Positions 1-50,437 of a stretch of 50,437 nucleotides of DNA are shown here, piece after piece; within the stretch, counting starts at the first letter, position 1; each line of letters opens with the position of its first letter. Under the pieces are notes generated by a model. That model did no database searches. It saw only the letters and a list, made by a program, of their open reading frames with translations, and was not told the origin of the DNA. Position numbers and translations under genes: made by a program. This stretch comes from Planifilum fulgidum (GTDB lineage Bacteria > Bacillota > Bacilli > Thermoactinomycetales > DSM-44946), in assembly GCF_900113175.1 (NCBI RefSeq), contig NZ_FOOK01000026.1:1-50437 (forward strand). Direction: 5' to 3'.

Positions 1-109
1 TGGGCGCTGTCCAGATACAGACCGATCGGCACCCCGTTTCCATCCGATACCATCATGACCTTGGTTCCCTTGCCCACCTTGGTTTTTCCAATCCCGTCTC
101 CCCTTTTTT
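1..109 (-). CDS. IS5-family transposase, second reading frame (partial)
   Basis: This is the downstream, catalytic-half frame of an IS5-type transposase, cut by the left window edge. The minus strand reads GKTKVGKGTKVMMVSDGNG followed by VPIGLYLDSA, the segment around the first catalytic Asp (SDGNG) in IS5 relatives. It lies one base back (-1) from the upstream frame at 53-430. A run of six A followed by GGGG (minus strand, plus coordinates 104-109 for the A run) sits where the two frames overlap and fits a -1 slippery site, so the enzyme is probably made by programmed frameshifting as in the IS427 subgroup. A plain inactivating frameshift is the alternative. The rest of the catalytic domain lies outside the window. 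Confidence 0.7.
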
Positions 110-430
110 GGCGGGAACAAATCGACCGTCAAGAAAAGCTTGAGCCCATTCGATTTTTTCTTCCGCATCCATTCGACTTAACAGAGCACGCCAAATCCGC
201 TCCCACGTCCCGTTTTCCGACCATTGCTTCAATCGCCGCCAACAGGTGGTGGGAGAACCATATTGTCGAGGCATGTCCGCCCAAGTACAACCCGTTTTTA
301 ACACGTACAGAATTCCGTTCAGGGTTTTTCTCGGATCGGCGGGCGGTCGTCCGGGTCCCGGTTTGGGTTTGGGAAGCAGCGGCTCAATCACAGCCCATTG
401 TTCGTCTGTCAGCTCATGTCTCGTACTCAT
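53..430 (-). CDS. IS5-family transposase, first frame (OrfA)
   Basis: This encodes the N-terminal half (125 aa) of an IS5-type DDE transposase. Visible hallmarks are the opening RHELTDEQWAVIEPLLP, the GRPPADPRKTLNGILYVLKTGC block and the W/R-rich helix-turn-helix region typical of DUF4096/IS5 OrfA proteins. The frame ends at a TGA at 53-55, beyond which the conserved protein continues in the -1 frame. The start ATG is at 430. About 50-90 bp further right should hold the terminal inverted repeat, but I cannot place it because the other end is off the window. Confidence 0.8.
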   Translation of the reverse strand: MSTRHELTDEQWAVIEPLLPKPKPGPGRPPADPRKTLNGILYVLKTGCTWADMPRQYGSPTTCWRRLKQWSENGTWERIWRALLSRMDAEEKIEWAQAFLDGRFVPAKKGETGLEKPRWAREPRS

Positions 431-1378
431 GCTTCCATTTTACATTGGTAGATCATGTTTTTGAAATAGCTTGTAAACGACTGGACAAATAGCTTTGCAA
501 CTGATTCCTGTCCCGCTATTGACCCCGCCGGACCGCTTCGGCGGGCTGGCGGGCTTATTCTTTCGGCGGGCTTATTCCTTATTCTTTGGTTAAAAAACGT
601 TCGTTTCTGGACCGTTTCCCCGAAACTTTTCCCCCTTGGCCTCTCCGATCCCTTCTCTGCCTTTTTTGATTGTAATATTGGATTAAAATCATAAGTCGGA
701 TCTCAAGGATGACGACCGAGTAGCGTTGTACAGGAAATTGGAATCGCCATTACGAAAGCGAGCTTGATTACGTTTCACAAATTTAACGATGCGATCAGCA
801 AGGACGAGGAAAAAGGGATCACAGACAAAAAGGGTTGAGATCCTTGGCGTAAAAATTGTAGAGTGGGCAAAGGGCAATGGGAATGACCTAGGTGGGGAGA
901 CAACCCTAAAATGCTGGGGGCCAAAAGATGCACCAGGAATTTCAGCTCGTCCACAGTTACGCCCTTCACCAGTATTTCCCTCAGGATCTCCTCCGTTATT
1001 TTTAAAGTCTTCGAATATATGATATGGTATTGAGCTATTCAAATCGCCACGATTGGAAGGGATTCTAACCGAGGTGTTTTGAGAGTGGCTCTTCTCCAAT
1101 TTAACTGAAAGGAGTTTTTAAAGCCGTAAAAAAGAGACGACCTTTCTACATACCATTCACAACGGAAAGCCTTTCTTCCTATTTTATGTGTGAAGGAACA
1201 TGAAGGAACCAAGAGCCGTCGCACCTCCGGAACTGTCAGAGGAATCACAGTCCCCGGCTTCGTTTCAAAGCGGGAAACTCTGGAAGGCCCCGTTTTTTTC
1301 GGAGGTCCAACGGGATTCCCTGTACCCGCATACGGTTAAATAGTTTCCCCCTGAAAAACGCAGTCAAAAGGAAAAAGA
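431..1378. other. Gene-poor gap between two IS remnants
   Basis: About 950 bp without a recognisable gene. The first ~90 bp should contain the end of the IS5-type element. Short open frames exist on both strands (up to ~136 codons) but have no recognisable motif, no convincing ribosome binding site, and base use unlike the neighbouring genes. I see no promoter, hairpin or RNA gene that I would defend. Confidence 0.5.
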
Positions 1379-2384
1379 ATGTTCGGGAAGTCTCCGACAG
1401 CCTCCATTGCTCTCGTTCAAAAGTTGAGGGAAGAAAAAATCCTCAAGCACCGCAAACTTCGGACGGACAATACGGTGATGGAAGCGGACATCCATCACCC
1501 GACCGATGCCGGCCTCTTACAGGACGGGGTAAAAGAGATCACCCGAACGGTCCGAAAGATCAAAAAACAGTGTCTCATGCCGTGGAAGGATTTCAAGACC
1601 GAACCCGGGAAGTTAAGGAGCACCTCTTTTCCATGACCAAGGTGCTTCGCCGCCGCTGACGCGAGTCCTGGGAAGAAGTGAACCGGATCACCCAAAAAGT
1701 GATCGAAGTGACGGAAGCGGTTTGTTCCCAGGTACGGAAGGTGCTGGAGAAAGCCAAGGACAAGGCCCAAGCCCAACGACAACACCTGAAGGAAGCCATC
1801 GAACGGACCGGTCGACTGCTGGACCAGGGCCAAACAGGTGGTGTCAAGGAACCGGATCATTCCGGACCGTATGGGTAAGTTTCCATAACCCGGACGCTCG
1901 GCCGATCAAGAAGGGGAAACTCTCCAAAACCACGGAATTCAGCTACAAAGTGGATTGACGAAATGGAAAGCGGGTTTATCATCGGATACGAGGTGTACCA
2001 AGGCAACCCTTCTGATGAGGCGGTGCTTCTTTCTGCTGTGGAAAATCACCGAGACCTTTTCGGCTCTCTTCCCCATGCGGTCGCTACGGATCGAGGGTTT
2101 TTCAGTCAGAAAAACAAAGAGCAGCTGACGGAGATAGGGGTTCGTATGTCAGCGTTCCTCGACGGGGAAAAAAGAGTAAGCAGCGAACCGAATACGAACG
2201 GCAACCCTGGTTTCAAAACCTGAAGCGTTTCCGTGCAGGAGGAGAAGCGAAGATCAGCCTTCTGAAACGGAAGTACGGACTTTCCCGCAGTCGGTTTCGG
2301 GGGTATGAGGGCTCCAAAGCGTGGGCCGGAATGGGAATCATGGCCCATAATTCGAGAAAAGCGGCAATGATGCGGGCGTCATAA
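1379..2384 (+). pseudogene. Decayed DDE transposase (ISNCY/IS5-like)
   Basis: Successive fragments in different frames align to one transposase. The segment at 1379-1636 includes LRTDNTVMEADIHHPTDAG, the usual first-Asp block of this family. A coiled linker follows at about 1678-1860, then DARPIKKGKLSKTTEFSYK near 1890-1950. Next comes GFIIGYEVYQGNPSDEA with AVATDRGFF (1963-2150), the second-Asp block. The C-terminal fragment FRAGGEAKISLLKRKYGLS ends with a stop at 2382-2384. At least three frameshifts or stops interrupt it, and the normal N-terminal domain is missing. The element is dead; no clear terminal repeats are visible. Confidence 0.8.
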
Positions 2385-2495
2385 TGGAAACAGGGAGAGA
2401 ACGGATCGGACATTCCGTTCTCCTCCCCTCTTTTGCTATCAAAAGGTCCCCGATTTGCGGACTTTTTCAGGGGAAACTAATTAAGTAAAATTACT

Positions 2496-2580
2496 AACCC
2501 CGCCTACATAGAGACGGGGTTTGACCACATTGACCACATTTTTGACCACACACTTATGTTAACTAGGGTGAACTAGGGTT
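2496..2580. repeat. Cluster of short direct repeats and a hairpin upstream of ruvC
   Basis: A 7-bp inverted repeat (AACCCCG at 2496-2502, CGGGGTT at 2515-2521) is followed at once by three copies of TTGACCACA (2521-2529, 2530-2538, 2542-2550). Two tandem copies of AACTAGGGT follow (2561-2569, 2571-2579). There is no coding potential across it. It could be the edge of a lost mobile element or a protein-binding array; the sequence does not decide. Confidence 0.5.
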
Positions 2581-2672
2581 AATGTGAGTAGCGAAAAACC
2601 CTTTAAAATCCGCACTTTAGTAGTTTAGAATGAACTTAGATTATCGGGAGTATCTTCCGGAACGAAAAAATA

Positions 2673-2681
2673 TGCTATAAT
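2673..2681 (+). promoter_or_regulatory. Extended -10 promoter for ruvC
   Basis: TGCTATAAT at 2673-2681 is a perfect extended -10 element about 40 bp before the ruvC start. No good -35 hexamer is present, which is common for TG-extended promoters. It would drive the ruvCAB-queA-tgt series. Confidence 0.6.
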
Positions 2682-2721
2682 CGTAGAGGGAATGTGCGTT
2701 CGCACCCGAGGAGGAAACAGT

Positions 2722-3222
2722 GTGAAAATCATCGGGATCGATCCCGGCATCGCCATTGTGGGTTACGGCGTGCTGGAACAGCGGGGAAACCGCTTGATTC
2801 CCCTCGATTACGGCTGCATCCGGACGGAGGCGAATCTGTCCGTCCCGGCCCGTTTGAAGCGGATTTACGATGAGGCGCGGTCTCTTTTTCGGGAATACAG
2901 TCCGGACGTGGTGGCGGTGGAGAAACTTTTCTTCAATCGAAATGTGACCACCGCCTTTACCGTGGGGCAGGCGCGGGGCGTCCTGTTGCTGGCGTCGGAA
3001 GAAGCGGGGGTGCCGGTGACCGAATATACGCCGCTGCAGGTGAAAATGGCCGTCGTGGGCTACGGCCAGGCGGAGAAGCGGCAGGTGCAGGAAATGGTCC
3101 GGCTGCTTCTGTCCCTGTCCGAGGTCCCGAAGCCGGACGATGCGGCGGATGCCTTGGCCATCGCCATCTGCCAGGCCCATTCGACCGGGTTGAAGAGGTT
3201 GGAAAGGGGAGGATGGGCGTGA
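2722..3222 (+). CDS. ruvC: Holliday junction resolvase RuvC
   Basis: RuvC is a dimeric Mg-dependent endonuclease that cuts Holliday junctions after RuvAB branch migration. The 166-aa product has the normal family length. The four acidic catalytic residues are in place: D7 in GIDPG, E67 in VAVEKLF, and D140/D143 in KPDDAADALA. The GTG at 2722 is preferred because GAGGAGG (2709-2715) precedes it by a proper distance and the protein then starts VKIIGIDPG, as in relatives; an upstream in-frame ATG at 2692 would add ten unconserved residues. It overlaps ruvA and is followed by ruvB, so all three resolution proteins form one transcription unit, an arrangement B. subtilis lacks because it uses RecU instead. 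Confidence 0.96.
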   Translation: MKIIGIDPGIAIVGYGVLEQRGNRLIPLDYGCIRTEANLSVPARLKRIYDEARSLFREYSPDVVAVEKLFFNRNVTTAFTVGQARGVLLLASEEAGVPVTEYTPLQVKMAVVGYGQAEKRQVQEMVRLLLSLSEVPKPDDAADALAIAICQAHSTGLKRLERGGWA

Positions 3223-3845
3223 TCGAATTTGTGGAAGGCGAGGTGGTTTGGGCCGGACCCCATTATCTGGTGATCCGGGAAGGCGGAATCGGTTACCGGG
3301 TGGTGTGTCCCCGTCCCTATCTGTGGGATGAGGGGAAACGCGTCCGCCTGTACACGCATCCGGTCATCCGGGAGGACGGCTGGACCCTGTACGGTTTTCC
3401 CGACCGAATTGAGCGGGATCTGTTTTCCCTGCTGTTGGAGGTGTCGGGGATCGGGCCCAAGGCGGGACTGGCCATCCTTGCCCAGGGGACGGTGGGTGAG
3501 GTGGTGGGCGCCATCCGGAGGGAAGACTTCCATTTTCTCACGCGCTTCCCGGGCATCGGGAAGAAGACGGCTCAGCGCATCGTCCTCGACTTGAAGGACA
3601 AGCTGAGGGATTTTGACGCCCCTGCCGCCGGGGAGGATGTCTCTTCCGCCGGGCCGGAATGGACGGCTTCCGGGGCCGCCGGCGAGGCGATTGAAGCCCT
3701 GATGGCCCTGGGATATAATGAGAAGGAAGCCAGCGAGGCCGTTCGGGAAGCCCGGAAGCGGCTGGGAGATGCCGAACCGGCTCTCGATGAGTGGATCCGT
3801 CAGGCGCTCCAGGTATCCGCCAAACGGCTGGGAGGGGGGATGTAG
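3219..3845 (+). CDS. ruvA: Holliday junction helicase subunit RuvA
   Basis: RuvA binds four-way junctions as a tetramer and loads the RuvB motor. The 208-aa protein shows the N-terminal OB-fold ([18 protein letters not shown]), the central helix-hairpin-helix region with [16 protein letters not shown] and [20 protein letters not shown], and the C-terminal UBA-like domain III with [17 protein letters not shown] that contacts RuvB. GTG at 3219 is chosen because AAAGGGGAGG ends at 3212, leaving six bases, and it overlaps the ruvC stop as GTGA. The in-frame ATG at 3213 sits directly on the binding site and would add two residues. Confidence 0.95.
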
Positions 3846-3846
3846 C

Positions 3847-4842
3847 GTGGAGGAACGGATCATCTCCGCCCGTCAATCGGCGGAAGACGCGATGGAGGTC
3901 AGCCTGCGCCCCCGATACCTGCATGAATACATCGGTCAATCCCGGGTGAAGGAAAACCTGAAGGTATACATAGAGGCGGCCAAGATGCGGAGGGAGGCCC
4001 TGGATCACGTTCTGCTGCACGGCCCTCCGGGGCTGGGGAAGACGACGCTGTCCACCATTATCGCCAACGAATTGGGGGTTCAGATCCGGACCACCTCCGG
4101 CCCGGCCATTGAACGCCCCGGGGATTTGGCGGCCATTCTGACCAACCTGCAGCCGGGGGATCTTCTGTTCATCGACGAGATCCACCGCCTGCACCGGTCG
4201 GTGGAAGAGGTTCTCTATTCGGCGATGGAGGATTTCGCCCTGGATATCGTCATCGGCAAGGGTCCCAGCGCCCGATCGATCCGGCTGGATCTTCCCCCCT
4301 TCACCCTGGTGGGGGCGACGACCCGGGCGGGGGCCCTTTCATCCCCCCTCAGGGACCGGTTCGGCGTGGTGTGCCGCCTGGAATATTACACGGTGGAGGA
4401 ATTGACGCAGATCGTCCTCCGGACCGCCGAGCTGCTCGGGATGCCCATCCGGACGGAAGGCGCCCGGGAAATCGCCGTCCGGTCCCGGGGCACCCCCCGC
4501 GTGGCCAACCGGTTGCTCAAACGGGTCCGCGATTTCGTCCAGGTGAAGGGGGACGATGTGATCACGCTGGAAGCGGCCCGGGACGCATTGGACCGGATCC
4601 AAGTGGATAAAATGGGATTGGACCAGGTGGACCACAAGCTGTTGATGTCCATCATGGAAAAGTTCCGCGGCGGACCGGTCGGACTGGAGACGATTGCCGC
4701 CACGATCGGAGAGGAAGCCCAGACGGTGGAGGATGTGTACGAACCTTACCTGATGCAGATCGGCTTTCTGGAAAGGACCCCCCGCGGGCGCGTGGTCACC
4801 CCCCGTTGTTATCAACACTTCGGGATGGAGATGCCAAGATGA
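3847..4842 (+). CDS. ruvB: Holliday junction helicase motor RuvB
   Basis: RuvB is the AAA+ hexameric motor for branch migration. The 331-aa product carries Walker [10 protein letters not shown] (residues 59-67), Walker [11 protein letters not shown] (107-116), sensor 1 VGATTRAG, the arginine-finger region SPLRDRFG, and the C-terminal winged helix ([15 protein letters not shown] through [10 protein letters not shown]). GTG at 3847 is used: GGAGGGGG lies eight bases upstream and the ruvA stop ends one base before it. Frames extending further upstream run into ruvA and are not conserved. The stop overlaps the next gene as ATGA. Confidence 0.97.
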
Positions 4843-5057
4843 ACCAGTTTCCGAAATTCCTGATCGTCACCGGCGTGGTCCTCGTGGTGATCGGCTTGCT
4901 GTGGCAGGTGGGCGGACGCTTTCTTCATCTCGGCCGCCTGCCGGGGGATATCGTGATCGAAAAGGAAAACTTCCGTTTCTATTTTCCCATCGTCACGAGC
5001 CTTCTCTTGAGCGTCGTGCTCTCTTTGGCGCTTTATCTCCTCCGTTTTTTCCGGTAA
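4839..5057 (+). CDS. DUF2905 family small membrane protein
   Basis: A 72-aa protein with two predicted membrane helices (about residues 6-28 and 49-70) separated by a short loop. The loop contains the family signature [19 protein letters not shown]. Function is unknown. In many Firmicutes it lies in the ruvB-queA neighbourhood, as here. The start ATG overlaps the ruvB stop (ATGA), implying translational coupling. Confidence 0.88.
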
Positions 5058-5172
5058 ACTGGTGATATCCCTTTCAGGTTTGCGGATGACTGCCTGGCGG
5101 GCGGCGCCTGGACCGATATTTGTTACCGGGGGCAGTCTTTTTTTGCCCTCGATGACGGGAGAGGTTGCATGC

Positions 5173-6204
5173 ATGGATGTGTCCGAGTTCGATTTTCATC
5201 TGCCTGAGGAGTTGATCGCCCAATCGCCGCCGCCCCGCCGCACCGACTCCCGGCTCATGGTGCTGCACAGGGAGACCGGGGAGCTGGAACACCGGCGCTT
5301 TTCCGATCTGACCGAGTATCTGCGGCCGGGGGACGTGCTGGTCATCAACGACACCCGCGTCCGTCCGGCCCGGTTGATCGGGATGAAAAAGGAGACCGGC
5401 GGCCGCGTCGAGATTCTGCTGTTGAAACCGCTGGGAGAGGATCGGTGGGAGGTATTGGCCAAGCCGGCCCGGCGGCTGAAACCGGGGAGCACGCTCCTGT
5501 TCGGAAACGGGGAGCTTCAGGCGGTGGTGGAAGGGGAATCCGGCGTGGCGGGGGGGCGGATCGTCCGTCTCCGCTACGAGGGGAAGGATCTGGAGGCGCT
5601 GTTGGATCGGCTCGGGGAAATGCCCCTGCCGCCCTATATCCGGAAGCGCCTCGATGACCCCGAGCGCTATCAGACGGTGTACGCGCGGGCGGTGGGTTCG
5701 GCGGCGGCCCCGACGGCCGGCTTGCATTTCACAACGGAACTGCTGGAGGAAATCCGGGGCAAAGGCGTGGACATCGCCTCGATCACCCTGCACGTGGGAC
5801 TGGGGACTTTTCGCCCCGTCACCGCCGAACGGGTGGAGGATCACCGGATGCATGCGGAATACTATGAAGTGGGCGAGAAGGCCGCCGAGAAAATCCGCGC
5901 GGCCCGAAAGCGGGGCGGCCGCGTGGTGGCGGTCGGCACCACTTCGGTTCGCACCCTGGAAACCGTGGCCGGATTGCACGGAAGGATCGTTCCGGCCAAA
6001 GGCTGGACCGATATCTTCATTTATCCGGGATACCGGTTTCGGGTCGTGGATGCTTTGATCACCAACTTTCACCTTCCCCGTTCCACACTGCTCATGCTGG
6101 TGAGCGCATTTGCCTCTCGGCGGCGGATCCTGGCCGCCTATGAAGAGGCGGTGAAGTTGCGGTATCGTTTTTTCAGCTTCGGGGACGCCATGCTGATTCT
6201 TTGA
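5173..6204 (+). CDS. queA: S-adenosylmethionine:tRNA ribosyltransferase-isomerase QueA
   Basis: QueA transfers and rearranges the ribosyl part of S-adenosylmethionine onto preQ1-tRNA, giving epoxyqueuosine at the wobble position of GUN anticodons. The 343-aa protein starts [17 protein letters not shown] and keeps family blocks such as [57 protein letters not shown] and [27 protein letters not shown] 5173 is the conserved start; the frame is open for another 37 codons upstream without similarity. It precedes tgt, the enzyme that inserts preQ1, so two consecutive steps of queuosine synthesis sit together. Confidence 0.96.
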
Positions 6205-6236
6205 CGCGTCGGCGTCCAAAATGTCGTCGCGACAGG

Positions 6237-7422
<1,186 letters not shown>

Positions 7423-7478
7423 TGACGAGATTTTCGCCTTTCCGGCTTTGAAAAATTCATAAAAAGGGGGAAGTCGCG

Positions 7479-7772
7479 TTGAACAGCGCGTTTTGGGCCC
7501 AACTGCTTCCATTTATTTTGGTGCTTGTCGTCTTCTGGTTTCTTATCATCCGTCCTCAGCAGAAAAGGCAGAAGGAAAGGAATGCCATGCTGCAATCCCT
7601 GAAGAAGGGGGACAAGGTGATCACGATCGGCGGATTGCACGGGACGATCACCGACCTGACCGAAGATCGCGTGACTCTGAAGGTGAACGACAACACCCGG
7701 CTGGTTTTTGAGCGGACGGCGGTCAACACGGTGATCCGTCCGGAGGAAGAAAACGAAGAGAAAAAAAAGTAA
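7479..7772 (+). CDS. yajC: Preprotein translocase accessory subunit YajC (YrbF)
   Basis: A 97-aa single-span membrane protein that associates with SecDF and SecYEG. The N-terminal helix (about residues 5-25) ends in FLIIRPQQKRQKER, the signature of the family, followed by the cytoplasmic domain GDKVITIGGLHGTI. The start is TTG at 7479 with AAAGGGGG eight bases before it. Its secD/secF partners are encoded 9 kb downstream, the same relative order as in B. subtilis. Confidence 0.94.
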   Translation: MNSAFWAQLLPFILVLVVFWFLIIRPQQKRQKERNAMLQSLKKGDKVITIGGLHGTITDLTEDRVTLKVNDNTRLVFERTAVNTVIRPEEENEEKKK

Positions 7773-7796
7773 GCCGGGATACATAAGGATATCCCG

Positions 7797-7823
7797 GGAC
7801 CCGCGCGTTGCGGGTCCTTTTTT
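7797..7823 (+). terminator. Rho-independent terminator after yajC
   Basis: An 8-bp perfect stem (GGACCCGC 7797-7804, GCGGGTCC 7810-7817) is followed directly by six T. It closes the queA-tgt-yajC unit. Confidence 0.9.
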
Positions 7824-7825
7824 GC

Positions 7826-8665
7826 TTAAAAGGAGGAATGTTCGGCGCGGGTCTTGTTCGCCGAGGAAAGAACCAGTTGACGCGTTCCCAGGGGATATTC
7901 GCTCAGCCGATAGGCCAGGCTCGTGGTGGTCGAGGCCAGCACGATGCCGGCGATCACATCGGCGTACCAGTGGATGCCCAGGTAGATGACGGAAAACAGG
8001 ATGACGGCCGCGGAAACGGCGGCGATCCACGCCAAGCGGACGTTGCGGGATCTAAGGGCGATCGTCGCCAGGGTCAGGGAAATCGATGTGTGGAGGCTGG
8101 GAAAGGAGTTGTCCAATCCGGAAAAAAAGCGGTATTGCTCCTCAAAAAGCGGGTATGCCTTCAGATACAAGGGCGAAACCTCGGGATGTGTGTACCAGGC
8201 CTCATTGACCGGTACGAACAGGAAAAACGGGATGGCGATCACGTAATTGAGCCCGAGACCGTACAAGAGCGCATAGAGGGACCGCCGGTCCTGCTCGTGG
8301 TGATAGACGAACAGGGAGGCGAACATCATCACCGTGAAAACGATCACATAAAAGAAGGTCGTCACCCGGGTGAGCGCGTCATGCTCCAGCCATTTTTGCA
8401 CCAGGGGAGTGATGTTTCCTTCAAACAGGTATATGTATTGGGTGAAATCCGGGGTGTTCAGATGGGATTCCACGATCAGTTCAAACTTGTTGAACAGGAG
8501 AATGAAAAGGGCGCCCAAAACGTGGGCGAGAAGAATCTTGCTCTTGATCAGATCCCTGCCGAAGTGAAGGATGACGGCGAGGGGATTTTTTTTCAAGGTG
8601 ACGATCAAAACGAGAAAGAGGGTGACGAGACCTGTGATCAGAATGGAGACGACGGATTGAAACAC
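7826..8665 (-). CDS. PAP2-type membrane phosphatase/transferase (PAP2_3-like)
   Basis: A 279-aa protein with about six membrane helices. The C-terminal half has the PAP2 active-site blocks: DNSFPSLHTSIS (PSxH block) and SVIYLGIHWYADVIAG (HxxxD block). The Arg usual in the third block of simple lipid phosphatases is absent; this variant is seen in the inositol-phosphotransferase-like PAP2_3 branch, so the substrate may be a phospholipid head-group or an undecaprenyl phosphate. GTG at 8665 is preferred, as GGGAGGG lies six bases before it; a GTG five codons upstream has a poor site. It sits between yajC and yrzE, where B. subtilis has no gene, so it is an insertion into conserved order. Confidence 0.82.
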   Translation of the reverse strand: MFQSVVSILITGLVTLFLVLIVTLKKNPLAVILHFGRDLIKSKILLAHVLGALFILLFNKFELIVESHLNTPDFTQYIYLFEGNITPLVQKWLEHDALTRVTTFFYVIVFTVMMFASLFVYHHEQDRRSLYALLYGLGLNYVIAIPFFLFVPVNEAWYTHPEVSPLYLKAYPLFEEQYRFFSGLDNSFPSLHTSISLTLATIALRSRNVRLAWIAAVSAAVILFSVIYLGIHWYADVIAGIVLASTTTSLAYRLSEYPLGTRQLVLSSANKTRAEHSSF

Positions 8666-8867
8666 AAAAAACCCTCCCACATCCGGTTTCCCCGAAAAAG
8701 AAATGCCCCGGAGGGACCAAACGGCGACTCTTCTAATTTTATTCCATCCGGGGGATAAAGGTAAACTCGCATTTCTTTGTTTCAGGGCCGATTGTCGGGG
8801 GAAAGGGGAGAATCCGGAGGGCGGAGGGGAATTTTTCGGTTTTCTCCTTCAATGGCTTGTTCCGACG

Positions 8868-9263
8868 CTATGCGCCGCGGGTGTTGACACCGAAAATGCC
8901 CCCAAGCGCTCCGAGGGAGAAGGCCCCGGCGGCAAAGAGGAAGGGATGGATCTGCATCGAGGCGTCATAGGCCAAAAACCCGATGAGGATGACAATCAAC
9001 GCATATAGGCATCCGACGGATCCGCCGTACAGCCAGCCCCTTTCCCCGGCGCGCCGGCCGCTGATCCACCCGCCCCCCAACAGCGCCGCTCCGTTGATCC
9101 CATAGGTGAAATAGGGAAGATATCCTTCATCCACCGAAGCGTATCGCAAAAGGAAGGCCGCGAGCAGCGAACCGGCCAGCACCACCCCCCAAACGACCGC
9201 CAGACCGAAGAGCAGCGGGGAACCGGTTCTCCTCGGCGTCGATTCCGCTGATGGGTGTTTCAC
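8868..9263 (-). CDS. yrzE: TIGR04086 family membrane protein (YrzE-like)
   Basis: A 131-aa protein with four predicted membrane helices after a short polar N-terminus. The GINGAALLGGGWISGRRAGERGW stretch and the Gly-rich final helix match the YrzE family. Function is unknown. GTG at 9263 follows GGGAGGGGG by a good distance, whereas the open frame extends 29 codons further without similarity. Its position between yajC and yrbG matches B. subtilis, but here it is on the opposite strand. Confidence 0.8.
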   Translation of the reverse strand: MKHPSAESTPRRTGSPLLFGLAVVWGVVLAGSLLAAFLLRYASVDEGYLPYFTYGINGAALLGGGWISGRRAGERGWLYGGSVGCLYALIVILIGFLAYDASMQIHPFLFAAGAFSLGALGGIFGVNTRGA

Positions 9264-9388
9264 CGAAACCCCCTCCCGAATACGGTTTGTACATCCTATG
9301 ATCGGAGGGGCTCGTTTATGCGGAGGGTAAAAACGGAGCGGGCTGGTCAAACTACGATGGTAGACGGGGAGAAAGGGGACGAAGTCGG

Positions 9389-10102
9389 ATGGAATGGACC
9401 GAGGCGTTTTTTCGCACCCTGTTCATCTATTTTTTTGTCTTGATAGTGATGCGCCTGATGGGGAAGAGGGAGATCGGGAAATTATCCGTCTTTGATCTGG
9501 TGGTTTCCATCATGATCGCCGACCTGGCGGTGATTTCCATCGAAAACGGGGACCGGCCGCTGGTTCACGGGATTTTGCCCATCGCCACGCTGATGGTGAC
9601 CCAAATCGGACTGTCCTATTTGTCTTTGAAGAACAGGACCATTCGGCATCTCGTCGACGGCAAGCCCGCGGTGCTGATCAAAAACGGCCGGATCCAGGTG
9701 AGGGAGATGGCCAGAAATCGATACAATCTGGATGATCTGATGGCGCAGCTCCGGGAAAAGGGCATCGACAATGTCGCCGACGTGGAATTTGCCATTCTGG
9801 AAACATCGGGAAAGCTGAGCGTCTTTCCCAAGGAGGGAAAGAAGCCGGTATCCAAGGAAGATCTTTTCCCGCTCCAAAGTGCCAAGCCCTCCCCAATGCC
9901 CGTCTTTCTGATCGTTGAAGGCCGGGTGGTGGAGGAGGGGCTGAAGCAGATTGGACGGGACCGCCTTTGGCTGGAGCAAGAGGTGCGGCGCAGGGGGCAT
10001 CGCGGTGTCGAAGAGATTTTCCTCGCCACCATCGACAGTCGCGGCCGTCTCCATCTCGACGGCCGGGACGATGGGGGAAAGGGTGCGTCCGGGTCCGATT
10101 AA
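9389..10102 (+). CDS. yrbG: DUF421 membrane protein (YrbG/YetF type)
   Basis: A 237-aa protein with three N-terminal membrane helices and two cytoplasmic DUF421 modules. Family features are the VMRLMGKREIGKLSVFDLV motif (residues about 20-38), IRHLVDGKPAVLIKNGRI, and NLDDLMAQLREKGI. YetF relatives are spore or envelope-associated; the biochemical role is unsettled. It converges on spoVB and their stop codons share the same four bases TTAA at 10099-10102. Confidence 0.88.
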   Translation: MEWTEAFFRTLFIYFFVLIVMRLMGKREIGKLSVFDLVVSIMIADLAVISIENGDRPLVHGILPIATLMVTQIGLSYLSLKNRTIRHLVDGKPAVLIKNGRIQVREMARNRYNLDDLMAQLREKGIDNVADVEFAILETSGKLSVFPKEGKKPVSKEDLFPLQSAKPSPMPVFLIVEGRVVEEGLKQIGRDRLWLEQEVRRRGHRGVEEIFLATIDSRGRLHLDGRDDGGKGASGSD

Positions 10103-11682
10103 CGGGGCAGCAGCCTCGCCAGCCATTCGCCGACGACGGGCAGGCGAAGGACATCCTCTTTTTTGACCAGGGAGAGCAAAAGCAGGGCTGTAAGATACGC
10201 CAGACCGCCGGCTGTCAGGGCCGTGAGCGCCCGCGGCAGCATCGGCGCATCGTGGAAGGCATAGATCCAGTGGACAACAGCCCCCATCCAGGCGACGGCC
10301 ACACCCAGCTTTGCCCATTCCCGAAGGTGGATGGTGAAGGGAACAATGCGCAGGATCGTCAGGAAGTGAAGGACCGTCACAATGATGACGCCGCAGTTGA
10401 TGGCAAGCGCCACGCCGTCGATCCCGAACCGGGGGTGCGAGGCCAGGGCGAAGATCAGCCCCGTTTTGATGAGGGTGCCGAAAATCGAATTGCGCATCGA
10501 TTCCTTCGCCCGGTCCAATCCCTGCAACACGGCGGCCAGCGGACCCTGCAGGTAGAGGAAGATGGCAAAGGGAGCCAAAATTTTCATCATTCGGGCGACG
10601 CCGGCCTCGTTGTACAGCAGGAGGGAGAGCGGCTCCGCCAGAACATACATCATAGCGGCACAGGGCGCGCCGACGATGAGACAGAGGCGGATGGCCTGGT
10701 TCAAGCGGTGTTCCACCAGGAGATTCTGCCTGCGGGCGGCGGCCTCCGAGACGGCGGGCACGAGGGAGACCGACAGGGCGTAGGTGATGAACGAAGGGAA
10801 GGCGATCAGCGGAAAGGCCATTCCCTCCAACTGACCGTACAGGGCCGTCGCCGTGGCCGTGCCGATTCCGGCCAGGGCCAGGCTTTGGGATACGACGATG
10901 GGCTCCACCGCATAGGCCAGGGAGCCGAACAGGCGGCTGGCCGTCACCGGAACGGAGATGCGCAGAAGCGGGTGGAGGGTGGATTCGAACCGGCGGAGGA
11001 GGGCCGCCCTTTCCCGCGCAATTCGGCCGCGAAGCTTGAGAACCGGCCTTTTGGGGTCCTTTCGGTAGGAGCGGATCAGCATCATCAGCCCGGCGAATTC
11101 GCCGCAGATGATGCCGGCCATCGCGCCGGCGGAGGCGTATTCGACCCCGTAAGGAAGCAGAACTTGGGCCAGGATCAACACCGTGAAGATGCGGATGATC
11201 TGTTCGACGATCTGGGAAAAGGCGTAGGGGCCCATGCGCTGCCTTCCCTGAAAATATCCTCGAAAGATGGAGGCGACGGCGACGATCGGAATGATCGGCG
11301 CAATCCCCAAAAGGGGATACACCGCCCGCTCGTCCGTCAGCAGGGTATTGGCGATCACCGGCGCCAGCAGAATCGTCAGCGCGGTGAACAAAAGCCCTGT
11401 GACGGTGACGATGACGGTGGAGACGATCAGGAGGTTGCGGATCCTCCGCTCGTCTCCCGTCGCTTCCGCCTCGGAGACCAATTTGGAAATGGCCACGGGT
11501 AGCCCCGCCGTGGTCAGGGTGATCGCAAACAGCAGGATGGGGTAGGCCATCTGAAACAGGCCCATTCCTTCGTCCCCGATGATTCGCGAAAGAACGATCC
11601 GGTATACAAAACCCAGCACTTTGGTGACAAAACCCGCTCCGACGAGAATGAGGGTTCCCCGAAGAAAGGATTGCTTGGTCAA
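10099..11682 (-). CDS. spoVB: Stage V sporulation protein B, MOP-family flippase
   Basis: A 527-aa polytopic protein with about 14 helices, of the MATE/MOP superfamily to which MurJ and Wzx flippases belong. In sporulation SpoVB is needed for spore cortex peptidoglycan, presumably by moving lipid-linked precursors across the outer forespore membrane. The N-terminus (SFLRGTLILVGAGFVTKVLG then FVYRIVLSRIIGDEGMGLFQMAYP) and the PVAISKLVSEAEA block are typical. It follows yrbG in B. subtilis too, but there on the same strand. It is direct evidence that the organism forms endospores. Confidence 0.93.
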   Translation of the reverse strand: MTKQSFLRGTLILVGAGFVTKVLGFVYRIVLSRIIGDEGMGLFQMAYPILLFAITLTTAGLPVAISKLVSEAEATGDERRIRNLLIVSTVIVTVTGLLFTALTILLAPVIANTLLTDERAVYPLLGIAPIIPIVAVASIFRGYFQGRQRMGPYAFSQIVEQIIRIFTVLILAQVLLPYGVEYASAGAMAGIICGEFAGLMMLIRSYRKDPKRPVLKLRGRIARERAALLRRFESTLHPLLRISVPVTASRLFGSLAYAVEPIVVSQSLALAGIGTATATALYGQLEGMAFPLIAFPSFITYALSVSLVPAVSEAAARRQNLLVEHRLNQAIRLCLIVGAPCAAMMYVLAEPLSLLLYNEAGVARMMKILAPFAIFLYLQGPLAAVLQGLDRAKESMRNSIFGTLIKTGLIFALASHPRFGIDGVALAINCGVIIVTVLHFLTILRIVPFTIHLREWAKLGVAVAWMGAVVHWIYAFHDAPMLPRALTALTAGGLAYLTALLLLSLVKKEDVLRLPVVGEWLARLLPR

Positions 11683-11810
11683 AGGCCGTTCCTTCTTTCC
11701 CGTTATATTTGTCCCTGATACAAGCCTATGCCCCCCTTCCCCTCTCTGATGACTTGCCGGCGTGACGGATTCGGCGTTCCGCCGGTTTTTTTATACTTTC
11801 TTTCGAATTG

Positions 11811-11843
11811 TTTTAGAGGGGGTTTAGACACGGCCTTTATCAT
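11811..11843 (+). promoter_or_regulatory. TTTAGA direct-repeat operator and -10 box before the secreted-protein gene
   Basis: Two copies of TTTAGA begin at 11812 and 11823, exactly 11 bp apart (one helical turn), and a TATCAT -10 box follows at 11838-11843. No standard -35 is present; the repeats occupy its place. The layout is that of OmpR/PhoP-type activator sites. The same sequence logic recurs at 15255-15308, where the second copy also lies 15 bp before the same TATCAT. The response regulator encoded between the two sites (14399-15091) is the natural candidate ligand (inference). Confidence 0.75.
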
Positions 11844-11922
11844 GAGGACGGAAGGGCTGAATAACCCTTCGCGCAGGCGGCGGAAGCCTGATCTTTCGAT
11901 GACTGGAACGGAGGAGGTTGAC

Positions 11923-12801
11923 ATGCGAAAAAAAGGGTTGGCGGCGGTTGCGGCGTTGGTCCTCGGAGCCGTGGTCTTCTTTGTCACCGTCTTTTCCTCG
12001 CCGGCAAGCGCAAAGGGATATGAGGTTTACAAAACGGCGCTGGAAAAGACGAAGGAAGCAAGGAGCCTGACGGCCGATGTGGACGTCCTCATCACCGACA
12101 ACGGGGCGAAGTTGATGACGGGGCGCGCCACGGTCAAACTGAACAAGGAGATGAAAGCCGGAAGCGTGGAAGCCACTTTCCGCGATGAATCCGGGGACGG
12201 GTCCAAGCCATTTTCCCGGCAGGTATACTGGCAGGACGGAAAAGTGATTCTCAAAGAGGGCGATGAGGATGTATATCGGTGGATGGAACATCCGAAGGGA
12301 GAAAAGGGAAAGGCGGGGCCTCCCGGCCGGCCCAAGGCGGCGGGTATCGTCGCGAATGCCCTGATGCGTTCGCTGCGGGATGATCTGACCGTTGAGCGGA
12401 GACCGAACGGAGGAAAACGGGTGGAGCTCACGCTTTCCGAGCGGCAGATTCCCGCGTTTGCGGATGCGATCGGCGCCATGGCCGTCTCCAAAGCGTCCCG
12501 TTTCCATTCGTTACGGCCGGTTCGCGCGTGCAGGGTGGAGCTTCCCGCGCTGACAAAGGAGGTCAAGATCGAAGGCATTGATTTGACGGCGGACGTCGCT
12601 CCGGAAAATTCGCTCGAGCAGCAAACGGTCAAGATCCGCATGACCGGAACGGATGATTCCGGAAAGCGCCACGATCTCGCCCTGCGGATTCGGGTCCGCT
12701 TCTCCGGAATTGACGAGACGGTGCCGGAACGGATCGATCTGACGGGGAAGAAAACGAGGAAAATGGAAGCGGATCGGATGAAATTCGTGTGGCAACATTA
12801 A
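11923..12801 (+). CDS. Secreted protein of unknown function, island of the two-component system
   Basis: A 292-aa protein with a classical signal peptide (RKK at the N-terminus, hydrophobic core 6-25, likely cleavage after ASA at 30). The mature part is beta-rich with alternating charged residues and one long Lys/Gly/Pro-rich loop (HPKGEKGKAGPPGRPKA). The fold looks like proteins that bind lipophilic ligands (LolA/LppX-like, as in DUF2092-type proteins), but I cannot assign a family firmly. ATG 11923 follows GAGGAGG (11911-11917). It has its own terminator and is preceded by TTTAGA direct repeats, so it is probably a target of the adjacent kinase/regulator pair. Confidence 0.8.
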   Translation: MRKKGLAAVAALVLGAVVFFVTVFSSPASAKGYEVYKTALEKTKEARSLTADVDVLITDNGAKLMTGRATVKLNKEMKAGSVEATFRDESGDGSKPFSRQVYWQDGKVILKEGDEDVYRWMEHPKGEKGKAGPPGRPKAAGIVANALMRSLRDDLTVERRPNGGKRVELTLSERQIPAFADAIGAMAVSKASRFHSLRPVRACRVELPALTKEVKIEGIDLTADVAPENSLEQQTVKIRMTGTDDSGKRHDLALRIRVRFSGIDETVPERIDLTGKKTRKMEADRMKFVWQH

Positions 12802-12807
12802 GAGTAA

Positions 12808-12839
12808 ACAGCCGGATCGCTTGGTAATCCGGTTGTTTT
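12808..12839 (+). terminator. Terminator between secreted-protein gene and kinase gene
   Basis: A 10-bp stem (ACAGCCGGAT 12808-12817, ATCCGGTTGT 12827-12836, one G-T wobble) ends in TTTT. It separates the predicted target gene from the histidine kinase operon. Confidence 0.75.
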
Positions 12840-12944
12840 CGCAAAGCGGTGGTGTGAAAATGAGGGAAATCGGGGCAGCCATGTCGAAGCCCGTGGTTTG
12901 TTCCTTTCTTGGGATCACGTCCTCCCTTTGAAGGAGCGGAACTT

Positions 12945-14402
12945 ATGTCCATCAAAACGAGACTCCTTTTGTCCTATATCGCCATGACCGTGGTGCCCGC
13001 CGTCCTGTTCGCCCTCATCGCCTGGGGTCTTTCCTCCGCATTGTTTCCCGATGCGGCCCGCACCGGGGAGGGAAAACCCGCTTTTCGGGAAAAGTTCGAA
13101 CGGCGCAACGAAGCGGTTGCCGGAGTCCGGTTCGTGGCCGATACGGATCCGGACCGGTTTTCCGACCGAAAGTTCCTGAAGAGGGCCGATGAGCAGTTGA
13201 ACCGGGTAAAAGCGGGACTTGTCGTCGTTCGGAACGGTCGCGTGACCTACCAATCCCCGCTTGTGGACATCCCGCACCTCGGTGCCCGCCTCCGGGAGCG
13301 GTCCCTCGAGCCGGATCGGGGGCCGTGGGAACATCCGATCGATGAACGGTTTGCGGTGGAAAAACGCGATGTTTCCTTCAGTGACGGCACCCAGGGCGCG
13401 GTGTATGTTTTTTCGGACATGGGCTGGTTTGTTGAAAACGGAAAAAGGTTTTTCCCGCTGCTTTTGCTCTCCCTGCTGCTGGTCATCGGATCCACCAACG
13501 GGATCCTGACTTTCCTGGTTTCCCGCAGCATTGTCAAACCGTTGTCCCTGTTGAAACGCGCGGCGGAACGGATCAAGGAAGGGGATTTGGATCAAGAGGT
13601 GCGATTGCATCGGAGGGATGAGATCGGGGAGCTGGGGGCGGCCTTCGAGGAGATGCGGAAAAGGCTGAAGGAGTCGATCCGTCTCCAGTTGCAGTACGAA
13701 GAAAACCGAAAGCAATTGTTGTCCCATATTTCCCACGATTTGCGGACGCCGCTCACCGGGATCAAGGCGTGCGTCGAAGGCATCCGGGACGGCATCGCGG
13801 AGACCGGGCCGATGCGGGAAAAATATCTGAGCATGATCGCGAAAAAAGCGGAGGACATGGAGCGCCTGATCGATGAGTTGCTGCTGTTTTCCAAGCTCGA
13901 TCTGAAGCGGGTTCCCTTTCACTGGGAAACGATTGACTTGGCGGCTTTTTTGCGGGACTTTGTGGAGGAGCTGCGCCTCGATCCGCGGACGAAGGGGGTT
14001 GCGATACGGCTTTCCGCTCCCCGGGAACCGGTCTATGTCAAGGCGGACCGTGAGAAGCTGCGCAGGGTGATCATGAATATCGTCGACAACAGCCTCAAAT
14101 ACATGGACAAGGCGGAAAAGAACCTCCGCGTGGAACTGTCCGGCGCGGAGGAAGCGACGGTATGCATCCGGGACAACGGACCGGGGATTGGAGAAGAGGC
14201 GCTGGAACAGATCTTTGATCGCTTTTACCGGGGGGAACCCTCCAGAAATGCCGCAACGGGAGGCAGCGGGCTGGGCCTTGCCATCGTGAAACAGATCATC
14301 GAGGAACATGGCGGACGGGTATGGGCGGAAAGCCGAAAAGGAGAAGGGACGAGCATCTATTTTGCGCTGCCGAAGCTCGGACAGGGGGGTGAGCGGCCAT
14401 GA
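12945..14402 (+). CDS. Sensor histidine kinase, HAMP type
   Basis: A 485-aa membrane sensor. Membrane helices at about 7-28 and 170-193 bracket a ~140-residue extracytoplasmic sensing domain. HAMP (194-246) and HisKA follow, with phospho-acceptor His264 in SHISHDLRTPLTG. The HATPase domain has the N box DNSLKYM, the G1 box DNGPGIG and GGSGLGLAIVKQIIEEHGG. ATG 12945 follows AAGGAG by eight bases. It overlaps the response regulator gene by four bases (ATGA). The signal sensed is unknown; the sensor domain has no motif I recognise. The pair lies inside an otherwise conserved spoVB-comN-secD gene order. Confidence 0.95.
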   Translation: MSIKTRLLLSYIAMTVVPAVLFALIAWGLSSALFPDAARTGEGKPAFREKFERRNEAVAGVRFVADTDPDRFSDRKFLKRADEQLNRVKAGLVVVRNGRVTYQSPLVDIPHLGARLRERSLEPDRGPWEHPIDERFAVEKRDVSFSDGTQGAVYVFSDMGWFVENGKRFFPLLLLSLLLVIGSTNGILTFLVSRSIVKPLSLLKRAAERIKEGDLDQEVRLHRRDEIGELGAAFEEMRKRLKESIRLQLQYEENRKQLLSHISHDLRTPLTGIKACVEGIRDGIAETGPMREKYLSMIAKKAEDMERLIDELLLFSKLDLKRVPFHWETIDLAAFLRDFVEELRLDPRTKGVAIRLSAPREPVYVKADREKLRRVIMNIVDNSLKYMDKAEKNLRVELSGAEEATVCIRDNGPGIGEEALEQIFDRFYRGEPSRNAATGGSGLGLAIVKQIIEEHGGRVWAESRKGEGTSIYFALPKLGQGGERP

Positions 14403-15091
14403 AGCGCATTTTGATCATCGAAGATGATCCGGTGATCGCGGAAGTGCAAAAGGATTATCTGGAAGCGAGCGGTTTTAAGGTGGACATTGCGGTCAACGGG
14501 GAGGAGGGGTTGGAGAAGGCGCTGGAGGAAGGGGTGGACTTGATCATTCTCGATCTCATGCTTCCGGGGACCGACGGTTTTGAAATCTGCCGGCGGATTC
14601 GACGGGAGAAAAACATCCCCATCCTCATGGTTTCGGCAAAAAAGGAAGATGTGGACAAGATCCGCGGGCTGGGGCTGGGCGCGGACGACTATGTGACGAA
14701 ACCCTTCAGTGCCGGGGAGCTGGTCGCACGGGTCAAGGCGCATCTTTCCCGTTACGAACGCTTGACCGCCGAAGCGCGTGCGAAAGAGCGGAACGAGATC
14801 CGAGTGCGCGGAATCCGGATCGATCGGTGGTCCCGGAAGGTGTTTGTGAATGAGAGGGAAATCGCCTTGACTTCCAAGGAATACGACCTGCTGCTCTTTC
14901 TGCTCAGCCATCCCAACCGGGTGTTCAGCAAGGAAGAGCTGTTCGAGAAGGTTTGGGGCCTGGATGCCTTGGGGGACAGCGCCACGGTGACGGTTCATAT
15001 CAGCAAACTGCGGGAGAAAATCGAAGCGGATCCGTCCAACCCGCAATATATTGAAACGATCTGGGGCGTCGGGTACCGCCTGAACGTATAA
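14399..15091 (+). CDS. OmpR-family response regulator
   Basis: A 230-aa DNA-binding regulator paired with the upstream kinase. The receiver domain (1-120) has E8/D9/D10 for Mg binding, phospho-acceptor Asp52 in LIILDLMLPG, Ser79 and Lys101 (VTKPFSAGE). The winged-helix domain (about 130-228) contains the recognition-helix region DSATVTVHISKLREKIE and ends GVGYRLNV. OmpR-family regulators bind direct repeats spaced 10-11 bp, and such repeats (TTTAGA, 11-bp phase) sit at 11812 and 15255 on either side of this operon. Confidence 0.95.
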   Translation: MKRILIIEDDPVIAEVQKDYLEASGFKVDIAVNGEEGLEKALEEGVDLIILDLMLPGTDGFEICRRIRREKNIPILMVSAKKEDVDKIRGLGLGADDYVTKPFSAGELVARVKAHLSRYERLTAEARAKERNEIRVRGIRIDRWSRKVFVNEREIALTSKEYDLLLFLLSHPNRVFSKEELFEKVWGLDALGDSATVTVHISKLREKIEADPSNPQYIETIWGVGYRLNV

Positions 15092-15100
15092 GAGGGCTTG

Positions 15101-15238
15101 AGATCTTTCCATGGAGGATGCCGGTTGTTGACAAAGTATTGAGGGGACAGGTTTTACGCTGGAGGAGAAAGTCGCGGTGAGTCCTGTCCCGGCTCAATCG
15201 ACGCAGGGTCGACATCCTCCCGTGAAAGGTCTTTTTTT
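15101..15238 (+). ncRNA. Structured intergenic RNA candidate ending in a terminator
   Basis: Immediately after the response regulator stop, about 135 nt can fold into one closed structure. An outer stem pairs 15101-15109 with 15224-15232, continued by GGAGGATG (15113-15120) with CATCCTCC (15213-15220). An inner arm pairs GGGACAGG (15144-15151) with CCTGTCCC (15183-15190), extended by TTGAG/CTCAA (15139-15143, 15193-15197). A small hairpin pairs TCGAC/GTCGA (15198-15212). Seven T follow the outer stem. A TTGACA at 15128-15133 lies inside. This is far more elaborate than a simple terminator. It could be a processed 3' UTR RNA, an attenuator, or an independent small RNA. I do not recognise a known family. 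Confidence 0.5.
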
Positions 15239-15254
15239 GTGCCTTCGGACGGGT

Positions 15255-15308
15255 TTTAGCCTTTTTTTAGATTCGGTTTAGAGCCGTTTTAGAAGCGCCC
15301 TTTATCAT
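15255..15308 (+). promoter_or_regulatory. Four-copy TTTAGA operator and -10 box
   Basis: TTTAGC at 15255 and TTTAGA at 15266, 15277 and 15288 are in perfect 11-bp phase. A TATCAT -10 box is at 15303-15308, 15 bp from the start of the last repeat, exactly as at 11811-11843. Four phased copies would allow two regulator dimers to bind in tandem. It controls the 170-aa membrane protein gene that starts at 15336. Confidence 0.78.
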
Positions 15309-15335
15309 GGAGAAAAAAAGCGAAGGGGGCGGAAG

Positions 15336-15848
15336 ATGGTCAAGCTGAGCGTTGCCCAGAGGCGTTGGTTGCTTACGATTCACCTGCTGTTTTCGGCGAT
15401 TATGTTCGGCGTGGCGATGGTCTTTTTGGTTTTGAGCATCGTCGCGGCCGGCACGGAGGATGAAGGGATCCTTAAGGCGTGTTATGCCAGCATGCACATT
15501 CTGGCCAAGACTTCGGTTCGCGCGTCGACGATCGGCACCTTGGTCACCGGGATTCTTCTTTCCGTGTTGACCCGGTGGGGGCTGTTTAAGCATTACTGGC
15601 TGATTGCCAAGGAAGCGTTGACGGCGCTTGCCATCCTGCTGGGCCCTGTGGGCATGTATTTCTGGACGCTGAAGGCCTTCACCCTGACTTCGTCGAAGGG
15701 GATGGGGGCGCTGCAGGACCCGGTTTTTCTCGTAAACCGGGAGCAGTTGTTCATCGGGATTGTTCTCCAAATCCTGTCCCTGGTTTCCATTTTTGTGATC
15801 TCGGTTTTCAAGCCGTGGGGAAAGCGGGCGAAGGAGAAGGCGGTATAA
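15336..15848 (+). CDS. Four-helix membrane protein (DUF2269-like)
   Basis: A 170-aa protein with four predicted membrane helices (about 12-35, 58-76, 85-107 and 137-157). Family resemblance to DUF2269-type integral membrane proteins is moderate; the helix 2 region reads TSVRASTIGTLVTGILLSV, followed by a TRWGLFKHYWL turn. No catalytic motif is visible. ATG 15336 follows GAAGGGGGCGGAAG. The TTTAGA operator immediately upstream makes it a likely output of the neighbouring two-component system, possibly acting in envelope stress or as a permease partner (inference only). Confidence 0.75.
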   Translation: MVKLSVAQRRWLLTIHLLFSAIMFGVAMVFLVLSIVAAGTEDEGILKACYASMHILAKTSVRASTIGTLVTGILLSVLTRWGLFKHYWLIAKEALTALAILLGPVGMYFWTLKAFTLTSSKGMGALQDPVFLVNREQLFIGIVLQILSLVSIFVISVFKPWGKRAKEKAV

Positions 15849-15965
15849 TTTTTGACAATCTCCTGCGAGTTTAGCCGGCGCGTCCCCGGGCGGCACCGCG
15901 GCGCGGGCGGTCCGGGGGAATTTGCGCCCGAAGGGCGATCTTTTATTTGTTTGAACATTTTCGGC

Positions 15966-15975
15966 GTGCTATACT
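15966..15975 (+). promoter_or_regulatory. Extended -10 promoter for comN
   Basis: TGCTATACT ends at 15975, a TG-extended -10 box. A weak -35 (TTGTTT, 15947-15952) lies 17 bp upstream. It would start transcription about 100 bp before comN. Confidence 0.5.
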
Positions 15976-16082
15976 AAATAAAGACGGGCTTGGACGGTTG
16001 GACGTGGGAAGGGAGGGCGCACGAGCCCTCGCGGCCCGTTGTCTCAAGCCCGCAGGATTTTGGACAGGGGGAGAGGGTGCCC

Positions 16083-16394
16083 ATGACGCGGCAGCAGGCG
16101 AGAAAGCCGCTCAAGCCGGTCAACCGGAAACCGAAATCTTCCGTCGAGCTGCTGAGTGAATCGGAATTGATGGAGTGCATTGAGAACCTGTGCAACAGCA
16201 AAGCGGAGGAGTTTCGCTTTTACGGGTACGAGAATGTGACGGGAGAGCAGGTGTGGGCCTGCGTGTCGGAAAATTACCGGAGAGGATGGCCCCGGCTGAA
16301 TCGCCTGGTGAATGATATCTTGTCCCTGAAGGCCACCCGGTTCATGAACTGGCTGATGATCAGCGTCTACAAATCGGATCCGATGAAGAAATGA
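16083..16394 (+). CDS. comN: Post-transcriptional regulator ComN (YrzD)
   Basis: A 103-aa basic protein. The conserved C-terminal part (LMECIENLCNSKAEEFRFYGY then VTGEQVWACVSENYR, ending NDILSLKATRFMNWLMISVYK) matches the ComN family. In B. subtilis ComN lowers comE operon mRNA and links competence mRNA to DivIVA at poles and septa. The first ~25 residues are a Lys/Arg/Pro-rich extension. ATG 16083 follows GGGGGAGAGG. It lies directly before secD, as in B. subtilis. Confidence 0.88.
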   Translation: MTRQQARKPLKPVNRKPKSSVELLSESELMECIENLCNSKAEEFRFYGYENVTGEQVWACVSENYRRGWPRLNRLVNDILSLKATRFMNWLMISVYKSDPMKK

Positions 16395-16416
16395 GCGGTT
16401 GGAGGGCCTGAAGACA

Positions 16417-16444
16417 CCATCGGAACTTTTGCCGATGGTTTTTT
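16417..16444 (+). terminator. Terminator after comN
   Basis: CCATCGG (16417-16423) pairs with CCGATGG (16432-16438), followed by six T. Confidence 0.9.
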
Positions 16445-16464
16445 CGTTTCCTGCGGGGAAAAAA

Positions 16465-16493
16465 TTGACACGGCTCTATCCGCTTGGGATAAT
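16465..16493 (+). promoter_or_regulatory. Sigma-A promoter for secDF
   Basis: A perfect -35 TTGACA (16465-16470) and GATAAT (16488-16493) are separated by 17 bp, 37 bp before secD. Confidence 0.85.
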
Positions 16494-16530
16494 GGGAATG
16501 GTTGTCTTCGCGTGAAGGAGGAGCCAGAGC

Positions 16531-17769
16531 ATGAAGGTTCGTTGGGGCAGGTTAGCGCTGTTTTTTGTTTTGGTGGCGGCGATCTTGTCGACGATCGCCC
16601 TGACCACCCGCGATATTCTGAACAACTTGACGCTGGGACTGGACTTGAGGGGCGGCTTTGAGGTGTTGTACGAGGCCCAGCCTCTGGAAAAGGGGCAGAA
16701 GATCACTCCTCAAGTGTTGGCCGACACCGCTCAGGCGCTGCAAAAGCGGATTGACGTGCTCGGGGTGACGGAGCCCGAACTGTCGGTGGAACCGCCCAAC
16801 CGGATTCGGGTGCAATTGGCCGGGGTTCCCGATCAGGAGGAAGCCCGAAGGGTCCTCGGCACTCCCGCGAAGCTCACCTTTCGGGACGAAAGCGGCAAAG
16901 TGCTGTTGACGGGTCAGGACCTCAAGGAGGGGGGCGCGGCCCAGGATTACGATGAGACGGGTCAGCCCGCGGTCCGACTCAAATTGAAGGATGCGGACAA
17001 GTTTGCCAGGATCACGCGGGAGCACGTGGGCCGGATCATGGCCATTTATCTGGACGAGAACGAACTGAGCGCTCCGGTGATCCGGGAGCCGATTCCCAAC
17101 GGAGAGGCGATTATCAGCGGCGATTTCACGGTGGAGGAAGCCAAGGAGCTGGCCGATCTCCTCAACGCCGGAGCCTTGCCGGTCAAACTGGTGGAGAAAC
17201 AGAGCTTTGCCGTGGATGCCAGCCTGGGGAAATTGTCCCTCCAGCAGAGCCTGGAGGCGGGTCTGTACGGCATCCTGGTCATTTTCATCTTTATTATCGG
17301 GTATTACCGGCTGCCGGGGCTGGTCGCGTCCATCAGCCTGGTGGCCTACGCGTATCTCGTTCTGCTCTCCTTTGTCCTGCTGGACGTCACCCTCACGCTT
17401 CCGGGGATTGCCGCCTTCATCCTCGGGATCGGAATGGCGGTGGACGCCAATATTTTGATGTATGAGCGGATCAAAGAGGAGATGCGCCACGGGAAGTCGA
17501 TTCCCGCTGCCGTGAAAGCCGGCTCCCGCCGCTCCTTCCTCACCATCTTTGACGCCAACATCACCACGGTGCTGGCGGCGGCCGTCCTGTTCTATTTCGG
17601 AACCGCCGGCGTGCGCGGCTTTGCGGTCTCCCTGATTTTCAGCATCGCCGTCAGTTTCCTGACCGCCGTCGCCCTGTCGCGGATCCTGCTCAATCTGCTG
17701 GTTCGGGCCAACGTGGCCAAACGGCCGGGGTTGTTCGGCGTGAAGGAGGATGAGATCGGTGAGCTATAA
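16531..17769 (+). CDS. secD: Protein translocase subunit SecD
   Basis: SecD, an RND-type protein, uses the proton gradient to help pull exported proteins from SecYEG on the outer face. The 412-aa product has helix 1 (about 7-25), the DLRGGFEVLYEA block, a large extracytoplasmic P1 region, and five C-terminal helices. These contain the GIGMAVDANILMYERIKEEM motif, whose Asp is implicated in proton transfer, and FDANITTVLAA. B. subtilis fuses SecD and SecF in one chain; here they are separate genes, the common arrangement elsewhere. The ribosome binding site is AAGGAGGAG at 16515-16523. Confidence 0.96.
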   Translation: MKVRWGRLALFFVLVAAILSTIALTTRDILNNLTLGLDLRGGFEVLYEAQPLEKGQKITPQVLADTAQALQKRIDVLGVTEPELSVEPPNRIRVQLAGVPDQEEARRVLGTPAKLTFRDESGKVLLTGQDLKEGGAAQDYDETGQPAVRLKLKDADKFARITREHVGRIMAIYLDENELSAPVIREPIPNGEAIISGDFTVEEAKELADLLNAGALPVKLVEKQSFAVDASLGKLSLQQSLEAGLYGILVIFIFIIGYYRLPGLVASISLVAYAYLVLLSFVLLDVTLTLPGIAAFILGIGMAVDANILMYERIKEEMRHGKSIPAAVKAGSRRSFLTIFDANITTVLAAAVLFYFGTAGVRGFAVSLIFSIAVSFLTAVALSRILLNLLVRANVAKRPGLFGVKEDEIGEL

Positions 17770-18661
17770 CTGGGATTTTGTCGGCAAGCGGAAACTGTTT
17801 TTCCTCATATCCGCCGTCGTGCTGGGGGCGGGGATCCTTTCCCTCCTGATCCAGGGGCTCAATCTGGGCATCGATTACAAGAGCGGGACCCGGATCGACA
17901 TCTCGGTGAAGCAACCCGTCGATGTGGAGCAGGCGAAAAAGGAGTTTGAAAAGCTGGGCTATGAACATCCCTCTGTCCGGTCCGGCCAGGAGGGGAAGGT
18001 GTTGATCTTCCGGACGGATGAGGCGCTGGACAAGGAAAAGGTGCTTCAGATCCAGAAACATTTCCGGAAGGTGTACGGCGACAACTTCGCCGGATTTCAG
18101 GAGCAGCGGATCGATCCCGTGATCGGTCGGGAACTGGCCCGGAATGCGATCATCGCCACCCTTTTGGCATCGGTCGGCATCATCCTCTACGTGACCATCC
18201 GGTTCGAGTACCGCTTTGCCGTCGCCGCGGTGCTGGCCCTGCTGCACGACGTCCTTTTTGTCATCGGGATCTTTTCGATTCTGCAGTTGGAAGTGGATGT
18301 GGTGTTCATCGCCGCCATTCTCACCATCATCGGCTATTCGGTGAACGACACGATCGTCATTTTCGACCGGATCCGGGAGATCATGGATCAGGTCAAACCG
18401 AAGAACTGGGAGGATTTGAGCCGGGTGGTGAACGTGAGCATCCATCAGACCCTCATCCGATCGCTCAACACGGCGCTGACCGTCGTCTTTGCGGCTGCCG
18501 CCCTCTTCCTCTTCGGCGGGGAGAGCATTCGCTACTTTTCCCTCGCCCTCCTGTTGGGCCTCTTTGCCGGAACCTATTCGTCCCTCTGTCTCGCCAGCCA
18601 GGTCTGGGTGGTATGGAAATGGCGGTCCATGCAGCGGGTGAAGGAGCGGCCTGCCAACTGA
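17759..18661 (+). CDS. secF: Protein translocase subunit SecF
   Basis: SecF is the partner of SecD. The 300-aa protein has helix 1, the DYKSGTRIDISV block, an extracytoplasmic domain, and five helices carrying TIIGYSVNDTIVIFDRIREI and RSLNTALTVVFAAAAL. GTG 17759 is favoured because AAGGAGG (17743-17749) then has a nine-base gap; an in-frame ATG at 17750 touches the binding site. The gene overlaps the end of secD. It is followed by a bidirectional-looking hairpin at 18811. Confidence 0.95.
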   Translation: MSYNWDFVGKRKLFFLISAVVLGAGILSLLIQGLNLGIDYKSGTRIDISVKQPVDVEQAKKEFEKLGYEHPSVRSGQEGKVLIFRTDEALDKEKVLQIQKHFRKVYGDNFAGFQEQRIDPVIGRELARNAIIATLLASVGIILYVTIRFEYRFAVAAVLALLHDVLFVIGIFSILQLEVDVVFIAAILTIIGYSVNDTIVIFDRIREIMDQVKPKNWEDLSRVVNVSIHQTLIRSLNTALTVVFAAAALFLFGGESIRYFSLALLLGLFAGTYSSLCLASQVWVVWKWRSMQRVKERPAN

Positions 18662-18810
18662 CGGAAGATGTGCCGCCAAGCGCCCGGAGAAAATGCGCAG
18701 AGAATCGGAAAAGGTCCCACAACAACAATGGGACCGGCTGCCACAAGAAGGGATTTGCGCTCATGGCGTTTGCAGAAAAAGGACGGAATCATCCCGGCTT
18801 GATGCAAAAA

Positions 18811-18840
18811 AGGCGGGGCATCATGCCCCGCCTTTTCTTT
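18811..18840 (+). terminator. Terminator after secF
   Basis: AGGCGGGGCA (18811-18820) pairs with TGCCCCGCCT (18824-18833), a 10-bp stem with A-rich left and T-rich right flanks, so it can act in both directions. It lies 150 bp after secF. Confidence 0.88.
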
Positions 18841-19146
18841 TTTAGGGAATTGGGAACGGAGCGGGAAGGGGACCGGTTTTAAGCCGCTTTGCCCTGTGGC
18901 CTCGGCGTTTGATCCCGCGCCGTCGGGTTCCAATGTTTTTCGTCGGAAGGGCGACGCCTGGTTTCGCGGAAGTTCATCGGGCTTCCGTTTTAATCTTCTT
19001 TGCTTAGGGGTGTAATTGGGGCGACATGTTTTTCGCCACCAAGGAAGCGGCGGGAACTTTGCCGGGCCGTTTCATAAAATGCGGCCCGAATGGAGAGGCG
19101 AGGCAGATAAAGTGAAGCCGCCCGATCCATGCTTCGAAACCTGTCC
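18841..19146. other. Gap without recognisable gene
   Basis: Three hundred bases between the secF terminator and the CRISPR remnant. No open frame with a ribosome binding site and conserved motif, no tRNA, and no clear promoter is seen. Confidence 0.5.
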
Positions 19147-19230
19147 GTTTCAATCCCGCACAGCGGCGGTGATCGTAACCATTCTGTCGGCCGCGGACCG
19201 CGTAAAGTGCTTCTCTCTACATGCTGCAGC

Positions 19231-19258
19231 GGCGGAATCCTTGGATTCCGCCGTTTTT
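19231..19258 (+). terminator. Orphan terminator-like hairpin inside the CRISPR remnant
   Basis: GGCGGAATCC (19231-19240) pairs perfectly with GGATTCCGCC (19243-19252), followed by G and five T. No gene upstream on the plus strand needs it. It may terminate an unseen transcript from the 18.9-19.2 kb gap, or be a relic. Confidence 0.6.
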
Positions 19259-19325
19259 GAAGGGGGTGGGTGCGCGTTCCCCTGGTGACCCGGGAATTCC
19301 CCCCCGGTGGACTTGAGGGTTCGCT

Positions 19326-19546
19326 GTTTCCATCCTTTTTGTTGGTGGGCTCATTGCTGCGCCGGAATACGACATCATCCATGCAAGCGTTTCAATCCCT
19401 CTGCCAATGGGTTCTTATTGTGATTCACCCGGCATTCCGCAAGGATGAGCTTTTATTAAGGTGCTCTCTTTTTGATGTGGTTGCCGGTGAACCGCTGTGG
19501 GTGGCGGGAGTTTCAATTTTCTGCTGAGATGTTCTCATTGTGGCTC
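19326..19546 (-). repeat. Degenerate leader-distal CRISPR repeats
   Basis: Copies resembling the CRISPR repeat but progressively diverged begin at about 19326 (GTTTCCATCC...), 19389 (GTTTCAATCCCTCTGCC...), 19440 (only the distal half, TTTATTAAGGTGC, recognisable) and 19510 (GTTTCAATTTTCTGCTGAG...). Intervals are 63, 51, 70 and 74 bp, so spacers have been shortened or partly deleted. A further possible copy starts at 19147 (GTTTCAATCC only). Decay at the leader-distal end is normal for ageing arrays. Confidence 0.7.
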
Positions 19547-19583
19547 CCTTTGCCATATCAATCGGATGAAGCGGAAGGCATAC

Positions 19584-19912
19584 GTTTAAGTCCCCTTTAT
19601 TGAGGATTCTCATTGTGACATGGGGGTGAGCAAGAGGGGGCGGCCTATGCAGAAGAGTTTCAATCCTCTTTATTGAGGTGTTCTCTTTGTGACTGCATTT
19701 CCTCGTCATCGACGAAGCGGCAACGGTCAGTTTCAATCCTCTTTATTGAGGTGTTCTCTTTGTGACGTCTTGGACCAATACACCGGCTGGAAGGGGGAGG
19801 GCGTTTCAATCCTCTTTATTGAGGTGTTCTCTTTGTGACGCGTTTGTTCTCAGAGGGGCCGGAACTCCTCTGGTAGTTTCAATCCTCTTTATTGAGGTGT
19901 TCTCTTTGTGAC
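19584..19912 (-). CRISPR. CRISPR array, four intact repeats plus one variant
   Basis: Four identical 37-bp repeats begin at 19657, 19730, 19803 and 19876, and a near copy of 36 bp begins at 19584. The period is exactly 73 bp. Spacers of 36 bp are at 19694-19729, 19767-19802 and 19840-19875, with a 37-bp spacer at 19620-19656. On the minus strand the repeat starts GTCACAAAGAGAAC and ends GAGGATTGAAAC, containing CCTC..GAGG. The ATTGAAAC end is the usual 5' handle of type I/III crRNAs, so transcription runs right to left with the leader to the right of 19912. That agrees with decay at the left end. No cas gene is in the window. Confidence 0.95.
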
Positions 19913-20328
19913 AGCGGTCGCCGAATTCCTTGATATGCTTGGACCCGCGGAGCGATTTGCGAACACCATCTCCAATAAACCGAATTTTTTCATATCTGAC
20001 GCCTGCTGCGAAGGGGGTGAAACACCGTTTTTCCTTGTCTGATGCGGGTTTCCGCGTTTGCGAACACCCCCCGGGTCCGAGCCGAAGCTCCCGGTGTTCG
20101 CAAAATCGATTCCTCACAGGACGGATCGGACTCTGTCGCAACCCGGAAACGCAGGCATGCGGGCAATTTTTCACGGTGATCCGCAAACTTCTGAAACGTC
20201 CTGTGTATTTTCACTATACCCCCCGGGAACAATTTCGTCAATTGACAAAGGGGCTGTTTTTCCCTTCGGAATTTGGCGCCGGATTCCGGAAGGCGGGGGA
20301 AAAACGATTTCGCCTTCGATCATCCGGT
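19913..20328 (-). promoter_or_regulatory. Probable CRISPR leader region with a triplicated 12-bp motif
   Basis: The region to the right of the array has no credible gene and is where the leader must lie. TTTGCGAACACC occurs at 19956-19967 and 20057-20068, and its inverse GGTGTTCGCAAA at 20093-20104. The latter two form a 12-bp inverted repeat around a 24-bp centre that also contains CCCGGG-like pairing. Motif function (leader element, operator of recJ, or hairpin) is inference. Confidence 0.5.
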
Positions 20329-20348
20329 GCTTGGGTCCGTGTCTGTTG

Positions 20349-20357
20349 TGCTATAAT
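20349..20357 (+). promoter_or_regulatory. Extended -10 promoter for recJ
   Basis: TGCTATAAT at 20349-20357 is a perfect TG-extended -10 box, 29 bp before the TTG start of recJ. The same element precedes ruvC. Confidence 0.6.
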
Positions 20358-20385
20358 GGAAGCGGCAAAGCGAGGTGATGGTTTT

Positions 20386-22785
20386 TTGCTGCGGCCCAAG
20401 ACCCGCTGGCGGTTGGTGGAGGCGGACGAGCAGCTTTCCAAAACTCTGGCGGAAGCGCTGGGCATTCATCCGGTGGTCGCCCGAATTTTGGTCAGCCGCG
20501 GCATTCAGAGTCCCGAGCAAGCGAAGCGGTTTCTGAGCGTCGATCCCACCCAGTTTCACGATCCCCTGCTGATGGAGGACATGGCGCCGGCGGTGGAGCG
20601 GATTCGCTTCGCCCTGGAGAAGGGGGAAAAGATTCTGGTTTACGGGGATTATGACGCCGACGGTGTCAGCAGCACCGGTTTGATGATGCAGCTGCTCCGC
20701 GGATTGGCGGCCGATGTCCGATATTACATACCCAACCGCTTCCGGGAAGGATACGGTTTGAACCGGGAGGCCCTTCATCACGCGCGGGAGGCGGGAACCG
20801 ATCTGGTCATCACCGTGGACACGGGGATCAGCGCGGCGGAGGAGGCGGAGGAGGCCCGGAGGCTGGGTCTGGACCTGATCATCACCGATCATCACGAACC
20901 GCCTTCGATCTTGCCGGAGGCGCTGGCGGTGATCAATCCCAAAAAGCCCTCCTGCCCCTATCCCTTCAAGGGTTTGGCCGGCGTCGGCGTGGCCTTTAAA
21001 CTGGCCCATGCGCTCCTCGGGCGGGTCCCGGAGGAATTCCTGGAAGTGGCCGCCCTGGGAACCATCGCCGATCTGGTTCCCCTGCTGGATGAGAACCGGG
21101 TGATCGCTTCCCTGGGCCTGGAGAGGATGAACCGGCGCCGTCACCCGGGATTGACGGCGCTGATGGATGTCGCCGGAATCAAGGGAGAAGTGACGGCCGG
21201 CCACGTCGGCTTTTTTCTGGGGCCCCGGATCAACGCCACGGGTCGTCTCGATTCGGCCGACCGGGCGGTTCGGCTTCTGCTTGCCGAAGACCCGTCTGAA
21301 ACCCGGCGCATTGCGGAAGAGTTGGACCGGATGAATCGGGAGCGGCAACAGTTGGTGGAGGCCATTTATGCGGAAGCCGAAGCCCAGGTGCGGGAAAATC
21401 CCGAACGCCACCGGAGGGTGATCGTCGTTGCCGCCGAGGGATGGAACATCGGTGTGATCGGGATTGTCGCTTCCCGGCTGGTGGAAACCTATTACCGGCC
21501 GGCCATCGTGCTCGGAATCGAAGGGGAAACCGGCACGGCCAAGGGGTCGGCCCGAAGCATCGAGGGCTTCGACATCTACCGGGCCCTCACCGCCTGCGCG
21601 GATTTGCTGTCGCATTACGGCGGCCATCCGATGGCGGCGGGAATGACCCTTCCGGCGGACCATCTTCCAAAGCTGCAGGAGCGGCTTGCGGAACTGGCGG
21701 AAGAGTGGCTGACCGAGGAGGATTACATTCCCCTGATGCGGGTGGATGCGGACCTGGACCTGGAGGATGTCGGTCCCGGGCTCATTGAGCAGCTGAACCG
21801 GCTGGAACCCTGCGGCTACGGCAATCCCACCCCCTGTTTCCGGGTCTCAGGAGCGGGGATGAGCCGGATGCAGGTGGTGGGTTCCGATCGAAACCACCTG
21901 AAGCTCACCCTGATCCGACAGGGGCATTCCCTGGAGGCGGTGGGTTTCCGCATGGGGAACCTGGCGGAGGAGATCGCTCCCCATTCCCGCCCCGACTTCC
22001 TGGGGGAGCTCACCTTCAATGAGTGGAACAATCGGCGCGTTCCGCAGCTTAAGATCCGGGATGCGGCGGTGAATCACGTCCAGGTGTTCGACTGGCGGAG
22101 CAACCGGATTCCGGAGGAGCGCCTCCGGGCCGTTGCCGATCGACCGGATGCGGCGGTGTTCGCATCCTCCCCGGAGGGGAACGGGACAGGTGGCGTCCGC
22201 CTGTCCTGGGACATGGAAGAGATGCCGGACCTCACTTCCTTCAGGCGGCTCGTTTTCGCCGATCTGCCCCCTTCGCTGGAGCGGTTCGAGCGGGTGGTCC
22301 GGACCGCCTCCCGGGTGGAACGCCTTTATTTTGCCTATGGGGACGCATCCTTGGATCCGGTTTTTTTTCATGTTCCGAATCGGGAGCGGTTCAAGCTTCT
22401 GTATGCGATCCTGCTGCGGAAAAAATGGGTGCACCCCCGGCGGGACCTGGAGGGGCTGCGTCGCCGGACCGGAATGTCCAAGCGGATGATCGCCTTCATT
22501 TTAAAGGTCTTTTTCGAATTGGGATTTCTCGAGAGGGATGGTGAGCGGTGGAACGTGGTGGAAAAACCCGCCAAACGCTCTCTGGAGGAATCAAAAACAT
22601 ATCGCGACCAACTGGAGCGGGAGCGGGTGTGGAACCGGCTGGTTTATTCCTCTTACAGGGACCTGTGCGCGTATCTTTCCGCCGTCACATCCCTTGACAT
22701 CAGAATGGGAGGATCGGACCAACATGAACTTCAAGGAAAAAATTCGGGTGATTCCCGACTTTCCGCAACCGGGAATCCGGTTTAA
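20386..22785 (+). CDS. recJ: Single-stranded-DNA exonuclease RecJ
   Basis: RecJ degrades single-stranded DNA 5' to 3' in recombination and repair. The 799-aa protein has the DHH domain with [13 protein letters not shown] and TDHHEPPS (Mn ligands), [19 protein letters not shown], the DHHA1 domain with [11 protein letters not shown], and the OB-fold. A C-terminal region of ~200 residues, as in Bacillales RecJ, follows. TTG 20386 is chosen because CGAGGTGA precedes it by about seven bases and the product starts [10 protein letters not shown]; the open frame upstream runs through the CRISPR leader and is not coding. The last 62 bases overlap apt. Confidence 0.93.
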
Positions 22786-23236
22786 GGACATCACCACCCT
22801 GCTGAAGGACGGAAAGGCTTTCCACGCGGCGATCGACACACTGGTCGATTCGCTGAAGGAGAAGGAAATCGACGTGATCGTGGGGCCGGAAGCGCGGGGA
22901 TTCGTGGTGGGAGCCCCTCTGGCCTACGCGATGGGGGTGGGTTTTGTCCCCGTCCGCAAATCCGGCAAATTGCCGGCGGAGACCGTGGAGGTCGAGTACA
23001 GCCTGGAGTACGGAAAGGACCGCCTGGCCATCCATCGGGATGCCATCCAGCCGGGGCAGCGGGTGCTGGTGGCCGATGATCTCTTGGCCACCGGCGGAAC
23101 CATCTCGGCCACCATCGAACTGGTGAAAAAGCTCCAGGGAGAGGTGGTGGGCGCCGCTTTCCTCATCGAGCTCTCCTATCTGAACGGCCGGGAAAAGCTG
23201 TCGGATGTGGAGGTGCTTTCGCTGGTCACTTTTTGA
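22724..23236 (+). CDS. apt: Adenine phosphoribosyltransferase
   Basis: Apt salvages adenine to AMP using PRPP. The 170-aa enzyme shows [21 protein letters not shown] at the N-terminus, [27 protein letters not shown], and the PRPP-binding loop [13 protein letters not shown]. The start ATG 22724 follows GGGAGG at 22707-22712. It lies inside the 3' end of recJ. In B. subtilis relA follows apt, but here apt ends at a terminator and relA is not in the window. Confidence 0.96.
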
Positions 23237-23279
23237 TCGCTCCAAGCGAAAGGTGCCGGATGCGGGTCCGACAAATCAA

Positions 23280-23303
23280 GGGGGTGCGCATGCACCCCCT
23301 TTT
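23280..23303. terminator. Bidirectional terminator between apt and the oxidoreductase gene
   Basis: GGGGGTGC (23280-23287) pairs with GCACCCCC (23292-23299) around GCAT; TTTT follows on the plus strand. It separates two converging genes. Confidence 0.85.
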
Positions 23304-23306
23304 CCC

Positions 23307-24314
23307 TCAGGAAATCCGAAGGACAATTTTTCCGAACTGACGCCCGTCCTTCATGCGGTTCAAAGCCTCCGCCGCCTCCTCGAGGGGATAGGATTTGTCG
23401 AGGACCGGCCGGATGCGGTGTTTTTCAAAGAGGTTCAGCATCTGTCCGAATTCTTCGTCATTGCCCATGGTGGACCCGAGGATGTCCAGCTGTTTCAGGA
23501 AGATGAAGGGCATCACCAATTGGGGAACGGGTCCCCGGGTCGCGCCGAAGGTGACGATCCGTCCCCCGGGCTTTGTCAGGCGGACCAGCTGGGGAAAGAT
23601 GTCTCCGCCGACGCTGTCGACACAGAGGTCCGCTCCGCCCCCGGTCGCCTTTTGCAGCTCCTTGACCCAGTTTTCGCTGTTGTAATTGACGCCCCCGGCG
23701 GCGCCCAGCTCCATGGCCCGTCTGATTTTTTCATCGCTGCCGGATGTGACGAAAACCCGGGCTCCCAGGGCGGACGCGATGAGGAGCAGGAAGGTGGCCA
23801 CACCGCCGCCGATGCCCGGAATGACCACCACTTCCCCTTCCCGAAGGCGACCTCGCGTCACCAGAGCCCTGTATGCGGTGAGGCCCGCGAGGGGGATCGC
23901 CGCGGCCTCCTCCCAGGTGAGGTACGCCGGTTTGGGGAAGACGTTTTCCGCCGGAACCACGATCATTTCCGCGTAGGTCCCGTCCTTGGGAGAGCCGAGG
24001 ATGGTGAAGTCGGGGCCGCTGACCCGCGGATTGTCACCCCAGTTGAGGGAGGGATTGATGATGACCTCCTGACCGATTTGAAAACCGTCGACCCCTTCCC
24101 CGAGGGCGGCCACTTCCCCCGCTCCGTCGGAGCCCAGGATCGTGGGAAGCTTGATGCCGGGGTACTGGTTGCGGGTGATGAAATAGTCCCGGCGGTTGAG
24201 GGCCGCCGTCTTCAGACGGATCAACACTTCACCCGGACCGGGCGTCGGATCGGGCACCTCTTCGTAGCGCAGCTTTTCCGGACCGCCGAATTCTCTCAAG
24301 ACGATGGCTTTCAT
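23307..24314 (-). CDS. Zinc-binding-type alcohol dehydrogenase / quinone oxidoreductase
   Basis: A 335-aa MDR-superfamily NAD(P)H-dependent oxidoreductase. The GroES-like N-terminal domain has MKAIVLREFGGPEKLRYEEV and LNRRDYFITRNQYPG with GSDGAGEV. The Rossmann domain has VVIPGIGGGVATFLLL (GxGxxG-like) and KLRKPGGRIVTFGATRG-type spacing at the C-terminal side. The structural and catalytic Cys clusters of true zinc alcohol dehydrogenases are missing, so it is more likely a zinc-free quinone or enoyl reductase. ATG 24314 gives the family N-terminus; the frame is open 47 codons further. It lies downstream of the DUF4395 gene on the same strand. Confidence 0.85.
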   Translation of the reverse strand: MKAIVLREFGGPEKLRYEEVPDPTPGPGEVLIRLKTAALNRRDYFITRNQYPGIKLPTILGSDGAGEVAALGEGVDGFQIGQEVIINPSLNWGDNPRVSGPDFTILGSPKDGTYAEMIVVPAENVFPKPAYLTWEEAAAIPLAGLTAYRALVTRGRLREGEVVVIPGIGGGVATFLLLIASALGARVFVTSGSDEKIRRAMELGAAGGVNYNSENWVKELQKATGGGADLCVDSVGGDIFPQLVRLTKPGGRIVTFGATRGPVPQLVMPFIFLKQLDILGSTMGNDEEFGQMLNLFEKHRIRPVLDKSYPLEEAAEALNRMKDGRQFGKIVLRIS

Positions 24315-24467
24315 AAAAACCCGGTACGGGCCGCCGGCTTTCAAGCCCAGCAGGCGGCTTCCGACCGGAAATTCGCCTCCTTTCGGACAAAATTTTCGGT
24401 GGGGAGTTTTGGACAAAGGGCCGATGATGGTGCGTCCGTCTTCACTGTACCACAAACCGGGACGATT

Positions 24468-24908
24468 TCAACTTTTCAGCCGCTTGTACCGCAGGTAGTG
24501 ATACCGGATAAAGCAGCCGATGCAGAATCCCATGATCGCCCCCAGGGCGGCGATGCCCACCATCAGGGCAAAGAGGATGCCGACGGCGTGCCACCCCGCC
24601 AGGAAGCCGAGAAGGCTCAGGGAGAGGCAGAGGACGGCAATCCATTGGTTGAAGCGCTGTTGGGCGGGGTCTTCCATCGGGTAATCGGAGGGGGATTTGG
24701 AAAGCAGGGGTCGAACAAGGAAAAAGAGGGGATTCGTTCCGGCAATCAGGCTGAAAACCCCCAGGGCCCAGGCGATGGCCAAGATCCACGGCTGATTCAG
24801 AAGGAGGGCGAGAGCGACGGTGATCACCAGAAACCATTGATTGGTCCGAACAAAGGGGAGGGGAATTCCCTTCACATCAATCACCACTTTTCCGATATTA
24901 TTTTGCAT
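24468..24908 (-). CDS. DUF4395 family membrane protein
   Basis: A 146-aa protein with four predicted helices in two pairs. The opening block (GIPLPFVRTNQWFLVITVALA) and the ending GCFIRYHYLRYKRLKS are the conserved parts of DUF4395. Function is unknown; relatives often sit near thiol-redox genes, but no such gene is adjacent here. ATG 24908 is only four bases after a TATAAT box, suggesting a leaderless or nearly leaderless message. Upstream in-frame codons run into the divergent mobB region. Confidence 0.82.
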   Translation of the reverse strand: MQNNIGKVVIDVKGIPLPFVRTNQWFLVITVALALLLNQPWILAIAWALGVFSLIAGTNPLFFLVRPLLSKSPSDYPMEDPAQQRFNQWIAVLCLSLSLLGFLAGWHAVGILFALMVGIAALGAIMGFCIGCFIRYHYLRYKRLKS

Positions 24909-24987
24909 ATTTATTATACCTTGGCGGAAGCACCTTTGAAAGGGAGGATTCCGCCGAAAAGACTCGGCGCTTCCGGGAGGTGAAGAC

Positions 24988-25503
24988 ATGTTGCGGTGGA
25001 TTCCCCCGGTGGTCCAGGTCGTGGGGTATTCCAATTCGGGGAAAACCACTCTGATCTGCCGGCTGATTCCCCTGTTGGCCCGACGGGGGATCCGGGTGGG
25101 AACCCTGAAGCATCACGCAGGAGCGCTGGATCTGGATCGGCGCGGCAAGGATACCTGGCGCCACCGGGAGGCGGGGGCCCGGGTTGTTTCCATTGCGGCG
25201 GAGAATCAGTCGGCGGTGTGGTACCGGGAGCCCCGGAGGATGGAGGAACTCCTGACCCATTATGCCGGGGTGGATGTGGTTTTGGCGGAAGGTTTCAAGG
25301 AAGCGGACTATCCCAAACTGGTCGTCCTCCGGGAGAAGGAGCACGCGCATCTTCTGGAGCGACTGACCAACATCCGGGCCGTCGTCAGCTGGTTTCCGCC
25401 CGATCGGCCTTTTTTCCCCTGGTATGGAATCGACCAGGTGGAGGCGGTCGCCGGGGAAGTGCTTTCCGTCCTGCGGGAATCAAATGGGGACGGGTTCGCT
25501 TGA
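24988..25503 (+). CDS. mobB: Molybdopterin-guanine dinucleotide biosynthesis protein MobB
   Basis: A 171-aa P-loop GTPase that assists MobA in attaching GMP to molybdopterin. The Walker A motif is VVGYSNSGKTTL (12-22), followed by GIRVGTLKHHAGALDLDRRGKDTWRHREAGA, typical of MobB, and DVVLAEGFKEADYPKL. No other molybdenum cofactor gene is near, so it stands alone here. The ribosome binding site GGGAGGTG lies about five bases before ATG. Confidence 0.93.
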   Translation: MLRWIPPVVQVVGYSNSGKTTLICRLIPLLARRGIRVGTLKHHAGALDLDRRGKDTWRHREAGARVVSIAAENQSAVWYREPRRMEELLTHYAGVDVVLAEGFKEADYPKLVVLREKEHAHLLERLTNIRAVVSWFPPDRPFFPWYGIDQVEAVAGEVLSVLRESNGDGFA

Positions 25504-25603
25504 AAAGGTTTCTTAAAGAAAATATAATATTATCCGTAAAATTGGAAGAATCGTCGTTGTTTGCGACGAGGGGACGACGATGCTTCGGAAGAGGTGGGAG
25601 CGC

Positions 25604-26386
25604 ATGCGGATTTCTCTCTTGCAAACGGATGTCGTCGCCGGCCGGCCGGAGGAAAACCGGAAGCGCATCGGCGAAAAAATCCGGAGGACGGTGCAGAAAG
25701 AGCGTCCCGATGTGGTGGTTCTTCCGGAAATGTGGAACATGGGCTTTCTCTTTTCCCGGCTGGGGGAGCTGGCGGACCGGGGGGAACTGCCCCGGTGGTT
25801 GTCGGAGGTGGCCGCGGAGCACGGCGTCTATCTCGTTGCCGGTTCGATCGCGGAGGAGGAGGCGGGGGGCTTTTACAACGCCAGTTACATGTTCGCCCCC
25901 GACGGCCGGAGGATCGGACATTACCGGAAAATCCACCTCTTCCGTCTGTTGAAGGAAGAGCGGCACCTGAAGCCGGGGAGCGAGCGCTGCCTCTTCCGGC
26001 TCGGGGATGTCACGGCGGGAACGATCATCTGCTACGACCTGCGCTTTCCGGAGTTGGTTCGGTCCATGGCCCTGGACGGCATGCAGATTTTGTTCGTTCC
26101 GGCGGGATGGCCCCGGGCCCGAATCCGGCATTGGCGAATTCTGAACCAGGCGCGGGCGGTGGAGAACCAGATGTTTGTCGTGGCGGTCAACCGGGTCGGG
26201 GAGGAAGAGGGGACCCTGTACGGCGGCCACTCGATGGTGGTGGATCCCTGGGGTGAGGTTCTCGCGGAGGGAGACGGGGAAGAGGCGGTTTTGACCGTGG
26301 AAATCGATCCGACCGCCGTCGACCGGGTGCGCACGACCATTCCCGTCTTTGAGGATCGCCGGCCGGAGACGTACGAACGGAAATAG
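25604..26386 (+). CDS. Carbon-nitrogen hydrolase (nitrilase superfamily)
   Basis: A 260-aa amidase-type enzyme. The catalytic triad is E42 (LPEMWN), K109 (YRKIHLF) and C143 (IICYDLRFPE). The RFPE motif after the Cys, the GSIAEEE block and the length fit the omega-amidase / 2-oxoglutaramate amidase and MtnU-like branch, which works in methionine salvage or glutamine transamination. ATG 25604 gives the usual MRISLLQ start; an in-frame ATG at 25580 with its own GAGGGG site would add eight residues and cannot be excluded. Confidence 0.88.
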   Translation: MRISLLQTDVVAGRPEENRKRIGEKIRRTVQKERPDVVVLPEMWNMGFLFSRLGELADRGELPRWLSEVAAEHGVYLVAGSIAEEEAGGFYNASYMFAPDGRRIGHYRKIHLFRLLKEERHLKPGSERCLFRLGDVTAGTIICYDLRFPELVRSMALDGMQILFVPAGWPRARIRHWRILNQARAVENQMFVVAVNRVGEEEGTLYGGHSMVVDPWGEVLAEGDGEEAVLTVEIDPTAVDRVRTTIPVFEDRRPETYERK

Positions 26387-26451
26387 TTTCGGGAAACCAA
26401 AGGCGGAAGTCTACGCATCATTTGCCCCATCGGAAAGGAGAAAAGTTCTGG

Positions 26452-27789
26452 ATGAGACGGTCTTTGATCCTGATGGTCATTTTCAGCCTGATTGTTGTCG
26501 AAGGATGTTCCCTGTTGTCCAAGAACCCGGGCGCCGAAAGTCCGGAAGGCGGCGATCCGGAATCGTTCCAGGCGGCGACCGACATCGACGGGATGCTGAA
26601 GGAAGGCCCCGGCAAGCTGGCGGGGGACAAATATGACGAAGCGAAGCTGAAAAAGGAACTTAACGGGCTTCCGGAAGGATTGTCGGCGGAGGAGGCATAC
26701 AACCGCCTGATCTATTTGCTGGCGGAGGATTACGGTCCCGTTGTGGAGGAGATCGAAAATTTCAGGCCGTCCTTTGACGTGGGCAATCTCGAGGGGTCGA
26801 AAAACGCTTCGGAGGAGAAGAAGGAGGAGCCGCCGGACCGGGTCAACGTTTCCATTCTTTTGGACGCCAGCGGAAGCATGGCCGGCAAGGTGAACGGAAG
26901 GGTCAAGATGGATCTGGCCAAGGAAGCGATCCAAAAGTTCGTGTCCCATTTGCCTGAGCAAAGCCGGGTGTCCCTCAGGGTTTACGGCCACAAGGGCAGC
27001 AACAGCGAAAAGGACAAAAAGGTTTCCTGCGACAGCACGGAGGAGGTGTATGCCCTGGGGGCGTACGATGAAAGCCGGTTTAAAGAGGCGCTCGGCCGTT
27101 TCAAACCCACGGGCTGGACGCCGCTGGCCTCCGCCATCCGGGGAGCGGGGCAGGATCTGTCCGCGGAAAAGGGTGAAAAGGTCAAGAACGTGGTCTATGT
27201 GGTGAGCGACGGGATAGAAACCTGCGGCGGGGATCCGGTGAAGGAGGCCAAGGCGCTGCACGAATCGGATATCCAAGCCATTGTCAACATCATCGGCTTT
27301 GACGTGGACAACGCGGGGCAGCGGGCCCTCAAGAAGGTGGCCGAAGCCGGAGGCGGAGAGTATCAGACCGCCCGCACCGGGGAGGATCTTCAAAGGTTGT
27401 TCGAGAAGAATCAGGATTCCATCGGCGACTTGTTCCGCACCACCGGGTACCGGGTCGGCAACCTCTTCGAAATGAACGCCTATAAACTGGACATGATCGA
27501 CGAAATTGAAAATCTGCTCGGAAGCAATCCGTTTGTCGGAAGCAAATTCATGGAGGTCTATGACCGGGAGCATCAGCGCCTGAAGAAGGCGGCGGATCTG
27601 CTGGCTTCCCTTGGGAAAATCGACGAAAAGACCGGGGAGGACCTGCGCGGAAAGATCGATCGCCGCTTGGAATTGATGCGGAAATATCGGGATGAGAAGA
27701 AGGAAGAGTTGCACGACCGGCTGGATCAAGCCCTGGAGAAAGCGAATCGCAAGATGGAGGAAAACATCGACGGGGCGCTGAACCCGTGA
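26452..27789 (+). CDS. VWA-domain lipoprotein
   Basis: A 445-aa exported lipoprotein. The signal peptide ends in a lipobox with Cys19 (VVEGC). A von Willebrand A domain spans about residues 128-315, with an intact metal-binding MIDAS: DASGSM (138-143), GWTPL and VSDGIETCGGD. The C-terminal ~100 residues are charged helices likely to form a coiled coil (RLKKAADLLASLG... RKMEENIDGALNP). VWA lipoproteins bind protein partners or sense the wall. The start ATG 26452 follows AAAGGAG. A wall-anchored protein is encoded convergently just downstream. Confidence 0.88.
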   Translation: MRRSLILMVIFSLIVVEGCSLLSKNPGAESPEGGDPESFQAATDIDGMLKEGPGKLAGDKYDEAKLKKELNGLPEGLSAEEAYNRLIYLLAEDYGPVVEEIENFRPSFDVGNLEGSKNASEEKKEEPPDRVNVSILLDASGSMAGKVNGRVKMDLAKEAIQKFVSHLPEQSRVSLRVYGHKGSNSEKDKKVSCDSTEEVYALGAYDESRFKEALGRFKPTGWTPLASAIRGAGQDLSAEKGEKVKNVVYVVSDGIETCGGDPVKEAKALHESDIQAIVNIIGFDVDNAGQRALKKVAEAGGGEYQTARTGEDLQRLFEKNQDSIGDLFRTTGYRVGNLFEMNAYKLDMIDEIENLLGSNPFVGSKFMEVYDREHQRLKKAADLLASLGKIDEKTGEDLRGKIDRRLELMRKYRDEKKEELHDRLDQALEKANRKMEENIDGALNP

Positions 27790-27881
27790 AGCACCATGCG
27801 CTCGGCGGCCGGAACTGCCCGCTTGTTTGTCCGTGACCCCATGGCCGGTTTCCAGGTTCCCGTTTTGACCCGCAAGAAAAA

Positions 27882-27906
27882 AGGCCCGAATGCGGGCCTT
27901 TTTTCG
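27882..27906. terminator. Bidirectional terminator
   Basis: AGGCCCG (27882-27888) and CGGGCCT (27893-27899) form a stem flanked by A6 on the left and T6 on the right, serving the converging VWA and LPKTA genes. Confidence 0.9.
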
Positions 27907-27924
27907 TTTCCGGCGATCGGCGCC

Positions 27925-28764
27925 TCATGAGACCGCCGTTTGCTTTCGATGCAGTTTGAACAGCGCCCAGCCTCCGAGGAGGAGGAGGAGACCGATCAAT
28001 GCGTGGGTGGGATGGGGCGTGGCGGTCTTGGGCAGTTTTCCGCCCTGCTTGGAATTTTCGATGACCTGGGCGACCTTTTCGGGGGCGGTGGTCACCGCGG
28101 GGGCTTCTCCCTTTTCAAGGGGAGCGAGCGTCAGGCGACCCTGCTCGTCCACCTGCAGTGTCCGCGATTTTTGAAGGCCCGTTTCCACCCCGTTGATCTT
28201 GCCCCGGAAGGCGACGAACAGGTGGTATTTCCCGGGCTTCAGTTCGGCGAGATTTTTGACAAAACGCGGACCGTGGTTCGACGGGCTTTCCCTGAGTTCC
28301 ACCATCTCTCCGCTCTCCGTGCCCAGGGCGAAGCTCCATTTCCCTTCGGCATTTTCCGCGTAGTGGAGGTCGGCGGAGATCTTTGAACCGTCGATCTTCA
28401 CGGAAAGGGAAGGAATCTCAAATATGTATTCCTTGTTCAGCCTGCCGGTGCGGTCCCCCAGCTGGCCCTCGAAGGAGACATTCAGCTGGTGCTTGCCGGG
28501 AGAGGTGATGGAAAATTTGGCCTGGGCTTGTCCGCCCTCGTATTCGACGGTGGTGGAGTCGTGGCCGTCCAGGACGAAAGACCAGTCTCCCCGGACATTT
28601 TCTTCCCCTTCAAGGGTGGCGGTGAACACCCATTTTCCCTCCCCGGCCGGCCGATGGGAGACCTTCACGACATGTTCCGCCGCTTCATCGGATGTTGCAA
28701 ACACAGCAGAAGGAATTCCAAATAGAAGAAAAAATGAGAGAAGGAAGAAGTGCCATCGGTTCAT
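27925..28764 (-). CDS. LPKTA-anchored surface protein with two repeated domains
   Basis: A 279-aa protein with a signal peptide (about 1-23), two similar ~80-residue beta-sandwich-like domains, and a C-terminal sorting signal: LPKTA at 244-248, a hydrophobic helix (255-268), and a basic tail KLHRKQ. The domains repeat the pattern GDWSFVL / GKWSFAL, GKHQLNVSFEGQLGDRTG / GKYHLFVAFRGKINGVETG, each closing with a beta strand. LPxTA-type motifs are used by class D sortases of Bacillales; no sortase gene is in this window. ATG 28764 is the likely start; an in-frame ATG nine codons upstream is possible. Confidence 0.82.
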   Translation of the reverse strand: MNRWHFFLLSFFLLFGIPSAVFATSDEAAEHVVKVSHRPAGEGKWVFTATLEGEENVRGDWSFVLDGHDSTTVEYEGGQAQAKFSITSPGKHQLNVSFEGQLGDRTGRLNKEYIFEIPSLSVKIDGSKISADLHYAENAEGKWSFALGTESGEMVELRESPSNHGPRFVKNLAELKPGKYHLFVAFRGKINGVETGLQKSRTLQVDEQGRLTLAPLEKGEAPAVTTAPEKVAQVIENSKQGGKLPKTATPHPTHALIGLLLLLGGWALFKLHRKQTAVS

Positions 28765-28862
28765 CGCTTTTCCTGCCCTCCCGTTCCGCATTGGTTATCC
28801 TTAGATTATCATATTTGCCGGTTCTGTAAAACTACCGATTTTTAATTTTCGAGAAAAAATCA

Positions 28863-28897
28863 TAAAAAAATGCGGGGAAGCGGCCGGGCCTTCCCCG
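28863..28897 (-). terminator. Terminator after yqhG
   Basis: On the minus strand CGGGGAAG and CTTCCCCG (plus positions 28890-28897 and 28873-28880) form an 8-bp stem followed by CATTTTTTT. Confidence 0.85.
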
Positions 28898-28909
28898 CCC
28901 CGCCGGGAG

Positions 28910-29713
28910 TCAGTCGGCGGCGGAACCGTCCAGATAAAACAGGCCGGCATTGATCACTTCCACTTCGACGCGCGGGTGGTGTTGCCAGATGGTCTCCCGG
29001 ATTCGCTGCTCCTTTTCGCTGCTTTTCACTTCTTCCGGGTAGAAGTGTTCCAGCTGTTCCAATTCCATTTTCATCCGGTTCAAGGCCTGTTCCGCCCAGT
29101 CCAGATCCTGCTGTTCGATCCGTTCTTGCAGGAACCGTTCCAGCTCTCCCACCCCCTCCACGATCGTCAGCTGGGGTTGAACCGTGTGCCGGTTGGCCGG
29201 CAGCCTGGCGGTCCACCGCCGCCGCAACATCTTGCGGAAAAAATCCTCGACGATTTCACCGCTGTGCAGATTGATCCCCAGGCAGCAGATTTCGTCCTTC
29301 TTTTGGTCGCACACGAAAGAGATCTGAAAATTGACTCCCAGCCACGGGATATAGGGGCGGGAGGTCAAGGGACTTCCCACGGGAGCGGGCTTTTCTTCGA
29401 AGAGGCGGACAAACCTTCCGCGCTTTTTGGCGGATTCCAGCATGGAAACAAATCGGGGGGAACCGTAGGTCAAAAGTTCTCCCCGGTCGTGTTCGCCCAA
29501 TCGCTGCGGGTCAAAGACGAAGGTGAGGAGGGAGGGTTTGGGCTCAATCCCCATTTTCTCCACGTACATCCAGTAAAAGGGCCGGTTGACCAGGTCCTTG
29601 TCCGCTTCGATGGAAAGCTGCGTGACGAGATGTTCCGGACTTTTTTCGACAAAATGGCAGCCGTGGGCGGTTAAAAACCGTTCGGCAAACGAGCGGATCC
29701 GATCAGCCTCCAT
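28910..29713 (-). CDS. yqhG: YqhG family protein
   Basis: A 267-aa cytoplasmic protein of unknown role, recognised from its content (RSFAERFLTAHGCHFVEKSP, LVNRPFYWMYVEKMG, FDPQRLGEHDRGELLTYGSPRF) and its place next to yqhH opposite gcvT, as in B. subtilis. The C-terminal half contains a helical, Glu-rich region. The start overlaps the 3' end of yqhH by about 11 bases, so the two are co-translated. Confidence 0.88.
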   Translation of the reverse strand: MEADRIRSFAERFLTAHGCHFVEKSPEHLVTQLSIEADKDLVNRPFYWMYVEKMGIEPKPSLLTFVFDPQRLGEHDRGELLTYGSPRFVSMLESAKKRGRFVRLFEEKPAPVGSPLTSRPYIPWLGVNFQISFVCDQKKDEICCLGINLHSGEIVEDFFRKMLRRRWTARLPANRHTVQPQLTIVEGVGELERFLQERIEQQDLDWAEQALNRMKMELEQLEHFYPEEVKSSEKEQRIRETIWQHHPRVEVEVINAGLFYLDGSAAD

Positions 29714-31418
29714 GGAGCCACCTCTCCCGGCGCCGGTTGTCGGCGAGGATTTCCTCGCGGGTTTCGCGGATGCTCTCCCCGAGGGCCGACAGTTTCCTTC
29801 GAATCTGCCGGTCGTCCTCCGCCTCCAGCATGATCTGCATCAAACGCTGTTCCAGGCTGTCCTTCAGCTTGAGCCGCTCCAGAATGGTTTCCAATTCGCC
29901 GATCACCATTTCAAACATGTTGATTTTTTCGTGGAGCAGCCAGATGATGTGCTCTTCGATGGTGTTTTTGGTGGCGAAGTTGTAGATGTGCACATCGCGG
30001 GTCTGGCCGAGACGATGCACCCGGCCGATCCGCTGTTCCACCCGCATCGGATTCCAGGGCATATCGTAGTTGATGATGTGCCGGCAGAATTGCAGATTGA
30101 TGCCTTCCCCGCCGGCTTCCGTGGCCACCATGACCTGTGCCCTTTTCTGGAACAGTTCCATCATCCAGTCCTTTTTGTTTCGGGCAAAGCCGCCTCGGTA
30201 CGGAACGGCGGGGATGTTCTCGGCGGCCAGGCAGCGCAGGATCATCTCCTGGGTCGCGCGGTATTCGGTGAAGAGAATCACCTTTTCCCCGATTTTCTTG
30301 ATGAGTTGAATCGCCCGGTCCACTTTGGACTGCCGCCTGACGGCCCGGAGCAGGTCCACCAGATGGGCCACCTCGGGGGAAATTTCCTCCGCATCCCTTT
30401 CCGAACGTTGAAACAGCTTGAACAGGGTGAGGAAGGCGGCATCCCGGCTGCTGCACACTTCCCGCTGGAGCACGATCAGGGAGAGGGCGCTTTTCAAGTC
30501 GCCGGCGCCCTGGCGGGCGCGCTTCCGGACAAACTGGGTGACCCCGTCGTACAAGGCTCTCTCCTCCGGGGAAAGGGTGATCGGCACGGTGGTCACGTGC
30601 CGTTTGGTCAAGGGAACGTGTCCGTCGCTGCGCCGGTTGCGGATCATCACCCGGCGGATTTCTTCCCGCAGGCGTTCCTCGTTTTTCGGCAGGCGCTTGC
30701 CGGCCACATATTCGTTCTGGAAGGTGGACTCCCGCCCCAAATGGCCCGGTTTGAGGAGGGTGACCAGGTTGAACAGCTCATCCAACTGGTTCTGAAGCGG
30801 GGTGGCGGTGAGCAGGAGACAGTATTTCTTCCGGATCTCGTTGACGAATTGCCAGTTTTTCGTACGTCGGTTTTTCAGCTTGTGCGCCTCGTCGACGATC
30901 AGCAGGTCGTAGGTTTGGGAAAGGACCTTTTCCCGGTGCGGTTCCCGTTTGGCGGTGTCGATGGAGGCGACCAGGATGTCGTACTGCTCCCACATCCAGG
31001 ATTGCTTCTGGGCCATGGCCGGGATCTGAAACTTCTGGTTCAACTCCCGCGTCCACTGCAGGACCAGCGAGGAGGGGACGAGGATCAGGGCCCGCTTCAC
31101 CAGGCCGCGGATGAGGTATTCCTTCAAGATCATTCCCGCTTCGATCGTCTTGCCCAGCCCCACTTCGTCCGCCAGGATGGCCCGGCCGTTCATCTCGTTG
31201 ATGACGCGGCGGACGGTGTCGATTTGATGGGGGAGGGGGGTGAAGCCGCTCAGGGCCTTCAGGCAGCGAAGCGTGTCGAAGTCGGGAACGGCCTGGGCTT
31301 CCGCCGCCTCGAGGGCCAATTGAAACCATTCCCACGACGACCAGCCGGTGTCCGTTTCGACCCGCTTCAGAAACGGGCGCAGCCATGTTCGATCCATGCG
31401 GATGGGAACCGATCGCAC
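29703..31418 (-). CDS. yqhH: SNF2-family helicase YqhH
   Basis: A 571-aa superfamily 2 (SNF2/Rad54-like) ATPase. Visible motifs are I ADEVGLGKTIEAGM, II VDEAHKLKN (DEAH), III LLTATPLQN, V EAGGEGINLQFCR and VI RIGRVHRLGQT. It is presumed to move on double-stranded DNA; the cellular role of YqhH is not defined. The ATG three codons upstream (31424) abuts the ribosome binding site GGGAGG, so GTG 31418 (seven-base gap) is preferred. It is divergent from the gcv operon with about 500 bp between starts. Confidence 0.92.
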   Translation of the reverse strand: MRSVPIRMDRTWLRPFLKRVETDTGWSSWEWFQLALEAAEAQAVPDFDTLRCLKALSGFTPLPHQIDTVRRVINEMNGRAILADEVGLGKTIEAGMILKEYLIRGLVKRALILVPSSLVLQWTRELNQKFQIPAMAQKQSWMWEQYDILVASIDTAKREPHREKVLSQTYDLLIVDEAHKLKNRRTKNWQFVNEIRKKYCLLLTATPLQNQLDELFNLVTLLKPGHLGRESTFQNEYVAGKRLPKNEERLREEIRRVMIRNRRSDGHVPLTKRHVTTVPITLSPEERALYDGVTQFVRKRARQGAGDLKSALSLIVLQREVCSSRDAAFLTLFKLFQRSERDAEEISPEVAHLVDLLRAVRRQSKVDRAIQLIKKIGEKVILFTEYRATQEMILRCLAAENIPAVPYRGGFARNKKDWMMELFQKRAQVMVATEAGGEGINLQFCRHIINYDMPWNPMRVEQRIGRVHRLGQTRDVHIYNFATKNTIEEHIIWLLHEKINMFEMVIGELETILERLKLKDSLEQRLMQIMLEAEDDRQIRRKLSALGESIRETREEILADNRRRERWLHGG

Positions 31419-31573
31419 AGTCATCCCTCCCGGAGATTCCGTCTTACGTAGTATGGGTTGGAAAGAAGAAGATTATAAGACCCGGGATATTTCCGCCTCC
31501 TTCGCGCCGGTTCATCCTCGGCGGGCGGGAAACAAACCGCTTCGATCACGAGGGTGAAAGAGAACAAAAGGTG

Positions 31574-31582
31574 TGGTACACT
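31574..31582 (+). promoter_or_regulatory. Extended -10 promoter for the gcv leader
   Basis: TGGTACACT (31574-31582) is a TG-extended -10 box upstream of the glycine riboswitch, with no strong -35. Confidence 0.45.
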
Positions 31583-31664
31583 CTCTAATAGGCCATAGGC
31601 ATGCAGTGGAAAAGGGGCCATTCGCACTCATCGATTCGTCACAACGGAAAAAATGCGGGTGAAG

Positions 31665-31835
31665 GCGGGAGGAGAGACCGCGCATGCGGCGCCGAAGGGG
31701 CAAGCCCGTAAAGGGTGAATCTCTCAGGCAAAAGGAGGCCCGCCGGACGCAACTCTGGAGAGAGCCCGCCCCGGGCGGGCCACCCACGGGGCATCCCGAC
31801 CATGTCGGGAGAACTCTCAGGTTTCCGGACAGAGA
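31665..31835 (+). promoter_or_regulatory. Tandem glycine riboswitch
   Basis: Two consecutive aptamers are visible. The first contains GGAGAGACCG, GCGCCGAAGGGGCAAGCCCG and ATCTCTCAGGCAAAAGGA; the second runs from ACTCTGGAGAGAGCC to GAACTCTCAGGTTTCCGG. CTCTG (31753-31757) pairs with CAGAG (31830-31834) to close aptamer 2. That same CAGAG is part of the terminator stem, so glycine binding would keep it from forming the terminator and turn gcvT-gcvPA-gcvPB on, as known for this class. Confidence 0.95.
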
Positions 31836-31869
31836 CGCCAGCACCAAAGGGGGGTTCTCTGTCCTTTTT
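31827..31869 (+). terminator. Riboswitch-controlled terminator before gcvT
   Basis: GGACAGAG (31827-31834) pairs with CTCTGTCC (31857-31864), followed by five T. It competes with the aptamer 2 closing stem. Confidence 0.9.
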
Positions 31870-31925
31870 GTTTGAAAAAGCGGAAAGTGTGAGAAACTGA
31901 AGCCAAGTCCAGTGGAGGTGGCACT

Positions 31926-33020
31926 GTGTCGCAACTGAAGCGGACCCCGCTTTATGAAGTCTACAAGGATCAGGCGAAAATGGTGAACTTCAGCGGATGG
32001 GAACTGCCCGTCCAATTTTCCGGCATCATTGCGGAACATGAAGCGGTCCGCACGCGGGCGGGCCTGTTTGATGTCTCCCACATGGGCGAGGTGGAGATCA
32101 GCGGACCGGACGCCCTGGATCTCATTCAGAGGCTGACCACCAACGACGCGTCCAAACTGGTGCCCGGAAAGGCGCAATATTCCATCATGTGTTACCCGAA
32201 CGGCGGCACCGTGGACGATCTGTTGATCTACCGGGGGACGGATTCGTTCCTGCTGGTGCTCAACGCGGCGAACGTGGAAAAGGATGTGGAATGGATCGAG
32301 AAGCACGCCTCCGGCGAGGTGAGGGTCCGCAATCTGTCGAATCAGATGGCGCAGCTCGCCCTTCAGGGTCCGCTGGCCGAACGCGTCCTCGGCAAGCTGA
32401 CGGATGCGGATCTTTCCTCCATCGGGTTTTTCCGTTTTCGGGACGACGTGAAGCTGGCCGGGACCGTGGCGATGGTGTCCCGAACCGGTTATACCGGTGA
32501 AGATGGCTTTGAAATCTATCTCAACCCGGAGGATGCCCCGAAGGTGTGGCGGGAAATCCTCGAAGCCGGGAAGGAGGAAGGGGTGCTTCCCTGCGGACTC
32601 GGGGCGAGGGACACCCTTCGCTTTGAAGCCTGCCTGCCCCTGTACGGAAGGGAGCTTTCCCCGAACATCACTCCCATCGAGGCGGGGCTCGGATTTGCCG
32701 TCAAACCGGAAAAGGGGGATTTCATCGGGCGCGATGTTCTGGCGGAACAGAAGGCGGAAGGCCCTCCGCGGAAGCTGGTGGGCCTTGAGATGATCGACCG
32801 CGGCATTCCCCGCACCCATTATCCGGTTTACGCCGGAGAGGAGAAAATCGGAGAGGTGACCACGGGAACCCAGTCTCCCACCCTGAAAAAGAGTGTGGGC
32901 CTGGCCCTGATCCGAGCGGAATACGCCGAGCCCGGAAATGAAGTGGAAGTGGAGATTCGTGGCAGGCGGCTCCGGGCCGCCGTCGTGAAAACCCCCTTTT
33001 ACAGGCGGCCCAAAAAATAG
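31926..33020 (+). CDS. gcvT: Glycine cleavage system T protein (aminomethyltransferase)
   Basis: The T protein releases ammonia from the aminomethyl-lipoyl arm of GcvH and passes the one-carbon unit to tetrahydrofolate. The 364-aa product has [62 protein letters not shown] (folate-site Arg) and DFIGRDVL. The start is GTG 31926 after GGAGGTGG. It is the first gene of the glycine-induced operon; gcvH is not in this window. Confidence 0.97.
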
Positions 33021-33079
33021 ATGCGGTGATAGAAAGCTTCAATAAATAGATGGGGAGTCCATCGCGGAGGAGGGATCCG

Positions 33080-34426
33080 ATGAAATTTCGCTATCTGCCG
33101 ATGACGGAAGAGGATCGGCGGGAAATGCTTTCCGCCATCGGCGTCGATTCCGTTGACGATCTGTTTGCGGACATTCCGGAAGGGGTGCGGTACCGCGGGC
33201 GCCTCAACCTTCCGGACGGACTGTCGGAGCCGGAGCTGGTCCGGCATATGCAGCGCCTCTCCCAGAAAAACACCACCTTTGATCAGGCGATTTGCTTCTT
33301 GGGGGCCGGCGCGTACGAGCACCACATTCCCAGCGTGGTGGATCACATCATTTCCCGTTCGGAGTTTTACACCGCTTATACGCCCTACCAGCCGGAAATC
33401 AGCCAAGGGGAATTGCAGGCCATCTTCGAATTCCAGACGATGATTTGCGAGCTGACCGGCATGGAGGTGGCCAACTCCTCCATGTACGACGGTCCCACGG
33501 CCCTGGCGGAAGCGGCCGGAGTGGCGGCGGCGGCGACGCGCAAGAAAAAGGTTCTCGTCTCCCGGACGGTCCATCCCGAAGCGCGGGCGGTTTTGCGCCT
33601 GCAGGCCAAGGGGCTGGGGCTTGTGGTGAAGGAGATTCCCCACAAAGAGGGGATCACCGACCTGTCCCTTCTGGAGGCGGAGGCGGCTGAGGATACGGCG
33701 GCGGTGATCCTGCAAAGCCCCAATTTCTTCGGAAACCTGGAGGATGTGTCTCGCGCCGAGCCGATCGCCCACCGGCACAAGGGGCTGCTGGTGGTCAGCA
33801 CGAACCCGATTGCCCTCGGCCTGATCAAGCCGCCGGGTGCGTGCGGCGCGGATATCGTCGTCGGGGATGCGCAGCCCCTGGGCATCCCCGTCGGGTTCGG
33901 CGGCCCCCATTGCGGTTTCTTCGCCACCACCCGGGCGTTGATGCGTCGCATTCCGGGACGGATCGTGGGACAGACCACCGACGAGGAGGGCGTGCGGGGC
34001 TTCGTGTTGACGCTCCAGGCCCGGGAACAGCACATCCGCCGGGAAAAAGCCACTTCCAACATCTGCTCCAACCAGGCCCTCAATGCCCTGGCCGCGGCGG
34101 TGGCCATGTCGGCCCTGGGGAAACAAGGGATCCGGGACATGGCCCGGCTCAACCTGCAAAAGGCCCATTACGCCCGGAAGCGGCTGGCGCAGATCCCCAA
34201 GGTGCAGCCTTTGTTCGACCAACCTTTCTTCAACGAATTTGCGGTGAAGCTCTCCCGTCCGGTGGGGGAAGTGAACCGCGGGCTGCTTCAACAGGGGATC
34301 ATCGGCGGCTACGACCTGGGGAGGGATTACCCGGAACTGGCCGGATCCATGCTGTTGGCCGTCACGGAAGTGCGGACCAGAGGCGAGATCGAGCAACTGG
34401 CCGAAGCATTGGAGGGATTGCTGTGA
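33080..34426 (+). CDS. gcvPA: Glycine dehydrogenase (decarboxylating) subunit 1
   Basis: This is the N-terminal-type half of the split P protein, which decarboxylates glycine with the PLP-carrying GcvPB subunit. The 448-aa product contains [53 protein letters not shown] and [23 protein letters not shown] 33080 follows GGAGGAGGG. The stop overlaps the next start as GTGA, coupling the two subunits. Confidence 0.97.
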
Positions 34427-35892
34427 ACCCGGGGAAAAAGTTGATTTTTGAGCTCAGCAAGCCGGGACGCGTCGCCTACAGTCTTCCGGAGCCGGATGTT
34501 CCTGCGATCGAACCGGAGGAGGTGCTCCCCGAGGAACTGCTTCGCGATGAGCCACCCGAGCTGCCGGAGGTGTCCGAACCGGACCTTGTGCGCCACTACA
34601 TCGAACTGTCCCGCCGCAATTACGGGGTGGACAACGGTTTCTACCCCCTCGGCTCCTGCACGATGAAGTACAATCCCAAAGTGCACGAGGACGTGGCCCG
34701 GCTCCCCGGCTTTGCGCGGATCCATCCGTACCAGCCGGAGGAGACGGTTCAGGGCGCCCTGCAGCTGATGTATGAACTGCAGCAATATCTGGCGGAGATC
34801 ACCGGGATGGACCGGGTCACCCTGCAGCCCGCCGCCGGCGCCCAGGGCGAGTGGACCGGCCTGATGATGATCCGGGCCTATCACGAAAGCCGCGGCGACA
34901 CGGGGAGGAACAAGGTGATCGTTCCCGACTCGGCCCATGGAACCAACCCGGCCAGCGCCACCGTCGCCGGGTTTCAGACCGTCACCGTCCCCTCCGACGA
35001 AAGGGGACTCGTCGATGTGGAGGCGCTGCGGGCGGCGGTGGGGGAGGATACGGCGGCCCTCATGCTGACCAATCCCAACACCCTGGGGCTGTTTGAAAGG
35101 GAAATCCAGGAGATCGCCGATATCGTGCACCAGGCCGGCGGGCTCCTCTATTATGACGGGGCCAACGCCAACGCCATCCTGGGCATCGCCCGCCCCGGGG
35201 ACATGGGGTTTGACGTGGTCCACCTCAACCTGCACAAAACCTTCACCACCCCCCACGGAGGGGGCGGTCCGGGTGCCGGGCCGGTGGGCGTCAAGAAGGA
35301 ACTGGCTCCGTTCCTGCCCGTTCCCGTCGTGGAAAAGGGAGAAGACGGATATTATTTGAAGGAGGATCTGCCGCAATCCATCGGGCGGGTGAAGGGGTTT
35401 TACGGCAACTTCGGCATATTGGTACGGGCTTATGCCTACATCCGCACGATGGGGCCGGACGGCCTGCGCCGGGTGTCGGAAAACGCCGTCCTCAACGCCA
35501 ACTATGTGATGCGGAAGCTGGCCCCGTACTTTGACCTGCCGTATCCGCAGCACTGCAAGCACGAGTTTGTGCTCTCGGGCAAGCGGCAGAAGAAGCTGGG
35601 CGTGCGGACCCTGGACATGGCCAAGCGGCTTCTGGATTTCGGCATCCATCCGCCGACGATCTACTTCCCGCTGATTGTCGAGGAATGCCTGATGATCGAG
35701 CCCACGGAGACGGAAAGCAAGGAAACCCTCGACCGCTTCATCGACGCGATGATCCAGATCGCCCGGGAAGCGGAGGAAAACCCGGAACGGGTTCAGGAGG
35801 CGCCCACCGCCACGGTGGTGAAGCGCCTGGACGAGGTGACCGCCGCCCGGAAACCGGTGTTGCGCTGGGAGAAGAACGAGAAGGCGCAGTGA
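34423..35892 (+). CDS. gcvPB: Glycine dehydrogenase (decarboxylating) subunit 2
   Basis: The PLP-binding half of the split P protein, 489 aa. The PLP lysine is K272 in [17 protein letters not shown]. Other conserved blocks are [43 protein letters not shown] and [12 protein letters not shown]. The start is GTG 34423 overlapping the gcvPA stop, with GGAGGG six bases before; a much longer open frame upstream runs inside gcvPA and is not used. A strong hairpin follows at 35916. Confidence 0.97.
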
Positions 35893-35915
35893 CCTTGTAT
35901 TCTGATCGCAACAAG

Positions 35916-35950
35916 GGACCCCGACCGTTTTCGGTCGGGGTCCGGTGTTT
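35916..35950 (+). terminator. Hairpin terminator after gcvPB
   Basis: A 12-bp perfect stem (GGACCCCGACCG 35916-35927, CGGTCGGGGTCC 35932-35943) is followed by GGTGTTTTG. The U-tract is weak but the stem is very strong. Confidence 0.75.
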
Positions 35951-36034
35951 TGAAGGCTTTTCGTCGTGCGATCTGCCCGGGCGGATCAATCCTGTCCGCC
36001 CGGCATCCCGCCCTGACCGGGATGGGCGGGATGT

Positions 36035-36490
36035 TTACGGATCTTTGCAGCACAATTTGGTCAGGAAATAGTTGAAAGTGACGGCGTGCTGCTGTTCATC
36101 CAGAGCGGCGCGCCTGAAGGTCCGCCGGATGTGGGGATCGAAGGCCCTGTCGGAGATGTCGAGGTAGAAATCCACCGTTTCCAGTTCATCCTCGATGGAA
36201 AACTTCAGTCCCTGCCGATAATTCTCGGGAAGGGATCCCTTCGTCACCATCGGCTTGTGTCCGGTGAGTTTTTTGTAGATCCTGAGAAACCGTTTGTAGT
36301 GCTTGATTTCATCCCTGCGGATTTCCCGTATGCTGGTCCGTTCCTTTTCCGTCGGCGCCAGCCGGGCCAACGCTTCGTAATAGCCGATGGCCTGATATTC
36401 CCCGTTGATCGCTTTCGCGATGTCGGCGATGAGCCGGTTGATCGGTTCCGAACTGCTGGAGTCGGTGCCGGGGCAATAAAAGGCATTCAT
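36035..36490 (-). CDS. Ferritin-like domain protein
   Basis: A 151-aa four-helix protein with di-iron-type ligands: E in INGEYQAIGYYEAL (helix 1), E..H in REIRRDEIKHYKRF (helix 2), E in IEDELETVDFY (helix 3) and E..H in ALDEQQHAVTFNYF (helix 4). This matches rubrerythrin/ferritin-like proteins without the rubredoxin zinc-ribbon. It may detoxify peroxide or belong to a spore-associated ferritin-like group. The ribosome binding site GGGAGG is seven bases from ATG. It is monocistronic, convergent with gcvPB. Confidence 0.82.
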   Translation of the reverse strand: MNAFYCPGTDSSSSEPINRLIADIAKAINGEYQAIGYYEALARLAPTEKERTSIREIRRDEIKHYKRFLRIYKKLTGHKPMVTKGSLPENYRQGLKFSIEDELETVDFYLDISDRAFDPHIRRTFRRAALDEQQHAVTFNYFLTKLCCKDP

Positions 36491-37184
36491 CCGCGACCCT
36501 CCCAGGAAACTGAGGCTAAATGCTCATTTCACCATATGGTTGCGTGTCCCGATGGGTGCGCCCATTTTGGGGGAAAGCCCCTTCCGCCAAGGGGGGGTAT
36601 GGAGGCAAGAAAAAAGACGCGGTTGTCGAGGCCGCCGTTGATGCGGCGCCGTCGGGAGGCAATCCCCTCCCCGTCGCCCTGGAGGCGGACGGTTTCGCGG
36701 GGTGGAGAGGCCGTGCGTTTCGGGATGAAGATCTCGCCGCCGGACCATCCGACCCCCGGCACCTGTCGCGGAAGCCATTGGAGCGCTTCTTGCGGGGCTT
36801 GTTTCGGCGAAGACGATCCATATGAAACGCATCGAAAATTCTCTCGTTTCGGATTTCTTCCCAGCGTCATTTGAGTGATGCGGGCATGATTCGCCTTGGG
36901 ACCGCCTGTTTTCGGTCACAGCCAACAATGCAGCCGGAATGCCGGCAGGCCGAAGCGCCGGACTTTCACCAAAGGCGGCGATGAATAATCGGTTGACGAT
37001 CGTGGTCAGGAGTCTCGATCATCCCGGCACTCTTGGTGCTGCAGCCGGGTTGCATCCCATATTGCAACCCATTGCCGGCTTGCATGCGCCGATCATGGCG
37101 GTCGTTAGAATCTCCCCTGTGTCTGCCATTGGGTCGGAAAGATATCCGGTCCCAGATGCACGTCCGGCTGACCGTTGAAAAAAG
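36491..37184. other. Long gap without recognisable gene
   Basis: Nearly 700 bp between the ferritin-like gene and the metQ promoter. Several overlapping open frames of about 100 codons occur on both strands, as expected in GC-rich DNA, and none has a conserved motif. One inverted repeat is clear: GGGTTGCA (37047-37054) and TGCAACCC (37063-37070). It may be the remains of a lost gene or element. Confidence 0.5.
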
Positions 37185-37213
37185 TTGACGCCGCGCCTCG
37201 GTTTTCCTATAAT
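37185..37213 (+). promoter_or_regulatory. Sigma-A promoter for metQNI
   Basis: TTGACG (37185-37190) and TATAAT (37208-37213) with a 17-bp spacer, about 47 bp before the S-box aptamer. Confidence 0.88.
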
Positions 37214-37260
37214 AAATCCAAACAATTCTTATGTGAATAACATGTGAATATGGCGCTGCG

Positions 37261-37375
37261 CTCTTATCCAGAGTAGGCGGAGGGACTGGCCCGATGAAGC
37301 CCGGCAACCTTCTTGCGCTGAGCGGGAAAGGTGCTAATTCCTGCAAAACGGTGAATCCGTTTTGAGAGATAAGAG
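37261..37375 (+). promoter_or_regulatory. SAM-I (S-box) riboswitch
   Basis: P1 pairs CTCTTATC (37261-37268) with GATAAGAG (37368-37375) perfectly. The core shows GGCGGAGGGACTGGCCCGAT, GAAGCCCGGCAACC, GGTGCTAATTCCTGCAAA and GAGAGATAAG, all S-box hallmarks. An antiterminator forms from AGAGAGGC (37372-37379) and GCCTCTCT (37402-37409). When SAM stabilises P1 this pairing is lost and the terminator at 37401 forms, shutting off metQNI. Confidence 0.96.
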
Positions 37376-37400
37376 AGGCGGGAAGAAGATGGTCGTTGCA

Positions 37401-37430
37401 TGCCTCTCTGTCTTTCAGAGGGGCATTTTT
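37401..37430 (+). terminator. S-box-controlled terminator
   Basis: TGCCTCTCTG (37401-37410) pairs with CAGAGGGGCA (37416-37425), one G-T wobble, followed by five T. Confidence 0.93.
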
Positions 37431-37519
37431 CATGGTTTTTTCGGGTGCGACCCCCCGCCCGGGCGTTGTCATAATTCCTGTTATTCTCATCAAAATACTA
37501 AGAAAAGGATGGATGACCC

Positions 37520-38332
37520 GTGAGAAATTTCGTCCAGTCGGTACTGATCAGTGTCCTTTTGCTTGCGGCGGTCGGCTGCGGCACCGATGCCGATGCCGGA
37601 AAACCGTTGGACGCGCATCGGTTGGTGGTCGGGGTTACGGCAGGTCCCCATGAACAGATCATGGAAAAGGTCAAAGAGGTGGCGGCCAAGGACGGATTGG
37701 ACATCGACATCAAGGTGTTCAACGATTATCCGATGGTGAACATCGCCCTTGCGGAGGGGGAACTCGATGTCAATTCCTTTCAGCATGAGCCCTACCTGGA
37801 GCAAATGAAAAAGGACAAGAATCTGGACCTGGTGGCGGTTGCCGATACCGTCAACTTTCCGATGGGGATTTACTCCAACAGGATCAAGGACTTGAAGCAG
37901 CTGAAAAAAGGAGACAAAATCGGTCTGCCCAATGACCCGACCAACGGGACGCGCGCGCTGCTCCTGTTTGAACAGGCCGGGCTGATCAAGTTAAAGAAAG
38001 GCATCGGCATCCAAGCGACGGTGAAAGACATCGTGGAAAACCCGTTGGACCTGGAGTTGGTCGAACTGGAGGCGGCGCAGATTCCCCGCCAGCTGGATGA
38101 ATTTGCCGCCGCCGCGATCAATACCAACTTTGCCGTCGAACACGGTTTGTTGCCCACCCGCGACGCCATTTTTATGGAGCCGAAGGATTCCCCCTGGGTG
38201 AATGTGCTGGCGGTGCGGACGGAGAACAAGGATGATCCGGTGATCCAGAAGCTGATCAAGGCCTACCATTCGGAAGAGGTGAAGCGTTTCGTGGAAGAGA
38301 CCTTTAAAGGTTCCGTGGTTCCTTCCTGGTAA
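37520..38332 (+). CDS. metQ: Methionine ABC transporter substrate-binding lipoprotein
   Basis: A 270-aa NlpA/MetQ-family lipoprotein that captures methionine at the membrane surface. The signal peptide ends with lipobox LAAVGC (Cys20). The family blocks VGVTAGPHEQIMEKVKEVA, DYPMVNIALAEGELDVNSFQH and VADTVNFPMGIYS are clear. The start is GTG 37520 with AAAAGGATGG upstream. It is the first gene under the SAM riboswitch; its position ahead of metN is unusual because the common order is metN-metI-metQ. Confidence 0.94.
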   Translation: MRNFVQSVLISVLLLAAVGCGTDADAGKPLDAHRLVVGVTAGPHEQIMEKVKEVAAKDGLDIDIKVFNDYPMVNIALAEGELDVNSFQHEPYLEQMKKDKNLDLVAVADTVNFPMGIYSNRIKDLKQLKKGDKIGLPNDPTNGTRALLLFEQAGLIKLKKGIGIQATVKDIVENPLDLELVELEAAQIPRQLDEFAAAAINTNFAVEHGLLPTRDAIFMEPKDSPWVNVLAVRTENKDDPVIQKLIKAYHSEEVKRFVEETFKGSVVPSW

Positions 38333-38367
38333 CCGGAAAAATGCCGCTCTTGAAAAGGGGGAGGACG

Positions 38368-39405
38368 ATGATCCGGCTGATCAACGTGTCAAAAACCTTT
38401 GTCACAAAAAAGGGGAAAGTGGAGGCACTCAAAAATGTTTCCCTCGAACTGAAAAAGGGGGAGATCTTCGGCGTGATCGGGCACAGCGGGGCCGGGAAGA
38501 GCACGTTGATCCGCTGCATTAATTTGCTGGAGCGTCCCACGTCCGGAACGGTGCTGTGGAACGGGGTTGATTTGATGTCTCTGTCGCCCAAACAGCTGAG
38601 GGATGCCCGGCGGAAGATCGGGATGATCTTCCAGGGGTTTCACCTGCTGAAAACGGCAACGGTTTATGAAAATATTGCGATTCCACTGAAACTTTCGGGA
38701 GTGTCGAAGAAGAACATCAAGGAGCGGGTGGAAAAATATTTGGATGTCGTCGGATTGAAGGACAAGCGCGATGATTATCCGAGCCAGTTGTCGGGCGGAC
38801 AGAAACAGCGGGTGGCGATTGCCAGGGCGCTGGCGCATGAGCCGGAGGTGCTGCTGTGCGATGAAGCGACAAGCGCCCTGGACCCGGAAACCACCGATGC
38901 GATCCTTGAACTGCTGTTGAAGATCAATGAGGAATTCGGGATCACCATCCTCCTGATCACCCATGAAATGAACGTGATTCAAAAAATCTGCGATCGCGTC
39001 GCGGTCATGGAAAAGGGTCAAATCGTCGAATCCGGTCCGGTCCTGAAAATCTTCACTTCCCCGGTCCATGAGACGACGAGAAAATTCGTCAACAGCCTGT
39101 TCCATGTCCAATTACCCCAGGCGCCGTCTGATCGACGGTACGAAACCGGGAGGCTCGTCTCCCTGTTCGTCCGCTTCCCCGTCGGAGAGACCGTCTTGAC
39201 GCAGGTGGGCAAGAGGTTTAACGTGTTTCCCCATATCCTTTCGGGGGGTATTCTTCACCTCAGGGAAGGAACCCTGGGCAGGTGGGTGGTTCACTTTACA
39301 GGGGATGAGAAGGAAATTGAACAAGCGATGCTCTTTTTGCAAAACCAGGGGGTTCGGATCGAAGGAGTGAATGGGCGTGAAGATTTCAATCGGCGGATTT
39401 CTTGA
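38368..39405 (+). CDS. metN: Methionine ABC transporter ATP-binding protein
   Basis: A 345-aa ATPase of the MetNIQ importer. Walker A is GHSGAGKST (38-46), signature LSGGQKQRVAIARAL, Walker B VLLCDEATSALDP, and the H-loop THEMNV. A C-terminal NIL/ACT-like domain (about 265-345) binds methionine and inhibits transport in characterised MetN proteins. ATG 38368 follows GGGGGAGG. It overlaps metI by 35 bases. Confidence 0.95.
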   Translation: MIRLINVSKTFVTKKGKVEALKNVSLELKKGEIFGVIGHSGAGKSTLIRCINLLERPTSGTVLWNGVDLMSLSPKQLRDARRKIGMIFQGFHLLKTATVYENIAIPLKLSGVSKKNIKERVEKYLDVVGLKDKRDDYPSQLSGGQKQRVAIARALAHEPEVLLCDEATSALDPETTDAILELLLKINEEFGITILLITHEMNVIQKICDRVAVMEKGQIVESGPVLKIFTSPVHETTRKFVNSLFHVQLPQAPSDRRYETGRLVSLFVRFPVGETVLTQVGKRFNVFPHILSGGILHLREGTLGRWVVHFTGDEKEIEQAMLFLQNQGVRIEGVNGREDFNRRIS

Positions 39406-40051
39406 CCGATGGGGGGACACCCTTTGGGAAGCGACGCTGCAGACGTTTCAAATGGTGGGCATCTCCCTGTTCTTCTCCGTTGTCATCGGACTGCCTTTGG
39501 GAGTGCTGTTGGTTTTGACCCGTCCGGGGAAAAGTTGGTCCAATCCGCTCCTTTACCAGATTCTCAATTTGATCATCAATATGATCCGTTCCGTTCCCTT
39601 TATCATTCTCCTCTTTTTCATCTTGCCGTTTACGAAATGGGTTGCGGGTACCACCATCGGGGTCAGAGGAGTGATCGTTCCCCTCGTCGTTTACACCGCT
39701 CCCTATATCGCCCGATTGATGGAGCAAGCGCTCTTCCAGGTGGATCGCGGAGTGATCGAGGCCTACGAAGCGATGGGGATCCGGACCAGAGACATCATCT
39801 GGCACGTGATGATTCGCGAGGCGAGGCCTTCCATCGTTTTGGGCCTGACCATCGCCACCATCGGTTTGATCGGAGCCACAGCCATGGCGGGATTGGTCGG
39901 CGGAGGAGGACTGGGGGATTTGGCATACCGTTTTGGACATCTGCGATATCAGGCGGACGTCATGTATTTCACCGTGGGATTGTTGATCCTGCTGGTTCAA
40001 GGATTGCAAACCCTCGGAAACCGGCTTGCGGATAAATTGAAAAAGGATTGA
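39371..40051 (+). CDS. metI: Methionine ABC transporter permease
   Basis: A 226-aa permease with five predicted helices. The EAA loop reads EAYEAMGIRTRDIIWHVMIREARPS, and AGLVGGGGLGDLAYRFG is conserved in MetI. ATG 39371 and GTG 39377 are both possible, as AAGGAG lies before them. It completes the S-box-regulated importer. Confidence 0.95.
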   Translation: MGVKISIGGFLDRWGDTLWEATLQTFQMVGISLFFSVVIGLPLGVLLVLTRPGKSWSNPLLYQILNLIINMIRSVPFIILLFFILPFTKWVAGTTIGVRGVIVPLVVYTAPYIARLMEQALFQVDRGVIEAYEAMGIRTRDIIWHVMIREARPSIVLGLTIATIGLIGATAMAGLVGGGGLGDLAYRFGHLRYQADVMYFTVGLLILLVQGLQTLGNRLADKLKKD

Positions 40052-40123
40052 GCCCTTCGGCTTCCGTCGCAAAAGGCTCTTTCTCCCTGGGGGGAGATTC
40101 TCCCTGGGGGGAGATCTTTTTTT
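40050..40123 (+). terminator. Terminator region after metI with tandem 17-bp repeat
   Basis: GAGCC (40050-40054) pairs with GGCTC (40075-40079) right after the stop. Two exact tandem copies of TTCTCCCTGGGGGGAGA (40081-40097, 40098-40114) follow, each a small hairpin (CTCCC/GGGAG), and then seven T at 40117-40123. Confidence 0.75.
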
Positions 40124-40149
40124 GTACGCAAGGGTTCCGGGCCGGGATG

Positions 40150-40179
40150 TTGACAAGCCTTTTCCGATGACAATAGGAT
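40150..40179 (+). promoter_or_regulatory. Promoter for the FadH-type reductase gene
   Basis: TTGACA (40150-40155) and TAGGAT (40174-40179) are separated by 18 bp, about 95 bp before the start codon. Confidence 0.6.
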
Positions 40180-40272
40180 GTTCATAGGAGACTGAAATTT
40201 GAAACAGCGATGCCGAAAGGGACATCGTTGCGCAAGGGAGTCGTTTTAGAGCATCAGGGCGGGAGGTAAAAC

Positions 40273-41040
40273 ATGAAGGGACAAACCGTGATCGTCACCG
40301 GCGGGAGCAGCGGGATCGGGAAAGGGATCGCCGCCAGGCTGTGCCGGGACGGAGCCCATGTGGTGATCATCGGCCGAAACGAAGAAAAACTGAACCGGGC
40401 CAGGGAGGAGATCGAAACCTTTGACGGCCAGGTGTTGACCATCCCCATGGATGTCCGAAATCCGGATCAGGTGGCGGAGATGGTGAAAAAGACCAAGGAG
40501 CGGTTCGGCCGGATTGACCATCTGATCAACAATGCGGCGGGCAATTTCATCGTCCATGCGGAGGATTTGTCCATCAACGGGTGGAACGCGGTGATCAACA
40601 TCGTGTTGAACGGGACCTGGTACTGCTCCCAGGCGGTGGCGAAGGACTGGATCGCCTCCGGCGGGAAGGGTTCCATCGTCAACATCGTCGCCACCTATGC
40701 CTGGACGGGGTGTGCCGGCGTGGTTCATTCCGCGGCGGCCAAGGCGGGGGTGCTGGCCATGAGCCAGACCCTGGCGGTGGAGTGGGGCAAAAAGTACGGA
40801 ATCCGCGTCAACTGCGTGGCCCCGGGACCGATCGAGAACACCGGCGGTGCCGAGAAGCTGATTCTCTCCGACGACATGAGGAAACAACTGCTGGACCACA
40901 TTCCCCTCGGCCGGCTGGGACGGGTGGAGGAAGTGGCCGATGTGGTGGCGTTCCTCCTTTCCGACCGGGCCGAGTACATCAACGGCGCATGCATCACCGT
41001 CGACGCCGGCCTGTGGCTGGCGGGGCGGCGGATGATTTGA
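40273..41040 (+). CDS. fadH: 2,4-dienoyl-CoA reductase, SDR family (YkuF-like)
   Basis: A 255-aa NADPH-type short-chain dehydrogenase for breakdown of unsaturated fatty acids. The cofactor loop is TGGSSGIGKG (9-18) and NNAAG (86-90). The usual SDR Tyr is replaced: the catalytic segment reads VVHSAAAKAG with Ser153 and Lys157, as in dienoyl-CoA reductases. ATYAWTG and APGPIENTGGAEKL match B. subtilis YkuF closely. GGGAGG lies a few bases before ATG. The next gene begins 13 bp after the stop, so the two are probably co-transcribed. Confidence 0.9.
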   Translation: MKGQTVIVTGGSSGIGKGIAARLCRDGAHVVIIGRNEEKLNRAREEIETFDGQVLTIPMDVRNPDQVAEMVKKTKERFGRIDHLINNAAGNFIVHAEDLSINGWNAVINIVLNGTWYCSQAVAKDWIASGGKGSIVNIVATYAWTGCAGVVHSAAAKAGVLAMSQTLAVEWGKKYGIRVNCVAPGPIENTGGAEKLILSDDMRKQLLDHIPLGRLGRVEEVADVVAFLLSDRAEYINGACITVDAGLWLAGRRMI

Positions 41041-41053
41041 AGGGGGTGGCGGA

Positions 41054-42034
41054 ATGCGCGTGCTGGTAACGGGCGGAACCGGTTTTGTCGGAAGAAACCT
41101 GCTTTATCACCTGCATGAACAGGGACACGACATCACCCTGCTTCATCGTCCCACCTCCCGGTTGATCGATCTGCCGGAGGGAATCCGCTGCGTGACGGGC
41201 GATTTGACCCGCCCCGAGACGATTCGCGACGTTTGCAGGGGAATGGACTGGGTTTTTCACGTGGCCGGGGACGTCACCTGGGGGCGACGCCTGCGGAAGC
41301 GGATGTTTGCCAACAATTTGGAAGCCACCCGAAATCTCCTCGACGAGGCGGAGCGAAGCGGGGTCAAGCGCTTTGTCTACACCAGTTCCGCGGCCGCCGT
41401 CGGCCTTCCCGATTCCGAGCAGCCGGCGGATGAAACGTTTCCCTTCAACGGATACGACCTGAACGTGGGCTACGCCATCGCCAAGCGCCAGGCGGAGGAG
41501 GCGGTTTTGTCCCGGGCGGCGCAAGGGTTTCCCGCCGTGGTGGTCAATCCGACGGTCGTCATCGGCATCCGCACCTACAGCTCCTCCTTTTTTGCCGCGG
41601 TGGCCAAGGGGCGGCTCAGGATCGCTCCCGACGGCGGGGTGAACCTGGTGGATGTGGAGGACGTGGCCCGCGGGCATTTGCTGGCCGCGGAAAAGGGAAG
41701 GGTGGGAGAACGGTACCTGTTGGGAGGAACCAACCTGTCCTTCCTGGAGGCGTTCCAAAAAATCGCCGAGGCGGGGGGACATGGGGGGAGGATGCGCCTC
41801 CTCCGCAAGCCGGTGGCGATTCCCCTATCGCTGGCGGCGGAGGCGGCGGCGATGCTGAGCGGCGGGGAACCGGCCCTCGCGTGGGATCTGGCCAAGCTTT
41901 CCGGGCGGAAGCTCTATTATTCCTCCGACAAGGCCGCGCGGGAGTTGGGATATTCCCCCACCCCCTTCGAGAAGACGGTGGAGAAGACGGTGCGGTGGCT
42001 GAAGGAGCGGTGGAAGTCGGCCGGCCGCGGTTGA
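41054..42034 (+). CDS. NAD-dependent epimerase/reductase family protein
   Basis: A 326-aa extended SDR protein. VTGGTGFVGRNLLYHL (5-20) binds the nucleotide. YTSSAAAVG and YAIAKRQAEE (YxxxK variant, Tyr and Lys conserved) form the active site, and VNPTVVIG follows. The closest general types are dihydroflavonol-4-reductase-like and HpnA-like proteins; the substrate cannot be named. It is close behind the FadH-type gene and 59 bp before lipM. Confidence 0.83.
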   Translation: MRVLVTGGTGFVGRNLLYHLHEQGHDITLLHRPTSRLIDLPEGIRCVTGDLTRPETIRDVCRGMDWVFHVAGDVTWGRRLRKRMFANNLEATRNLLDEAERSGVKRFVYTSSAAAVGLPDSEQPADETFPFNGYDLNVGYAIAKRQAEEAVLSRAAQGFPAVVVNPTVVIGIRTYSSSFFAAVAKGRLRIAPDGGVNLVDVEDVARGHLLAAEKGRVGERYLLGGTNLSFLEAFQKIAEAGGHGGRMRLLRKPVAIPLSLAAEAAAMLSGGEPALAWDLAKLSGRKLYYSSDKAARELGYSPTPFEKTVEKTVRWLKERWKSAGRG

Positions 42035-42093
42035 GCGGCCCCGGACATCCGGCTACAATGGGAGGTGGACAATGACTGGGAGTGTGACGCGCA

Positions 42094-42927
42094 TTGGCGA
42101 CGGGACAGCAGTGGCGCCTGCTTCGCACCGGAAAAAGGAGCGGCGCCGAAAACATGGCCATCGATGAGGCGATTCTCATTGCCGGAGGGGAGGGCAAGGC
42201 TCCGCCGACGATCCGCTTTTACGGATGGGATCCCCCCACCCTCTCCATCGGATATTTTCAGCGGGCAGCCCGCGAAGTGGATTTTGCGCGGCTGAAGGAC
42301 CGGGGATTGGGATTTGTGCGGCGGCCCACGGGCGGCCGGGCCGTGCTGCATGATCAGGAACTGACCTACAGCGTCATCGTGGCGGAGGATGTTCCGGGGA
42401 TGCCCTCCTCGGTGATTCAATCCTACCGGGTGATCAGCACGGGGCTTTTGGAGGGGTTCCGCCTGCTGGGACTGGCGGCGGAGATGGTTTCCCTCGAGGG
42501 AAAGGCGGCGCAAAGCGGCTCCCCCGATTCCGCCGCCTGTTTCGATTCCCCTTCCTGGTACGAGTTGGTCGTGGAGGGGAGGAAGGTGGCCGGAAGCGCC
42601 CAGACCCGGCAGCGGGGAATGATCTTGCAGCACGGGTCCATTCTGCTTGATCTGGATGTGGATCTGCTGTTCGATGTGCTGAGGTTCCCTTCGGAACGGG
42701 TCAAGGAGCGGATGAAGCGGACCTTTTTGGACAAGGCGGCGGCGATCAACCAGCTTCGCCGGTCGCCGGTGACCCCGGAGGAGGCGGAGGAGGCCTTCGC
42801 CGAAGGGTTTGCCCGCGGATTGGGCGTCCGACTCGTCGAAGGAGAGCTGACGCCCTATGAACAAAAGTTGGCGGAGGAACTGGCGGAAAACCGCTATGCC
42901 TCCGATGAATGGAACATGAGGAGATAA
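42094..42927 (+). CDS. lipM: Octanoyltransferase LipM
   Basis: LipM moves octanoate from acyl carrier protein to GcvH, the first step of lipoate assembly in Bacillales. The 277-aa protein has RFYGWDPPTLSIGYFQ, GFVRRPTGGRAVLHDQELTY, acyl-accepting Cys149 in ACFDSPSWYELV, and Lys164 in GRKVAGSAQTRQ. It is very close to B. subtilis YqhM along its whole length. The start is TTG 42094, matching family length; the GGGAG before it is slightly distant. In B. subtilis it also lies close to the gcv genes, whose H protein it serves. Confidence 0.95.
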   Translation: MATGQQWRLLRTGKRSGAENMAIDEAILIAGGEGKAPPTIRFYGWDPPTLSIGYFQRAAREVDFARLKDRGLGFVRRPTGGRAVLHDQELTYSVIVAEDVPGMPSSVIQSYRVISTGLLEGFRLLGLAAEMVSLEGKAAQSGSPDSAACFDSPSWYELVVEGRKVAGSAQTRQRGMILQHGSILLDLDVDLLFDVLRFPSERVKERMKRTFLDKAAAINQLRRSPVTPEEAEEAFAEGFARGLGVRLVEGELTPYEQKLAEELAENRYASDEWNMRR

Positions 42928-42953
42928 AGGGAAGGCAATCCCTGCACGCAAGC

Positions 42954-42983
42954 CCCCCGTGAACGCGCGTTCGCGGGGGTTTT
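42954..42983 (+). terminator. Terminator after lipM
   Basis: CCCCCG (42954-42959) pairs with CGGGGG (42974-42979), enclosing GAACG/CGTTC (42961-42965, 42968-42972). Four T follow. Confidence 0.88.
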
Positions 42984-43135
42984 CTGTAGGGTTCGGCGGA
43001 ACGCGCAGCCGGGCGCCCTAAAATGGAAATCAATTCCTTTTCAGGGGAGGGATTGCCCTTGATAAGTTGGATGATTCAGATTACGATAATTATGTGCAAA
43101 GCGTCCACTTTCTGAATTGAACAGGGGGGTCAAGA

Positions 43136-44815
43136 ATGAGCCCGATAGTTGTCGCAATTGGCGTACTTATTTTGTTTTTTCTGGGATATCGGTTTTATTC
43201 AAAGTATCTCGCCGAAAAGGTGTTCCGGCTGGATCCCAATTTTCGCACCCCGGCCCACGAATTTAACGACGGGGTGGACTATGTTCCCACCAACAAGTTT
43301 GTGCTCTGGGGGCACCACTTCAGTTCAGTGGCGGGGGCGGCGCCGATCGTCGGGCCGGCCATCGCGATGATCTGGGGTTGGGGGCCGGCGCTTTTGTGGG
43401 TGACCCTGGGGACGATTTTCTTTGCGGGGATGCACGATTTCGGCACCCTGTGGGCTTCGGTGCGCAACCGGGGCGAGTCGATCGGATCGATCACCCGCAA
43501 GGTGATCGGCGACCGCGCCAAAAACCTGTTTTTGCTGATCATTTTCTTCCTGCTGGTTCTGGTCAACGCGGTCTTTGCGGTGACCATCGCCAATCTGTTC
43601 ACCGCCTTCCCGGCCAGCGTGCTGCCGTACTGGTTGCAGGTGCCCGTGGCCATCGCGGTCGGGGTGTTGGTGTACAAGCGGGGAGTGGGACTGTTCTGGC
43701 CGTCCATCGTCGCCCTTTTCCTCCTGTTCGCCTTTATTTTCGTCGGGGCGGCCTTTCCGGTGGAGCTGCCGAAGGAGATCGGCGACCTTTCCTCCACGGC
43801 CTGGTGGGTGCTGATCATGCTCCTTTACGGGGCCATCGCCTCCCGCCTGCCGGTGTGGCTGCTGCTGCAACCCCGGGATTACATCAACTCCCACATGCTG
43901 TTTTTGGGGCTGATCATCATTTATCTGGGGCTGTTCGCCACCAATCCGGACTTCATCGCCCCCGCGTTCCGGGAGGCCCCGGCGGATGCGCCGCCGCTTT
44001 TGCCGCTCTTGTTCGTCACGGTTGCCTGCGGCGCCATCTCCGGTTTCCACGGATTGGTCGGTTCCGGAACCAGCTCCAAGCAGATCGATAAGGAAACGGA
44101 TGCCCGCTTTGTCGGATACTTCGGAGCGATGGGCGAAGGCATGCTGGCCCTTGCCGCCATCATGGCCACCGCGGCGGGCTTTGCCTCCCTGGATGCCTGG
44201 AACGAACATTATGGCAGCTGGAAATCGGCCAGTGCGGGCGGGACGGCCGCCTTTGTGACGGGGGCCGGAAACTTCCTGTCCAACCTGGGGATTCCCGCGG
44301 AGATCGGGACGACCTTCATCTCCATCATGGTGATCGCCTTTGCCGCGACCACTCTGGACACCTCGATGCGGCTGCAGCGGTTCATCCTGTCCGAGATCGG
44401 GGAACAATATAAGATCAAATCCCTGCAAAACATCAATATAAGCACCGTCGTCACACTGATCACCTGTGCCGCTCTGGCCTTTTTGGCGGATCCCTCCAAT
44501 CCGGGAGCCGGAGGAATGATCCTGTGGCCCCTGTTCGGGACGACCAACCAGCTGACGGCCGGTTTGTCCCTGCTGGTGCTGACGCTCATTTTGTGGCGCT
44601 GGGGGCGGAACTTTCTCGTTTCCCTGATTCCGCTGATCTTTATCGTCGCCATGACCATGTCCAGCATGGTGCTCAGCATCATCGATTTCACCCGCCAAGG
44701 GAACACCCTGCTGGTGGTGATCGGAACGATCATTCTGGCTCTGAATGCCTGGCTGATCTTGGAGGGGCTGCTGGCGGTGAACCGCCAGAGACAAGAAAAC
44801 CGGCTTTCGACATGA
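43136..44815 (+). CDS. cstA: Carbon starvation protein CstA family transporter
   Basis: A 559-aa polytopic protein with about 15-16 helices. It shows YVPTNKFVLWGHHFSSVAGA, APIVGPAIAMIWGW, FAGMHDFGTLWASVRNRGES and SGFHGLVGSGTSSKQI, the conserved core of CstA/BtsT transporters. Characterised members take up pyruvate or peptides. It is shorter than E. coli CstA (about 700 aa), as in many Firmicutes. The two genes that follow are tightly packed and probably belong with it. Confidence 0.94.
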   Translation: MSPIVVAIGVLILFFLGYRFYSKYLAEKVFRLDPNFRTPAHEFNDGVDYVPTNKFVLWGHHFSSVAGAAPIVGPAIAMIWGWGPALLWVTLGTIFFAGMHDFGTLWASVRNRGESIGSITRKVIGDRAKNLFLLIIFFLLVLVNAVFAVTIANLFTAFPASVLPYWLQVPVAIAVGVLVYKRGVGLFWPSIVALFLLFAFIFVGAAFPVELPKEIGDLSSTAWWVLIMLLYGAIASRLPVWLLLQPRDYINSHMLFLGLIIIYLGLFATNPDFIAPAFREAPADAPPLLPLLFVTVACGAISGFHGLVGSGTSSKQIDKETDARFVGYFGAMGEGMLALAAIMATAAGFASLDAWNEHYGSWKSASAGGTAAFVTGAGNFLSNLGIPAEIGTTFISIMVIAFAATTLDTSMRLQRFILSEIGEQYKIKSLQNINISTVVTLITCAALAFLADPSNPGAGGMILWPLFGTTNQLTAGLSLLVLTLILWRWGRNFLVSLIPLIFIVAMTMSSMVLSIIDFTRQGNTLLVVIGTIILALNAWLILEGLLAVNRQRQENRLST

Positions 44816-44836
44816 GCCGGAGGGAGGAAATTTCCG

Positions 44837-45118
44837 TTGAGCCGAACCTTCCTTTCGAAATGGCGTAAGCATCTTAAACAGGTCAAGAACTTCTACGAGG
44901 AAATGTATTTCGTCCCCTACCGCAGGACGATGAAACGGGAGATCCGGGACGAAGAAGATGTCTTCAAGCTGTTGGCGTTTTCCGAAATGCTGGGGATTCC
45001 CAATCCGGTCTCTTACTACACCCTGGAGCTGATCCCCTTCATGCTGGAGGATTTCCATGATTGGCACCGGCGCATGGGAATGGAGAAATCGCCCCTGGAT
45101 GGTTTTCGATGCTGCTAG
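44837..45118 (+). CDS. Cory-CC-star-type small protein ending in Cys-Cys
   Basis: A 93-aa helical, charged protein that ends GFRCC followed by the stop codon. The invariant terminal Cys pair is the hallmark of the family named cory-CC-star in current annotation (recalled, not looked up). Motifs NFYEEMYFVPYRRTMKREI and ILGIPNP-like MLGIPNPVSYYTLELIPFMLEDFH are visible. The start is TTG 44837 after GGGAGG (44822-44827). It lies between cstA and an ArsA-like ATPase; the terminal Cys could bind a metal or be modified. Function unknown. Confidence 0.8.
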   Translation: MSRTFLSKWRKHLKQVKNFYEEMYFVPYRRTMKREIRDEEDVFKLLAFSEMLGIPNPVSYYTLELIPFMLEDFHDWHRRMGMEKSPLDGFRCC

Positions 45119-45153
45119 GAACCGGTTCGGAAAAACAGAAGGAGTCGTCGGAT

Positions 45154-46119
45154 GTGAAGGAACACACGGGTGAACGGATCGCCTTTTTCGGCGGAAAGGG
45201 CGGAGTGGGAAAAACGACCTGCTCCGCCGCCTATGCCTTGGCGCTGGCGGAAAAGGGACGGCGGACGCTCCTGGTCTCCACGGATCCCGCGCATTCCCTG
45301 GGCGATTTGCTGAATGTGCGGACCGGGGATGAGGCCTGTCAGGTACGCGATTTCCTCTATGTGCGGGAAATCGATCCGGAGCGGGCTTCCCGCCGTTATC
45401 TGGAGGAAGCGAAAGAAAATATGCGGGGTCTGGCGGCGCCCAGATTGTGGAACGAGGTGGAGCGGCAGATGGATTTTGCCGCCGCTTCCCCGGGGGCGGA
45501 TGAGGCGGCGCTCTTCGATGAGATGGTGTCGGTGATCCTGGAGGCGGAAGGGGCTTACGACCGGATTGTGTTTGACACCGCTCCGACCGGTCACACCCTG
45601 CGACTGCTCTCTTTGCCGGAACTGATGGGGGTTTGGATCGAGGGGATGCTCGCCCGCCGCAGAAAAACCCGCGAGTTGCGTAAGATGCTCCACAACGCCT
45701 CCGGACTGGCCGATGACGATCAACCGGAGGACCGGGTGTACGCATTGCTCCAGAGGCGGAAAAACCGGTTTGCCTTCGCCCGGAAGCGGCTTCTCGATCC
45801 GTCTTTCACTTCCTTTTATTTCGTGGTCAATCCCGAAAGGCTGTCCATCCTGGAAGCTTTCAAGGCCCGGAATCTGTTGAACAAATATGGGATTCCCGTC
45901 GGAGGGGTCGTGGTGAACCGGGTGATTCCCGAACAGGCGGACGGCGCTTTTTTGGCCCAACGCCGGGAACAGGAAAAGGTGCATTTGCAGGAGGTGGAGA
46001 AACGCTTCGGCGACCTTCCCCTTCTGCATATCCCTCTGGAACCCAAAGACATTCAAGGGATGGAAGGGATCCGCGCGGTTTCCGAACGCTTTCGACGGGA
46101 AAATTTCGGGGGCATCTGA
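45154..46119 (+). CDS. ArsA-related P-loop ATPase
   Basis: A 321-aa ATPase of the ArsA/Get3 branch of the SIMIBI class. The deviant Walker A is FFGGKGGVGKTTCS (11-24), switch I STDPAHSLGDLL, and switch II VFDTAPTGHTLRLLSLPELM. The CxxC metal site of Get3 and the Cys triad of arsenite pump ArsA are absent, so neither tail-anchored insertion nor arsenite efflux should be assumed. GTG 45154 has AAGGAG nine bases before; an in-frame ATG at 45109 overlaps the preceding gene but lacks a binding site. It is probably a partner of the CC-ending protein and CstA. Confidence 0.88.
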   Translation: MKEHTGERIAFFGGKGGVGKTTCSAAYALALAEKGRRTLLVSTDPAHSLGDLLNVRTGDEACQVRDFLYVREIDPERASRRYLEEAKENMRGLAAPRLWNEVERQMDFAAASPGADEAALFDEMVSVILEAEGAYDRIVFDTAPTGHTLRLLSLPELMGVWIEGMLARRRKTRELRKMLHNASGLADDDQPEDRVYALLQRRKNRFAFARKRLLDPSFTSFYFVVNPERLSILEAFKARNLLNKYGIPVGGVVVNRVIPEQADGAFLAQRREQEKVHLQEVEKRFGDLPLLHIPLEPKDIQGMEGIRAVSERFRRENFGGI

Positions 46120-46191
46120 CCCGGGATGCCTGCCCCATTTTAACGGCCCCGCCCTTTTGGAGGCGAGGCCTTTTTGCTTCCGCGGAGAAGG

Positions 46192-46542
46192 TTACCGTTT
46201 CCGATCGATGACGATGTGAACGGGGTTTCTCGGGGCGGAGGCGGCAATTCTCCTGCGGGCTTCCCGCCGGAGGGCATCGTACCGGTCGGGACGCACCTCC
46301 GGCTTCGGCGTGATTTTCACGATCAGCCGGCGACCGGTGTAGTACACCTCCGCCTCCTTTACCCCCGGCGTCTGGAGGGCCGCCCGTTTGATATAGTCCT
46401 TCTGATAGGAGACGTAACTGTAGGAGCGGCTGTCGTTGGACAGGCCTTCCCGATGTTCCGGCCGTTCGGTCAGCTGGCAGGCGGCGTTCATCAACAGAAA
46501 CAAAAGGGTGACGGCGGCGATCACTCCTCTGCGAAGGGACAA
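46192..46542 (-). CDS. YhcN/YlaJ-like sporulation lipoprotein
   Basis: A 116-aa lipoprotein. The signal peptide is followed by lipobox MNAAC (Cys22). The mature domain has YIKRAALQTPGVKEAEVYYTGRRLIVKITPKP, the pattern of YhcN/YlaJ proteins, which are made in the forespore or found in spore coats. The start is TTG 46542 with GGGAGGTG six bases upstream. It is convergent with the ATPase gene. Confidence 0.8.
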   Translation of the reverse strand: MSLRRGVIAAVTLLFLLMNAACQLTERPEHREGLSNDSRSYSYVSYQKDYIKRAALQTPGVKEAEVYYTGRRLIVKITPKPEVRPDRYDALRREARRRIAASAPRNPVHIVIDRKR

Positions 46543-46915
46543 GTCTTCACCTCCCGTCCGTTTGCCGCATCCTTCGCGGTGCGAAGGGGCGCGCGGGGAA
46601 TTCCGTTTTTTGGATCCGAGTCAAATCTTTTTATATTTTGACGCGATCGGCGCCTTTCTATGCGGCAAATCCGGACAGAAGCCGGGTTCCAGCCCGGAGC
46701 GGAATTGCCAATCGGCCGCATCATTGTGTAGCATATCGATATTGATGAATCAAACCGAGAACGTCGCTTAATGCCCTGTATGTCATCCTGAAATTATGCT
46801 ACATTGATAGAAGAATATTTTTTCGCATTAGGGCGACAAAGGAGAGGACTTCTTTTCGTTTTTCGTTGCCGCTTCTCCGCCGGAGCAAATCTGTTTGTGG
46901 GAAGGAAGTGCATCG
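46543..46915. other. Intergenic region between divergent genes
   Basis: About 370 bp with low GC in its right half. Promoters for the lipoprotein gene and the pseudokinase gene must be here, but no hexamer pair stands out. No gene is seen. Confidence 0.5.
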
Positions 46916-48223
46916 ATGCAGTCGGAAAACCGAGCAGCGGGGCGGTATTATGAACGATTTCAGGTCCTGGACACCATCCATTTTTTTAACAGAAAATTAA
47001 TTCTCGCCAAGGAGCCGAACGGCAGGCAGGTTTTTCTCCAGGAGATCGAAATGAATCACTTCGTTCCCCCGGGAATCCGGGAGGTGCTGCGAAATTTCGA
47101 TCATCCCCATGTGGCCCCCATCCAGGACGTCATCGAGGAACATCGGCGGATCATTTTGGTTCATCCGCCCATGATCGGGGAACCCCTCTCCATGCTTGTG
47201 GATCCGGACCATCCGATGCCACCCATCCAAGCGCTTCGCATTTTTCGCAGGTTGTTGAGGACGATGGTCGATTTGTACAATCTTCCCCTTCCGATGACCA
47301 CCACGTTGGATCCGAGAAACGTGATCATGGACGAAAACAACCCGTATGTCCTGTTCCTCAATTTCAAGAAGTTGTCACCGCCTCGATTTCATGAAAAGTG
47401 GAGGGAACTGCTTTATTTTTTGCTGACCGGAAAGGAACCGGAAGGGGATGTGCGCCGGTCGATCGAGGATCATCAGGACATCCCTCCGGAATTGAGGCGG
47501 CTGATCGCCGCCTGCTTCGATCCCGCCAACACCATTCACGATGTATTGGCGCTCGCGGAATCCACCCGCATTCAGCTGCCGGAGAAGAAAAACCCCTTGA
47601 AGAAGTGGCTGTATCCGGTGGCGGCGGCGGTTCTGGTGGTGTTCGGCGCCCTCCTGGGGATTCAGCTCACATCGAACACGGCGATGTCCGAACCGTTGAA
47701 CCTGGAAGCCGAACCCCGCCGGCTGGCCACCGTTTCTCAGCTCCGGCTGGATGATGCAAGCCAGGTGTATTCCCTCGGCCTGCCGGAGGGGGAACCGGTC
47801 CGGATCCGGGCGGAGCTGACCCGGGTGGATAATCGTTCCTTCACCCTCGCCTTGGTGTCGGAAGAGCAGCGGCGTGGATATGGAATATACATAGACGAGC
47901 AGGGGAAGGTTCTGTTTTTGGAAAAAGCGGATGGAGAGGACCCCCTCCTAAGCGGTCAGGATCGGACAACCCCTCCCGTCGAGCCGGGCAAACGATATGT
48001 TCTTGAAATGGTGTACATTCCGGACGAACCCCTCTACGTCACCGTCATGGAGAACAGCGGGAGAAACAAGAGGGGAGCCGTCGGTCCGATTCCGGCCGTC
48101 AGCCCTTCCCGGGTGCAGTTTCAAGGGGGAGAGGGAATCGTGCTGCACCAGTTGAAGGCGATCCGGTTGGACGATCTGAGCGAAACGGACAGCCAGGGCG
48201 GCACCGCGAGCAGTCTTTCCTGA
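46916..48223 (+). CDS. Membrane-anchored protein with degenerate protein-kinase domain
   Basis: A 435-aa protein. Residues 10-215 follow the Hanks-kinase layout (HPHVAPIQDVIEEHRRIILV = alphaC/beta4-5, LDPRNVIMDENN = catalytic loop, VLFLNF = DFG strand) but lack all three catalytic residues. The beta3 Lys position reads VFLQEIE, HRD is TTT before LDPRN, and DFG is LNF. A single membrane helix is at 231-250. The exported C-terminal ~185 residues are beta-rich (SQLRLDDASQVYSLGL...RYVLEMVYIPDEPLYV), like laminin-G-type or sugar-binding folds. ATG 46916 follows AAGGAAG. It is likely a pseudokinase scaffold or sensor rather than an enzyme. Confidence 0.78.
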   Translation: MQSENRAAGRYYERFQVLDTIHFFNRKLILAKEPNGRQVFLQEIEMNHFVPPGIREVLRNFDHPHVAPIQDVIEEHRRIILVHPPMIGEPLSMLVDPDHPMPPIQALRIFRRLLRTMVDLYNLPLPMTTTLDPRNVIMDENNPYVLFLNFKKLSPPRFHEKWRELLYFLLTGKEPEGDVRRSIEDHQDIPPELRRLIAACFDPANTIHDVLALAESTRIQLPEKKNPLKKWLYPVAAAVLVVFGALLGIQLTSNTAMSEPLNLEAEPRRLATVSQLRLDDASQVYSLGLPEGEPVRIRAELTRVDNRSFTLALVSEEQRRGYGIYIDEQGKVLFLEKADGEDPLLSGQDRTTPPVEPGKRYVLEMVYIPDEPLYVTVMENSGRNKRGAVGPIPAVSPSRVQFQGGEGIVLHQLKAIRLDDLSETDSQGGTASSLS

Positions 48224-48248
48224 AAAATGTGGAGATGCGGGCCGAGAT

Positions 48249-48287
48249 CATCTCCCGGGCCGACTTTGCTCGGGAGATGCAGCTTTT
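48249..48287 (+). terminator. Terminator after the pseudokinase gene
   Basis: CATCTCCCG (48249-48257) pairs with CGGGAGATG (48271-48279), followed by CAGCTTTTT. A 9-bp stem with a short U-run. Confidence 0.75.
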
Positions 48288-48435
48288 TGGGGAAGCGGAC
48301 GGACAAGTTTGTTTTTGGCAAGGATTACCCTTTTTCTGAAGAAGGAAATTTGTCGAGTATTGTCGAATATGGTATTCCGTATGTAGAAAAAAACAAAATA
48401 TTAATATGACTTGTGGAGTGGAGGAGAGATGGTTT

Positions 48436-49917
48436 ATGGAACAGCGAGAACGTTGGGCGTCTAAAGCGGGCTTTATTCTTGCCGCGGTCGGTTCGGCGAT
48501 CGGATTGGGAAACATCTGGCGTTATCCGTACGTGGTGTATGAAAACGGAGGCGGCGCCTTTCTGATTCCCTATTTCGTCGCCCTGTTGACCGCGGGGATT
48601 CCGATTTTGCTCCTGGAGTACGTGATCGGCCACAAATATAAGGCTTCTCCGCCTTTCGGATTTCGAAAAATTCGCAGAGGAGCGGAATGGATCGGCTGGT
48701 GGCAGGTTATCGTGGCCTTTTTTGTAATCACGTACTACATGGCGATTCTCGGGTGGGCGCTCAGCTACACCTACTATTCCTTCGGAACCCAGTGGGGAGA
48801 GGACACGGAAGGATTCTTCTTCAACCATTATCTCAGCATTTCCGAGGGTTTCTGGGGATTCGGAGGCATTCAGTGGAAGGTCCTCATTCCCTTCGTCATC
48901 GTTTGGGCCGTCACCTACTGGATCATGCAGCGGGGCGTGAGCCGCGGGATTGAGGTGGCCAACAAAATCCTGATGCCTGTATTGATCGCCATGATGATCA
49001 TCATCACGATCCGCGGGGTGACGCTGCCCGGGGCGGCTGAGGGGTTGAATGTGCTGTTCACCCCGGATTTCGGGGCCCTGGCCGATCCGAAGGTGTGGGT
49101 GCAGGCCTACGGCCATGTGTTCTTTTCTCTCAGCATCGCCTTTGCCATCATGATTACCTACTCCAGCTATCTGCCCGACAAGACGGACCTGACCAACTCC
49201 GGCTTGATCGCCGGGTTGGCCAACAGCGGCTTTGAATTTATGGCCGCCATCGGGGTTTTCGCCACCCTGGGCTTTTTGGCGGCCGTGCAGGGGGTTGCCG
49301 TGGAGGAAGTGGCAACGGCGGGGGTCGGTTTGGCCTTTGTCGTCTTCCCGCAGGTGATCAACGCCTTTCCCTTCTGGAATTCCCTGTTCGGGGTGCTGTT
49401 TTTCGGGTCGCTTCTTTTCGCCGGGTTCACATCGGCCATTTCGATTTTGGAACCTGTTGTCGCCGCGGTCCGGGAAAAATTCCACCTGTCCCGCAAAAGC
49501 GCGGTCAACTGGGTGTGCGGTTTCGCTTTCCTGGTCGGACTGCTCTATACGACCAGCGGGGGGCTCCGTTACCTCGACGTGGTGGACCATTTCACCAACC
49601 AGTACGGGATTGTCCTCGGCGGGCTGCTTGAAGTGATTCTGGTCGCATGGATTGCCGGGAAACTGGGCGAATACCGCGAGCACGCCAACCGGATTTCCTA
49701 TGTGCGGCTCGGGGGCTGGTGGAACATCTGCCTCCGGTGGATCACGCCGGTCCTGCTCACCTGCATGCTGTTGATGACGCTGCTCAACGAGTTCAGCAAG
49801 CCCTATGAAGATTATCCCTACAGCGGGCTGCTCGCCTTCGGGTGGAGCGTGTTGGGAATCATCCTGATCGGTGCCCTGTACTTCACGAGATTGCGGCAGG
49901 AAGGAGGAAATGCGTGA
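48436..49917 (+). CDS. Sodium-dependent NSS-family transporter (MetP-like)
   Basis: A 493-aa secondary transporter with 11-12 helices of the LeuT/SLC6 fold. The N-terminal helix carries the sodium-site motif ILAAVGSAIGLGNIWRYPY and the unwound helix 1 NGGGAFLIPY. Helix 6 region FFSLSIAFAIMITYSSYLP is conserved. The small gene that follows overlaps it and resembles MetS, the small subunit of the Corynebacterium methionine/alanine system MetPS, so amino acid (methionine, alanine) uptake is likely (inference). ATG 48436 follows GGAGGAG. Confidence 0.9.
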   Translation: MEQRERWASKAGFILAAVGSAIGLGNIWRYPYVVYENGGGAFLIPYFVALLTAGIPILLLEYVIGHKYKASPPFGFRKIRRGAEWIGWWQVIVAFFVITYYMAILGWALSYTYYSFGTQWGEDTEGFFFNHYLSISEGFWGFGGIQWKVLIPFVIVWAVTYWIMQRGVSRGIEVANKILMPVLIAMMIIITIRGVTLPGAAEGLNVLFTPDFGALADPKVWVQAYGHVFFSLSIAFAIMITYSSYLPDKTDLTNSGLIAGLANSGFEFMAAIGVFATLGFLAAVQGVAVEEVATAGVGLAFVVFPQVINAFPFWNSLFGVLFFGSLLFAGFTSAISILEPVVAAVREKFHLSRKSAVNWVCGFAFLVGLLYTTSGGLRYLDVVDHFTNQYGIVLGGLLEVILVAWIAGKLGEYREHANRISYVRLGGWWNICLRWITPVLLTCMLLMTLLNEFSKPYEDYPYSGLLAFGWSVLGIILIGALYFTRLRQEGGNA

Positions 49918-50039
49918 TGGGCGTTTCGGCGTGGATCATGTTTTTGCTCGGCGCCGCCGGTTTGTGGGGCGGATTGGCCTATTTCCTGTGGCATCACATC
50001 AAGGCGGAAAAGCAAGTCCAGCAAGAAGGTCAGTCCTGA
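49917..50039 (+). CDS. metS: MetS-like small subunit of the NSS transporter
   Basis: A 40-aa single-helix protein: MGVSAWIMFLLGAAGLWGG then LAYFLWHHIKAEKQ. Length, position directly behind an NSS gene and the one-helix design match MetS. ATG 49917 shares one base with the transporter stop; a GTG one codon earlier (49914) is equally placed behind AAGGAGG (49901-49907). Too short for standard gene calling. Confidence 0.8.
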   Translation: MGVSAWIMFLLGAAGLWGGLAYFLWHHIKAEKQVQQEGQS

Positions 50040-50041
50040 CC

Positions 50042-50067
50042 AAAAAAAAGCCCCCGACCAGGGGGCT
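50042..50067 (-). terminator. Minus-strand terminator at the IS boundary
   Basis: AGCCCCC (50049-50055) and GGGGGCT (50061-50067) form a stem whose minus-strand reading is followed by eight T, so it would stop transcription leaving the right-hand transposase toward metS. A second, longer inverted repeat at about 50081-50119 (AACCCC...GGGGTT) lies next to it and may be part of the element end. Confidence 0.65.
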
Positions 50068-50152
50068 GAGATTGATGACAAACCCCCTGGCTCTTTTCGC
50101 AAGAAAAGCGCCAGGGGTTGCATGTTTATGGGAAATAAACAGATAAAGGAAA

Positions 50153-50437
50153 TCAGATTTGGTAAATTAGGCGGATCACAAAGCCTTTTCCTCTCTTCGA
50201 GAGGAGCAAGGCCATTTTTTTGATGTTTTGAGCCACGGCAATAAGGAGGCATTGCTCTCTGACTTTGGCAAGCCCCCTGTAGCGTGCATAACGAAGCCCA
50301 TGAAGTTCTTTGGCGTCAGCGAAGCTGCGCTCAATGGTCTGACTCCGTCGTTTATACAGTTGTTTGCCCCTTTCACTTAAACGGTTTTGACGTGCCCACT
50401 CTTTTGCGTCTTCCCAAACATGACGAGTGATCGTTTT
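50153..50437 (-). CDS. IS1182-family transposase, C-terminal part
   Basis: On the minus strand 94 codons are open to the window edge. They read RRSQTIERSFADAKELHGLRY then ARYRGLAKVREQCLLIAVAQ and NIKKMALLLSKRGKGFVIRL before a TGA at 50153-50155. This is the C-terminal catalytic segment (Glu in ERSFADAKE, the third DDE residue) and tail of IS1182-type transposases. The rest lies beyond the right edge, so activity cannot be judged. Confidence 0.85.
   Translation of the reverse strand, partial: KTITRHVWEDAKEWARQNRLSERGKQLYKRRSQTIERSFADAKELHGLRYARYRGLAKVREQCLLIAVAQNIKKMALLLSKRGKGFVIRLIYQI

Follow-up and report, generated by a model that had tools for sequence, protein, structure and literature searches.

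Within the window, a stretch of 50,437 nucleotides from Planifilum fulgidum, a gene was identified whose product is, with somewhat better than even confidence, a receptor-type membrane pseudokinase belonging to a conserved family restricted to one order (Thermoactinomycetales), for which a receptor-scaffold function is proposed. Few bacterial pseudokinases are known, most of them uncharacterised, and the best-known membrane representatives are components of secretion or cell-wall machines. EssB/YukC, MviN, and TraF are established examples of membrane pseudokinases that carry an outer domain; the new elements here are the lectin fold of the ectodomain and a set of pseudokinases extending across the order, with four family matches versus two Pkinase matches in the window's own genome.

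A kinase fold with degenerate catalytic motifs

The gene and the features of its first domain are as follows.

46916..48223, + strand: pseudokinase coding sequence, an open frame of 435 amino acids with an ATG start
46943..47572, + strand: kinase-fold (pseudokinase) domain, residues 10-219, placed by AlphaFold2 model, structural alignment, and PDB profile
47039..47041, + strand: Gln42 at the beta3 Lys site (Q in 44/46 family rows, H in 2/46, K in 0/46)
47297..47320, + strand: degenerate catalytic loop TTTLDPRN, residues 128-135, at the HRDxKPxN site, placed by the 46-row alignment with its register from the PDB profile
47360..47362, + strand: Asn149 at the DFG Asp site (Asp in 2/46)
47390..47431, + strand: alphaF motif HEKWRELLYFLLTG, residues 159-172, about 12 residues past the DFG site

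When searched alone, the window protein has a sole Pfam match, to Pkinase, at an E-value of 0.021, which is under the cut-off, and its best PDB match is BRSK2 at E 5.9e-4, with chance-like ubiquitin rows appearing from E 0.0028. Pkinase is matched at E <= 1 by 24 of 44 aligned relatives, the best at 1.7e-4, and the family profile of the first domain matches 105 PDB sequences at E <= 0.01, led by StkP at E 5.4e-7. The best 60 of these 105 are all named kinases or cell-division-control kinase homologues, except for one 'Rhodanese family protein' and two entries named 'Twitchin'.

The AlphaFold2 model containing the kinase domain has a mean pLDDT of 79.1, and VIA-align superimposes this domain on Rad53 (Z 16.2, rmsd 4.1, 206 aligned), Staphylococcus aureus PknB (Z 15.6), and the MviN pseudokinase (3otv_D; Z 14.8, rmsd 4.0, 210 aligned); since these Z-scores lie within 2 of each other, no kinase subfamily is favoured. 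Neither EssB/YukC nor TraF is among the 50 structural matches listed for the domain, by which similarity to them is neither shown nor excluded. A Foldseek search with the whole two-domain model placed AMPK chains on top, with alignments running across both domains at rmsd values of mostly 15-24 Å, and was disregarded. The N-terminal half of the protein is thus modelled as a bilobal kinase fold, and structure prediction and fold comparison, in which the absence of such a fold would have told against it, sustain the kinase-like overall layout claimed in the original prediction.

Residue conservation was assessed in a 46-row family alignment, which comprises the family matches at E < 1e-30 after removal of contained duplicates and of a truncated frame (L030 2-988) and includes two fragments (L040 and L049); weaker family matches of about 25% identity, at 17 loci, were analysed separately. 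In the PDB profile alignments, residues 128-130 fall on HRD, with LDPRN aligned over LKPEN such that D132 occupies the position of its Lys and N135 that of its Asn. This register equates the beta3 Lys with Gln42, the HRD Asp with Thr130, and the DFG Asp with Asn149, so that the losses read earlier from VFLQEIE, TTT, and LNF, respectively, are confirmed. They are also fixed across orthologues, none of which restores the Lys or the HRD Asp (each in 0/46); the DFG Asp persists in 2/46, and both keepers (L043 and L044) are likewise devoid of the other two residues. The DFG site and the alphaF Trp (Trp162) are separated by 12 residues in 36 of the 46 rows (range 10-20), compared with about 41 in the genome's intact kinase, a difference which indicates that the activation segment is missing. 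As judged from these alignments, the domain is without the residues required of an active Ser/Thr kinase (Q42, T130, and N149 standing in their places) and without an activation segment. In WNK kinases the catalytic Lys has moved to beta2. A comparable replacement was considered and rejected here: site 32 holds K or R in 42/46 rows, but the model places it where beta2 ends, and it was judged, without a coordinate check, to be outside the pocket.

The near-invariance of Gln42 (44/46), Asp132 (45/46), and Asn135 (44/46) would allow for some remaining role of the pocket. A repurposed active site, in which they would bind nucleotide or metal for another chemistry or for ligand sensing, has precedent in SelO and SidJ, altered kinase folds with new chemistry according to part of a review (PMC12599244). 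That reading is nevertheless doubtful, as the ATP-anchoring Lys occurs in none of the 46 rows, a glycine-rich loop and the activation segment are missing, and the DFG Asp is kept in just two. Moreover, the soluble relatives of the family, which have no transmembrane segment and show the Gln/LDPRN-like pattern in most rows, mostly keep the Asn but not always the Asp (LHPANI or LHPSNI in 3/15), and YukC, whose losses are comparable, shows no ATP binding in vitro according to excerpts of PMC9600267.

The membrane helix, the outer domain, and selection

Beyond the degenerate domain, two further features complete the protein.

47606..47665, + strand: single transmembrane helix, residues about 231-250 (Kyte-Doolittle 2.21 at 231-249)
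47699..48178, + strand: exported concanavalin-A-like beta-sandwich, residues 262-421, placed by AlphaFold2, structural alignment, and Foldseek

Four K/R residues precede the helix and none follows it, an N-in/C-out bias that recurs as an excess of K/R before the helix in all 44 members of sufficient length for scoring, the remaining two of the 46 rows being too short; 40 of these 44 reach a mean hydropathy of 1.6. The AlphaFold2 model of the outer domain is all-beta (pLDDT 86.9, pTM 0.82), in keeping with the prediction of one helix leading to an exported beta-rich domain. Its fold matches are headed by thrombospondin-1 (Z 13.8, rmsd 3.1, 156 aligned), a GH43 xylosidase (13.7), and galectin-4 (13.4); the 50 best matches listed span Z 12.7-13.8 and include galectins, thrombospondin, and GH43/GH32 modules, and the best Foldseek E-value is 4.2e-6. 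On these models, the outer domain is a jelly-roll beta-sandwich of the concanavalin-A/galectin/LamG-like kind. No sugar-binding signature is evident in its well-conserved columns, which look structural (F, G, Y), and 'lectin' is therefore used here as a statement on fold alone.

Most of the 46 rows are approximately 570-630 residues long and carry a second C-terminal beta-rich stretch, related at most faintly to the first outer domain in the long members (hhalign probability 14%, 33 columns). Seven rows, including the window protein, which has no second outer beta domain, are shorter than 460 residues. In the family tree, the window pair and the short rows L036, L042, and L049 stand apart, and the short first frame of L011 and the broken L040 lie elsewhere; read from this tree, whose label test ignores ungrouped rows, the second domain would have been lost repeatedly.

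The orthologue of the window protein in the sister species (G002) is 85% identical, and comparison of the two genes gives a dN/dS of 0.176 over the whole gene, 0.11 over residues 1-226, and 0.28 over residues 262-424. The dead kinase domain is thus under purifying selection and is the most constrained part of the protein, and the lower value inside than outside matches the expectation for a binding surface under selection. These values bear directly on whether the protein is a decaying, functionless kinase remnant, a view in line with the loss of every catalytic motif, with the missing second outer domain of the window copy, and with a stop codon in one tandem copy of a relative (G009:C3). Decay is very improbable given the constraint on the gene and on the dead domain in particular, the near-invariance of specific residues, and the intact frame across the 30 strong-match genomes, which span genera, except for that G009 copy.

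Comparison with known kinase-fold membrane proteins

PASTA Ser/Thr kinases such as PrkC, PknB, and StkP carry the kinase fold inside, one transmembrane helix, and a sensor-like domain outside. The window protein shares this layout, and StkP is its family's best PDB profile match; it differs in having no catalytic residues, activation segment, or PASTA match, and in the lectin-type fold of its outer domain. An 'inverted PASTA kinase' was accordingly rejected, for the topology is identical and only catalysis is lost. The original prediction that the protein inverts the usual PASTA-kinase idea does not stand, given that nothing is inverted in this dead enzyme and that EssB/YukC, MviN, and TraF precede it. 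That prediction is therefore borne out in part, its outside sensor and inside scaffold being proposed roles.

EssB/YukC proteins consist of a pseudokinase, one transmembrane segment, and an outer domain, and do not bind ATP in vitro, according to excerpts of PMC9600267 and PMC12599244. The window protein resembles them in its cytoplasmic pseudokinase with degenerate motifs and attenuated activation loop, its single transmembrane helix, and its outer domain, as well as in a length near that of YukC. The first-domain profile aligns with nine YukC-type proteins over 195 columns at an hhalign E-value of 9.7e-6 (probability 82.6%), compared with 0.33 for an unrelated control profile, and the kinase domains of the two groups are likely to be remotely related. 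It is nonetheless quite unlikely that the window protein is a divergent EssB/YukC member and hence part of a secretion machine: the outer domain of YukC is alpha-helical, as described in part of PMC9600267, whereas that of the window protein is the concanavalin-like sandwich. The EssB/YukC family PF10140 has no match in the window protein at E <= 1, and the list of 25 families compiled for 44 members does not contain it, in a search whose HMMER filters can drop weak matches; it was found neither in the window's own genome nor among the analysed neighbours, which show no secretion genes, PF10140 being the secretion family searched. YukC-type genes also occur separately from the family in 12 of the 61 searched genomes. 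Membership was rejected on the all-beta outer domain and the absent PF10140 match.

Mycobacterial MviN (Rv3910), of the ActPs3 family, has wholly lost its catalytic motifs, has a deletion in the activation loop, and is membrane-linked with a carbohydrate-binding domain (PMC12599244, in part). These losses, the deletion, and the membrane link are shared by the window protein, whose fold match to MviN is not specific, as its Z of 14.8 ties with those of active kinases. The likeness is one of fold; the window protein comes from a different phylum and has no MurJ/MviN flippase part, and its loop reads LDPRN versus Lsidhpsr for MviN (Table 1 of PMC12599244). TraF of plasmid pIP501 is a conjugation membrane protein with an N-terminal pseudokinase fold and is a structural homologue of YukC, according to part of PMC13037476; the window protein is likened to it by description, both being membrane proteins with an N-terminal pseudokinase fold. 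In the excerpts of the review (PMC12599244), the families ActPs1-3, GLW, CP1, DYD, and DLHK, together with the unclassified EssB, SidJ, and SelO, come from other groups, with no mention of Thermoactinomy. Literature searches found no description of the present family, nor of pseudokinases in Thermoactinomyces.

Distribution, genomic context, and proposed role

Among the order's genomes, 42 were searched: 39 are matched by the domain profile at E <= 1e-8, and 30 of the 42 have a match at E < 1e-50, leaving 12 without a strong family member. The 36 genomes that match at E <= 1e-12 in a sample of 398 from the class are all of the same order; named carriers include Kroppenstedtia, Paludifilum, Melghirimyces, Laceyella, and Thermoactinomyces. 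The four profile matches in the window's own genome are the window gene, a paralogue on C13 with a 610-residue frame, a soluble relative on C31, and, on C10, a transmembrane relative with another outer domain. The two Pkinase matches comprise one clearly intact kinase with VAIK, HRD, and DFG and one on contig C12, where the scanned fragment gave no family match.

Soluble pseudokinases with a long charged tail occur across the order, represented in the window's genome by L133 (8172-9779, - strand, G000:C31) and elsewhere by L118-L129, L131, and L132. Spo0M-type genes lie near them in 13 of 15 loci, adjoining in 10 and one gene off in 3, and one representative neighbour was verified as PF07070 at E 5.4e-58; the two loci without such a neighbour are those of the window's genome and the sister species. 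In a third type (L134, 5547-6845, + strand, G000:C10; L130, 4957-6177, + strand, G002), the degenerate domain has the loop YVPEN and is followed by one transmembrane segment and a C-terminal domain that differs from that of the window protein and has no Pfam match.

The window gene is accompanied by three candidate expression signals.

46705..46734, + strand: possible promoter TTGCCA-18-TAGCAT, from a promoter-pattern scan
46899..46908, + strand: likely ribosome-binding site GGGAAGGAAG, upstream of the ATG and identical in G002
48249..48279, + strand: terminator-like hairpin of 12 pairs, 8 of them GC, 3' of the gene, the longest stem found

GGGAAGGAAG lies downstream of the TTG at 46895 and so favours the ATG at 46916 as the start. 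Promoter-like sites in the region number 2 versus 1.1 expected, which is not significant alone. Of 23 family genes, 13 have the hexamer TAGCAT (at 46729-46734 in the window) in the 250 nt upstream, compared with a mean of 1.6 and a maximum of 7 in 200 shuffles, and nine of the 13 have it roughly between -70 and -95; it is likely a promoter element common to family genes. Sporulation-type promoter patterns gave scattered matches only. Terminator-like sites are not above chance in number (4 found, 3.6 expected), and the position of the hairpin suggests a transcript of one gene, such that the window copy appears to be transcribed singly.

Of the 30 family loci, nine carry two family genes, and a tandem copy in one relative (L040, G009:C3:14184-15461) is broken by TGA. 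The commonest neighbours are lplA (18 loci), dat (17), and nrdJ (14), counted with genes taken by longest open reading frame, so that some are hidden, such as the window's lplA, which was missed (Pfam: 42094-42927). This neighbourhood, which also includes yprAB, is of a housekeeping kind and points to no pathway. The divergent gene adjoining the window's pseudokinase gene (46192-46542, - strand) encodes a YhcN/YlaJ-like sporulation lipoprotein at E 4.8e-4, under the Pfam cut-off, and at 44837-46119 (+ strand) a gene for a cory-CC-star protein (NF041419) overlaps an ArsA/Get3-type ATPase gene.

In the favoured reading as a receptor-type pseudokinase, the family probably relays an outside cue by partner binding and not by phosphorylation. 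The outer beta-sandwich would bind a cell-envelope glycan or a surface partner, and the single helix, oriented as its charge bias predicts, would join it to the dead kinase domain in the cytoplasm. That inner domain would phosphorylate nothing and act instead as a docking surface, comparable to the hubs that the pseudokinases of MviN and YukC provide. The docked partner would perhaps be the cell's true Ser/Thr kinase or a client of that kinase, and the intact kinase encoded in the same genome is a possible partner. A broader proposal, conceivable yet improbable, is that the order has evolved 'kinase-free' regulators with a kinase fold, comprising the lectin-type receptors, the soluble type usually found beside the arrestin-like spo0M, and the third, transmembrane type, which together might form a relay from envelope to cytoplasm, perhaps using a repurposed pocket whose hallmarks would be the near-invariant Gln42, Asp132, and Asn135. 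With its fixed losses, strongly conserved dead domain, and lectin-type outer domain, the family would provide a clean system for asking which function a kinase fold serves once catalysis is gone, and whether a dead receptor can pass an outside cue inward.
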